DNA from: a virus
Length of the DNA: 42,360 nt
Direction: 5' to 3' (one strand)
Virus record (IMG/VR): IMGVR_UViG_3300048930_000353
Span: 1-42,360 of that record
The notes below the pieces were generated by a model. It saw only the letters and a program-made list of their open reading frames with translations, searched no databases and was not told the DNA's origin. This document shows positions 1 to 42,360 of the stretch, one piece after another; within the stretch, counting starts at the first letter, position 1; the number at the start of each line of letters is the position of its first letter. A program made the translations under genes and the position numbers.

Positions 1-102
1 TGATCGTGCCATTCCACTGCCCGCCGCTGGCGATCAGGCCTTCATAGGGCTGGCCTTCGCCTTTGAATCGATTGGCGTGCTTCTCTGCATAGCAGTTGCG
101 GC
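1..102. repeat. Terminal direct repeat (assembly overlap), left copy
   Basis: Bases 1-102 are identical to 42259-42360. A coding frame continues through the join without interruption, so this is best read as the overlap of a circular assembly rather than a biological terminal repeat. The non-redundant genome is 42,258 bp. Confidence 0.95.
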
Positions 103-181
103 AGCCCTCGGACACGCGGCTGCAGCCCCTGATGGGATTCCAGGTGGCGTCTGTCCATTCGATGTTTGTTTTGTCACCCAT
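1..181 (-). CDS. Gp37/Gp68-family (DUF5131) protein, N-terminal part across the circular join
   Basis: This is the start of a 378-residue protein whose remainder lies at 41303-42258. The ATG at 181-179 overlaps the stop of the upstream 110-residue gene by one base (TGATG). The N-terminus carries the three-cysteine signature [12 protein letters not shown] (C-x6-C-x2-C) followed by YAE, typical of the phage Gp37/Gp68 (DUF5131) family. The family's biochemical activity is not settled; the cysteine cluster suggests a metal or iron-sulfur site, which is inference. It belongs to the leftward early operon, just upstream of xis and int. Confidence 0.9.
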
Positions 182-513
182 CAGTCAACCTCCCCGGGCC
201 ACGGGTGTCGCTTGTAATCGTGGGTAAGCGCCAGGCCAGACTGGATTTCACGCACCTCGTACGCAGACACCGGCGCTGCGCGCAGGTTCTCAGCGAGCCT
301 GCGAGCCGTTGCCTCCTCCATCGGCGTCATTGAATAGATTGCGCCCTGGGTGAAAAAGCGTGTGTATGCGGGAACGTCGGCAACTTGCGGGACGTCGATG
401 CGAAGGAAGTGGACGCCGCCGATTGTTTGCTCTGAAAGTTTCCCGGCCAGGCGTTGGTGCCCGAACAATTCCAGCAGGCCCCAGCTTTCAAATTTATCTG
501 CGTTATCACTCAT
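181..513 (-). CDS. Conserved-type hypothetical phage protein, 110 aa
   Basis: The ATG at 513 is preceded by a strong ribosome-binding site (GGAGGAAT, 5-6 bases upstream), so this start is preferred over longer in-frame extensions that read through the upstream gene. The protein begins [20 protein letters not shown]. It looks like a compact soluble protein without membrane segments or a recognisable catalytic motif; proteins with a similar opening are common in tailed-phage early regions. It sits two bases after the MazG/zinc-ribbon gene and overlaps the Gp37/Gp68 start, so translation is probably coupled. Function unknown. Confidence 0.85.
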
Positions 514-515
514 GC

Positions 516-1310
516 TTATTCCTCCAGTATGCGGTGCCACCGCATGATTCTGCGGTACACAACTTTGTCTAATGTGGCAGCGGGGCCGGCTTCGGGTAGC
601 GTCGGTGCGAGAACTACGGGCCTGGACGGTGTGCCGTCGTCCTGCTGGTAAATCACTACAACTAACTCCCCGGGCTCTGGCATGTTTTCGAGGTCGTCGT
701 TGTCTTTGGGGTAGAACCACTCCGGAGTTGATTCGAGGGTCGGCGAGTGGCGCGTGTTCCAGAGTGTGCCGAGCGCCTCCGCACCGCAGCATGTGCACTG
801 CCACCATTCGGAGTGCGACTTGATATCGGGGCATTTGCAGAAGGGGCAGAAGAGTGCTTGGCAAGGAATACTTTCAGTTCGCTTGGTTGCGTAAACTGCA
901 GGGTCGGCCGCATTTGCTTCACGGAGATGCCAGTCGTCGTCATGGCCGATATAGACAGGCGATCCTACGCGTTCGGAAACGGCATTAAACTTTTTGCGGA
1001 CTGCGTCACCCAAATTGACTCCCACCTGAAACGCCAATATGTCGAGGTACGTCGCCACATCTGCAAGCTCGCTTGCAGCCAGGTTAATGAATTCCGCTTC
1101 ACTGAGGTCGCCGCGTTCAAACTTTTTGCGGACATTGGCGTACTCTCCGAGCTCGCCAGTAGTCGCCTGCAGCCACTGCGCCGGTGTCCAGTCGCGGCCC
1201 TGTGGATGCGAGTGAGCCAGCTCGCCGTGTTTGTTGCGGAATGTGGGAAGGCGCTTTAGATTCGCTTCTCGCAGTGTGTTGAAGCTCAGCCCGTTTGTTA
1301 GGTAGCCCAT
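516..1310 (-). CDS. MazG-like nucleotide pyrophosphohydrolase domain fused to a Lar-like zinc ribbon
   Basis: This 264-residue protein has two parts. Residues about 25-120 look like an all-alpha MazG-type NTP pyrophosphohydrolase, with acidic metal-binding motifs GELGEY (E53, E56) and SELADV (E81, D84). Residues about 150-180 form a zinc ribbon CPFC...CTCCG (C155, C158, C172, C175) like that of Lar restriction-alleviation proteins. The last 80 residues are not recognised. MazG enzymes hydrolyse (d)NTPs, and phage versions are thought to adjust nucleotide or alarmone pools. The role of the ribbon here is inference. The start overlaps the upstream stop (TAATG). Confidence 0.8.
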   Translation of the reverse strand: MGYLTNGLSFNTLREANLKRLPTFRNKHGELAHSHPQGRDWTPAQWLQATTGELGEYANVRKKFERGDLSEAEFINLAASELADVATYLDILAFQVGVNLGDAVRKKFNAVSERVGSPVYIGHDDDWHLREANAADPAVYATKRTESIPCQALFCPFCKCPDIKSHSEWWQCTCCGAEALGTLWNTRHSPTLESTPEWFYPKDNDDLENMPEPGELVVVIYQQDDGTPSRPVVLAPTLPEAGPAATLDKVVYRRIMRWHRILEE

Positions 1311-2245
1311 TAATTCTGTTCTCCTGTCGTTGCCGATTGATTCAGGTTTGATGTTGGATTCGTGGTCGTGGTCGTGGTTGCGTCAGCGCAGAGCACCAGC
1401 AATTCGAATAACTCCTCAAACTTATGGAATACGTCCGGCCAGTGCGTGGGAATCGGTAGCGGGGGAGCCGAATCGAAACCGGCGCGGTGCACTGCCTGCA
1501 TCATCGCGTTGAAGCTGCAGGGAATGCGGCGGAATTCTTCCATCTGCTCATCGGTGAGTGGGATGTATGCAGGCCGAAAATCTGCCGTACTCTCCGAATC
1601 GATAGTGCTGCCCGGTTGCTTTTGCAGCGATAAATCTTCGAGGTATGACTCGACTGGTGGTGTTAGAGCTCTGCCCGATAGCTCGGCGATGGGTGCGATA
1701 CAAAGCGCCTGGGCGCGTCCATCTTTGGTGATGCGCCACTGCTTGTTGTAGGCGTTGCCTTCGCGGATCGCTAATCCATGGCGAGACAGTCCGTTTAATG
1801 CGCTGCCCGTGCCTTGTGCAGAGCGATTCAACGCCTGTGCTACCTGGGCTGTTGTCATTGCCTCTGCGGACGCCTGCAAGAATTTCAGCGCCAGGCATTG
1901 TATATCCGTCAACTTCAACCAGTCAGGCGGAGCGCCAGTGCCGTCCTCATTCTGGTCCTGCGTGATTGCGGGCTTCGCGGTGGTCTGAGTACGCTGCGGC
2001 TTCGGCGGGTGCTTTGCAGCTTTCTGCGGTGCCGGCGCTTCCGGCGTGCTGTCCGGAACCTCGCCGGGGATTGACAGTTTCTCCGAGTGGCTGTGCCGTT
2101 GCACCTGGCCGGATTGGATCAGGCGATCGATGCTCTGCAAGCTCTGTTCCGGAGTGATGCCCAGTTTCATCGCATAGTGTTTCAGCACGCGCCGGGGTGA
2201 TTTCTTAACTGCTTCTATGAGCTTTGAATCGATACTGTTGCTCAT
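1310..2245 (-). CDS. Protein with two winged-helix-like segments, probable DNA-binding
   Basis: This 311-residue protein starts at the ATG at 2245, which overlaps the preceding stop (ATGA). Residues about 1-50 and 110-185 each look like winged helices; the second contains TTAQVAQALNRSAQGTGSAL followed by a wing-like strand. A Pro/Lys/Thr-rich linker (about 60-105) separates them. The C-terminus has an unrecognised segment and a threonine run. Two DNA-binding-like units joined by a flexible linker suggest a transcription or replication accessory factor, but no family is identified with certainty. Confidence 0.75.
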   Translation of the reverse strand: MSNSIDSKLIEAVKKSPRRVLKHYAMKLGITPEQSLQSIDRLIQSGQVQRHSHSEKLSIPGEVPDSTPEAPAPQKAAKHPPKPQRTQTTAKPAITQDQNEDGTGAPPDWLKLTDIQCLALKFLQASAEAMTTAQVAQALNRSAQGTGSALNGLSRHGLAIREGNAYNKQWRITKDGRAQALCIAPIAELSGRALTPPVESYLEDLSLQKQPGSTIDSESTADFRPAYIPLTDEQMEEFRRIPCSFNAMMQAVHRAGFDSAPPLPIPTHWPDVFHKFEELFELLVLCADATTTTTTNPTSNLNQSATTGEQN

Positions 2246-2589
2246 TCCTCGCAACTCCTGGAGGCTGGTGCGAACTCTTTCAGCTGGAGCGTCAGCTGGC
2301 ATCTTCTTGCCAGCAGGCAGCCAAACTCATCGCGGCAAAAGCTGACGATCTGGCCCTCCTGGCCACGGATCAGGGCGAACGGTTGGCCGGTGCCGAACAG
2401 GGTGAGCGCACGGTTAACCTCGGTGAGTTCGCCTTCGAGTTTTTGACGTTCAGCCTGAGTGTTGCTCCGGGGTTGCGTGGATGCTGCGCTCCGGCGAGGC
2501 CTGGCGACAAAAAAGTAATGAACCCACGCTATTGTTAGCAGTGGCGATAGCCCGAGAATGAGGGCGCAGCCTGCAATAATCTCGATCAT
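2242..2589 (-). CDS. Small membrane-anchored protein with coiled-coil
   Basis: This 115-residue protein has an N-terminal hydrophobic segment (about residues 3-27, IIAGCALILGLSPLLTIAWV). A basic patch, a short helical coiled-coil-like stretch (about 43-60) and a compact C-terminal region follow. The topology suggests one membrane span with a cytoplasmic tail. The start overlaps the stop of the previous gene (ATGA at 2589-2586) and its own stop overlaps the next start. Function unknown. Confidence 0.75.
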   Translation of the reverse strand: MIEIIAGCALILGLSPLLTIAWVHYFFVARPRRSAASTQPRSNTQAERQKLEGELTEVNRALTLFGTGQPFALIRGQEGQIVSFCRDEFGCLLARRCQLTLQLKEFAPASRSCEE

Positions 2590-3029
2590 GTCTTCTCTCC
2601 CTTGATGCCCAGCTCGGGCTGGTTTGGATCGGCGCACGGCTTATGGTTGTCGGTCGTGAGCTCGCTGGTATCGGTGACGGTGATCAGCACTGACTGGCCG
2701 GTGGAGTCTGCTACCAGGTGCGCGCCGGCGGTTGCCTGTGCCATCTTGAGTGACACCTTGACGCCGGATTTGAACGTCACGCTGTCGACCGTTGCGGGGA
2801 TCGGTTTGGAGTCGCGGCTTGCGATGATGGCGACGCACTCTTCGATCGCCTGCTTGCATCGCGCATCTACCTGGCTGAGCCATATTTCCTGCTGCTCCTG
2901 CGACAGCTTCTGCCAGGTAGTGGGTAGCGCCTTGGCCAGATCGATGACGCAGGACATGAGATCTCCGAGCATCGAATTGGCACCGTGAATTACATGCTTC
3001 TGTTCCTGCTGGGGGGGGGCTTTGGTCAT
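2586..3029 (-). CDS. Hypothetical early phage protein, 147 aa
   Basis: The protein is soluble. Its N-terminal half is helical and contains KLSQEQQEIWLSQVDARCKQ; the C-terminal half looks beta-rich and contains FKSGVKVSLKMAQ. Near the start the coding strand contains nine consecutive C (plus-strand G, 3011-3019) encoding part of KAPPQQ; the frame is intact on both sides. It resembles small conserved proteins of siphophage early regions but I cannot assign a function. Confidence 0.8.
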   Translation of the reverse strand: MTKAPPQQEQKHVIHGANSMLGDLMSCVIDLAKALPTTWQKLSQEQQEIWLSQVDARCKQAIEECVAIIASRDSKPIPATVDSVTFKSGVKVSLKMAQATAGAHLVADSTGQSVLITVTDTSELTTDNHKPCADPNQPELGIKGEKT

Positions 3030-3042
3030 GGCGTGAGTCCTA

Positions 3043-3588
3043 TCAGTGCAAGGTGTGGGAGTTGCTGCGTTGCTTTAAGTGGCGCAGCAGACGGTCAATT
3101 TCAGGTATCAGCACGTTGGCGTCGGCGTTGGAGATGTATTGCCCTCGGGGCTCTGCTGGATCCTCGGAGAAGATATTGAGAAAAAATGCGAGCCTCTTCC
3201 CGGTGAGTGCCTGCAGCATCTGCGCGACGCAGCGCGCCAGGTTGCGCATTGCGATGTTGTCCAGCAGATTGATTGCCGGGGTGCCTGGCGACGCGTAGAT
3301 GGCAGCAGTGTTAGTCTGCCGAGCACTGGGCCGCGTTGTTGACGCGCTTGCGTTCGCTATAGCGTCGCGTAGTTGCGTACCTTGCGGCGTATCCTGGGCC
3401 CACTGGAAGTGATCGTCGGCTGTAAGCCCTGTGGCTCTGTAGGTGTCCTTCCAGCAGCTGAGCAATTCCTCAATGCCACTGATGACGTTCGGGTTGCTGA
3501 GGTGCGCCTGTGGGTCAGCCAATATCAGCTCGTATTCCTTGGCCATCAGGATGCTGATATCCAGCAGCATATTGATTTGCTTATTCAT
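3043..3588 (-). CDS. Hypothetical protein, 181 aa
   Basis: The start ATG (3588) overlaps the end of the 44-residue membrane gene by eight bases. The sequence is mainly alpha-helical, with a hydrophobic helix NLARCVAQMLQALTGKRLAF around residues 117-136 and a C-terminal acidic/basic helix. No catalytic motif is recognised. Its placement in a run of overlapping genes supports it being real. Confidence 0.75.
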   Translation of the reverse strand: MNKQINMLLDISILMAKEYELILADPQAHLSNPNVISGIEELLSCWKDTYRATGLTADDHFQWAQDTPQGTQLRDAIANASASTTRPSARQTNTAAIYASPGTPAINLLDNIAMRNLARCVAQMLQALTGKRLAFFLNIFSEDPAEPRGQYISNADANVLIPEIDRLLRHLKQRSNSHTLH

Positions 3589-3715
3589 CGGTGCAGCGCC
3601 TTCTGTGTTCGTTGTGCTGATCGTGTCGTGACAGTGCTCTGTCGTGGTACCGAAGGAACGCGAGTAACGCGCTGGCGGCCACGAGTACTACACCGACGTC
3701 GATCAGGAAGATCAT
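3581..3715 (-). CDS. 44-residue single-span membrane protein
   Basis: This short gene fills the gap between two larger ones. ATG (3715-3713) overlaps the stop of the 113-residue gene (ATGA), and its TAA (3583-3581) overlaps the next ATG. The peptide begins MIFLIDVGVVLVAASALLAF and then turns strongly basic and His-rich, a typical single transmembrane helix with a cytoplasmic tail. The overlap at both ends and the clear topology support it despite its size. Function unknown. Confidence 0.7.
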   Translation of the reverse strand: MIFLIDVGVVLVAASALLAFLRYHDRALSRHDQHNEHRRRCTDE

Positions 3716-4053
3716 CTGAGTTGCTCATCCAGGGAGACACCGGCCTGGGCGAACTGACGGCGGATCCATTCCGCGTCGATGCCACACACCTCTGCCTCAT
3801 AGATCCGGCCCTGCAGGTGCCGGCACGCTTTGTGGCGGTAGCTGCGCAGGAACAGGTCAACAACGGTTTGCTGAAAAATTGCGCGCATCAATGCGCCCTC
3901 TGGCACTCGTGGAAACTGGTACCCGATCTTGCGGGCCACGGCCATCGCTGCGGGCCGCTGTTGCAGGATGCTGTCGGCGGCCTTTTCGAGGTGCGGGTTG
4001 CGCGTCGGTGGTTGTGGCACGCGCTGCTGCGCGCGCTGTAAGTTGTGTCTCAC
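3712..4053 (-). CDS. Hypothetical basic protein, 113 aa
   Basis: The start is GTG at 4053, overlapping the stop of the ParB-like gene (GTGA), which implies translational coupling. The protein is rich in Arg and Gln at the N-terminus and largely alpha-helical, with no membrane segment. The C-terminal part (YEAEVCGIDAEWIRRQFAQA) looks like a small globular helical domain. Function unknown. Confidence 0.75.
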   Translation of the reverse strand: MRHNLQRAQQRVPQPPTRNPHLEKAADSILQQRPAAMAVARKIGYQFPRVPEGALMRAIFQQTVVDLFLRSYRHKACRHLQGRIYEAEVCGIDAEWIRRQFAQAGVSLDEQLR

Positions 4054-6011
4054 AGTGGTTTAAACCCCGCTGGTACCCAGTCGATCGCTTCTGCGCGCTT
4101 TTCGGCGGACATGGTTTTGTCCTCACCGGCGAGGATGATTTCCAGATCCTGGGCAAGCTGCTTTTTCGTGCGCTTATCGGCACCTTCGGCGTGCCAGGGC
4201 GTGAAAAACTGTTCGCCCAGTTGCAGCAACGTGTCCTTGCTGACGCGGCCCAGGTAATTCTCTGCGGTGGGTTGGAAGTATTTGTGCCAGGGGATATCGA
4301 GTGTGGCCAAGGCGACTTCTGCCTCAGCGGAGTAACTGCTGTCAGCCAGCCCGCCGCAGAGCGATTGCGCTACGCAGTAGGCCATGAGTGCCTGTTTTTC
4401 CTGCAAACTGAGCTGAGTGAACGCGCGGAATCGTTCAGTGGCGTCAACGATATACAGCCAGCTCTCGCGTAGCTCCTGCTTTCGATACGCTTCCAGCTCC
4501 TGGAGCGCGCGGCCGGTGTCTGGCTTTTTCAGGGTTGCTGCAGGGTGCGTCTCCCGGATGTTGATGTCCAGCGGCGAGCCATAGTAGTGCGTTTTGAAGG
4601 TCTTCATGGCCAGCGTGTAGTACAGCAGATCGCGGGCTACATCCTCACCGCCGATCGCGAGGAAGCGCTTGGCAATGTTCAGGCGATAGGTGGTGAGGTC
4701 ATCGTTCAGCGCCTGGCTGAGATCGGGGCTGTCGTCGCGTTCATTCGCGCTCTGGCGTGAGTCGCTGCCCTTGCTGGTGCTGCTAGAACCGGCATTGCTG
4801 GATGGTGCCTGCAGGGCGCGCAGCGCGCTTTCTTCGCTCTTGCGCACAAGGCCAGCGTCGATGTGTGGCTTGCCATCGTGGCCGATGGTGACGATGCAGC
4901 CTGCCAGTGCCATTTCCTCGGCATTGAAGTCGTAGCTTAGTTCGATCTTTTCTGCAATCTCATCCAGCTGCGCTTCGAGGCGAGTGTAATGCTCTCGGTG
5001 CTTAGCGTTCCAATCATCTTCGCTCAGCTCCTGTTCCAGGTCTTCGAGTTGGCCGAGCTTTTCGGTGATGCTGGTTTCCTGTGCTTCCAGCTTCAATGTC
5101 TCCGGCCCTTTGTAGGGTGTGATCCGCTTCATGCCGGATGTATCTTTCTGGTCGATGCTGATTTCTGTCCAGTTCCAGCCCTCCAGTTTGGCGGCGGCTT
5201 TCTCAAGCTTTGCGATGGCGAGCTGGACCAACAGTTCGCGATCCTCGAAGTAGGTGACTTCCTTGAAAAGATCTGTGCTTACCGCGCCGCCGGCTTTGGT
5301 GTAGGCTTTCTCGCCGACGAACCTGCCAAGTCGGGTTGAGCTAGTTTCGGTCTCACCGCGTAGAGCATTGCGGATGTGCCATGCGTTGAGTTGGTTAACC
5401 CCTTTTAGATTGTTGAATACCTCAATCTGGCGGGCGTGGTCGTCCTCAACCGTGAATGCCATCACCTCCTCGAGAACGATCTCATCATTGCGATACGCCT
5501 TGATAATCTCCAGAGCCACCTGCGCGAGTTTCAGGCGCTTTTTCACGGTACTTTCGGGGATGCCCAGGGCGGCCGCTATCGTCTCGGTTCCGTTGCCCTG
5601 CTTGTGCATCTTCAGGCAAGCCTGGAATTCGTCAGCGGGGTGCATGCGCACGCGCTGGGTATTTTCGATCAGGCTGATTTCCTCGGCATTGGCTGAGTCT
5701 TGAAGCCACTGGCAGCTCACCATATCCGTTGCCTGGTAGTGCCCTTCCTTCACCAGCGCCTGCAGCGCTTTCAAGCGGCGCGTACCGGCAACGACTTCAT
5801 AGATGCCCGGCTTGCCGTTCTGGATCACAACCAGGTTCTGTAGCAGGCCCACCTCGCGGATCCCCGCGATCAGCTCCGCGTCGGCCTCTTTGTCCGGTTT
5901 GCTCTTGCGCACGTTGCGCGGGCTCGGTATGAGGTTGCGGATTTGCACTTCGATAATCATAGAGCCGAGCGGCGTGGGGATTTGCTCAACAACAGTATTG
6001 CTTTTTGGCAT
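4050..6011 (-). CDS. ParB/Spo0J-like protein with long C-terminal extension
   Basis: This 653-residue protein has an N-terminal ParB domain with both nucleotide-site signatures of the family: AGTRRLKAL (residues 75-83) and ENTQR (116-120). A helix-turn-helix lies around 142-165 (TIAAALGIPESTVKKRL). ParB proteins bind centromere-like sites and act as CTP-gated DNA clamps. Here about 400 further residues follow, with charged helices and a Ser-rich linker near residue 400. No ParA ATPase is encoded in the window, so simple plasmid partition is unlikely; a role in early DNA metabolism or regulation is inferred. The gene is co-transcribed with the early operon. Confidence 0.85.
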   Translation of the reverse strand: MPKSNTVVEQIPTPLGSMIIEVQIRNLIPSPRNVRKSKPDKEADAELIAGIREVGLLQNLVVIQNGKPGIYEVVAGTRRLKALQALVKEGHYQATDMVSCQWLQDSANAEEISLIENTQRVRMHPADEFQACLKMHKQGNGTETIAAALGIPESTVKKRLKLAQVALEIIKAYRNDEIVLEEVMAFTVEDDHARQIEVFNNLKGVNQLNAWHIRNALRGETETSSTRLGRFVGEKAYTKAGGAVSTDLFKEVTYFEDRELLVQLAIAKLEKAAAKLEGWNWTEISIDQKDTSGMKRITPYKGPETLKLEAQETSITEKLGQLEDLEQELSEDDWNAKHREHYTRLEAQLDEIAEKIELSYDFNAEEMALAGCIVTIGHDGKPHIDAGLVRKSEESALRALQAPSSNAGSSSTSKGSDSRQSANERDDSPDLSQALNDDLTTYRLNIAKRFLAIGGEDVARDLLYYTLAMKTFKTHYYGSPLDINIRETHPAATLKKPDTGRALQELEAYRKQELRESWLYIVDATERFRAFTQLSLQEKQALMAYCVAQSLCGGLADSSYSAEAEVALATLDIPWHKYFQPTAENYLGRVSKDTLLQLGEQFFTPWHAEGADKRTKKQLAQDLEIILAGEDKTMSAEKRAEAIDWVPAGFKPL

Positions 6012-6023
6012 AAATTCTCCGGG

Positions 6024-6257
6024 TTAGAGGATGTGGGAAAGTGCAGCGTCCAGTTCGGGCGTGCCTTTCAGGATTGATTTGAGTTGTGCTTCCGTGGCCA
6101 CGCCGCCCACTACGATTTTTTGGAAATCGGCGGTGAACGCAAACCAGCGCGGTGTCTGGTCAGCCTCCCTGTTGCCAGGCATTACCTCTGCCGGCGCGCC
6201 CTGGATGTACGGCGTACCGAGGTAGCGCTTTACGCGCTCTGGATCGACGGTTATCAC
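6024..6257 (-). CDS. Hypothetical protein, 77 aa, GTG start
   Basis: The start is GTG at 6257, overlapping the stop of the membrane-protein gene (GTGA); longer versions would read through that gene in another frame. The sequence VITVDPERVKRYLGTPYIQG opens a small alpha/beta protein with a C-terminal helix rich in Leu and Ala. It lies directly before the ParB-like gene. Function unknown. Confidence 0.7.
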   Translation of the reverse strand: MITVDPERVKRYLGTPYIQGAPAEVMPGNREADQTPRWFAFTADFQKIVVGGVATEAQLKSILKGTPELDAALSHIL

Positions 6258-6553
6258 GCGACGGCCCTGTAGTAGATGTACAGCGCAAGCCAGAGCGCGT
6301 TTGCGATCAGCAGCCCGCCGGCGGCGAACTGGCTGGCCGGCTGGTTCAGGTGGCGGTAGTAGTAGAGATTCCACGCGCCCCAGGCAGTGAAAAATAAAAT
6401 GGACAGTAGGCTGACGCCGCGCACGATGCCGCCGTCGTTGATCAGTGCGTAGCAGTTGATTAGAGCGGCGATGACGCCGACCGCTTCGAACAGCGCGTTG
6501 ACGCGGTCCTGCATCGTCGCGGGTGTTGTAATGTCGTTGTCGTACTGCGTCAT
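6254..6553 (-). CDS. Multi-span membrane protein, 99 aa
   Basis: The start is at 6553. Three hydrophobic segments are visible: around residues 19-39 (AVGVIAALINCYALI), 44-63 (LLSILFFTAWGAWNLYYY) and 72-95 (AAGGLLIANALWLALYIYY). It is therefore probably an inner-membrane protein. Small membrane proteins of this layout recur in temperate-phage early operons; an exclusion or membrane-sensing role would be inference only. Confidence 0.8.
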   Translation of the reverse strand: MTQYDNDITTPATMQDRVNALFEAVGVIAALINCYALINDGGIVRGVSLLSILFFTAWGAWNLYYYRHLNQPASQFAAGGLLIANALWLALYIYYRAVA

Positions 6554-6605
6554 GTGTGCCTCTGTGTACCAGTGGGGTGCCGGGTGTGGTGGCTCCCGGC
6601 GACGA

Positions 6606-6860
6606 TCAGGCATTGGTGCCGCCGTGCACTACCAGCTCGCCGGATTGCGTGATGCCCCTTGAGCCTCCGCAGGCAAGCGCAAGCTGTTCGTGCAGGTTCA
6701 TCGCATCCTCGCGCCAGTTGTCGGCGCACGACACGGCCCAGCTCAGCTCCCGGCGCAGGCGCTCGTTCTCCTCGCCCAGGCGCGCCACTTCGGCACAGAG
6801 CTGGTCATAAGCGATGTTATCCAGACGGCGCATCAGCGCTGCGATGGTGGGGTTACTCAT
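6606..6860 (-). CDS. Small coiled-coil protein, 84 aa
   Basis: The central region (about residues 20-42, CAEVARLGEENERLRRELSW) is a heptad-like coiled coil. The C-terminus is Gly-rich. The start ATG (6860) overlaps the end of a very short upstream reading frame. Many tailed phages carry a similar short helical protein in the early region; its function is unknown. A 52-base gap separates it from the membrane protein downstream. Confidence 0.75.
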   Translation of the reverse strand: MSNPTIAALMRRLDNIAYDQLCAEVARLGEENERLRRELSWAVSCADNWREDAMNLHEQLALACGGSRGITQSGELVVHGGTNA

Positions 6861-6924
6861 GGCTGGTTCGCTCCTGCGTTGTCATGTTGTGGCTCTCCCT
6901 GTGGTGCTGCTCGCAGTGCTCCAT
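6853..6924 (-). CDS. Possible 23-residue peptide (start uncertain)
   Basis: An ATG at 6924 lies seven bases after an AAGGAG ribosome-binding site, and the TAA at 6853 overlaps the next gene's ATG, the arrangement used throughout this operon. The same frame is open further upstream, with a possible GTG start at 6990 and protein-like sequence (CKVRWIANSPGRQLLAVLGS), so the real product may be about 45 residues or more. No homology judgement is possible. Confidence 0.35.
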   Translation of the reverse strand: MEHCEQHHRESHNMTTQERTSHE

Positions 6925-7030
6925 TGCGCACTCCTTACTGCCCAGCACCGCTAGTAGCTGCCTGCCTGGGCTGTTGGCGATCCAGCGCACCTTGCACTGG
7001 ATGGTTGTTATTAAAATTTCGTAGCCGTGC

Positions 7031-7357
7031 TCACTGGTCAGCCGGTTTCTGCTTTTCTCGCGCCAGTTCATCCGCGATTTCCTGCAGGAACGCGATGCCC
7101 AGGTAAGTGGCGAGCACCTTGGGGCAGGGCCTGTACTCGCATCTGTTCGGGTCCCACCACGAGTGCGGGCGCACGACGAAGAGGCCCTCCTTCTGCAGAT
7201 TGCGGTGCGGTATGTTGCGGCCGTCCAGACCAAGGCGAGAGAAGTGCCCCTTCTCGCGCAGGCGCTCGTACAGCTTCGGCAAGCCGCAGCCGACGTGCTT
7301 CGCGGCATCTTTCATGCTCCACAGCTGCTGCTCAGTGGTAGTGGGCGAGGCTTGCAT
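7031..7357 (-). CDS. KilAC-domain antirepressor-like protein, 108 aa
   Basis: The start ATG (7357) is preceded by GGAGGT at good spacing. The middle of the protein (MKDAAKHVGCGLPKLYERLR, then a GHFSR...NIPHRN...GLFVV pattern) fits the KilAC/ANT C-terminal DNA-binding domain of phage antirepressors. It occurs here without the usual N-terminal Ant/Bro domain. Such proteins counter the lysogenic repressor or regulate early genes. Position in the PL operon fits that role, but the target is not shown. Confidence 0.75.
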   Translation of the reverse strand: MQASPTTTEQQLWSMKDAAKHVGCGLPKLYERLREKGHFSRLGLDGRNIPHRNLQKEGLFVVRPHSWWDPNRCEYRPCPKVLATYLGIAFLQEIADELAREKQKPADQ

Positions 7358-7550
7358 AGTGGGTGACCTCCTGCCTGTCGCAGGGCGACCAGGGTTCGTC
7401 GGGTGAGTGCCCGGGTGCGATCCGGTGCACTGATGCTGTTGCGTGCTCGCGCTCTGCATGGGCGTGGTGCTCCTTGAGTTCGGATACGTCGTCCTTCAGG
7501 GTGGCGACGATTTCCAGGATGGTGGTGATATCGGCCTGTGCTGATTTCAT
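7332..7550 (-). CDS. Small helical protein, 72 aa
   Basis: The start ATG (7550) overlaps the preceding stop (ATGA), and the 3' end overlaps the start region of the KilAC gene. Residues 1-40 (ILEIVATLKDDVSELKEHHA) form an amphipathic, coiled-coil-like helix; the rest is His/Pro-rich and probably disordered. Function unknown. Confidence 0.6.
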   Translation of the reverse strand: MKSAQADITTILEIVATLKDDVSELKEHHAHAEREHATASVHRIAPGHSPDEPWSPCDRQEVTHYASLAHYH

Positions 7551-7840
7551 AGGTCATGCCTCCACTTCATGGGCCCGGCGGTTGCGTTCAGCGGTTGGCT
7601 CTGCGCGCTGGTGCTCGTGTTGTCTGGCGGGCGGTGTGTTCGCTGCGGCAGCACGACAGGCGCGCAGCGTGGCAGGCGGTGCACTACTCGGTGCGGTTGT
7701 TCGGTGGTGGTTGAGGCGATTGCCTGCTTGCAGTTCTCGCATTTCAACTTCGCGAGCGACTCAACCGGGAAGAGGATGCCGGAACACCAGACGCCCAGGA
7801 GGAACGCGGCGATGTACAGCCAGAGATCTCTACCGAACAT
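7547..7840 (-). CDS. Small membrane protein with CxxC pair, 97 aa
   Basis: An N-terminal hydrophobic segment (LWLYIAAFLLGVWCSGILF, about residues 6-24) is followed by KLKCENCKQ, a single CxxC that could bind metal or be redox active. The C-terminal tail is polar and low in order. The start at 7840 overlaps the end of the first gene of the operon. Function unknown. Confidence 0.65.
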   Translation of the reverse strand: MFGRDLWLYIAAFLLGVWCSGILFPVESLAKLKCENCKQAIASTTTEQPHRVVHRLPRCAPVVLPQRTHRPPDNTSTSAQSQPLNATAGPMKWRHDL

Positions 7841-8036
7841 GGGCAGCGCTCCCGTTGCGGACCGCTAGCCTGGCTGCCGCGCGACGCTGTGCCCGCCACC
7901 AGGCTTTCTCCTTTTTCAGGACGGCTTCCTTGGTGCGGCCGAAAAACGCGGCGCGGGGCAGGCGCAGGACGTACCAGGTTGGGGTGATTTGGGTGAGGCC
8001 GTAGCTAGGTGTTCTGGTCGACTTTGGGTTGCGCAT
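7830..8036 (-). CDS. First gene of leftward operon, basic 68-residue protein
   Basis: This is the first reading frame after PL; its ATG (8036) lies about 35 bases beyond the predicted transcription start. The protein is strongly basic, with a beta-like stretch (TPTWYVLRLPRAAFFGRT) followed by an Arg/Ala helix. That pattern is reminiscent of small AP2-like nucleic-acid-binding domains, but this is only a resemblance. In lambda-like phages this position often holds an antiterminator or regulator. Confidence 0.6.
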   Translation of the reverse strand: MRNPKSTRTPSYGLTQITPTWYVLRLPRAAFFGRTKEAVLKKEKAWWRAQRRAAARLAVRNGSAAHVR

Positions 8037-8074
8037 TGTGGTCCCCCTGGCTGGATGTGATCCGGTTTTGGGAG

Positions 8075-8103
8075 ACGATACAAATATGTATTTGCAATGT
8101 CAA
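8075..8103 (-). promoter_or_regulatory. PL early leftward promoter
   Basis: Read on the minus strand, a perfect -35 TTGACA (8103-8098), a 17-base spacer and a -10 TATCGT (8080-8075) point at the leftward operon. The two operator sites at 8078-8091 and 8103-8116 overlap the -10/spacer and the upstream edge of the -35, as expected for a repressor-controlled promoter. Confidence 0.8.
8078..8091. promoter_or_regulatory. Operator site 1 (ATACA-N4-TGTAT)
   Basis: The sequence ATACAAATATGTAT has inverted half-sites ATACA/TGTAT. It covers the -10 side of PL. The same consensus occurs at 8103-8116, 9957-9970, 9998-10011 and 10020-10033. Confidence 0.75.
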
Positions 8104-8116
8104 TACATAAATGTAT
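8103..8116. promoter_or_regulatory. Operator site 2 (ATACA-N4-TGTAT)
   Basis: The sequence ATACATAAATGTAT is a dyad with perfect half-sites, 25 bases from site 1. It touches the PL -35 and lies within the region expected to drive the rightward BRCT gene (a TTGCAA-N16-TATTTT candidate at 8092-8119). Confidence 0.75.
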
Positions 8117-8173
8117 TTTTAGAATTAAAGCAATTGTGCTGTGCTTCTGAGGCGAACCTACGGAGGAGGATTT

Positions 8174-9067
8174 ATGTCGCATATCCTGGACAGTCACGGC
8201 CAGCCGCTGCATCAGGGCTTCAATAGGAAGCGCAACATTGAAAAGGCGGCAAGCGGCTTGATGGGTATCCTTCGAGGCCTCACTGCCGACGCGCGCATTA
8301 CTGAACAGGAAGCGTTATTCCTGGACGTGTGGCTGCGAAATCAAACCTTTCTGCAGGATGACGGTGATCTCGTGGATATCATTGATCTGGTAAGCGATAT
8401 TTTGAAAGACAATGTCGTCACGCGATCCGAGCTGGAGGACCTGCAGGCGTTGCTCTCCGACATTGTCGCCTTTCGTGATGATGGCTACATCAATTCAGAA
8501 GCAAAAGTAAATGAGCTGATCGGTTTGATCTCTGGCGTCGCTGCGGATGGGTGTTTAAGCGACTCCGAAATCGAATGTATTGTTAAGTGGCTGGATGATC
8601 ATTCGCAGTTCCTTGAGGAATGGCCAGTAAGTGTCGTGAAGCGACGTATCATGCAAGTTTTGGAGGATGGTGTGATCACTGAGTCTGAGCGCGTGGACAT
8701 GCTCGACACTATCCGGCAGATCACTGGGTATACGTTCGAAGAAACGTCTATTGCAGAAGGCAAGTCGACTGAGTTTCTGGAAGATCCGATAAGTAGTTTG
8801 GTGTTCGAGGATATGCGGTTTTGCTTTACCGGGAAGTTTGTATCCGGTGGCCGTGCTACGCAGGAATTGTCGGTGCAATTACGCGGCGGTATTCCTGTTA
8901 AAAAAATCACCAGCGAGGTGAACTATCTGATCATAGGTGCTTTAGCAAGTAGGGACTGGCGATTCAGCAGCCATGGTAGAAAAATCGAGGAGGCGCTTCG
9001 GTTGCGGCAATCCGGTGTTGTTATTAACGTCCTTACTGAGCGAACCTGGTTGAACTTTTTGGGGTGA
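8174..9067 (+). CDS. TerB-like duplicated repeats plus C-terminal BRCT domain
   Basis: This 297-residue protein starts at 8174 behind a strong GGAGGAGG site. Residues about 30-190 are helical and acidic. They contain two related repeats (LTADARITEQEALFLDVWL at about 36-54 and VAADGCLSDSEIECIVKWL at about 122-140) resembling TerB-type domains. Residues about 212-295 form a BRCT domain of the bacterial DNA-ligase type (FCFTGKF...YLIIG...TWLNFL). BRCT domains bind protein partners or DNA ends/nicks. The gene runs against its neighbours between PL and the repressor, a slot often used for lysogeny-expressed functions. Its job is unknown. Confidence 0.85.
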   Translation: MSHILDSHGQPLHQGFNRKRNIEKAASGLMGILRGLTADARITEQEALFLDVWLRNQTFLQDDGDLVDIIDLVSDILKDNVVTRSELEDLQALLSDIVAFRDDGYINSEAKVNELIGLISGVAADGCLSDSEIECIVKWLDDHSQFLEEWPVSVVKRRIMQVLEDGVITESERVDMLDTIRQITGYTFEETSIAEGKSTEFLEDPISSLVFEDMRFCFTGKFVSGGRATQELSVQLRGGIPVKKITSEVNYLIIGALASRDWRFSSHGRKIEEALRLRQSGVVINVLTERTWLNFLG

Positions 9068-9100
9068 ATTGAAGGGCAACAGTTGCTTACTGGCCAGGTG

Positions 9101-9123
9101 AAAAAAGCCCGCGCAAGGCGGGC
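9101..9123 (-). terminator. Rho-independent terminator of the repressor transcript
   Basis: Read leftward, the stem GCCCGC (9123-9118), a five-base loop and GCGGGC (9112-9107) precede six T (9106-9101). It would end transcription coming from the repressor gene and lies convergent to the 3' end of the BRCT gene. Confidence 0.75.
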
Positions 9124-9185
9124 AAGGGTTATGGACAATCGGGCCACGACGCCCGATATGTTGAGATTAGTCCGAGCGGACCACC
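9107..9185 (-). ncRNA. Candidate structured RNA or repressor 3'UTR
   Basis: Leftward of the short gene at 9329 lie three consecutive inverted repeats on the minus strand: GTCCG/CGGAC near 9170-9181, ATCGGGC/GCCCGAT (9157-9138) and the terminator stem (9123-9107). It could be a discrete small RNA or just a structured 3'UTR of the repressor mRNA; no promoter was identified with confidence. Confidence 0.25.
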
Positions 9186-9328
9186 CCGCCAGTGAATGAC
9201 CATTATTGATGGAAAACCCTTCTTTAGGCAGCGTGTCCTCTTTCTCAAAATCAGATGAAAAATATTTGTTTATAATTCGAATGTTGCAAGCTAGGTTCTA
9301 CTGTCGGGTGTATTTTTCAAGGATCGAT

Positions 9329-9475
9329 ATGAACACTGCTGATGATCAACAACAAGAAATCAGGGCGCAAATACTATTGAAAATTTACATGACGCTGGAT
9401 GATGCAGACAAAGTCAATATGATGTCTGATGTTCATCGCTTGCTGGAATGTCGAGAAGCGCCGCCTGAGCAATAG
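9329..9475 (+). CDS. 48-residue helical protein, convergent with the repressor
   Basis: The ATG at 9329 has AAGGA upstream, and a perfect -10 hexamer TATAAT (9271-9276) lies about 50 bases before it, although no good -35 is seen. The peptide (EIRAQILLKIYMTLDDADKV in its middle) looks like two amphipathic helices. Its last 62 bases are antisense to the repressor 3' end. Function unknown; a longer version from 9206 is possible but reads through the promoter-like AT-rich segment. Confidence 0.5.
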   Translation: MNTADDQQQEIRAQILLKIYMTLDDADKVNMMSDVHRLLECREAPPEQ

Positions 9476-9980
9476 CAATGCGATCTTGCGGGGGCAGTAG
9501 CGGCATGTAGGTGAGTACCAGGCTGACGAATTCTGTGTGGCTGATGCGTCGCAACAGGGGCAGTATATCGGCTGCAGACAGGGCCGAACTTGAAGAATAG
9601 GATACGCTCGCGTCCTTAGTGACTGACGGTATTTTGCTGTGACCGTCGCTTTCTAAAATGCCCTGCAGCGCGGCTTCAAGAGCTGACCTGGGTTGCTGTT
9701 TTTTGGCGATAAATTGTTGCACGGCGTTTGGGTCAAGGATCTGGCTTGCTGTGAGCCCGAAGTACTGCGCGATGCCTTCCAGGATGCCTATCCCCGGATT
9801 TCTAGTTTGGCCGGAACAGATACGGTGAATGTTCACCTGGCTGATCCGTCCGCCAGAATCTAATTCTACTCGCTGGGGCGATACCCCTTTCCATTCCAAA
9901 AGCAAAGGAATGGTCTGCGTGAGCGGAAGCCCCTCGATCACTTTGTATGTGCTCTTATACATTTCTGTATGTTGATTCAT
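9414..9980 (-). CDS. CI-like lysogeny repressor (HTH, no peptidase domain)
   Basis: The first 80-90 residues of this 188-residue protein contain an XRE-type helix-turn-helix (GGRISQVNIHRICSGQTRNP). A Ser-rich linker and a helical C-terminal region follow. No S24/LexA autoprotease domain (Ser-Lys dyad) is visible, so induction would not be by the usual RecA-stimulated self-cleavage. It is divergent from a Cro-like gene and flanked by dyad operators, the arrangement of an immunity region. The start at 9980 lacks a ribosome-binding site; Met7 (9962) is an alternative. One operator lies inside this 5' end. Confidence 0.8.
   Translation of the reverse strand: MNQHTEMYKSTYKVIEGLPLTQTIPLLLEWKGVSPQRVELDSGGRISQVNIHRICSGQTRNPGIGILEGIAQYFGLTASQILDPNAVQQFIAKKQQPRSALEAALQGILESDGHSKIPSVTKDASVSYSSSSALSAADILPLLRRISHTEFVSLVLTYMPLLPPQDRIAIAQAALLDIPASDEHQTSY
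9957..9970. promoter_or_regulatory. Operator site 5 (ATACA-N4-TGTAT) at the repressor start
   Basis: The sequence ATACATTTCTGTAT has perfect half-sites and lies across the first codons of the repressor. Binding here could block the repressor's own transcription, as an autoregulatory site would. Confidence 0.6.
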
Positions 9981-9997
9981 GTCGAATAAAATAAAAA

Positions 9998-10011
9998 ATG
10001 CATATATGCAT
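9998..10011. promoter_or_regulatory. Operator site 3 (ATGCA-N4-TGCAT)
   Basis: This is the core of a perfect 16-base palindrome (AATGCATATATGCATT, 9997-10012) midway between the repressor and cro starts, 22 bases from site 4. It ends on the first base of the probable PR -35. Confidence 0.75.
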
Positions 10012-10039
10012 TGAATAAACTACAAATATGTATTACCGT
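10011..10039 (+). promoter_or_regulatory. PR candidate promoter for cro
   Basis: TTGAAT (10011-10016), a 17-base spacer and TACCGT (10034-10039) mirror the PL layout relative to the operators. The predicted transcript would start within a few bases of the cro ATG (10047), and no ribosome-binding site precedes that ATG, so the message may be leaderless. Confidence 0.5.
10020..10033. promoter_or_regulatory. Operator site 4 (CTACA-N4-TGTAT)
   Basis: The sequence CTACAAATATGTAT has one mismatch to the consensus in the left half and the same centre (AATA) as site 1. It lies in the PR spacer just before the -10. Confidence 0.65.
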
Positions 10040-10046
10040 CGGCCGC

Positions 10047-10250
10047 ATGATCACTTTACAAGAAATGACCAGCGCACTGCTCGATAGCGGTATGACGGAG
10101 GCACAGCTGGCCGAGGCTGTCAAAACTAGCCAGGCAACCGTCCACCGCATACGTCGCGGAACCACTCCTGATCCCGGGTATTCGTTGGGTAAGCGCATTG
10201 AGGCGATATACGAGTCGGTGCGGCGTGAGCTTGCAGTCGGCGCTGAATGA
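10047..10250 (+). CDS. Cro-like HTH repressor, 67 aa
   Basis: A compact helix-turn-helix protein (MTEAQLAEAVKTSQATVHRI at about residues 14-33), divergent from the CI-like gene. Cro-type proteins bind the same operators as the repressor and favour lytic growth. The ATG at 10047 is chosen because the upstream in-frame ATG lies inside the operator/promoter region. It lacks a ribosome-binding site. Confidence 0.8.
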   Translation: MITLQEMTSALLDSGMTEAQLAEAVKTSQATVHRIRRGTTPDPGYSLGKRIEAIYESVRRELAVGAE

Positions 10251-10371
10251 TTGCCAGATTCGGGCGAGTGCTGTGTGATTGGCATAGACATGCGGTTAGG
10301 TGCCGTCGCGTGATTTGCTTTGAGCGTATATGCACCAGCAGCAATTAATACATTTAACGAAGGCGTCCACC

Positions 10372-10623
10372 ATGGATCACGCTAGTCAACCAGCACACAT
10401 ATTCCGAGACTTCCGGGAGATGCACTGCCTCTCGCAAGCCGAACTGGGCGCTTTGTTGGGTATTGAAGCGACGAAGCAATCGCGAATCTCGAATTACGAG
10501 AATGGAGAGCGGGCGATCCCGATTGGCCTCGCATATAAGTTTATCGATCTGGCTAAGGCCAATGGCACCTGGCTGACATTGGAAGATGTTTACCCACGGC
10601 CTAATCCAGGCGGTGTTCGTTAG
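10372..10623 (+). CDS. Second XRE-family regulator, 83 aa
   Basis: The HTH is clear: LSQAELGALLGIEATKQSRI, followed by SNYENGERAIP, the classic XRE recognition-helix pattern. The ATG at 10372 has GAAGG upstream. It lies between cro and the CII-like gene in the rightward early operon and probably tunes early or late transcription. Half-sites resembling the operator (AATACATTT near 10345) lie just upstream, which may be coincidental. Confidence 0.8.
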   Translation: MDHASQPAHIFRDFREMHCLSQAELGALLGIEATKQSRISNYENGERAIPIGLAYKFIDLAKANGTWLTLEDVYPRPNPGGVR

Positions 10624-10679
10624 CGGGAAGAGACCGATAGAACGAGCAGCTCTATCATCATTTAAAGAGGCTTTATTCG

Positions 10680-11147
10680 ATGGACCAACTAGACCACGCA
10701 ATACACAACACAGCTCACAAATCCAGCAAGACACCTGAGGAGATCGCTCGGGCGATCAGTGTTGGTCACCAGATACTGCTTAACAAAGTCAGCCCCACAA
10801 ATGACCGCAACAAGCTCACGCTGCGTGAGGCGGTGGCGATGATTATCTGCACTGGCAACACCGAAATGGTGAGTGTGATTGCCGATATCGCTGGTGGAGA
10901 GTTCGTGCCGCGCGGTGGCGATGCAACGCCGTCGGTGATGTCCGGCGTGCTCACTGTTGTGTCGGAGCAGGGCGACGTGACGCGCGCGATTGAGTGCGCG
11001 CTCGCAGATGGCAGGATCAGCTCGCGTGAGGGCAATCGCATAATCCAGGAGATCGACCAGGCCATGAGTGCGCTGCGGCTGCTGAGGAAAGCGGTGGGCG
11101 ATGTGGTGCAGGGGAAGGTTGTGGATTTAAGTGCGGGGCGGGGATGA
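10680..11147 (+). CDS. Phage CII-type regulatory protein (CP76 family)
   Basis: This 155-residue protein matches the layout of the P2-type CII / CP76 regulator family. It has an N-terminal segment containing ISVGHQILLNKVSPTNDRNK, a helical middle (LTLREAVAMIICTGNTEMVS) and a C-terminal helix. These proteins take part in the lysogeny/lysis decision and activate or stabilise lysogenic transcription in some phages. The ATG follows AAAGAGG. Position after cro and before the replication gene fits. Family assignment is by sequence pattern only. Confidence 0.75.
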   Translation: MDQLDHAIHNTAHKSSKTPEEIARAISVGHQILLNKVSPTNDRNKLTLREAVAMIICTGNTEMVSVIADIAGGEFVPRGGDATPSVMSGVLTVVSEQGDVTRAIECALADGRISSREGNRIIQEIDQAMSALRLLRKAVGDVVQGKVVDLSAGRG

Positions 11148-11157
11148 GTGAATATCT

Positions 11158-11421
11158 ATGCCGCGAGTAGAACCGCTGACGCTTCACGCTGCAATGAATC
11201 ATGCGAGCGTAATGGGTCAGACAGAAGAATGGCCTCGCAGATATTACTGGGCATCGGTTTGGTGGAGATTGCATTCGAGAGAGTCGGCGAGTCCACAGGA
11301 ACCATTACAGTATTCTCGCAACCAGCTGGCACTTTACCGTGACTGTCTGCGCAGGTCAGAGCACTACAAGCGCCAGGATATTCGGAATCTAACCGACTGG
11401 CAGAAGATGCAAGAAGCATAA
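11158..11421 (+). CDS. Hypothetical protein, 87 aa
   Basis: The frame starts ten bases after the CII-like stop and reads like a protein, with aromatic and charged helices (RRYYWASVWWRLHSRESASP, then LALYRDCLRRSEHYKR). A GTG start at 11148 in another frame and a long minus-strand frame also cover this stretch but have poorer composition. No family is recognised. Confidence 0.55.
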   Translation: MPRVEPLTLHAAMNHASVMGQTEEWPRRYYWASVWWRLHSRESASPQEPLQYSRNQLALYRDCLRRSEHYKRQDIRNLTDWQKMQEA

Positions 11422-11485
11422 CAATCGGATAGCCGGCTAGGGATCTAGCGTTAATGCACATAATTTCCAATACCACGCGTGCTAG

Positions 11486-12235
11486 GTGCGTGCGTTGAAT
11501 CAGTGCGAGTACAGAGAGATTCTGTTCAACAGCTCGGTGTCGCCGCTGCAGAAGTTGTTGTACGCGTACCTGCGCAGCTGCATGGACTGGCAGTCGTGCA
11601 TCGTGGGTGATGCTGATAAAAAGATGATCAGCTATCAGTCGATACGTGAGCACCTGGAGTACCTGCCTCCGGCAAAGTCACATGCGGCGGCGATTGATCT
11701 CAGTCGTGACCAGGTTAAGCGGCTGCTGGCCGGGCTCGTGCAGGGGGGTTACATCGTGCGCTTAAAGGGCAAGCGGTACGGTGTAGAGCTGCGTTTTTTT
11801 CTGCCGTTGGCCTCCAAGGGAGTAGTCCGTCCGCAGGATGAGCGCCATATGAGCGCCATAGATGAGCGCCATACCGATTTTGTAGGTGGTACTTCTGCTA
11901 AAAGTCAGGCGGGACGCGGGTTTAGGTCGAGCGATGACCGTGGCGCTCATACCCATGAGCGCCATACCAAAATCGCCGATGAGCGCCACACCTCTTTAGT
12001 ATTACTCTCTCTCTCTCATAAATATTCTTACTACGATCCGGACGACGATGATATGCGCTGGATTCGTTATCAATTCGGTGATGACCTGGAGCGGCGGCAG
12101 GTTGATATCGCGTTCGAGACTGAGAAGTTCAATCTGCGTTACCAAAAGCAAACCGGGTACGACATGACGCATCAGCAGGCTGACTGGCGCACATGGATGA
12201 TCCGTGCCCTGGAATATCAGCGAGGTGATCGATGA
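11486..12235 (+). CDS. Replication initiator-like protein with internal iterons
   Basis: This 249-residue protein starts at GTG 11486, immediately after an in-frame stop. The N-terminal 100 residues look like a winged helix (LSRDQVKRLLAGLVQGGYIV). The middle is a low-complexity linker whose repeated DERHT/HERHT peptides are the translation of DNA iterons. The C-terminus (FETEKFNLRYQKQTGYDMTH, then WRTWMIRA) resembles the DnaT/phage replication C-terminal segment. As in lambda O, the origin appears to lie inside the initiator gene. No helicase or loader gene is seen nearby, so host helicase recruitment is inferred. Confidence 0.75.
   Translation: MRALNQCEYREILFNSSVSPLQKLLYAYLRSCMDWQSCIVGDADKKMISYQSIREHLEYLPPAKSHAAAIDLSRDQVKRLLAGLVQGGYIVRLKGKRYGVELRFFLPLASKGVVRPQDERHMSAIDERHTDFVGGTSAKSQAGRGFRSSDDRGAHTHERHTKIADERHTSLVLLSLSHKYSYYDPDDDDMRWIRYQFGDDLERRQVDIAFETEKFNLRYQKQTGYDMTHQQADWRTWMIRALEYQRGDR
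11838..11990. repeat. Iteron cluster, probable replication origin
   Basis: Six copies of ATGAGCGCCATA are present. Direct copies lie at 11838-11849, 11849-11860, 11862-11873, 11955-11966 and 11979-11990 (the last reads ...CACA). One inverted copy lies at 11941-11950 (TGGCGCTCAT). They fall in the linker-coding part of the initiator gene. An AT-rich tract follows at 11991-12036. Confidence 0.8.
11991..12036. other. AT-rich/CT-repeat tract, probable unwinding element
   Basis: Directly after the last iteron comes a tract rich in T and A with a (CT)6-type run near 12005-12017 and TATTACT and AAATATTCTTA stretches. It is easily melted and is placed as a DNA-unwinding element would be. Confidence 0.5.
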
Positions 12236-12504
12236 GAAAACAGTTTGTGCATGCGGCGCATCCACGGTACTTCGACAACGGGCCGATACAGCGCATGCAG
12301 CACGCGGTGATGAGTCGGGTGGTTAAGTTGAGTTGGGTCGGTTGTGAGGTGAAGGAAATTCGCTGTGACGAATTCAAGGCCACGATCCGCATAGAGCCGC
12401 ACGCTGCGTTCGTCGCGCAGTATTCGGACAAGGGTTTCGGTGTAATTGAGGAGGGCGCGCTGCGTATCGTGTGGCGCGAACCAGGAGGCGAGGCGGGCGC
12501 ATGA
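12232..12504 (+). CDS. Conserved-type hypothetical protein, 90 aa
   Basis: The ATG (12232) overlaps the initiator's stop (ATGA). The protein is small, alpha/beta and basic, opening MRKQFVHAAHPRYFDNGPIQ and ending in a Gly/Glu-rich tail. Similar small proteins often sit between the replication and late-regulator genes in lambdoid phages. Function unknown. Confidence 0.75.
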   Translation: MRKQFVHAAHPRYFDNGPIQRMQHAVMSRVVKLSWVGCEVKEIRCDEFKATIRIEPHAAFVAQYSDKGFGVIEEGALRIVWREPGGEAGA

Positions 12505-12899
12505 TCGATTACGTGGACAGGTTGCTTAAGCACTGGGCGCAGGAGATGTCGGTCAATCGATCGGGTGTGTACCTGGGGTACGGCAATGGCTGGGGCGGCA
12601 CGTTTACCGAGGGCGATGCCGCTAGCACTGGGTTGCTCACTGCGCGCGGTACCGCGTCGCGATCCGGGCCGGCACGCAATGACCTGGGCAAGGTGGCCGA
12701 GCGCGTGAACCAGGCGGTGGAGCGGTTGCCTGAGGCGTTGCAGGAGGTGGTGAGTGTGCAGTATTTGGAGTGTCCCAGCCTTACTGCGCGTGAAAAATCG
12801 TTGAAGCTGGGGTGTGGCGTGGCGACGCTCTATAACAATATCCACAGGGCGCACGAATTATTATCTGATGATTTACCAGACAGTTACGCAAATTCCTGA
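12501..12899 (+). CDS. Q-like late regulator (sigma-region-4-like HTH)
   Basis: The C-terminal half of this 132-residue protein (LPEALQEVVSVQYLECPSLT, then KSLKLGCGVATLYNNIHRAH) is a helix-turn-helix of the sigma-70 region 4 type, as in phage Q/ArpU-type late regulators. The gene is the last before the late operon and is followed by a promoter-like sequence and a terminator. That is where Q proteins load on RNA polymerase and antiterminate late transcription. The ATG overlaps the previous stop (ATGA). Confidence 0.7.
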   Translation: MIDYVDRLLKHWAQEMSVNRSGVYLGYGNGWGGTFTEGDAASTGLLTARGTASRSGPARNDLGKVAERVNQAVERLPEALQEVVSVQYLECPSLTAREKSLKLGCGVATLYNNIHRAHELLSDDLPDSYANS

Positions 12900-12904
12900 T
12901 TTAG

Positions 12905-12923
12905 TTATCCACATTGTGCATAA
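12905..12923. promoter_or_regulatory. Head-to-head pair of DnaA-box-like sites
   Basis: TTATCCACATTGTGCATAA contains a perfect DnaA box TTATCCACA (12905-12913). One base later comes an inverted near-consensus box (TTATGCACA on the minus strand, 12923-12915). It lies just after the Q-like gene. Confidence 0.55.
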
Positions 12924-12924
12924 C

Positions 12925-12971
12925 CATTCCAAGGCCCATGAGTTGCGTGGCTTGGAATGTTTCTGTACAAA
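12925..12971 (+). promoter_or_regulatory. Candidate late promoter with overlapping inverted repeat
   Basis: CATTCCAAG (12925-12933) and CTTGGAATG (12951-12959) form a 9-base inverted repeat. The right arm lies inside the spacer of a promoter-like TTGCGT (12943-12948)-N17-TACAAA (12966-12971). In lambda, Q binds DNA between -35 and -10 of PR', so this repeat is a candidate Q site. Weak hexamers make the promoter call tentative. Confidence 0.35.
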
Positions 12972-13001
12972 ACACCCCATTGGTCAAAGTTGACTGAGAG
13001 A

Positions 13002-13029
13002 AAAAGCCCGGCCCTTGCGTCGGGCTTTT
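13002..13029. terminator. Bidirectional terminator between Q-like gene and late operon
   Basis: AAAAGCCCG (13002-13010), a ten-base loop and CGGGCTTTT (13021-13029) form a rho-independent terminator usable on both strands. It lies about 30 bases beyond the candidate late start, matching a Q-controlled tR'-like terminator. Confidence 0.7.
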
Positions 13030-13067
13030 GCGTTTTCGGCTGGCTATAAAATTCAAGGGGGCGAACT

Positions 13068-13271
13068 GTGCCGGATCAACAACAGCTCACGTATGCGGAC
13101 GGGGTCCGAGAGGGCAAGCTAGCGATGCTGGAGGCCATGCAGAATTCACACGGCAGTCGCATTACCACGGTGGAGGGTAAGGTCTCGCTGCTGGAGCGCG
13201 TTGCGTACACGGTGACGGGCGCTATTGCCCTGGTGCAGTTCGTGCCCATGCTCAAGGCGTTCTTGGCATGA
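13068..13271 (+). CDS. Small membrane protein, possible holin or holin accessory
   Basis: This 67-residue protein starts at GTG 13068 (GGGGG upstream). An N-terminal helix with coiled-coil character (SRITTVEGKVSLLERVAYTV) leads into one C-terminal membrane segment (about residues 47-66, VTGAIALVQFVPMLKAFLA). That topology recalls XhlA-type proteins. It overlaps the endolysin start (ATGA), which supports a lysis role. A second holin candidate lies at 37027. Confidence 0.65.
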   Translation: MPDQQQLTYADGVREGKLAMLEAMQNSHGSRITTVEGKVSLLERVAYTVTGAIALVQFVPMLKAFLA

Positions 13272-13696
13272 TCCCGCGTCAACCTGCACCTGGTGGTGGA
13301 TTGGTGGAGTTGCCTGTGCGTAGTGATCGCGCCGGCGATGGTGCGTTCGGTGCTTCACGTGGAACGCGCAAGCACGCGGGTATCGACTACTCGTGTTTCC
13401 CTGGTCAGCCTGTTGTCGGCGGTGTGGCTGGCAAGGTGACTAAGCTCGGGTACTGTTATGGCGATGATCTCAGTTGGCGTTATGTGCAGGTGACTGATCG
13501 CGGTGGATTGCTGCATCGGTTTCTGTATGTCAATCCGTTGGTGCGTGTGGGGCAGGAGGTCTCGACTGATACGGAGATCGGTATCGCGCAGGACATCACG
13601 CGGCGTTACCCGAATCAGGGGATGCTGCCGCACGTTCACCGCGAAGTCAGGACGGCTGATGGCAAGTGCATCGACCCCGCGAGCTGCTTGGCTTAA
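13268..13696 (+). CDS. M23-family metallopeptidase endolysin
   Basis: This 142-residue protein is essentially one LytM/M23 domain. The zinc ligands are readable: H36 and D40 in RKHAGID, and the HVH pair at H122/H124. An FGASRGTR motif precedes the first His. M23 enzymes cut peptide cross-links of peptidoglycan. No signal peptide is visible, so release would need a holin, fitting the overlapping membrane protein upstream. Confidence 0.85.
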   Translation: MIPRQPAPGGGLVELPVRSDRAGDGAFGASRGTRKHAGIDYSCFPGQPVVGGVAGKVTKLGYCYGDDLSWRYVQVTDRGGLLHRFLYVNPLVRVGQEVSTDTEIGIAQDITRRYPNQGMLPHVHREVRTADGKCIDPASCLA

Positions 13697-13839
13697 TCGG
13701 CTCCGAGGGTCGCGGGTCCTTTCCAGGCATGCCGGGTATACGGGGCGCAGAATCGCGTTCTTTTCCCACAGTCGGGAGACGCTTGGGCTTCCTTCCTCTT
13801 GATATTGAGATGAAACGAGAGTGAAAACGGCTGGAAATC
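13697..13839 (+). other. Noncoding gap, probable cos region
   Basis: This stretch before the small terminase gene has no plausible gene. It contains CGCGGGTCCTTTCC (13711-13724), resembling the CGCGGGT core common at cohesive-end sites of lambda-type phages, in the position where lambda's cos lies. Cleavage position and overhang cannot be read from the sequence alone. Confidence 0.45.
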
Positions 13840-14391
13840 ATGGGTCAGATCGTTAACAAACAACAGCTCGCCGCGGTACTCGGGAAGTCGGAGCGCGCAT
13901 TGACCGAGTGGCAGAAGGAGGCCGGCTTTCCGATCAAGTCCAAGTCCGCGCGTGGCGGCTCGAACCAGTACGACACCGAGGCCGTAATCGAGTGGATGAT
14001 TCAGCGCGCTGTCGGTGGCGCCGAAAAAGAATCCAGCGGTGACAGGTTGAATCGCATCCGCGCGGACCGCGAGGAGCTCAACCTGGCAAAGGATATCGGC
14101 GAGTTGATCCCGGCAAACGAAACTAAGGAGGCGCTGTACCAGGTCACTACCGCAATCCGCACAAATTTCCTGTCGGGAAATAGCAAGCTCAAGCACGAGC
14201 TGGATACGCTGTACGACATCAACCTGGATATATCGATCCTGCATGACCATTCTCGAAACCTGCTCACCCATCTATCAGAGATTGCGGGCGAATCTGAGGA
14301 CGGTGATACAGACTGGTTTGAAAGGATTTGTACCGCCACCCCAAATGTCATCGACGGATTGGGCGAACAAGTACCGTTGGTTGGCGGCTGA
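13840..14391 (+). CDS. terS: Terminase small subunit (Nu1-like)
   Basis: The N-terminus of this 183-residue protein has a winged-helix/MerR-like DNA-binding segment of the Nu1 type (VNKQQLAAVLGKSERALTEW, then GGSNQYDTEAVIEW). A helical linker (DRLNRIRADREELNLAKDIG) follows and a C-terminal part binds the large subunit. Nu1 proteins recognise cos DNA and start packaging. The last 149 bases overlap the large-subunit gene in another frame. Confidence 0.85.
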   Translation: MGQIVNKQQLAAVLGKSERALTEWQKEAGFPIKSKSARGGSNQYDTEAVIEWMIQRAVGGAEKESSGDRLNRIRADREELNLAKDIGELIPANETKEALYQVTTAIRTNFLSGNSKLKHELDTLYDINLDISILHDHSRNLLTHLSEIAGESEDGDTDWFERICTATPNVIDGLGEQVPLVGG

Positions 14392-16315
14392 ACAGAGCGC
14401 GCACGCGGGCAAGTACAGCACCGCACTGACACCCTGGGTGCCAGGGATGTTGGATGCGCTGGACGATCCGAAGATCCGCGAGGTGGTTTGCCAGAAGTCG
14501 GCGCAGGTAGCCTGGACAGACGGCGTCCTCAACAACTACCTGGGCAGGCGCATGCACCTGGACCCATGCCCGGTGGTGATGCTGTTCCCGAAGGACGCGA
14601 CTATCAAACGCTACCTCCGGCAGAAGCTGACGCCGATGATTCGTGTCACGCCGGTGCTGCGCGGCCTGATCGATATCACTGCCAGCCGCTCGAGCACCAA
14701 CACGCAGGACTATAAAGAATTTCCCGGCGGGTTCCTGGCGCTGGTCGGCTCCAACTCACCCGATAACGTCAAGACGATATCGGCACCGGTGGGCGCGGTG
14801 GAGGAGCCCGACGACTGCTCGACCGACACCAAAGGCCAGGGAGACTCAGTCGAACTGCTGCGCGAGCGGCTGAAAACGTACGAGAACAGCAAGCTGATCT
14901 TCGGCGGCACGCCGACAATCAAGGATCACTCTCGCGTAGAGACCGCGTTCCAGGCTTCGGATCAGCGTCACTTCTGGGTGCCGTGTCACCAGTGCGGTAA
15001 GCCGCACGTGCTGACTTGGGACAACGTGATCTGGGATGAGGATCCACGAGTCAACGATGAAGTACTCGGGCACGCGGTGCTGGATTCAGCGCGCTACGTG
15101 TGCCCGCATTGCGGTGTGCTCTGGACTGATCGCGATAAAAACCTGAACGTTCGGCGAGGTTATTGGGTGAATAATCGACCGACCAGGGAGGTGGCCGGCT
15201 TCGCGATCAACGAGCTTTACAGCCCGTTCCCTGGCTCGAAGCTGGCGAAGCTTGTCGAAAAGCACCTCAAGGCACAGTACAAAAAAGAGCGCGGCGACGA
15301 ATCCGCGATGATCACCTTCACCAACAACACGTTGGGCCTGGCATATGAGTACCAGGACGGCTCGATCGACGCGGAGGCGCTGAGCGGCAAAGCGGAGGAG
15401 TACTCCGAACTGATCGTGCCGCGCGGAGGCCTCGCCCTGGCGCTGGCGATCGACGTGCAGCCTGATCGCCTGGCGTTGATCATCCGCGCGTACGGACGTG
15501 AGGAGGAATCCTGGCTGGTGTACTGGGGCGAGATCCACGCGAAGGTTGGCGTGACCGATACGACGGACCCGGTGTGGGCAGAGTTGGACAAGGTCCTGTT
15601 CGGCTCTTACCGACATGCCGACGGTTACGTGTTGAGCATCACAGTCGCGGCGATCGACTCAAGCGACGGCAACACAAATGACGCGGTCTACCACTACGTG
15701 CGCACGCGTAGAGGAAAAGGACCGAAGCTGATGGCGATCAAGGGCTCGAAAGAGATCGACCAGGAGATCGTGCGCACGCCGAAGAAAGTCGACGTTGACA
15801 GCACCAGCAAGGCGGCACGGTTCGGCTTGGAAGTCTGGCACATCGGTGTAAATCGCGCGAAGGATCTGATTGCTGAGCGCCTGAAATTGTCCGGCGTCGG
15901 GCCCGGCCGCATGCACTTTTACGACGGCGTGCGCAGCGACTACCCGGATCAAATGACGGGCGAGTCCAAGATCCCGAGCCGCACGCAGCGCAACAAAAAG
16001 GTGTGGACTCGGAAGGCGGGTCGTCCTGTCGAGGCGTGGGATTGCGAGGTTTACAACCTGTTCTGCGCGCGGCAGCAGCGCTGGCACATCCGCAACGCGG
16101 GTGCCTGGGATGATCTGGAAGGCAAGCTCAAGCAGGGCGATCTGCTCAGTAACGGCGGTGAAGTCGGGGTTGTCGACTACATCGACGGACGGCCGAATCG
16201 CGGTGATGTGCAGGACGCGGAGCCAGCTGGGCAGGTGAGGCAACCACAAACACAGGCGCAACAAACTGCAGCAGCCCGGTCCATGGCGGATCTTGGGCGG
16301 CGCAATAGAGGGTGA
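14243..16315 (+). CDS. terL: Terminase large subunit (lambda gpA-like)
   Basis: This 690-residue DNA-packaging ATPase/nuclease belongs to the gpA family. The ATPase region contains the P-loop-like QKSAQVAWTDG (about residue 86) and the acidic EEPDDC motif, followed by the clade-typical GQGDS and LRERLKTYE. A zinc-ribbon-like CHQC...CPHC lies near residues 250-290. The nuclease half contains AIDVQPDRL and IDSSDGNTND. The N-terminus aligns in layout with lambda gpA, which supports the early start even though it overlaps terS by 149 bases without a clear ribosome-binding site. Confidence 0.9.
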   Translation: MTILETCSPIYQRLRANLRTVIQTGLKGFVPPPQMSSTDWANKYRWLAAEQSAHAGKYSTALTPWVPGMLDALDDPKIREVVCQKSAQVAWTDGVLNNYLGRRMHLDPCPVVMLFPKDATIKRYLRQKLTPMIRVTPVLRGLIDITASRSSTNTQDYKEFPGGFLALVGSNSPDNVKTISAPVGAVEEPDDCSTDTKGQGDSVELLRERLKTYENSKLIFGGTPTIKDHSRVETAFQASDQRHFWVPCHQCGKPHVLTWDNVIWDEDPRVNDEVLGHAVLDSARYVCPHCGVLWTDRDKNLNVRRGYWVNNRPTREVAGFAINELYSPFPGSKLAKLVEKHLKAQYKKERGDESAMITFTNNTLGLAYEYQDGSIDAEALSGKAEEYSELIVPRGGLALALAIDVQPDRLALIIRAYGREEESWLVYWGEIHAKVGVTDTTDPVWAELDKVLFGSYRHADGYVLSITVAAIDSSDGNTNDAVYHYVRTRRGKGPKLMAIKGSKEIDQEIVRTPKKVDVDSTSKAARFGLEVWHIGVNRAKDLIAERLKLSGVGPGRMHFYDGVRSDYPDQMTGESKIPSRTQRNKKVWTRKAGRPVEAWDCEVYNLFCARQQRWHIRNAGAWDDLEGKLKQGDLLSNGGEVGVVDYIDGRPNRGDVQDAEPAGQVRQPQTQAQQTAAARSMADLGRRNRG

Positions 16316-16317
16316 GC

Positions 16318-16524
16318 ATGGCAACACAAACACAGCTGGATGAGGCACGCACCGCACGGCACGCGCTCATCACCGGCCAGAAGATGGTCAGTATCACCAT
16401 GCATGGCCGCCAGACTACGTTCAGCGAGGCGAACAAGCGCGACCTCGACAACTATATCGCGGAACTTGAATCGCGCCTGGGTGTCGACAGCGGTCGCCGT
16501 AGTCGGCCGGCGCGGGTGCGCTGA
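16318..16524 (+). CDS. gpW-like head-tail joining protein
   Basis: A 68-residue protein between terminase and portal genes, as gpW in lambda. It contains the typical helix-hairpin-helix layout: an N-terminal helix (TQLDEARTARHALITGQKMV), a beta hairpin (SITMHGRQTTF) and a C-terminal helix. The ATG at 16318 is preferred over GTG 16312 because GAGG lies at good spacing. Its stop overlaps the portal start. Confidence 0.85.
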   Translation: MATQTQLDEARTARHALITGQKMVSITMHGRQTTFSEANKRDLDNYIAELESRLGVDSGRRSRPARVR

Positions 16525-18113
16525 TGCGCAGCAGAGTAATCATCAATCCGCGATCCGGCAAACCGTTCGCGGACTCGAACGCGTACAGCGGTGCCGGCCC
16601 GGGTTTCGCGGGGCAACTGCGCGACTGGACGCCACGGGCGCGTATGGCCGATGCCGCACTACTGCCGACGCTGCACCAGGGAAACGCGCGCGCGGATGAC
16701 CTGGCACGCAACCACGGCATCGCGTCAAGCGGCGTGCAGCTGCACATCGACCACATCGTCGGGCATCTTTTCCGCCTTAGCTACAAGCCACGTTGGCGGC
16801 GGCTTGGCATTCGCGAGGAGGAGGCGAGGGCGTTCGCTCGCGACGTCGAAGCGGTCTGGATGGAGATCGCAGAGGACCCCGTAGGCTGTTGGCTGGACGC
16901 TGAACGCAAGCGCACGTTCACCATGCTGATTCGTGAGGGCATCGGTACGCACACGCGCCTGGGTGAGATCATGGCGACAGCAGAGTGGATCGATGATCGC
17001 CCCGCCAGCGCGCCGTTGAAAACGGCTATCAAAGTCGTCAGCCCGTACCGCGTGAGTAATCCGCCAGCGATCAGCAAACGCGATTCGTTGCGCGAGGGTG
17101 TGCAGGTTGATCGCTACGGTGCGGCCACTGGGTACTGGGTGCGCAACACCAGCAGCACCACCAGCGGATTCGGTAGTAGTGGCATGGATGACAAGTGGGT
17201 ATTCGTTCCACGTGAAACTGAGTGGGGTCGCCCGCGCTTCATCCACGTGTTCGAGCCTACCGACGACGGCCAGACGCGCGGTAAGAATCAATTCCTGGCG
17301 GTGATGCAGCAGCTCAAAATGTTGTCGAAGCTGCAGGACACGGCACTGCAGAACGCTATCGTCAATGCGATGTACGCGGCAGTAATCGAAAGCGAGCTCG
17401 ATTCCAACGCCGCGATGCAGGTCATCGGCGGCGAAGGTGGCACGCAGCAGCTGCAGAGCCTGTTGACGTTGATGCTCGATTATCACGACGGTGCCGACAT
17501 CCGCATGGACGGCGTGAAGATCCCGCACCTGGTCCCCGGTGAGCGGCTGAACCTGCTGACCAGCAAGAACTCGGACAACGGCTTCTCCGATCTGGAGCGC
17601 GCGTTCCTGCGCTACACCGCTGCAGGATTAAACGTCAGCTATGAACAGCTCTCGCGCGATTACAGCAACGCCAGTTATACCAGTGCCCAGGCTGGAAAGA
17701 TGGAAACCTGGCGCTACATGATGGGGCGTCGAAAAGTCATTGCGAGTCGTGAGGCTGGCATGATCTTTTCGCTCGTGCTGGAGGAACTCCTGCAGCAGCG
17801 AGTGCTACGCCTGCCACGCGGCGCGCGATTCGATTTCTACCAGGCAAAGGCAGCCTGGTGCGCTGCGGAGTGGATTGGATCTGGACGCCTTGCGATAGAT
17901 GGATTGAAGGACGTTAAGGAAGCGGTCATGCGCATTGAAGCCGGGCTGTCGACTTACGAGAAAGAGGCTGCGCTCATGGGTGAGGATTACCAGGAGCTAT
18001 TCGACCAGCAGGTGCGTGAGGCTTCCGAACGCAAGGCTGCAGGTCTGCCACCGCCCAGCTGGGCCGCCACACAAGCACTTGCGCCCGATGACGCGCCGGA
18101 TGCGAACCAATAA
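16524..18113 (+). CDS. Portal protein (lambda gpB-like)
   Basis: This 529-residue protein forms the dodecameric portal in the capsid vertex. It carries family features such as the N-terminal DADLARNHGIA-like stretch (residues about 58-70), the central crown region and YSNASYTSAQAGKMETWRYM near residue 375. Length and position fit lambda-type portals. A terminator-like hairpin follows directly. Confidence 0.9.
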   Translation: MRSRVIINPRSGKPFADSNAYSGAGPGFAGQLRDWTPRARMADAALLPTLHQGNARADDLARNHGIASSGVQLHIDHIVGHLFRLSYKPRWRRLGIREEEARAFARDVEAVWMEIAEDPVGCWLDAERKRTFTMLIREGIGTHTRLGEIMATAEWIDDRPASAPLKTAIKVVSPYRVSNPPAISKRDSLREGVQVDRYGAATGYWVRNTSSTTSGFGSSGMDDKWVFVPRETEWGRPRFIHVFEPTDDGQTRGKNQFLAVMQQLKMLSKLQDTALQNAIVNAMYAAVIESELDSNAAMQVIGGEGGTQQLQSLLTLMLDYHDGADIRMDGVKIPHLVPGERLNLLTSKNSDNGFSDLERAFLRYTAAGLNVSYEQLSRDYSNASYTSAQAGKMETWRYMMGRRKVIASREAGMIFSLVLEELLQQRVLRLPRGARFDFYQAKAAWCAAEWIGSGRLAIDGLKDVKEAVMRIEAGLSTYEKEAALMGEDYQELFDQQVREASERKAAGLPPPSWAATQALAPDDAPDANQ

Positions 18114-18115
18114 CA

Positions 18116-18137
18116 CCCCGCCCCGGCGGGGTTTTTT
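18116..18137 (+). terminator. Terminator-like hairpin inside the late operon
   Basis: CCCCGCC (18116-18122), two C and GGCGGGG (18125-18131) are followed by six T. It lies between the portal and protease genes, so an antiterminating late regulator would be needed for full downstream expression, or it moderates the level. Confidence 0.65.
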
Positions 18138-18154
18138 ATGCATTGGAGATTGAT

Positions 18155-19507
18155 ATGACCCTGGACCAAATTGTCATGCGGCTGGTGCATCGCCCATTGC
18201 TGATGGATCTCGCGCACGCTCGCCGACTGTTCAGCTCGCTGGCCGGGAAAATGAATATCGCGCATCTCTCGGACGCCCAGGGTGAAGTCGCGCTGGGCGA
18301 AAAAATGCGCATCAAAAGCATGGCAGGTATCGGAGGTGAAGGGTCGGACAGATACCGCCCTTATCGCCTGGTGGATGGCATCGCGGTCGTGCCGGTGACG
18401 GGAACGCTGTTGCACCGGTATCAGTGGATCGACAGTTGGGCGACAGGCTATGACGCCGTGGTGCGCATGGTGGAGCTCGCGGTAGAGGACCCAGACGTGG
18501 ACGGCATTCTGCTCGATATCGACAGTCCCGGTGGTGAGGCTGCCGGCTGTTTCGACGCAGCCCGCCAGTTGCGCGCGCTGGGCGAAAAGAAGCCGCTGGC
18601 CTCGCTGTGCAACGACATGACGCTAAGCGGTGCCATGGCACTGGCGAGTGCGGCAGAACATCGCTACATCACCAGCACCGGTGAGGCCGGTTCCGTCGGT
18701 GTCGCAATGGCGCACTGGTCCTATGAAGACATGATCAAAAACGACGGTGTGGAAGTTACGCTGATCTACGCCGGCGAGCACAAGGTCGACGGCAATATGT
18801 ACCAGCACCTACCTGAAGCGGTGTACACGCGCTTCAAGAATGAATGTCAGGACCTGCGCCAGGAGTTCGCCGCGATTGTCGGTGAGCACGTCGGCGTGAG
18901 TCTTGATTCCGTATTGGCAACCGAGGCGGCGATCTATCGCGGCCAGGCGGCCATAGACGTCGGCTTCGCGAATGAGCTGGTAAACAGCCACGCCGCGATC
19001 TCGGCATTTCGAAACTACCTGTCCCCCGGGGATGGGTCGGCAAATGAAGGTACAGCTATGACGAACAAGACAGGCACCACGGCTGCGAAGCCGAGCAACA
19101 ACGCCGAGTCGGCCGCCGGGGAGCAAAACCAACAGCAACCCACTGGCGACTCTCAACTCACTGCGCAGGCTTCCGCTTCTGATGAGCGGGCGCGCATCAA
19201 GGGAATCACGACCTGCGAGGCGGCAAAAGGTCGCGAGACGCTGGCAAATCATCTTGCGTTCGACACGACGTTGTCTGTCGAGGACGCGGTGAAAATTCTC
19301 GAGAAGTCGGAGATGACAGCAACGCTGGAATCAACCGACGACACGCCCGGTGCTTTCGGTCGTGCCATGCAGGCGCACGCCAGTAGTGGTGTTGAGGCTG
19401 GCGGCGAGGGCGATAGTGCCGCCGGTGCCGGCAATGCCAATACGCCGGCCGCAACAGCTGCTCGCATTGCGGGCGGCTACAACCGCATGAAGGGTCGCGG
19501 CGCGTAG
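18155..19507 (+). CDS. S49-family head maturation protease with C-terminal scaffold region (gpC-like)
   Basis: A 450-residue protein; ATG 18155 has GGAG six bases upstream. Residues about 60-300 form an S49/SppA-like protease. The nucleophile is probably S158 in TLSGAMALASAA and the base K210 in GEHKVDG, a Ser-Lys spacing of 52 residues as I recall for lambda gpC. The C-terminal 150 residues are Gln/Ala/Gly-rich and helical and act as scaffold; an internal start produces this part separately. It processes the procapsid during head assembly. Confidence 0.9.
   Translation: MTLDQIVMRLVHRPLLMDLAHARRLFSSLAGKMNIAHLSDAQGEVALGEKMRIKSMAGIGGEGSDRYRPYRLVDGIAVVPVTGTLLHRYQWIDSWATGYDAVVRMVELAVEDPDVDGILLDIDSPGGEAAGCFDAARQLRALGEKKPLASLCNDMTLSGAMALASAAEHRYITSTGEAGSVGVAMAHWSYEDMIKNDGVEVTLIYAGEHKVDGNMYQHLPEAVYTRFKNECQDLRQEFAAIVGEHVGVSLDSVLATEAAIYRGQAAIDVGFANELVNSHAAISAFRNYLSPGDGSANEGTAMTNKTGTTAAKPSNNAESAAGEQNQQQPTGDSQLTAQASASDERARIKGITTCEAAKGRETLANHLAFDTTLSVEDAVKILEKSEMTATLESTDDTPGAFGRAMQAHASSGVEAGGEGDSAAGAGNANTPAATAARIAGGYNRMKGRGA
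19058..19507 (+). CDS. Nested scaffold protein (Nu3-like), in frame within the protease gene
   Basis: An in-frame ATG at 19058 has GAAGG seven bases upstream and begins 149 codons corresponding to the helical, low-complexity C-terminal part (MTNKTGTTAAKPSNNAESAA). In lambda, Nu3 is made the same way from inside gene C. Expression is inferred from the ribosome-binding site and family precedent. Confidence 0.7.
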   Translation: MTNKTGTTAAKPSNNAESAAGEQNQQQPTGDSQLTAQASASDERARIKGITTCEAAKGRETLANHLAFDTTLSVEDAVKILEKSEMTATLESTDDTPGAFGRAMQAHASSGVEAGGEGDSAAGAGNANTPAATAARIAGGYNRMKGRGA

Positions 19508-19570
19508 CGCTGCTTTACATCGGCATCAAGAAACGGCGAAAGCCACTTTTAAATCACTGAGGATATCACC

Positions 19571-19933
19571 ATGGATTTAGCAAATTCACGGGAGGAAACG
19601 TTCGCGCCCTCCAACATCATCGCCGGTAGTGCACCGGTAATCACCGCTCGCGAAATGATTGCGACCACGCAAACCATTCCGCAGTACGCACCGTTGGGAC
19701 GCATCACTGCATCCGGTCTGGTTATCGAATCGATCCAGTCAGCATCGGACGGTTCGCAGATCCCGATCGGTATCGCAGTGCACGCAATTGACACCACCGG
19801 CGGGGCTGCGCGTCACCCGGTGTACAAGGGCGGGCAATTCAACGCGGCGCTCATCGACTGGGATGCGTCTTGGTCTGCAGCGGAGAAAGCAGGCGCTTTC
19901 GATCGCACGCCAATCGACCTGGTCACCCTGTAG
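19571..19933 (+). CDS. Head decoration protein (gpD-like)
   Basis: This 120-residue protein matches the gpD family in length and features, including EETFAPSNIIAGSAPVIT near the N-terminus and IPIGIAVHAIDTT in the middle. gpD trimers bind the expanded capsid surface and stabilise it. It sits between protease/scaffold and the major capsid gene, as in lambda. Confidence 0.9.
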   Translation: MDLANSREETFAPSNIIAGSAPVITAREMIATTQTIPQYAPLGRITASGLVIESIQSASDGSQIPIGIAVHAIDTTGGAARHPVYKGGQFNAALIDWDASWSAAEKAGAFDRTPIDLVTL

Positions 19934-19996
19934 TAGGGCAGGCCTTCATTAACAATCAACACACTCACAACACTCACACACTGAAGGAATTTAGTT

Positions 19997-21013
19997 ATGA
20001 ATATGTACGATACCGTGACGCTGCTTGCAGTCATCACTCAGTTGATCAAGTTCGACCCGTTCCTGCTCAATCTGTTTTTCCCCAATGTGGTCGAGTTCAA
20101 CACGCGAGAAATCGCGCTGGACAAGATCGCAAAAAACCTGAAGCTTGCCCCCTTCGTCTCCCCGATGGTGGCCGGCAAGGCGCGTACCAGCGACGGTTAT
20201 AAAACAACTGCATTTATTCCGGCGTATCTCAAGCCGAAGGCGGTGGTTGATCCCAGTCGAGTTCTGCGGCGCGTTGCGGGTGAGCAACTCGGTGGCGCGC
20301 TATCCAATGAATCGCGGCGCGACATGATCATCGCCGACATCCTGATGGAAAATGCATTGATGATCGCGGGGCGGCTTGAGTGGATGGCGGCTCAGGCGTT
20401 GCTGACTGGCAAGGTAATCGTCAGCGGCGAAGACTATCCCACGCAGGAAGTTGATTTCGGCCGCACAGGTACCCTTACGAAAACGCTGACCGGTAGCGCG
20501 CGTTGGGGTCAAAGTGGCGTCAAGCCGCTGGACGATATCGAAACCTGGGCCGCGCAGTTGGAAGCGCCAGTGACAGATATCGTTATGGATGGCAAGGCCT
20601 GGACGAAGTTCCGGAAAGATGATGATGTCAAAGCCGCTCTTGATACACGGCGTGGCTCACGCACCGAGCTGGAAACAGCCCCCGATCCTGGGCGGAATTA
20701 CAGCTATAAGGGCAAGCTTGGGTCTGACATTGACGTGTGGGTTTACAACGGTGTCTACACCGACGACGCAGGTGCGACACAAAAGTTCATGCCGGACAAC
20801 CGCGTCATTATGGGCAGCCCTGCTCTTGAAGGCCACCGTGCGTTCGGCGCGATCCTGTCGCCCAGTGCGGGCTACCAGGCAATGGAGAGCTTTCCGCGCC
20901 ATTTCATTTCCCAGGACCCTGAAGTGGAATACGTGGAAACGCAATCAGCGCCGCTGATTATCCCTGGCCGTCCGAACGCATCCATCGCAATCAACGTCGA
21001 CAGCGGCAGCTGA
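19997..21013 (+). CDS. Major capsid protein (gpE-like)
   Basis: This 338-residue protein has the HK97-type coat fold of the lambda gpE family. Recognisable are FFPNVVEFNTREIALDKI near residue 30, VVDPSRVLRRVAGE in the middle and the C-terminal AIINVDSG-like end. ATG 19997 follows AAGGAATT. It is the principal shell protein. Confidence 0.92.
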   Translation: MNMYDTVTLLAVITQLIKFDPFLLNLFFPNVVEFNTREIALDKIAKNLKLAPFVSPMVAGKARTSDGYKTTAFIPAYLKPKAVVDPSRVLRRVAGEQLGGALSNESRRDMIIADILMENALMIAGRLEWMAAQALLTGKVIVSGEDYPTQEVDFGRTGTLTKTLTGSARWGQSGVKPLDDIETWAAQLEAPVTDIVMDGKAWTKFRKDDDVKAALDTRRGSRTELETAPDPGRNYSYKGKLGSDIDVWVYNGVYTDDAGATQKFMPDNRVIMGSPALEGHRAFGAILSPSAGYQAMESFPRHFISQDPEVEYVETQSAPLIIPGRPNASIAINVDSGS

Positions 21014-21103
21014 TCGATCCTCGCCTTGATGTAAAGGTCTGTACTGTGGGCCCGGCCGGGTGACTGGTCGGGCCCTTGTCATTTTCTTTTAGAGGATACG
21101 TAT

Positions 21104-21577
21104 ATGAGTAAGAAATCGAGCGCGCGGGGATTATTGAATTCTTTGGTGATGTTGGTGGCCGTGCATGAAATCGCGCGGTCACTTGAAAGAAGGCCTATCG
21201 CTCCAGGCGAGCCATTTCAGGTGGAGGAAGCCGAGGCTTTGGCACTGGTCGGATGTGGCGCGGCCAAGTACTTCGCGGAGTCTGCCGACAGCCAGTTTGG
21301 CGAGAGTAGCGGTGGTACCGGTAATGGCAATGCTGGCGATCCTGCTGGAGGTTCCGGCGATGGCTCCGGTGCTGGTGGCGATGGCTCCGGTGCTGGTGGT
21401 GCTGGCGATGGCTCCGGTGATGGTGGCGAAGGCGATGGCTCCGGTGATGGTGGCGATGGCTCCGGTGCTGGTGGTGCTGGCGATGGCTCCGGTGATGGTG
21501 GCGAAGGCGATGGCTCCGGTGCTGGTGGCGAAGGCGATGGCTCCGGTGCTGGTGGCGAAGGCACTGATGGACATTGA
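21104..21577 (+). CDS. Gly/Asp/Ser-repeat head protein at the FI position
   Basis: The first 65 residues of this 157-residue protein look globular (an FQVEEAEALALVGCGAAKYF module like small head-tail proteins). The remaining 90 are Gly-rich repeats (GDGSGAGG, GDGSGDGGEG) from a tandem DNA repeat. Lambda FI in the same place is also partly low-complexity and aids packaging. The repeat tail is acidic and probably disordered. Its stop overlaps the next start. Confidence 0.75.
   Translation: MSKKSSARGLLNSLVMLVAVHEIARSLERRPIAPGEPFQVEEAEALALVGCGAAKYFAESADSQFGESSGGTGNGNAGDPAGGSGDGSGAGGDGSGAGGAGDGSGDGGEGDGSGDGGDGSGAGGAGDGSGDGGEGDGSGAGGEGDGSGAGGEGTDGH
21374..21523 (+). repeat. 75-bp tandem repeat encoding a 25-residue Gly/Asp/Ser unit
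   Basis: Two nearly identical 75-base units start at 21374 and 21449, nested in a longer run of GGCGATGGCTCCGGTG-type 15-24-base units spanning about 21349-21560. The period keeps the reading frame (25 codons). Confidence 0.85.
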
Positions 21578-21884
21578 TACGATCAACGCCGCGTCCTCGC
21601 TCTTGAGCTTCGACGTGGCGTCTATCGGCGCCACTGTAACGCACCCAGGCGGCGAGCCGATCGAGGCCCGCGCTATCGTAAACCGCGCTGCGGAAGTCCG
21701 CGACGAACGCGGTGTGTTTGTCGAGTCGCGCTGCGAGATCTCGCTGCTGATCAGCGAGACGGGTGCTGGCCAGCGTGGCACGGTTGTTGATACCGGCAAG
21801 CCCGGTGATTGTTGGGAACTGAAATCGCAGCTCTACAACGACGGCATTGAAACAGGCTGGACAGCGGGGCGGATGACGCAATGA
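21567..21884 (+). CDS. FII-like head-tail connector
   Basis: This 105-residue protein starts at ATG 21567 (GAAGG upstream), overlapping the repeat protein's stop. It is beta-rich (ISLLISETGAGQRGTVVDTG) with an N-terminal helix (MDIDTINAASSLLSFD), like lambda gpFII. The position between the FI-like and Z-like genes supports the assignment. gpFII joins head and tail. Confidence 0.7.
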   Translation: MDIDTINAASSLLSFDVASIGATVTHPGGEPIEARAIVNRAAEVRDERGVFVESRCEISLLISETGAGQRGTVVDTGKPGDCWELKSQLYNDGIETGWTAGRMTQ

Positions 21885-22525
21885 CCGACGACGCCGCAAT
21901 AGCAACCCTCCGAGGCTTCGCCGAAGCGCTCGAGCGCGCACCCTTCGCCGCGCTGGAAGCAGCATCAATCGCGCTCAATGAGGGCGCACAGCTCGCAGAG
22001 TCCCTGGGTCGCTCAACCATCCTGCAGCGGCTGAATCTGGATGCGCCTTACGTCCACAAGCATTTGCGGCTGGACAAAGAATCCACACGCACTGACCTGA
22101 TGGCCCGCGTGCGCGCTACAAAGCGCAGTGTATTAGCGCCGCGCTACGGCGCAGAAGTGGCAACGCAACCCGCTGTGTCCGTGGGCAGGAATTTTGAAAG
22201 GCTCAAGGGCGATCCCGGCAGGGGTATCCCCAAGGGCATGAAAGCCGCCGGCTCCTCGCCCTGGAGCGCACTCCGGAGCGGAGAAAAAAAGGCCTGGCGA
22301 AATGCATTTTTTATAAAGCTCAAGGGCTCCGGTGCGTGGGGCATGGTCGCGCGCATGGGACGTCAAGGCGGTCTCGACACAAAATCTGATTGGGACCAAA
22401 ACCTAAAGGTGGTGTTTGCGCTGAGCGTTGACCAGGCGTGGAAAGGCGTGCGCGATGAAGTCTCTCCGCAAGCAATGGAACACGCAAGCGCAGTATTTGA
22501 AAAAGAATTCGCAGGCCGACTATGA
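21881..22525 (+). CDS. Minor tail protein Z-like
   Basis: A 214-residue basic protein whose ATG overlaps the connector stop (ATGA). It shares the layout of lambda gpZ: an N-terminal helical part (LNEGAQLAESLGRSTILQRL), a basic middle and a conserved-looking end (WKGVRDEVSPQAMEHASAVF). gpZ is needed to join tails to heads or finish the tail's proximal end. Confidence 0.8.
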   Translation: MTDDAAIATLRGFAEALERAPFAALEAASIALNEGAQLAESLGRSTILQRLNLDAPYVHKHLRLDKESTRTDLMARVRATKRSVLAPRYGAEVATQPAVSVGRNFERLKGDPGRGIPKGMKAAGSSPWSALRSGEKKAWRNAFFIKLKGSGAWGMVARMGRQGGLDTKSDWDQNLKVVFALSVDQAWKGVRDEVSPQAMEHASAVFEKEFAGRL

Positions 22526-22986
22526 AAGCAAAGTCCACAGAAATCGCAGAGCAGATCGTGCTGGCGCTGCAGGCGATCACCGAGGAGAACAACTACCTCA
22601 CCGATCTGGGCACCTCAGTGCACCAGGGCTACTACGCCCATGTGCTGCAGGCAGAAGACACAACGTTCCCGGCAATCATCCTGCACCCGGCTCTTGAAGT
22701 GCCAGGCGCGGTGCGCGGCAACCTGGAAGCGGTGATCGAAAGTGAAAGCATTCTGGTGATAGCCGCGCGCCTCGGTGCCGGTGAGGAGGCTTACGCTGAA
22801 ATCCAATCCTGCCTGTGCGACACCCGGCGTGCGCTGTTCCGAGCTATGCCCGAGATCGCGAAGGCGGCGGGCAGGGAAGACATCGTGGTAGGGCCGGCAG
22901 AACCCGACATCAGTAAGGATTCGAGCCTTGTCATGTACGCCATGAGCGTGCGCATCAAGTTCAATGAAAATTATCAAACCGGCTGA
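22522..22986 (+). CDS. Tail terminator protein (gpU-like)
   Basis: This 154-residue alpha/beta protein, overlapping the Z-like stop, occupies the U position. Its FPAIILHPALEV, IVIESESILVIAARL-like strands and the C-terminal MYAMSVRIKFNENYQ strand fit tail-terminator folds, which cap the tail tube and set its length. The assignment rests on order and fold-like pattern rather than strong identity. Confidence 0.75.
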   Translation: MKAKSTEIAEQIVLALQAITEENNYLTDLGTSVHQGYYAHVLQAEDTTFPAIILHPALEVPGAVRGNLEAVIESESILVIAARLGAGEEAYAEIQSCLCDTRRALFRAMPEIAKAAGREDIVVGPAEPDISKDSSLVMYAMSVRIKFNENYQTG

Positions 22987-23029
22987 TTTCAGCCGCAACC
23001 CTGGCTAAGCCAATCTAAGGAGATACGTT

Positions 23030-23956
23030 ATGTCACACGTCAGTACAACACGCGGCTACAAGGGTCGTGGCCGGTTCGTTCTTCGCCCGCTTGCGGGTGG
23101 TCGGCCGTTCGAATTGGGCAACGTCACGGCGCTCAATGAAGCAATCGAAATTGATCGCACGTCGCGACAGAACTTCCAGGAGGCGGCCGGCGGTGAGCTG
23201 GACGTGGAAGAAACCGTCACCAGTTACACGTTCGAGGCAACGTGTGACGACATCTCGCCGCGCAATATCGCAATCGGCCTGCGGGGTACAGCCGCAGAAT
23301 TGCCGTCTGCTGAAGTGGAAGAGGAGGCGCTGGATGTGTGGGTCGGCGTGCCGGCTGCGTTTCGCTACATCCCTGATCCGGACGTGGCGCCCGTCGTCGC
23401 GATTGCTGCTACGGAAGCGCACGACACGGCCAATCCGTATACGGTGGGTGAGATGGTGCTGGTATCTACACGCGCGTACCTGTGCGTCGTTGCTGGTACG
23501 TCGGCAGGATCTGCGCCAACCTGGCCAACCAACCTCGGCACTGTCACTGACGGCGGCGTCACCTGGAAGGACCTGGGCCCCGTCGCCCTGGTTGCGGACA
23601 CCGATTACGAGGTCACGCTGCACGGCATCAAAATGCTGAGCGCTACGGCTGCGCGCTTCAGCGGGGATCTGCCGATCGCACTCTCGGTTGACTACACGCG
23701 CAATGCGCAGTTCCTTATTCAGGCACTGGTTGCGGCAGGCCTGGAGTATGAGGTTACCTGGCACGGGCTCAACAGCAACGACGGCGGCAACCCGATGCTG
23801 GGGCGCTACTTCCGCGTCAAGTTCTCGCCCACTTCGGGCTTCGGTCGTCATGGCGGAACGGACTTCGCGACGCTCACACTGAGCGGCACGCTGCTGTCGG
23901 ATGAAACGCGCGAAGGTAGCGGCCTGAGCAAGTACCAGGAAACCGCAATGATTTAA
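23030..23956 (+). CDS. Major tail (tube) protein, gpV-like, with inserted sugar-binding-like module
   Basis: This 308-residue protein opens RGYKGRGRFVLRPLAGGRPF, typical of tube proteins, and has NFQEAAGGELDVEETV near residue 46. Around residues 134-186 is an inserted surface module (YTVGEMVLVS...AGSAPTWPTNLG...GVTWKDLG) resembling small carbohydrate-binding (CBM5/12-like) domains. Lambda gpV likewise carries an extra Ig-like domain. A terminator follows the gene. Confidence 0.85.
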   Translation: MSHVSTTRGYKGRGRFVLRPLAGGRPFELGNVTALNEAIEIDRTSRQNFQEAAGGELDVEETVTSYTFEATCDDISPRNIAIGLRGTAAELPSAEVEEEALDVWVGVPAAFRYIPDPDVAPVVAIAATEAHDTANPYTVGEMVLVSTRAYLCVVAGTSAGSAPTWPTNLGTVTDGGVTWKDLGPVALVADTDYEVTLHGIKMLSATAARFSGDLPIALSVDYTRNAQFLIQALVAAGLEYEVTWHGLNSNDGGNPMLGRYFRVKFSPTSGFGRHGGTDFATLTLSGTLLSDETREGSGLSKYQETAMI

Positions 23957-23988
23957 ACCTCCCGCACAGGGAGTGCAGTACCACAAAG

Positions 23989-24016
23989 AGCCCGGCCCAG
24001 TGCCGGGCTTTTTTTT
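23989..24016 (+). terminator. Terminator after the major tail protein
   Basis: AGCCCGGC (23989-23996), a short loop and GCCGGGCT (24002-24009) run into seven T. It would reduce transcription into the tape-measure gene relative to the abundant tube protein. Confidence 0.8.
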
Positions 24017-24056
24017 GATTCCGATCTTGAAAAGAATGCTGAAACGGTAGGCGAGA

Positions 24057-27000
24057 ATGGCGATAAAAGAAACATTCATCGATCTGGTCCTCCGCGTGAA
24101 GGACGCAATTACGGGTGGCACCGATAAAGCGACAGAATCGGTCACAGGCCTCGCTGATTCGGCAGAAGATTTGCAGGCGAAACTGCGCAGCCTGGAAGAC
24201 CAAAAGGCGCTGATCTCACAGTTCAATCAAGCCTCCACAGCAGTTGATAAGGCAGGTACCGCGTACGAACGTGCGCAGGACAAAGCCGCAAAACTCGAAC
24301 AGAAAATGAATGATGCCGGCCTATCGGTATCACGTCAGAAAGCCGAATTCGAAACCGCCGGTAAGGCAGTCTCGGACGCGGGTGCTCGCTATGAAGAGGC
24401 TCAAGCCCGGGCTGCCCGCCTGGCTGATGAGATATCGCGATCCGGTGTGGCGACGCAGCAGCAGAGCAAGGATTTCACGGCGGCGCAACAGGCAGTCGAC
24501 AAGACCGGTGCAGCCTATGACAAGGCCGTTGGCACGGCGGAGAAGCTCGGCAACAAGATAGCCGACAGCGAGATCCACATCGCCCGCCAGACGGAAGAAT
24601 TCCGCAAGGCGCAAGAGGCGGTAGGGCGGGCCGGGCAGGAGTACGACAAAGCCGGTAAAACCATGGCAGGCCTGGCCACGGAAGCGCAGGCCGCTGGCGT
24701 TGATATCACCGATCTTAACGGTGCGCAGCGTGAAAACGCGAAGCAGACTGCCGCCACGCAGCGGGCGCTGGAGGATTACAACAAGGAGCTGGAGGAGGGC
24801 AGCTCTAAGCTAAGCGGCCTGGGCGAGCGACTTGCTGCGGGTGTTGCACGTTTCGCCGCCTGGAGTGCGGCTGCTGCCGCTGCTGGTGCGGCGCTGGCTT
24901 TCACTGCGCTAACCCGCTACACGCGCGAATCTGCGGCCATGGCAGATCAGCTGCTTGACACAGCCGATCAGCTGGGCGTCAGCACTACCAGGCTGCAGGA
25001 GCTGGGTGCAGCCGCGCGCACGGTAGGCGTCGACCAGAACCAGCTCAACAGCATCCTCAAAGACATGACGAAAAACATCGGCGCGGCGGCCGATGGTGCT
25101 GGGCGATTCCTGCCGGTGCTCGAAAGCATCGGCCTCGAAGTAACGGACCTGATCAATCTATCCCCCGATGAGCAGCTGCTAAAGATCGCTGAAACTATCA
25201 GCAAGCTCACCACGGAACAGCAGGTCAACGTGCTGGAGCGCATGGGCTCTGGTGCGTCCAAGCTGCTGCCGCTGCTGCAGAACAACGCGGTAGAGCTCGA
25301 GCGCATCGTCAAGGCCGCGAATGACCGTGGCGCGATCATGAGCGAGGAAGAGCTGCAGCGATTGGCGCAAGTCGAAGAGGCGATGGATCGCATCAACGAG
25401 CGCATGGAAGGGCTACGCAACAAGTTGGTGCTCGCCGTCGCGCCGGCGTTTGAGGACATCGGCCGCATTGTCGATGAAGCATTCGACGAAAAAGCTACCA
25501 AGGATTTTCAGGCGGTAGTAGAGGGTATCTCCCGGCAGCTGGTTGGATGGGTCCGCGACGCAGTTGCAAACTTCGGCGAATTGAAAAGCTCTGCGCAGAC
25601 GTTTATCGATACGCTGCAGTTCCTGGGCAACACCGGGCTGGCAGTATTCCGGGGCCTGCAGGCGGCGATATCGCTGGTGGTCGGGAGTGTGTCAGCCGTC
25701 GGCACTGGCATCGCTGAGCTGGTCGAAACCCTGATATACGGGCTGAACAAGATCGGGCTGGCGAGTGATGAAACTCTGGCCAACGCCCGGGCGCGCACTG
25801 AGAACCTGAAGGCAACCACAAAGGACCTCAGTGCTCAAACCGAGGAGTACGGGCGCCAGGCTTATGAGGCCGGCGTCGCAGCAGTCACAGCGTTTGACAA
25901 TACGGGCAGAGCAGCGAAGGGCACCGCCGATGACCTCGAAGAAATCATCGTAACTGCCAAGCGCCTGGGTGACAGTATCGACGGTGTAGGTGATTCAGCG
26001 GACACACTGGTAGCCCGGCAGCAAGCCCTCGCGCAGCAGATCACCGAAACCGTAAAGGCCATTGAAGCTGCCAGTGAAGCGTGGAAGCAGGATCCCAGTG
26101 ATGTCAACCTGGCGCGTCTCGAAGAGCTGCGAGAGAAGTACCAGGCGCTGCAGGCTTCGCTGTCTGAGCTGTCGCTACCCGACGATATCGGCACCGAGGA
26201 AGTCAAGGATGAGCTGGACGAAATAACCCAGAAAGCGAATCAATCCGCGCAATCCGTGCGCACCGTGGGTGATGAAGTCGCCGGCGTCGGTGAAAAGGCC
26301 GCGCGCGCTGGCGATGTCGTGCAGGAAGTCGGCACCCAGGCCACAGAATCCGCGTCATCCATCGGCAGTGCAATCGCCGATATCTATGAGGGCTGGAGCA
26401 ATCGCCTTGCGGCGCTGTCGGAGGCGGCCGCAGATGCGTTCAAGCGCGCAGTCGGTGGCGGTGACATCGCCGAAAGTACCGATCTGTTGTCCAGTCGGCT
26501 GGAAGAAATCACGCGGCAGATGACGGATCTGCAGCACAGTGTCGGTGGGTCCGGCCTCACCAGTGTAATGAGCGGGCTCGCGCAGAAAGGCCTCGAGGTA
26601 GAGCGCACATTCCTGCACCAGGCGCGCGCCGCAGAGCAGCTCACTGAGCGTATCGTCAGCGGTGAGCGCGAAATGTACGCCATGAACACCACGGCGGATT
26701 CCGTCCGGCAGCGTTTCAATCTGCTGGACGACACGCGGCTTGAAAACCTCATGTCCAGCATTCAGTCCGTGCAGCGTGAGGTGGAGTCGCTCAAGGCCTC
26801 GCTGGATGACTCCATCGCCAGTGCCCGGCAGGAGCTCGCTGCGCTGGAAGGCGACACGGCGGAAGTTGAGCGACTGCGCTATCTGGAAAAGCAAAGCGAG
26901 CTGCAGGAGCAATACAATCGCGCGCGGCAGACTGGTGATGAGGAGGCAATCGAAAAAGCGCAGGAGTTGCAGCGGTTGGCTGACCAGGCACACGACCTGC

Positions 27001-27293
27001 GCATGCGCCAGGCGAAGGAACAAGCAACTGAAGCGCGCCAGCGTGCCGCTGAGCAAGCCGCCGAGCAAGAGCAGAAACGTCAACGTGACGAGGTTGAGGA
27101 GCGCCAGACTATCAGCCGCACCGAGTCCCAGGTGCGCTCAGTCTCAAGCGAGCCCTCCGCAAGCCGTGTGGTCAAACTCCAGTTCACCGCCCCGAACGGT
27201 ACTAGCCTCGGCTCACTCAATGCGGTGGATGACCAACTGTTGGATCAACTCCTGGCGCGTCTCGAAAACAGCCGCCTAGTCTCAACGAGGTAA
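24057..27293 (+). CDS. Tape measure protein
   Basis: This 1078-residue protein is dominated by long coiled-coil-like Ala/Gln/Glu-rich segments (AGTAYERAQDKAAKLEQKMN). A hydrophobic stretch (AAWSAAAAAAGAALAFTALT) lies around residues 260-290 and a C-terminal helical arm rich in Arg/Glu/Gln. Tape measure length sets tail length; at the usual rule of about 1.5 angstrom per residue this implies a tail of roughly 160 nm, an inference. It starts only 100 bases after the tube gene, leaving no room for tail-assembly chaperones. Confidence 0.92.
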   Translation: MAIKETFIDLVLRVKDAITGGTDKATESVTGLADSAEDLQAKLRSLEDQKALISQFNQASTAVDKAGTAYERAQDKAAKLEQKMNDAGLSVSRQKAEFETAGKAVSDAGARYEEAQARAARLADEISRSGVATQQQSKDFTAAQQAVDKTGAAYDKAVGTAEKLGNKIADSEIHIARQTEEFRKAQEAVGRAGQEYDKAGKTMAGLATEAQAAGVDITDLNGAQRENAKQTAATQRALEDYNKELEEGSSKLSGLGERLAAGVARFAAWSAAAAAAGAALAFTALTRYTRESAAMADQLLDTADQLGVSTTRLQELGAAARTVGVDQNQLNSILKDMTKNIGAAADGAGRFLPVLESIGLEVTDLINLSPDEQLLKIAETISKLTTEQQVNVLERMGSGASKLLPLLQNNAVELERIVKAANDRGAIMSEEELQRLAQVEEAMDRINERMEGLRNKLVLAVAPAFEDIGRIVDEAFDEKATKDFQAVVEGISRQLVGWVRDAVANFGELKSSAQTFIDTLQFLGNTGLAVFRGLQAAISLVVGSVSAVGTGIAELVETLIYGLNKIGLASDETLANARARTENLKATTKDLSAQTEEYGRQAYEAGVAAVTAFDNTGRAAKGTADDLEEIIVTAKRLGDSIDGVGDSADTLVARQQALAQQITETVKAIEAASEAWKQDPSDVNLARLEELREKYQALQASLSELSLPDDIGTEEVKDELDEITQKANQSAQSVRTVGDEVAGVGEKAARAGDVVQEVGTQATESASSIGSAIADIYEGWSNRLAALSEAAADAFKRAVGGGDIAESTDLLSSRLEEITRQMTDLQHSVGGSGLTSVMSGLAQKGLEVERTFLHQARAAEQLTERIVSGEREMYAMNTTADSVRQRFNLLDDTRLENLMSSIQSVQREVESLKASLDDSIASARQELAALEGDTAEVERLRYLEKQSELQEQYNRARQTGDEEAIEKAQELQRLADQAHDLRMRQAKEQATEARQRAAEQAAEQEQKRQRDEVEERQTISRTESQVRSVSSEPSASRVVKLQFTAPNGTSLGSLNAVDDQLLDQLLARLENSRLVSTR

Positions 27294-27298
27294 TCACC

Positions 27299-27700
27299 AT
27301 GCCAGTCACGTTAGCGGGTATCGAGCTGCCCGTGGATATCCAGTGGGTGGACGAATTCTCCGATCACGGAGTTGGCCAGGAGATTACGCCGCTGCTCACC
27401 GGGCACCTGCTGGTCGAGGAGACGGTGCAGCCAGAGGGCCGGCCGATGTCGCTGCGCACCGGCCCTCTGTGTTGGGTGGAGCGCACAGTGGTTGAGGCGC
27501 TCTACGAGTTGCAAGCAACCGCGCTCGAGGACGGCGAAACACTGCCCCTCGTGTGGGCCGACGGTCGCACGTTCGACGCAGTGATTGATCGCGGTCGCGG
27601 AGGTTTCAGCGCGCAAGAAATTCGTCGCCTGGGTGCAGCCGTGCAACTGCCGTCGCACAAGTATGAAATATCCATCTCGCTAATCATCAAGGAATCGTAA
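27299..27700 (+). CDS. Distal tail protein, 133 aa, unknown
   Basis: The ATG (27299) follows the tape-measure stop by five bases. The sequence is compact and beta-rich (VTLAGIELPVDIQWVDEFSD at the N-terminus, YEISISLIIKES at the end), suggesting a small tail-tip or baseplate adaptor. It also resembles, in size and position, L/M-type distal tail proteins, but no family is recognised. Confidence 0.75.
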   Translation: MPVTLAGIELPVDIQWVDEFSDHGVGQEITPLLTGHLLVEETVQPEGRPMSLRTGPLCWVERTVVEALYELQATALEDGETLPLVWADGRTFDAVIDRGRGGFSAQEIRRLGAAVQLPSHKYEISISLIIKES

Positions 27701-27703
27701 CCC

Positions 27704-30700
27704 ATGGCAATCAACCCCGAAGATGTGCGGTTGTTCGAGTCGCAGCGCCTGTCCGATGAGGACGACGGCGGCGGCCGTGCAACCGGTCGCGTTGTCGTGG
27801 ACGGGCAGATCAATAATCTGTTCCAGGACGTCAGCCGCTTGGATCGCACGATAGGCGACGTGTCATTGCGCAAGGCGTTCGTCGGTATCGATACCGATAA
27901 CACGGATCTGTACCTCGGTGCGCACGCGATCATCGTAGAGCCGCCGGCGGATCCCAATGTGTCGGTGTTGCTGTTCGATGCTGGCAGCGAGAGCGATGAG
28001 CGTCTGAGCGCCCAGCAGCGGGTGGAGGCGTACACCGTGCAAGGCTCGCGCGCACGGTTCGAGCTGCTGGGCAATCAGTACGAAAACCAGCGCCAGATTA
28101 TCTGCATTCAACGGTTGGAAACGTCGCTACCAACAGCGGGCCAGGTCTACGTGCTCAAGAGCGGCAGCGTGACGCAGTTTGTACGCATCGCGAAAGTGGA
28201 GCATGAGGAGCAAGTATTCACCGTAGCCTCTGGCTCTGGTTACACGGAATTCACCCGGCGCCGGCTGGTGCTCGGGCTGGGATCAAAATTGGAGCAGACA
28301 TTCCCAGGTGGTGAGCCGATACCGCAAGGCACCTCGGACAAGAACAGCCTGGGGCAAAACAAGTCGGAGGTGTTCGGCACTGAGGTCGCCGACGCTGCGC
28401 GGTACTGGGGTGTCACTCGTAGCACAGAGGACGCCGACATCGGCGACCTGAGTATCGAGGTCGGATCGATCTACTCCTCGCTGGTACCGAGTGCACAAAC
28501 CGAACAACCGCTGGCAGACCAGCCCCTGGGCTATAACCGCCGTAGTGTGCGCGCATCCGCCGATGCGGACATCACGCATGCGGTAACCGCAGCCTGGATC
28601 AGCGCTGCGCAGATACAGTTGATTTTGCGACGTCCCTGCGTGCCTGGCTCGCTAGAGCTGACGCTTGCAGGTAATGGCTACACAGACGGTGGCAACGGCG
28701 TGCTCACGCGCACGTCGGGCAGTTTTCCGCTGTCCACGCTGAGCATCGATTACGAAACCGGCATTATCCAGGGGACGCGCGACAGCGGCACAGACAGCGG
28801 CACGGAAACGGGCAGCGCCACATTCAGGCCCGGCGCGCCGTACTCCGGCAGGGCGATCACCGACTCTATCGATATCAACATCGGCAACCGTGCGTACAAC
28901 TACGTGCGCACGTACTCTGCCAAAAAGCCTCGCCCGGGCACGTTGCAGATCGCGTACATGGTGCTGGGCAAGTGGTACGAGATCGATGATCCCGGAAACG
29001 GGCAATTAACAGGCGATGGATCGGGGTCTGTCAACTTTGTCACCGGCACGTTGGCGATCACGCTGTTGGCGCTGCCCGACGTGGGCACGTCGATCATTAT
29101 CAGTTTTCTAATGGATATCGAGGAGGAAGTCGAGATCCACACCGGTGAGCTTGCAGATGCTATCCCAGAGATTGTGATCCAGCTCGATCCCGGTATAACG
29201 CCTGAGTCAGTCGCGTTCACATACCTGGCCGATGATGTTGAGAAAACGTTGGCCGACGATGGCTCAGGTCAGCTTACTGGGGACGGCACGGGCACGATCA
29301 ATTACTCGACCGGCGAAGTGCGATTGGCGCTCGATGTGCTGCACGACGATGGCTCATCGATCAGTGTGATCTACGACGTCGGTGATACGCTGACACAGTC
29401 CGCCACGCACTCCGCCGGCGTTGTGACTGGAACCCTGGCGGGCGCGCCGCTGGTCCCGGGTACGGTGTCGGCGAGCTGGTCGCGGACAACCACATTTAGT
29501 AATGGAAATTACACGTCGACCCTTTCGCACCCTTTCGTGGTGCGCGATGACGGCGAGGGCACGTTCGGCCCCGCTGGCGGCACGATCAACTACACAACGG
29601 GAGAGTTCACGCTCAACGCCGCGCGACCCTGGACTGAGCGCAGGTCGCGTATCAGCGGAATATTTTTCGCGCCAGAAAATGTCGAGAGACCGGGATATCC
29701 GGATGCCGGCGTGACGTTCCGGTACCGAGAATCTGAGACGGCAACCGAGGAGGCCACCGGCAGTTTCAATCCGGACCAGCTGACTATTCCGCTGATCTCA
29801 AACACCGACGACATGATTGTGCCTTCGTCACTGTTGTTCGAGTTCGCCGGGCAGATGTACTTCGACCGCGACGGCGTGCTCTACCACAGCCACAACACGC
29901 AGACCGGTGCGGCCGTGGCGGTGGGTTCCGTCAACTATCTGGACCGATCCATCACCCTGGAGACATGGGCAGGCGGCTCAGAGCCCGGCATCACCATCCA
30001 CGCGGCCCTGACGATTGCTGCAACTACCGTCGTCTCTCGTATGGTGTTCCGTACACCAGGTGCGCCTATCCGTCCTGAGAGCCTGCAGATCGCCGCTACG
30101 GATACCGAGGGCAACGAGATCAGTGTGATAGCCGACAGCGACGGCGTGCTCTCCAGTGCGCGCCTTGCGGGCACTGTGGATTACCAGACCGGTATCGTGC
30201 GGCTGTGGTTCACCACAGACGCCGGCGACGAAACCGATGCGAGTGATGTGTTCATCCTGCCCGGTACCGGTGTCTACAACGCGGTGCTGTTTTCTTTCCT
30301 GCCGCTGGATGCAGAGCTGATCGGACTGGACCCCGTGCGGCTGCCGAGCGACGGCCGCGTGCCGATCTTCCGCGAGGGCGATGTGATCGTGGTGAGTCAC
30401 TCTGCAGAGACCATTGCGGGCACGCCAACGGACGGACAGGTGGTCACGCTGGATCGCGATCACCAGGCCAGCATCCTGGTATTCGACGACAACGGCATAG
30501 CGATGGACCCTGCGCAGTACACCGTGAATCTGCTGGCTGGCACGGTCACGTTCTCCGATCCAGTATTGCTGCAGGATGTTGATGAGGAGGAGCTCGTGGT
30601 CCCGCTGGTGATCCGTGATCGCATTGAGCACATGAGTGTTCTGCACGATGTGGAGATTGGGGGGCGGCTATCATTCATCGCGCCACTGGCGCACGAGTAT

Positions 30701-31195
30701 CCGGCGGAGGAAACCGTGGTGAGTTCCGCTCTGCTCTGGGGCGACATTAATGCGCGGGAGTTCTCCTACTTCACGCAGAAAACATGGGTACCAGGTGCGC
30801 CAAACTGGACAAGCTCACGTATTGGTGACGACACAACGTCGAACTACAACCTGATCGATCACCCAATCGAGATCGCAAATAACGGTGCGGTGACGGAAAA
30901 GTGGGCGATTGTGTTCACTAGTTCCACGGCCTACTACGTGGTCGGCGAGCAGCTGGGTGTGATCGCGACTGGCACCACGATGGTTGATCTCATGCCAATC
31001 AACCCGAACACTGACAATCCCTATTTCGTGCTGCGTGCCGCAGGCTGGGGTGGCGGCTGGGCCGCTGGCAACGCGGTGCGCTTCAACACTGAAGGGTGTC
31101 TCGCGCCGATCTGGATATGCCGCACGGTCAAGTCGGGCGCTGCGTCAGAGGATGATGATCGGTTTGTACTTCAAATCCGTGGGGACGCTGACTGA
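27704..31195 (+). CDS. Large repeat-containing tail protein, 1163 aa
   Basis: The ATG is at 27704. The N-terminal 300 residues are unique. From about residue 345 to 940 a beta-rich unit recurs roughly every 90-105 residues, with the signature GQLTGDGTGTINYSTGEVRL (variants near residues 348, 430, 521, 617, 722 and 812, and a weaker one near 936). The units probably form a string of Ig-like or beta-sandwich domains. Placement between tape measure and hub suggests a long central tail-tip or side-fibre component. Function is inferred from position. Confidence 0.8.
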   Translation: MAINPEDVRLFESQRLSDEDDGGGRATGRVVVDGQINNLFQDVSRLDRTIGDVSLRKAFVGIDTDNTDLYLGAHAIIVEPPADPNVSVLLFDAGSESDERLSAQQRVEAYTVQGSRARFELLGNQYENQRQIICIQRLETSLPTAGQVYVLKSGSVTQFVRIAKVEHEEQVFTVASGSGYTEFTRRRLVLGLGSKLEQTFPGGEPIPQGTSDKNSLGQNKSEVFGTEVADAARYWGVTRSTEDADIGDLSIEVGSIYSSLVPSAQTEQPLADQPLGYNRRSVRASADADITHAVTAAWISAAQIQLILRRPCVPGSLELTLAGNGYTDGGNGVLTRTSGSFPLSTLSIDYETGIIQGTRDSGTDSGTETGSATFRPGAPYSGRAITDSIDINIGNRAYNYVRTYSAKKPRPGTLQIAYMVLGKWYEIDDPGNGQLTGDGSGSVNFVTGTLAITLLALPDVGTSIIISFLMDIEEEVEIHTGELADAIPEIVIQLDPGITPESVAFTYLADDVEKTLADDGSGQLTGDGTGTINYSTGEVRLALDVLHDDGSSISVIYDVGDTLTQSATHSAGVVTGTLAGAPLVPGTVSASWSRTTTFSNGNYTSTLSHPFVVRDDGEGTFGPAGGTINYTTGEFTLNAARPWTERRSRISGIFFAPENVERPGYPDAGVTFRYRESETATEEATGSFNPDQLTIPLISNTDDMIVPSSLLFEFAGQMYFDRDGVLYHSHNTQTGAAVAVGSVNYLDRSITLETWAGGSEPGITIHAALTIAATTVVSRMVFRTPGAPIRPESLQIAATDTEGNEISVIADSDGVLSSARLAGTVDYQTGIVRLWFTTDAGDETDASDVFILPGTGVYNAVLFSFLPLDAELIGLDPVRLPSDGRVPIFREGDVIVVSHSAETIAGTPTDGQVVTLDRDHQASILVFDDNGIAMDPAQYTVNLLAGTVTFSDPVLLQDVDEEELVVPLVIRDRIEHMSVLHDVEIGGRLSFIAPLAHEYPAEETVVSSALLWGDINAREFSYFTQKTWVPGAPNWTSSRIGDDTTSNYNLIDHPIEIANNGAVTEKWAIVFTSSTAYYVVGEQLGVIATGTTMVDLMPINPNTDNPYFVLRAAGWGGGWAAGNAVRFNTEGCLAPIWICRTVKSGAASEDDDRFVLQIRGDAD

Positions 31196-32601
31196 TGCCG
31201 CTGGAATGGGAAGACAGCGACCTGGCAAATGGCGGGTTTGAGATGGGATCGCTGTCGAGTTGGACTACGGTGACGGGGAGTCCACAGATCACAAATAGCA
31301 CATTTATCGAGGGCAATTACTACGTGCGTGGCGGCGCGTCGTCAGCGCTTGATGTGATCAAGCAAGTGATAACGTTGCCGGCAGATGCGCGAGCTTTTGA
31401 GCTGTCAGGTGCAGTGGGTTGCAATACGAGCGGCGGATGGGATTTAGGCGCTTTGGCACTGAAGTTTTTCAATTCCACTTCCGCCTATATTGGCGGGGCG
31501 TGGATCTCGCCCAACCATGAGGCGGTGACGTCCTACTTCGAGTACTTCACCTCCAAGGGGCTGGTGCCAGATGATGCGGCGACGGCGGAGGTCTGGGTAT
31601 ACCTGGCGCGATACACCGGTACCGGCAACAATGGGTGCGCCGATGATATCGGGGTGAGGTGGCTGGTTGGCGAGGAAGAGATTTCCAAAACCGATAACCA
31701 GGTTACCAACGGCGGGTTTGAAGTAGGGGATTTTTCCGGGTGGACGCAGCTGAGTGGATCGCCGATGCTTATCTCCACGTCGTCGGCCTTCAAGCACAGC
31801 GGTACCTACGCTGCCCGTGGCGGTGATGTGGCGTTTTCGCTGTACAAACAATCTATTGTGCCTCCGCCTAACGCGATTGGATTTGTATGCACTGCCTGGC
31901 TGTCTAGCAGTACGGCGCAGATAGATCGGTTGACGATGCGGGTAATCGCACGCGGCGCGAATGTGGTCACGGCAGACACCTTTGAGGTCCATGGGCCGCT
32001 ATCGCACATCAATCAGGTGGCGGCGAGTATCTATGAGGAGCTGCCCGCCGGTACTGCATATCTCGAATTGCAAATAGATATGGTGAGAAACGAAGGGGCC
32101 GAGCTTAATGTTGGTATTGATGACATCGAACTCTACTGGATAACCGACGATAGCATCGTCGGCCAGGTGAGCGGCACCGTGCGCGTTGGCGGCGTCGCCG
32201 TCGTCAGGGACCTAATCGCGATATCGTACGAGAAACAGAGTGTTGCAGTGGGCGAGGATTATGAATACCGCCGGATCGTCGTCGGTGAAGCGACGTCCTC
32301 TGAGGACGGCACCTATACCGTCAGCATGCCTGGATTTGTCGATGAGGTTATCGTGCTGGCGCTCGAAAATTACGGCAGCACCTGGCAGCCGGATACCGAC
32401 TACGTTTCAGGTGATCGTGTGCGGCCGACGGTGCCCAGCGGCTACGCGTACGACATCACTGTGGGCGGCAACAGCGGCGCAACGGAACCGGCGTGGTGGA
32501 CTGACGGATCGGATGCAATCGGCGCTGCAACAGGGCAGGCGGTAGAGATATTCTGGAGCGTAGCGCACGCGCCGCTCTCGCCTGATATCCTCGGGGAATA
32601 G
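31195..32601 (+). CDS. Tail protein with two CBM-like domains and C-terminal sugar-binding-like module
   Basis: This 468-residue protein carries two similar jelly-roll-type domains beginning NGGFEMGSLSSW (about residue 12) and NGGFEVGDFSGW (about residue 171). These recall CBM4/9-type carbohydrate-binding domains. A carboxypeptidase-regulatory/Ig-like domain follows (about 315-385, GQVSGTVRVGGVAV). A C-terminal module (DTDYVSGDRV...SGATEPAWWT) resembles the insert in the major tail protein. A receptor-binding or surface-adhesion role is likely. The ATG overlaps the previous stop. Confidence 0.8.
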   Translation: MPLEWEDSDLANGGFEMGSLSSWTTVTGSPQITNSTFIEGNYYVRGGASSALDVIKQVITLPADARAFELSGAVGCNTSGGWDLGALALKFFNSTSAYIGGAWISPNHEAVTSYFEYFTSKGLVPDDAATAEVWVYLARYTGTGNNGCADDIGVRWLVGEEEISKTDNQVTNGGFEVGDFSGWTQLSGSPMLISTSSAFKHSGTYAARGGDVAFSLYKQSIVPPPNAIGFVCTAWLSSSTAQIDRLTMRVIARGANVVTADTFEVHGPLSHINQVAASIYEELPAGTAYLELQIDMVRNEGAELNVGIDDIELYWITDDSIVGQVSGTVRVGGVAVVRDLIAISYEKQSVAVGEDYEYRRIVVGEATSSEDGTYTVSMPGFVDEVIVLALENYGSTWQPDTDYVSGDRVRPTVPSGYAYDITVGGNSGATEPAWWTDGSDAIGAATGQAVEIFWSVAHAPLSPDILGE

Positions 32602-32609
32602 GTAGATCA

Positions 32610-34562
32610 GTGGCGTATGTTACGCCGGCCTTCGACGGCGCGGACTTCAATCTAAATCTCGGTCCGTATACCACGCCACCGGCATACGCGTCGGACTTCG
32701 ATCTTGCCGATTTCATAAGTGAGATCGTCTACCAGCCAATCCCGGGTGTCATCGTCACTGTGGGGGCGATCTGGCGTGCCGCCGCAAAAAAAGGTGACCG
32801 CGCTTTTGTTGCTCCATTTCAGACGGCTTCGCGGCATCACGCTGATGTGGCAATCAATGCCTCACAGGCTGGGCAAAAAAACGATGTCGATCTCGGCGTG
32901 TCATTCGCGCGATCAGACACGCGCGATCGCATTGTGGGTGCACCCTGGGAACTGGGCAGGCCAAAAGAAAACCGTTTCGAAGCACCGTTCAAGCGCGCTG
33001 GTGTGCGCGACATTGCGCGGATGGCATCGCTGTGGCAAGTGGCCGGCGTGCTGTTGGATGAAGCGTTTGCATCGCCCTATTTGGCGAGAACGCCAGTCAA
33101 GGACCTGCTTGTCACAGAGAGCTGGTATTCGAGTGAGCTTCACGCACGGCTCTGGCGTCGTCGTGAAAACCTGCCGGCCGCACTGGCGATATCCCAGCAG
33201 GGGATCGCGCATATTGATTTGGTGGTGCGGTCAGATCTGCGCCTACGTGGGCACATTGAGCTCGCGCCGGCGTTTGAAAACAACCCGATACAGCCAAAAG
33301 ACAGCGCCTGGCACTTCCGCCACAACGCCGGATCAACCAGGGACGTGCGCCCCAGAGTCCCCTGGGGTGCCGGCCGGCCGGTAGATATCACGCGTGCTGT
33401 TGACTATCCGGTTGAGCCCGGCCCGATCGACGACGGCGGCATGGGCCCGGACGAAAACACTTTTACCATTCCGACTTTGAGGTTTTATATCGTGGCCAAC
33501 AGCGCGCAGATCGTCCGCGTCTCGGACGGGCGAAACATCCCGGCCAATGCCGTGCAACTGTCGATCAGCGTCGATTCGTATTCCTGGTCCATGAGTGCCA
33601 CCGTGGCCGGCCGTGATGCGATCGCGCTTCTGGAAGGCACGGACGCTGCACCGACTGAGGTCGACGTGATTATCAATGATGTGTCCTGGCGCGTCCTGAT
33701 TGACGGCTGGCGCGTCTCGCAGGCCTGGAGCCGTCACAGTGTCACCGTGCGCGGGCGCTCGCGTGCAGCGTATCTGGCGGCGCCCTACGCATTGCCGCGC
33801 GATTACGTTGAGGGGTCGACGCTGCTCGCGCAGCAGCTCGCCGAACAGGAGCTGCCCGAGGGCTGGAGCCTGGCGTGGGATATCGAGGATTGGACGGTGG
33901 ACGCCGGCGCATGGAAGTACGCGGGGCTCGCGCCGATCGATGCGATTGCGCGGATCGCGAAGGCGGGCGGCGGGTACGTGTACGCGGATCGCAACGACGA
34001 CACCATCCACGTCAAGCCGCTGTATTCCTCCGCCCCCTGGGAGTGGAAAGAGCAGCCGCCCGACATCCTGCTTCCCCGCGCAGTGATCGTGCAGCGTGAC
34101 AGCCAGCATCGCCCGGGCATCGGCGTAAACGCTGTGTACGTGCACGGCGCAGAGCCTGGCGGCATCCTCGCGAAAGTGCTGCGCACGGGCACTGCCGGCA
34201 ACGTCTTGGCGCAAACCATTGTGGATCCGCTGATAACCGATACGATCCCTGCGCGCTGGCGTGGGATCGCGGCGATCGCAGAAACACGCAGGCAGGCGGA
34301 GGAGGTGTACGAGTTGCCCCTGTCGGAGAGCCTCGCCGGGTTGATCGAGCCCGGCGCGCTGGTCGCTACCGGCGACGAATACAGCGGCGACTTTTTCATT
34401 GCCTGGCGCGGCATGGTGCGCGGGGTGAGTGTGTCAGCGCGCGCGACCAGGGCGAACAACGGCGGTGTCGCACTGTCGGTGCGGCAGCAGATCACAATCG
34501 AGCGGCACTTCGAGGATGGCGAGGATGGTGAAGTTATCGTTGACGGCGGAGGCGATGAGTAG
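32610..34562 (+). CDS. Tail hub/baseplate-like protein, 650 aa
   Basis: The start is GTG 32610. The N-terminal 280 residues are of unknown fold. The C-terminal 370 (from TLRFYIVANSAQIVRVSDGR) look like phage hub proteins, with domains reminiscent of the gp27/gpD-like tail-hub fold: VSWRVLIDGWRVSQAWSRHS, then LLAQQLAEQELPEG and GGYVYADRNDDTIHVKPLYS. Such proteins form the ring at the tail tip. Assignment is by position and sequence style. Confidence 0.7.
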   Translation: MAYVTPAFDGADFNLNLGPYTTPPAYASDFDLADFISEIVYQPIPGVIVTVGAIWRAAAKKGDRAFVAPFQTASRHHADVAINASQAGQKNDVDLGVSFARSDTRDRIVGAPWELGRPKENRFEAPFKRAGVRDIARMASLWQVAGVLLDEAFASPYLARTPVKDLLVTESWYSSELHARLWRRRENLPAALAISQQGIAHIDLVVRSDLRLRGHIELAPAFENNPIQPKDSAWHFRHNAGSTRDVRPRVPWGAGRPVDITRAVDYPVEPGPIDDGGMGPDENTFTIPTLRFYIVANSAQIVRVSDGRNIPANAVQLSISVDSYSWSMSATVAGRDAIALLEGTDAAPTEVDVIINDVSWRVLIDGWRVSQAWSRHSVTVRGRSRAAYLAAPYALPRDYVEGSTLLAQQLAEQELPEGWSLAWDIEDWTVDAGAWKYAGLAPIDAIARIAKAGGGYVYADRNDDTIHVKPLYSSAPWEWKEQPPDILLPRAVIVQRDSQHRPGIGVNAVYVHGAEPGGILAKVLRTGTAGNVLAQTIVDPLITDTIPARWRGIAAIAETRRQAEEVYELPLSESLAGLIEPGALVATGDEYSGDFFIAWRGMVRGVSVSARATRANNGGVALSVRQQITIERHFEDGEDGEVIVDGGGDE

Positions 34563-36178
34563 TGGCAAAGGTTGTTAGTTACCGCTTTCGCATACGCCGA
34601 CGCACTGCCGCGAGCTGGCAGTCGCTGAATGAAGTGCTCCTGAATTCGGAGTTCGGTCGCGAGACAGACACCAAGCGCCTGAAGATCGGCGACGGCGAAA
34701 CCCCGTGGAATGATCTGGAGTACTACCGAGGTGGTGCACACATCATCACTGTCGGTGGTGATGAGGTGCCGGTCCGGCAAAAGCTCGATTTCAGTGCGTC
34801 CGATTTTGCCATTGTCGATAACAGCGATGATGACGCTGCGGAGCTTGCTCTCTCCGAGGAAGTGATAGCGCTGCTGTTGTTGGCGGGATCTGCATCGCAG
34901 CCAGGACACGGACACTCTTCTTCCGCCATTTCGGATTTCGCCAGCGCCGTGAGTGCTCATACCGACGTCACCGCAAACACGGCCGCGCGACACGCTGCCG
35001 TTACGGTAGTCGATTCCGCCGAGATTAATCTCACGCTCAACGGGCAGGAAATTACTGCTGTTCTGGTCGCCAATTCGATTGATGAGAGCAAGCTGGATGC
35101 CTCTGTAAATGCGTCGCTTGATCTGGCCGATTCAGCGTCACAGCCCGGGCACACGCATGCGTATCTCGCGAATGTCGTGGAGGACACGACGCCGGAACTG
35201 GGCGGCAACCTGGACGCGCTGCGCAAAACTATCGGCAACGTACTGAACCTCATCATCACCGGTAAGGCCACGGACTACAATGCGGCGGGCGACTTCGTCC
35301 CGTTCATCGGTTTAACCGCCAGCAGGACCTGGGACTACCAGAACGTCGCAGCAATCCCGCCGTTTTTTCCCGCCGGTTTGCAGTTCCCTGCAGTGGCTGA
35401 ATACTCAGGTACGCAAACGATCAAGAAAAGTATGTTTGTGCTAGGTGGGGGGTTCCTCTTCTGGTCCAAGCCCACGATCAAAAATGACCCTACCGTATCC
35501 GGTTTGACAATATCTGGAGTCGCTGCACTGGTGAATCAGCCCATCTATCAGGCGGACACCGGGGCGGCCTCCGCCGTGGGGTTATTTGCAGATGTGTTCG
35601 GTAACCCGGTGTTCAACCGCATCAATAGCGGCACAATGTCAGCAGGCGGCGCGACCTATCGCACCATCAGTTCTGGCATGACGGTGGACACTGGGGTATC
35701 CGGGTTCGATGCGCGCTATGGGTTGTTTTTCGCGGATACTGGGGGTGGGGGGTCCATCACCAACACAGCCGCAGTGGCTGTTGATAACCTGGTCAAGGCA
35801 ACCAATAACTCTGATATTTTGTTGGGCACCACCACCGTCCCGGCGGGCTCACACTCGGTCTATCAGTCGCACGAAAAACAAAATCGCTGGAACGGATCTC
35901 AGCGCTGGAAAATTCGCACGATCACTGGCGCACGCACGCTGGACGGCACGGATCACGTTATCAAGTACACCGGGGGTAGTGCTGCGAATATCACGCTACC
36001 CGCTGCGAATACATGTCCTGGCCGGGAATACAAAATCAAGTCTCTCGGCGCCGGCGTGCCCACAGTAGTGCGCGCCGGTGGGGACACATTGGACTTGGTC
36101 GCGGCCAACCACGCATTGGCGGCGGGCGAGATGTACACAATAACCTCAGATGGTGGCACGGATTGGGTGGTCGGATGA
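34562..36178 (+). CDS. Tail fibre / receptor-binding protein
   Basis: The 538-residue protein starts at GTG 34562, overlapping the hub stop. The N-terminus (RRRTAASWQSLNEVLLNSEF, then RLKIGDGETPWNDLEYY) is the tropism-determinant-type attachment domain of many fibres. Two PGHxH motifs (SQPGHGHS near residue 114 and SQPGHTHA near 199) could be HxH metal sites of a trimeric shaft. A Gly/Ser-rich tip follows, and a C-terminal module (ITLPAANTCPGREYKIKSLG) resembles common fibre ends. Confidence 0.85.
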   Translation: MAKVVSYRFRIRRRTAASWQSLNEVLLNSEFGRETDTKRLKIGDGETPWNDLEYYRGGAHIITVGGDEVPVRQKLDFSASDFAIVDNSDDDAAELALSEEVIALLLLAGSASQPGHGHSSSAISDFASAVSAHTDVTANTAARHAAVTVVDSAEINLTLNGQEITAVLVANSIDESKLDASVNASLDLADSASQPGHTHAYLANVVEDTTPELGGNLDALRKTIGNVLNLIITGKATDYNAAGDFVPFIGLTASRTWDYQNVAAIPPFFPAGLQFPAVAEYSGTQTIKKSMFVLGGGFLFWSKPTIKNDPTVSGLTISGVAALVNQPIYQADTGAASAVGLFADVFGNPVFNRINSGTMSAGGATYRTISSGMTVDTGVSGFDARYGLFFADTGGGGSITNTAAVAVDNLVKATNNSDILLGTTTVPAGSHSVYQSHEKQNRWNGSQRWKIRTITGARTLDGTDHVIKYTGGSAANITLPAANTCPGREYKIKSLGAGVPTVVRAGGDTLDLVAANHALAAGEMYTITSDGGTDWVVG

Positions 36179-36729
36179 TGAAACTGGAACAGGATATGGC
36201 AGCTGTCGGGGCGGAACTACAGGCGTTCCACGACAAAACAGGGACCTCAATCGAGGCAGGGATTTACATCTCCGACGGTGAGGCCATTTACCGGGTGTGG
36301 ATCGCAACGGAAGAAGATATTCGCCACGAGTTTACTACGGCTCAGGTCTTGGTCGACTGGATGCGCGATGTGAATGCTGACATCGACCCGTTCGGATCTG
36401 CGATGGCCCGCAAACGGCTGGAAACCTTAAGGGTGGAACAAATCCGGCGCGATGCTGAAGTTGCTGCGCTGGAGATCCAGATTGGCGAGATGCCCGAGAC
36501 ACAGGTCGTTAAGAACGCACAGGCAGAAGCGCAGGCGATCATCGCCGCGGCCGCAGCCAACAAGGCGTTCCTCGAAAAGGCGTGCGCCAAGATCGAGGAG
36601 GAGGCCGCCCGAGTCAGCAAAGAGGCATCGGATGCGCTGGCTGCTGCAAAACCGGAAGAGCTGGCAAAGATGGCTGAGCTGCAGCGCGCGGCAGCAGAAG
36701 GCGTGGATCCGCAGGAAGGCAAGGGCTAA
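36175..36729 (+). CDS. Fibre-associated helical protein, 184 aa
   Basis: ATG 36175 overlaps the fibre stop; ATG 36178 immediately after is equally possible. The N-terminal 75 residues are alpha/beta (TSIEAGIYISDGEAIYRVWI). The C-terminal 100 are Ala/Glu-rich helix (AQAEAQAIIAAAAANKAFLE), a likely coiled coil. Position suggests a fibre assembly factor or minor structural protein; not proven. Confidence 0.75.
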   Translation: MMKLEQDMAAVGAELQAFHDKTGTSIEAGIYISDGEAIYRVWIATEEDIRHEFTTAQVLVDWMRDVNADIDPFGSAMARKRLETLRVEQIRRDAEVAALEIQIGEMPETQVVKNAQAEAQAIIAAAAANKAFLEKACAKIEEEAARVSKEASDALAAAKPEELAKMAELQRAAAEGVDPQEGKG

Positions 36730-36733
36730 CACA

Positions 36734-36961
36734 ATGGCGAATCCCTGGCAAAGACTCTTGGGCCTGGTGCCCACAGACGCAATGCAGATCGGCACGGTTG
36801 TGACCGTCGGTACCGACGGCACCAGCCTGGTAGAGCTGATCGGTGGCGGCATCATCACGGCGACGGGTGATGCCTATGCGGAATCGTCTCGTGTTTTTGT
36901 GCGGGGATCTGCAATCGTGTCGGCCGCGCCGGAGCTCACGCCGGTAGATATCGAGGTATAA
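36734..36961 (+). CDS. Small conserved-type tail protein, 75 aa
   Basis: ATG 36734 opens MANPWQRLLGLVPTDAMQIG. The protein is beta-rich (VVTVGTDGTSLVELIGGG, then VFVRGSAIVSAAPELTPV), a small barrel-like layout seen in many phages after the fibre genes. It probably decorates the tail or fibre; function unknown. Confidence 0.8.
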   Translation: MANPWQRLLGLVPTDAMQIGTVVTVGTDGTSLVELIGGGIITATGDAYAESSRVFVRGSAIVSAAPELTPVDIEV

Positions 36962-37026
36962 CAGAGCGGTTCCGCTACGCCGGCCAGCAGCGCCGGCGTG
37001 CGGCCGCATAATCGCAAGGGGGTAAT

Positions 37027-37548
37027 ATGGACTGGAAGGGTGTAGGTGACTGGATCAAGGGTAACGCCGGTACCGGCGCCGTGTTGGTCGGCTCGTTGCT
37101 GACCGGGAACGTGCCTGGCGCGATCGCGGCCGGTGTGTCGCTGGTCAGTAGTGCGACGGGCACGGATGACCCGGGCAAAGCGCTACAGCAGCTGCAGGCA
37201 GATCCCGCCACACTGGTCCGGCTGCAGGAGCTCGCCTTGCAGAATGATGCCAGCATCCGCGCGCACATCGAGGCGATGACGCGCGCCGATCTGGAGGATG
37301 CGCAGGCACAGCACCACGAGACGCAGGAGACGATCCGCGCCGGGGATAGGGCGGAGGACCCGTTTGTCCGTCGCACGCGACCAGCGCAAAGCTGGGCGAG
37401 CCTGGCGGCGGCAATCTACTATGCCTTAAGCACGGCCGATCCCAGTATTGAGGTGCTGATTGTCCTGCTGACGTTGCCCTGGGCGTATGCCGGACTACGG
37501 CAGATCGGCAAGGGTATCGAATCAATGACTCGTGTAAAAACGGTGTGA
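37027..37548 (+). CDS. Holin of the GTA 3-TM type
   Basis: In this 173-residue protein, residues about 13-42 are hydrophobic (TGAVLVGSLLTGNVPGAIAA). A helical acidic middle follows, then DPFVRRTRPAQSWASLAAAI and IVLLTLPWAYAGLRQIGKGI form the C-terminal membrane hairpin. This matches the three-span holin family used by gene-transfer agents and many prophages. It would release the M23 endolysin encoded far upstream. GGGG precedes the ATG. Confidence 0.8.
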   Translation: MDWKGVGDWIKGNAGTGAVLVGSLLTGNVPGAIAAGVSLVSSATGTDDPGKALQQLQADPATLVRLQELALQNDASIRAHIEAMTRADLEDAQAQHHETQETIRAGDRAEDPFVRRTRPAQSWASLAAAIYYALSTADPSIEVLIVLLTLPWAYAGLRQIGKGIESMTRVKTV

Positions 37549-37712
37549 CCGATGCCGAGCGCGAGGCTTTTGTGGTCGACGCGATAGCCCGATACCTTCG
37601 ACAAGAGGAAGCGCAGACTCTCGCGCTTGAGAGCATCAACCGGAACCTGTTTCTAATCCGTGTTTTCCTGAGGGGCGAGGCCGACGCGGTGGAGGAGCAG
37701 AAGGACCTGTGA
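37545..37712 (+). CDS. Small acidic helical protein, 55 aa
   Basis: GTG 37545 overlaps the holin stop (GTGTGA), implying coupling. The peptide (TDAEREAFVVDAIARYLRQE, then LALESINRNLFLIRVFLRGE) is a helical, charged protein with no membrane span. It is the last gene of the late operon. Holin-adjacent small proteins often aid lysis, but no function is assigned. Confidence 0.65.
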   Translation: MTDAEREAFVVDAIARYLRQEEAQTLALESINRNLFLIRVFLRGEADAVEEQKDL

Positions 37713-37852
37713 ATCTCAGGGATGGAATATTCTAGCCCTCTCTCCCAAACGCACTCGGGCGGGCCGCTACCCGGTTGCTATAGGAGTGCGCTCCAGCAGT
37801 CGGATACCGAGCACGTAGTATAGAGGAATATCGGTCCCAGGGTCAGTCTGTA
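37713..37852. other. Noncoding gap between convergent late operon and SRAP gene
   Basis: No gene is visible. CGCACTC (37750-37756) and GAGTGCG (37784-37790) form an inverted repeat with a GC-rich interior. It may help end the convergent transcripts, though no T tract follows. Confidence 0.4.
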
Positions 37853-38425
37853 CTAGCTCCGGCTAATAACAATAGTGTCCTCTCCATTTGCAGCCAGGAG
37901 AGCGCCCAGGTCGGAGACTGGCCCGTTCAGCCAGAGGGCTACATCGTCCGGATCCACGAGTAGTGGCGTCCTGCTATGGATTTCTGCACAACGCGCCGCA
38001 GGGTTTGTGGTGAGCGTCACGAGTTTGGCCTCGGTAGGATCGCCAAACCAGATCCCGGCCATCAGAAAGGGAATTCCGTCTACGTGAGTGAACGAATATT
38101 TCTGCTTTTTCTGGCCGCCTTCGCTGCGCCACTCATACCAGCCTGTACAGGGAACAATGCAACGCTGCGTCTCGAAAGTCTTTTTGAAGGTGGGCTTCAT
38201 GGAAACCGTTTCGGCCTGCGCATTTATTAGCAACTTCTTGGACCACGTGGGTTTAATGCCCCAGGTAGTGGATAGCTGCTTTGGTTCCCATTCGAGGGCG
38301 GCGATCGTATCCACAGTCTGAGTCGGCCGCAGGTCCGTATTGGTCTGCGTCGTAAACTCGATCCCCATGTATTCCATTAACCACTGCGTCACCGGGGCGT
38401 CGATGACATTCATTCGGCCGCACAT
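37853..38425 (-). CDS. SRAP/HMCES-type DNA-protein crosslink protein (YedK-like)
   Basis: This 190-residue protein has the full SRAP signature. The catalytic C2 directly follows Met1 in MCGRMNV, and N68 (LLINAQAET), E98 (CTGWYEWR) and H150 (AEIHSRTPLL) match the active-site residues of YedK/HMCES. These enzymes covalently cap abasic sites in single-stranded DNA. In a phage the gene may protect replicating DNA or counter glycosylase-type defences (inference). ATG 38425 overlaps the upstream stop (TAATG). Confidence 0.92.
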   Translation of the reverse strand: MCGRMNVIDAPVTQWLMEYMGIEFTTQTNTDLRPTQTVDTIAALEWEPKQLSTTWGIKPTWSKKLLINAQAETVSMKPTFKKTFETQRCIVPCTGWYEWRSEGGQKKQKYSFTHVDGIPFLMAGIWFGDPTEAKLVTLTTNPAARCAEIHSRTPLLVDPDDVALWLNGPVSDLGALLAANGEDTIVISRS

Positions 38426-38595
38426 TACACCTCAATCCCCCGCGACAGCGGCACGACGACTGTCTGCCCTACCTGGCTGTAGCCAATTGCGAAGCCTGTC
38501 ACTGCACCAATTAGGATGCCGACTGCGAGGCCGAACCAATACGACTGGCGGGAGACTTTGCGCATTGCGTCCCTGATGATTATTTCGTTTGTCAT
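38425..38595 (-). CDS. 56-residue single-span membrane protein coupled to SRAP
   Basis: ATG 38595 is preceded by GGTGG, and its TAA overlaps the SRAP ATG. The peptide begins MTNEIIIRDAMRKVSRQSYW and then has a strong membrane helix (FGLAVGILIGAVTGFAIGYS, residues 21-40) and a short tail. The overlap shows it is translated with the SRAP gene. Function unknown; a link between abasic-site repair and the membrane is only a suggestion. Confidence 0.7.
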   Translation of the reverse strand: MTNEIIIRDAMRKVSRQSYWFGLAVGILIGAVTGFAIGYSQVGQTVVVPLSRGIEV

Positions 38596-38737
38596 GGCGC
38601 CACCGGCCTTCTATATCGCGATGCACTTAGTCTAGTCCAGGTATATGTAGGTCCCTGTTTAAAGTCCAGAGCGGAGCGCTATTTGTAGATAGCGGCGCAT
38701 TATTATAAAAAATGTCGGGAATTTTTACGGGCGCCGC

Positions 38738-38767
38738 TTGACACAATTACAAGAGAAACCGTAGATT
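38738..38767 (+). promoter_or_regulatory. Candidate rightward promoter of the accessory genes
   Basis: A perfect -35 TTGACA (38738-38743) is followed after 18 bases by TAGATT (38762-38767). The AT-rich surroundings and the independent terminator downstream suggest the accessory genes are expressed apart from the late operon. Confidence 0.5.
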
Positions 38768-38935
38768 GTTGATTTATATAAGAAGATTATATCTAGCATG
38801 ATTATTGCTAGTGTTTATACATACTTGGCATGATTCCGGTCATTTGTTACGTTGTAGCCCCGGAAAGTAACGCTTCAATCGCTTGCGAAGCACGATGCCA
38901 ATCTTTAGAATGCGCCGCCCGACGTGGCGTAATGG

Positions 38936-38953
38936 CTAAACAAGGCTGTTTAG
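38936..38953 (+). promoter_or_regulatory. Hairpin directly before the ribosome-binding site
   Basis: CTAAAC (38936-38941) and GTTTAG (38948-38953) form a stem ending one base before AAGGAG. It could be an operator or an RNA element controlling translation of the next gene. Confidence 0.4.
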
Positions 38954-38965
38954 AAGGAGCTACAA

Positions 38966-39175
38966 GTGAGTGTGAACGATCCTACACCCGAAATATTTGA
39001 TAACCTAATTGACGCGGATTCAGGAGAGTCTCTTGGCCACCGTGAGCCCGCGCCTGCGCCTGGATTTCGTACAGCAAATGCGCCTTGCACCATTCGTAGT
39101 TTGACGCCTGATCAAATCGCTCAGCGCGCTCGCAATTTTGGTATGAGGTTCAGAGAAGCTACACTTCAAGAATAA
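38966..39175 (+). CDS. Accessory protein, 69 aa, unknown
   Basis: The start is GTG 38966 with AAGGAG at good spacing. The N-terminal half is acidic and Pro-rich (PEIFDNLIDADSGESLGHRE); the C-terminal third is a probable basic helix (LTPDQIAQRARNFGMRFREA). It has its own promoter-like sequence and is followed by a strong terminator, the hallmark of a moron gene expressed from the prophage. No family is recognised. Confidence 0.7.
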   Translation: MSVNDPTPEIFDNLIDADSGESLGHREPAPAPGFRTANAPCTIRSLTPDQIAQRARNFGMRFREATLQE

Positions 39176-39200
39176 CCGTTACTAATCGAATGAAATATGA

Positions 39201-39225
39201 GGGCGCGAAAGCGCCCTTCTTTATT
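39201..39225 (+). terminator. Terminator after the 69-residue accessory gene
   Basis: GGGCGC (39201-39206), the tetraloop GAAA and GCGCCC (39211-39216) are followed by a T-rich tail (TTCTTTATT). The tight GAAA tetraloop makes this a strong rho-independent terminator. Confidence 0.85.
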
Positions 39226-39250
39226 GTTGAATGCAACGCGGGGCGCAAGG

Positions 39251-39862
39251 ATGATTTACAGCGGAGACTGGGCTGCCGACTATAACAATATCGCGAGGCA
39301 TATCAATTCCAGCACAAAGGCGATTGGTGTTCGGAATGTTCAAGTTGGGTCTAATTTGCTCCGTGCAGTCTGCCTTGGTATGTACCAGGACTTTCCGCAA
39401 TCAGACGGGCACGCTAATGCAAGTGCATTTAAAAAAGTGGGGGCATTTGTTGCGCATTTTATGCACCATCGCCCTATTAAATCGTCCGCCCCTGGGTATC
39501 AGGTTGGAGGAATAGAGTCCCCTGACCTTAATGCGGTAATTGCTATCGATATCGCGATAATTTCGTTAGAACACAGCACCATCCACCAAAAAGGCGGGGC
39601 AATCACAACCGTTTCACAGCCCCTATACCTTTCAGATCATTCCTACGCAGATTTAATCGATGCGCTAAGTCTCGGTTGTGAGGAACCGAAACATTCATAC
39701 CATATGCTTGCAGTATATTTCGAACAGCTCGTTTATAAGACCAATCGACATTGCGAGTATAGCGCTCAAAACGGCGGGGGCGGCGACCCATCGAAGCCGA
39801 GGGTGTACCAAGCGCCGGTACCGTATTCCGTGACTGACGGGGATGAATTAGGGGGGCTCTAG
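39251..39862 (+). CDS. Accessory protein, about 203 aa, unknown
   Basis: The likely start is ATG 39251, because the upstream in-frame ATG (39197) overlaps the preceding terminator; the ribosome-binding site is weak. The protein has a mixed alpha/beta core (AVIAIDIAIISLEHSTIHQK around residues 96-115) and a Gly/Pro-rich tail ending in GGGGDPSKPRVYQAPVPYSV. No domain is recognised. Codon use appears less GC-biased than in the late genes. Lying between a terminator and attP, it is a candidate lysogenic-conversion gene. Confidence 0.6.
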   Translation: MIYSGDWAADYNNIARHINSSTKAIGVRNVQVGSNLLRAVCLGMYQDFPQSDGHANASAFKKVGAFVAHFMHHRPIKSSAPGYQVGGIESPDLNAVIAIDIAIISLEHSTIHQKGGAITTVSQPLYLSDHSYADLIDALSLGCEEPKHSYHMLAVYFEQLVYKTNRHCEYSAQNGGGGDPSKPRVYQAPVPYSVTDGDELGGL

Positions 39863-40043
39863 TATCTTGTTTTGCGGTCGATTGCAAAATCACCCATTTG
39901 TCCAACAGCTACCTAATGCTGACTAGCGTGAGTTGTCGGTATTTTTGTCGGTTCTATGCCGTTCTGTGTCATTGTCTGGCAAATTGGTAATTGTAAGTTG
40001 TTGATTTAATTGGACACAGGGCGACATAGGAAGGCGGGTGGCA
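39863..40043. other. Noncoding attP left arm
   Basis: No gene is visible. It contains the duplicated TTGTCGGT sequence at 39933-39952 and AT-rich stretches, the kind of sequence expected for integrase and host-factor binding. Confidence 0.55.
39933..39952. repeat. Putative integrase arm-type site, left
   Basis: Two TTGTCGGT units form TTGTCGGTATTTTTGTCGGT. A nearly identical pair, one T shorter, lies on the other side of the core at 40104-40122. Confidence 0.55.
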
Positions 40044-40068
40044 GGTTCGAGTCCCGTCCGCTCCGCCA
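40044..40068 (+). other. attP core matching the 3' end of tRNA-Asp
   Basis: Twenty-five bases from GGTTCGAGTCCCGTC to CTCCGCCA match the T-loop, acceptor 3' strand and CCA of gammaproteobacterial tRNA-Asp. No 5' tRNA body precedes it, so it is a phage-borne copy that restores the tRNA after integration. It lies six bases from the int stop codon. Confidence 0.85.
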
Positions 40069-40074
40069 TAATTA

Positions 40075-41154
40075 TCAAGCACTTGCGTCACTTTCCAAAT
40101 TTCTTGTCGGTATTTTGTCGGTGTCGAAGCGATTCCGGCTCTTGTTCGCTGCGTACTCCACCATAAATTCCGAGTAAGTCCTCAAAAACATCTCAGTTGA
40201 ATGCCCCAATTCTTTTGCGGCGTCGGCCGGATCGATGCCGGCACTCAGCAGTTCCGCTGCCCTGGTGTGCCTGCAGGTGTAGGGTATCCGATAGGGGATG
40301 CGTTCCTTCGTGTGCGCTGCGCGCCAGGCCTCATTGAATACGTCCGTGTCCAGGTAGGCGTTACCTGCCAGGGTGGTGAAGATCGGGCCGCCTGCAAATC
40401 GAGACGGCAGTGCATTGATATACGGCCGGGCCCAGCCTGGTACGAATACCCTGCGCCTCACGCTCGTTTTCGTGCTGGCTTCGCGCTTGCGCCTGGTGAT
40501 CTGCTTTTCAACATTGATTTCCTCGCCGTCCCAGTCTGCCCAGGTCAAACCGAGTGCCTCACCTGGCCGCAGGCCTGTGGCGAACAGCAGGGCGAAATAT
40601 GCCTGTGGTTGGCCTTCGAGCCTGGCTATGAGTGCTGATCTCTCTGCAGGGCTGTAACGGCTCACTGGCGCTTTCTGCTGGCGTTTGAACTTGATGCCTT
40701 GCGCAGGGTTGGGGTTGCACTCCGCATGTGCCAGTGCGCCGGCCAGGGGTATCAGTATGTTGCGCTTGGTCTTGCTCGCGACTGGCAGGGCTGACAGCAC
40801 GCCTTTGATATCGCTGGTCGCGATTCTGTCGATCGGCCACTTTTCAAACGCCGGCAGCCAGTACCGGTTGAGGATATTTTCATAACTGAGTGATGTGCTG
40901 CGTTTGGCGTCCAGGGTCGACAGGTAATCCTGGGCGACCATGGCGAACGTTTTGACTCCGGTGTCGTCCTCATGCAGGGCAATGCCGAGCCGGACCATTG
41001 CCTCCAGATCGGTGCGGCGCTTTATCGCTGCGGTGAGATGACTCTTACCGAGGTTGCCGGGGAAGATCTCCGAGTATGCGAGTTTGCCGTGTTTCCAGAT
41101 CCGGATGCGCAAACCCCGTCCTGCCCGGCGGATTCCTTTCGGGTATTGATCCAT
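40075..41154 (-). CDS. int: Tyrosine integrase
   Basis: This 359-residue site-specific recombinase is placed at the end of the leftward operon beside attP. Residues about 65-150 form the core-binding domain. The catalytic domain shows R196 (GLRPGEALGL), R295 in YTCRHTRAA, H318 (ELGHST) and the nucleophile Y327 (RTYSEF). The usual first His of HxxR is Tyr, a common variant. ATG 41154 has GAGG upstream; the start lies inside the xis gene in another frame. It catalyses integration and, with Xis, excision. Confidence 0.93.
   Translation of the reverse strand: MDQYPKGIRRAGRGLRIRIWKHGKLAYSEIFPGNLGKSHLTAAIKRRTDLEAMVRLGIALHEDDTGVKTFAMVAQDYLSTLDAKRSTSLSYENILNRYWLPAFEKWPIDRIATSDIKGVLSALPVASKTKRNILIPLAGALAHAECNPNPAQGIKFKRQQKAPVSRYSPAERSALIARLEGQPQAYFALLFATGLRPGEALGLTWADWDGEEINVEKQITRRKREASTKTSVRRRVFVPGWARPYINALPSRFAGGPIFTTLAGNAYLDTDVFNEAWRAAHTKERIPYRIPYTCRHTRAAELLSAGIDPADAAKELGHSTEMFLRTYSEFMVEYAANKSRNRFDTDKIPTRNLESDASA
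40104..40122. repeat. Putative integrase arm-type site, right
   Basis: TTGTCGGTATTTTGTCGGT repeats the left-arm sequence with one T fewer. It lies within the last codons of int (encoding part of TDKIPTR), so the coding sequence and a probable binding site overlap. Confidence 0.5.
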
Positions 41155-41306
41155 TTCAGCGCCTCGATTTTGTCGACCAGGGTGGTGTGTCCAATAACAA
41201 CATAGTGCACGCCGGCTTGCCAATGCCTTTTGATCCAGCCGTCGACGGTGCCCTCGGACACCCCGATGCCAGCAGCATAGGCTGGTTTGCTGATGTAGCG
41301 ACTCAT
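41022..41306 (-). CDS. xis: Excisionase-like protein
   Basis: A 94-residue small basic protein with a winged-helix/excisionase-type start (SRYISKPAYAAGIGVSEGTV, then GWIKRHWQAGVHYVVIG). ATG 41306 overlaps the Gp37/Gp68 stop (ATGA). Its 3' part overlaps the beginning of int by 133 bases in another frame; lambda xis and int also overlap, but less. Xis directs the integrase toward excision. Confidence 0.8.
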   Translation of the reverse strand: MSRYISKPAYAAGIGVSEGTVDGWIKRHWQAGVHYVVIGHTTLVDKIEALKWINTRKESAGQDGVCASGSGNTANSHTRRSSPATSVRVISPQR

Positions 41307-42360
41307 AGTGAGGCCTCGCGGGGGATTGGGTATTCGTCGTGTGTGCGGCCGTCTAGGAGGCGGCCGGCGGCTTTTTTGCCGACAGGTGCCATTACGGTTT
41401 CTCCCTGATTGTTCGGGTCGGCGGCGCGCCAATCGGGAATGTCCATGCCACCGTCGTTGTAAACGAACATTCGATCGCGCCGCTCATTGTTCGGCGCCCA
41501 CTCTCCCCACTGCTTAAACAAAAATGGTACGCCGGCAGCTGCACACTGATCGCGCAGGCTACGCGCCCAGTCGGGGTGCATTGGTCTCGCGTCTTTGCCG
41601 CTCTCGCCGCCGGCGACTACCCAATTCAAGAGGTGATCAGCCCAGCGCTTCGAGATGAGTGCTTGGCGACGATAGGTCACCTTTTCACCAGCAGCGATCG
41701 CGTCTTCTGGGCGACGGAAGCGGGCTGGCCAGCTGGGGTGCACAGGCCACATAAAGTGGCTGATGTTTATCGTTCCCAGCATCGGCTCCGCGCTAATCCA
41801 CCGCACGGCCGCCGGCGTTTGCAGCAGCAGTGGGATGCGCTCGTCGGCAGTAGCCTGGTCCTCGACTGATACGCCGAGCCAGACGTTGGGGAGTGGGTGG
41901 CCATTGCCAAGCCGGCCGATATTGCTTAGCGCTTGTTCATGCAGCACTGTTTGCCGGAGTTCCTTTGCAGACTTAAAGTCATCAAAGCCGGCGACATCGG
42001 CTTTGGCGGATACACACCATTCGGTTTCATAGATGCTGAACTCAAGTCGAAAAAGGTCCTCAAGGTATTTGCACATCCTCTCGGGCCGCTTAGTCAAAAT
42101 CTGGAACGTATGCTGCGGTGCCAGTGCCATGACCGCAAACACTTTGTCTATGAATTCACCCGAGACATTCTCGTGGAAGAGGTCACTCATGCTGTTCACG
42201 AAGATCCGGCGCGGCTTCGTCCAGCGCAGTGGTTCTTCCAGTTTCTCGGGCACCAGTTTGATCGTGCCATTCCACTGCCCGCCGCTGGCGATCAGGCCTT
42301 CATAGGGCTGGCCTTCGCCTTTGAATCGATTGGCGTGCTTCTCTGCATAGCAGTTGCGGC
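41303..42360 (-). CDS. Gp37/Gp68-family (DUF5131) protein, main part
   Basis: This is the C-terminal 318 residues (to the join) of the 378-residue protein begun at 181-1. It shows family motifs such as RRIFVNSMSDLFHENVSGEF, FQILTKRPERM, LPNVWLGVSVEDQ, WVVAGGESGKDARPM and PFLFKQWGEW. Bases 42259-42360 are the repeated overlap. Its stop overlaps the xis ATG. Members of this family are widespread in phages and elements, and some are paired with a TcmP-type partner; none is seen here. Confidence 0.92.
   Translation of the reverse strand, partial: RNCYAEKHANRFKGEGQPYEGLIASGGQWNGTIKLVPEKLEEPLRWTKPRRIFVNSMSDLFHENVSGEFIDKVFAVMALAPQHTFQILTKRPERMCKYLEDLFRLEFSIYETEWCVSAKADVAGFDDFKSAKELRQTVLHEQALSNIGRLGNGHPLPNVWLGVSVEDQATADERIPLLLQTPAAVRWISAEPMLGTINISHFMWPVHPSWPARFRRPEDAIAAGEKVTYRRQALISKRWADHLLNWVVAGGESGKDARPMHPDWARSLRDQCAAAGVPFLFKQWGEWAPNNERRDRMFVYNDGGMDIPDWRAADPNNQGETVMAPVGKKAAGRLLDGRTHDEYPIPREASL
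42259..42360. repeat. Terminal direct repeat (assembly overlap), right copy
   Basis: Identical to 1-102; marks the circular join. Confidence 0.95.

What the first reader, a model, noticed from the sequence alone, without database searches (positions are those of the whole stretch)
8174..9067. TerB-like repeats fused to a BRCT domain in a lysogeny-expressed slot
Two related acidic helical repeats followed by a ligase-type BRCT are an unusual phage protein. It lies alone on the plus strand between PL and the repressor, where superinfection-exclusion or defence genes often sit. It could recognise DNA ends or nicks of invading phages or modulate host repair.
Basis: partly seen in the sequence, partly recalled or inferred. 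Interest (0 to 1): 0.7.

Follow-up and report, generated by a model that had tools for sequence, protein, structure and literature searches.

The report
Phage TerB-BRCT protein beside the repressor
A temperate phage carries, between an operator cluster and its repressor gene, an uncharacterised protein that combines two TerB-like helical repeats with a domain predicted to grip the 5' phosphate of broken or nicked DNA; relatives occupy the same slot in many prophages, some beside an ion-channel gene, so it is a good candidate for a sensor that helps a lysogen exclude other phages, but no function has been tested.

Summary
Window 8174-9067 (+) encodes a 297-aa protein with two homologous acidic four-helix repeats and a C-terminal ligase/Rfc1-type BRCT (AlphaFold pLDDT 89.7). 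It belongs to PHROG 3989, function unknown. The BRCT keeps the Thr-Gly-Arg-Lys set (T219, G220, R227, K270) in 76 of 77 relatives; in yeast Rfc1 the corresponding set binds a DNA 5' phosphate. The TerB link is weak but beats controls.

The slot is real and conserved. In 26 of 34 representative two-repeat relatives a phage repressor lies beside or within three genes. In 19, the window included, the gene converges on the repressor, and operators precede it in the window and 17 of 18 enterobacterial loci. In Vibrio phage K139 it lies in the lysogenic cI-orf2-glo-int operon, at a site published as an antiviral hotspot. In E. coli e14-type prophages the slot is polymorphic and sometimes empty. Two-repeat relatives also pair with a Kv-type channel gene in three lineages, once in reversed order.

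Best reading: an accessory DNA-end or nick sensor for exclusion, working like RexA (about 0.5). Caveats: the window gene is not on the repressor transcript, its only predicted promoter overlaps operators, no channel is adjacent, and nobody has tested the protein.

The parts
8174..9067 (+). TerB-like repeat x2 plus BRCT protein, 297 aa (PHROG 3989; homologue of Vibrio phage K139 Orf2)
8213..8480 (+). repeat 1 (about residues 14-102, helices 18-36, 44-55, 64-78, 84-100)
8495..8746 (+). repeat 2 (about residues 108-191); D125/E132 and D165/E172 near-invariant
8795..9064 (+). BRCT domain (residues 208-297) with phosphate-pocket residues T219, G220, R227, K270
8161..8169 (+). Shine-Dalgarno GGAGGAGG before the ATG at 8174
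8079..8092 (.). operator-like site OL-a, TACAAATATGTATT, identical to the site at 10021-10034
   Evidence: 10 hits in the window against 0.9 expected, all in two clusters
8104..8117 (.). operator-like site OL-b, TACATAAATGTATT
8075..8103 (-). candidate leftward promoter PL (TTGACA-17-TATCGT) overlapping OL-a
   Evidence: consensus match only
8097..8125 (+). candidate rightward promoter of the BRCT gene (ATGTCA-17-TAGAAT), OL-b in its spacer, OL-a just upstream
   Evidence: consensus match only
9107..9123 (-). terminator-like hairpin ending the repressor transcript before the BRCT gene
9414..9980 (-). putative repressor with Cro/CI-type HTH, 188 aa, convergent with the BRCT gene
   Evidence: HTH hits below Pfam cut-off
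9956..10034 (.). OR cluster: operator-like sites at 9956, 9999 and 10021
10011..10250 (+). putative Cro-like regulator
10680..11147 (+). CII-like regulator (Phage_CP76)
   Evidence: 7.8e-31

Best explanation
An accessory protein of the phage immunity region that probably senses broken, nicked or otherwise 5'-phosphate-exposing DNA and helps the lysogen exclude other phages, working like RexA. Shown: the predicted fold, the conserved phosphate pocket, the conserved slot, its polymorphism in E. coli prophages, and recurrent adjacency to a Kv-type channel gene. Inferred: the BRCT binds 5'-phosphorylated DNA ends or junctions such as those made during phage entry, replication or packaging; the acidic TerB-like repeats oligomerise or contact a partner; binding triggers an effector (a channel gene in some relatives, otherwise an unlinked or host partner) or directly hinders the invading genome. 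In this phage expression is probably tied to OL by an arrangement that mirrors PRM at OR.
For: Pocket T219/G220/R227/K270 conserved in 76 of 77, matching yeast Rfc1 T166/G167/R174/K209, which bind a DNA 5' phosphate (PMC9359705); T-to-R spacing is eight residues in both. Fold matches to LigA and Rfc1. Slot: repressor-linked in 26 of 34 two-repeat representatives. K139: cI-orf2-glo-int on the lysogenic transcript, glo annotated as involved in phage exclusion. The interval between cI and integrase of K139-like phages is a published antiviral hotspot holding systems such as RM, Septu and PARIS (PMC9122126). A K139-family prophage, 919TP, which carries this gene, is reported to reduce productive infection by KVP40, gene not mapped (PMC8706939). 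E. coli: the gene is in 45 of 5,426 genomes, while the same slot holds ymfI/ymfJ, other ORFs or nothing in related prophages. Kv-type channel with TVGYGD filter adjacent at 2, 25 and -8 bp in three lineages, once upstream rather than downstream, against about 1.4 Ion_trans matches per genome. Short forms beside complete Shango, DISARM DrmD, type I RM and Cas9 genes. TerB domains occur in Shango and Bunzi (PMC10952713).
Against: No test of DNA binding or phage exclusion exists. In the window there is no channel or other effector next to the gene. The channel also occupies the K139-type slot without the BRCT gene (L224), so pairing is optional. Neighbour counts were made on loci found by homology, without a matched background for defence genes. 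Several two-repeat relatives (L101, L102, L105, L106, L108, L261, L262) lie in chromosomal settings with no defence neighbour recognised. The window's candidate promoter overlaps an operator and may be repressed in the lysogen. No PADLOC family matches the protein.
Confidence: 0.5

Rival explanations
1. It modulates the lysogeny switch or the host SOS/repair response: by binding DNA breaks or RecA-loading junctions it stabilises the prophage, as 434 Hex does by blocking RecA-stimulated repressor cleavage.
For: Location against the repressor and operators in many phages; Hex shows that a gene of the repressor transcript can act this way (PMC3564112); damaged DNA is what a 5'-phosphate-binding BRCT would meet in an SOS-induced lysogen (inference).
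Against: Relatives occur outside prophages and beside channels, restriction genes and Shango, where there is no repressor to protect. The slot is empty or differently filled in related prophages.
Confidence: 0.22
2. It is a DNA-metabolism accessory of the phage, for example a ligase or nick-processing partner that helps circularise, protect or integrate phage DNA.
For: BRCT closest to LigA and Rfc1. Short-form relatives lie 12-13 bp downstream of ligA in two genomes. In K139 it is upstream of glo and int.
Against: No ligase, polymerase or nuclease catalytic domain in the protein. Not in the replication operon of the window, and absent from most e14-type prophages, so dispensable.
Confidence: 0.15
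3. It counters host or satellite defences (protects the phage's own DNA ends during infection) rather than excluding other phages.
For: The candidate promoter is interleaved with operators beside PL, which would also fit early lytic expression.
Against: In K139 it is on the annotated lysogenic transcript; chromosomal relatives exist.
Confidence: 0.08

Closest known systems
Vibrio phage K139 Orf2 / Kappa kp3 ('BRCT domain-containing', 'putative NAD-dependent DNA ligase')
   Same: Homologous over the full length (38% identity over 99%), same two repeats plus BRCT, next to the repressor
   Different: K139 gene lies on the cI transcript followed by glo and int; in the window it is on the opposite strand to the repressor and stands alone. 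No function reported in the papers available here.
Lambda RexA (RexAB exclusion)
   Same: Immunity-region location; presumed DNA sensor; some relatives adjacent to a membrane channel gene, as RexA is to RexB
   Different: No sequence or fold relationship was established; not on the repressor transcript in the window; no adjacent channel in the window; exclusion not tested
BRCT of Rfc1 (p140) and of LigA
   Same: Fold and the Thr-Gly-Arg-Lys phosphate site
   Different: Fused to TerB-like repeats instead of clamp-loader or ligase domains
TerB family (PF05099), as in Shango and Bunzi
   Same: Paired helix-DGxIxxxE-helix units; weak profile and fold match
   Different: Below the Pfam cut-off; match not decisive; no Shango helicase or ATPase in the window's neighbourhood
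434 Hex
   Same: Accessory gene in the immunity region
   Different: Hex lies on the repressor transcript; no homology was tested here

Membership tests
BRCT superfamily | beta-alpha-beta-beta-alpha-beta-alpha fold | tested here: met
   Model elements E215-219 H227-236 E240-242 E251-254 H266-279 E285-288 H289-296; Z 11.1 to LigA, 9.8 to Rfc1
BRCT superfamily | Curated sequence profile (PF00533) match | tested here: inconclusive
   Window protein alone no hit; 54 of 77 relatives hit at E<=0.01; family profile hits Rfc1 and LigA in the PDB at 1e-7 to 1e-6
DNA-binding single BRCT (Rfc1/LigA type) | Thr-Gly, Arg, Lys phosphate-binding set | tested here: met
   T219, G220, R227, K270, each 76 of 77; role in Rfc1 from PMC9359705. 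Spacing and order compared; no atomic superposition was made
DNA-binding single BRCT (Rfc1/LigA type) | Binding of 5'-phosphorylated DNA | not testable with these tools
   needs EMSA or a structure
TerB (PF05099) | Pfam gathering score | tested here: not met
   No hit for the window; 3 of 77 relatives at E<=0.01
TerB (PF05099) | TerB fold | tested here: inconclusive
   2ou3 top by VIA, Z 6.4 over 136 aa, below the level that is convincing for helical bundles; hhalign 67%
NAD-dependent DNA ligase | Adenylation, OB and HhH domains | tested here: not met
   297 aa, only the BRCT matches LigA
RexAB exclusion system | On the repressor transcript, downstream of cI | tested here: not met
   Opposite strand, with a terminator-like hairpin between; met in K139
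RexAB exclusion system | Partner ion-channel gene | tested here: not met
   None next to the window gene; present in three lineages of relatives
RexAB exclusion system | Excludes other phages | not testable with these tools
   needs plaque assays
Known anti-phage families of PADLOC | Profile match | tested here: not met
   No hit at E<=10

The most novel reading that the evidence does not exclude
TerB-BRCT proteins are the sensor half of a new family of Rex-like exclusion systems: a 5'-phosphate-binding BRCT detects foreign DNA ends or replication intermediates and opens a cognate Kv-type channel, or acts through another partner where the gene stands alone as in the window.
Probability: 0.22. 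Interest if true: 0.78.

Novelty: new variant of a known kind. Interest (0 to 1): 0.55.

Why it matters
The family is spread over K139-like vibriophages, enterobacterial prophages (45 E. coli genomes), Pseudomonas phages and many bacterial chromosomes, yet no tested function was found. If it senses DNA ends to exclude phages it would give a concrete, mutable trigger (a four-residue phosphate pocket) for Rex-type exclusion, whose exact mechanism of activation is still called unknown after 70 years (PMC12894663). If instead it protects the prophage switch or works with ligase, that too would explain a widespread orphan gene often misnamed 'DNA ligase'.

Tried and rejected
A ligase remnant: rejected, no ligase domain. 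Membership of PF05099: not reached. SOS/LexA control: CTGT-N8-ACAG sites occur at chance level. Similarity of repeat 2 to CII/YmfL regulators (8.6e-6 and 3.9e-5, about 30 residues): pairwise comparison with the window's own CII gave nothing, so it is treated as a short shared helical hairpin motif. A common partner gene upstream of the chromosomal long forms: the neighbours are unrelated. Linkage to ligA as a rule: only two cases, and the family is rare in Planctomycetota (3 of 199 genomes). Foldseek with the repeats alone gave no significant PDB match. A first TerB profile comparison was spoiled by wrongly oriented sequences and was redone. Relatives of the window's repressor: none found in viral contigs. 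Literature: no held paper describes a TerB-BRCT phage protein or a BRCT defence system; the two K139 papers most likely to mention Orf2 (PMC93736, PMC135448) are not held.

Full report
1. What is there. It encodes 297 aa. The protein falls in PHROG 3989 (unknown function) over its whole length at 8.9e-81 and is 38% identical to Orf2 of Vibrio phage K139. The sequence alone has no Pfam or PADLOC hit.

2. Anatomy. An AlphaFold2 model built on 77 relatives has mean pLDDT 89.7 and pTM 0.81: eight helices in two four-helix units (18-100, 108-191), then a BRCT fold. The two units are homologous to each other (hhalign 99.6%) and carry four D-x-x-[ILV]-[ST]-x-x-E motifs; D125, E132, D165 and E172 are near-invariant. 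A TerB relationship is supported by a profile comparison that beats shuffled and reversed controls and by the best PDB match (2ou3, TerB, Z 6.4), but falls below family cut-offs. 'TerB-like' is a fair description, 'TerB family member' is not established.

3. The BRCT. Residues 208-297 match LigA (Z 11.1) and Rfc1 (Z 9.8). T219, G220, R227 and K270 are each kept in 76 of 77 relatives. In the yeast Rfc1-DNA structure T166, G167, R174 and K209 bind a DNA 5' phosphate (PMC9359705). The correspondence rests on order, on equal T-to-R spacing, on the HMM alignment for T, G and R and on the fold match; K270 was not aligned atom by atom. Binding to DNA is therefore inferred.

4. Control region. TACAAATATGTATT-like sites occur in just two clusters, 8077-8117 and 9956-10034 (10 hits with up to 3 mismatches against 0.9 expected). 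These are the likely OL and OR. A leftward promoter match overlaps the first OL site; the only rightward match before the BRCT gene (8097-8125) has the second OL site in its spacer and the first just upstream of its -35. This is the geometry of PRM at OR (comparison from general knowledge of lambda), so the gene may be on or off in the lysogen depending on site occupancy; by the sequence it is not on the repressor transcript. The repressor (9414-9980, -) ends in a terminator-like hairpin at 9123-9107.

5. The slot in relatives. Two size classes exist: two repeats plus BRCT (about 290-305 aa) and one repeat plus BRCT (about 205-230 aa). Of 34 two-repeat representatives, 19 (window included) are convergent with an adjacent repressor, 5 lie directly downstream of one on the same strand and 2 more within three genes. 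In 18 enterobacterial loci of the convergent type, an operator-like palindrome lies 35-74 bp before the gene in 17, and such palindromes are about 20 times denser in the two control regions than elsewhere (5.4 against 0.24 per kb). Another convergent case was found in a Pseudomonadales-order contig (L266). K139 has cI-orf2-glo-int on a lysogenic transcript with an annotated start.

6. The slot is an accessory slot. E. coli prophages of the e14 type that carry the gene (45 of 5,426 genomes) have close relatives with ymfI/ymfJ (K-12), another ORF (UTI89), an ECs1072-family gene or nothing (KKa014) at the same place. The interval between cI and integrase in K139-like phages has been published as an antiviral hotspot (PMC9122126). 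A K139-family prophage, 919TP, is reported to reduce infection by KVP40, gene unknown (PMC8706939).

7. Partners. A Kv-type channel gene is 2 bp downstream in two related K139-like prophages (L013, L254), 25 bp downstream in a Porticoccus genome (L099) and overlaps by 8 bp upstream in another genome of the same order (L263). With 49 listed Ion_trans matches in 38 genomes and 44 two-repeat clusters at 90% identity, three independent adjacencies are far above a rough expectation of a few hundredths (my estimate, two neighbours per locus and about one such gene per 2,500); this was noticed after the fact. One related prophage has the channel without the BRCT gene (L224), so the pairing is optional. 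Short forms lie beside a complete Shango system (L008), DISARM DrmD (L145), type I HsdR (L154), Cas9 (L173), a UvrD-like helicase (L174) and, twice, ligA (L111, L152); others have ordinary neighbours. No matched background was computed for defence genes.

8. Interpretation. The simplest account of pocket, slot, polymorphism and channel pairing is an accessory DNA-end or nick sensor that helps a lysogen exclude other phages, comparable in logic to RexA, which sits downstream of cI and is thought to sense phage DNA intermediates and trigger RexB (PMC12894663). The window gene differs from Rex in strand and in having no adjacent effector, so it is 'works like', not 'is'. A Hex-like effect on the switch (PMC3564112) and a role in DNA joining remain open.

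9. Verdict. Observation confirmed; interpretation partly supported. The family has been annotated but is functionally an orphan in everything I could search.

Noticed in passing
L013, L254, L099, L263: Two-repeat TerB-BRCT genes directly adjacent to Kv-type channel genes (TVGYGD filter), in both gene orders; L224 has the channel alone in the same slot.
   Followed up: partly
L019, L224, L255: A three-gene cassette (300-390 aa, then a 110-136 aa STAS/DUF4325-like protein, then a 160-220 aa membrane-type protein) recurs in the repressor-integrase slot of Vibrio-type prophages, with or without TerB-BRCT.
   Followed up: no
L008 (Hymenobacter plasmid): Complete Shango SngABC followed 64 bp later by a short-form TerB-BRCT gene.
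   Followed up: yes
L111, L152: NAD-dependent DNA ligase LigA 12-13 bp upstream of a short-form TerB-BRCT gene.
   Followed up: yes
L003 (Sulfurimonas phage SNW-1) 5944-7001: Short-form TerB-BRCT annotated 'DNA polymerase', followed after 2 bp by a thermonuclease-family gene.
   Followed up: no
window 4050-6011 (-): 653-aa ParB-like protein (PHROG 7783, E 4.7e-65) in the leftward operon.
   Followed up: no
window 7031-7459 (-): KilAC/ANT antirepressor-like domain (Pfam 2.5e-7) early in the leftward operon.
   Followed up: no
window 14243-18113 (+): Lambda-type terminase and portal (PHROG 15 and 21); nearest named phage is Marinobacter phage PS3, about 66% DNA identity over 44% of 14001-21900.
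   Followed up: partly
window 8636-8725 (residues 155-184): Weak similarity of the last helix pair of repeat 2 to CII-like and YmfL regulators (PHROG 101, 8.6e-6; NCBIfam YmfL, 3.9e-5).
   Followed up: partly
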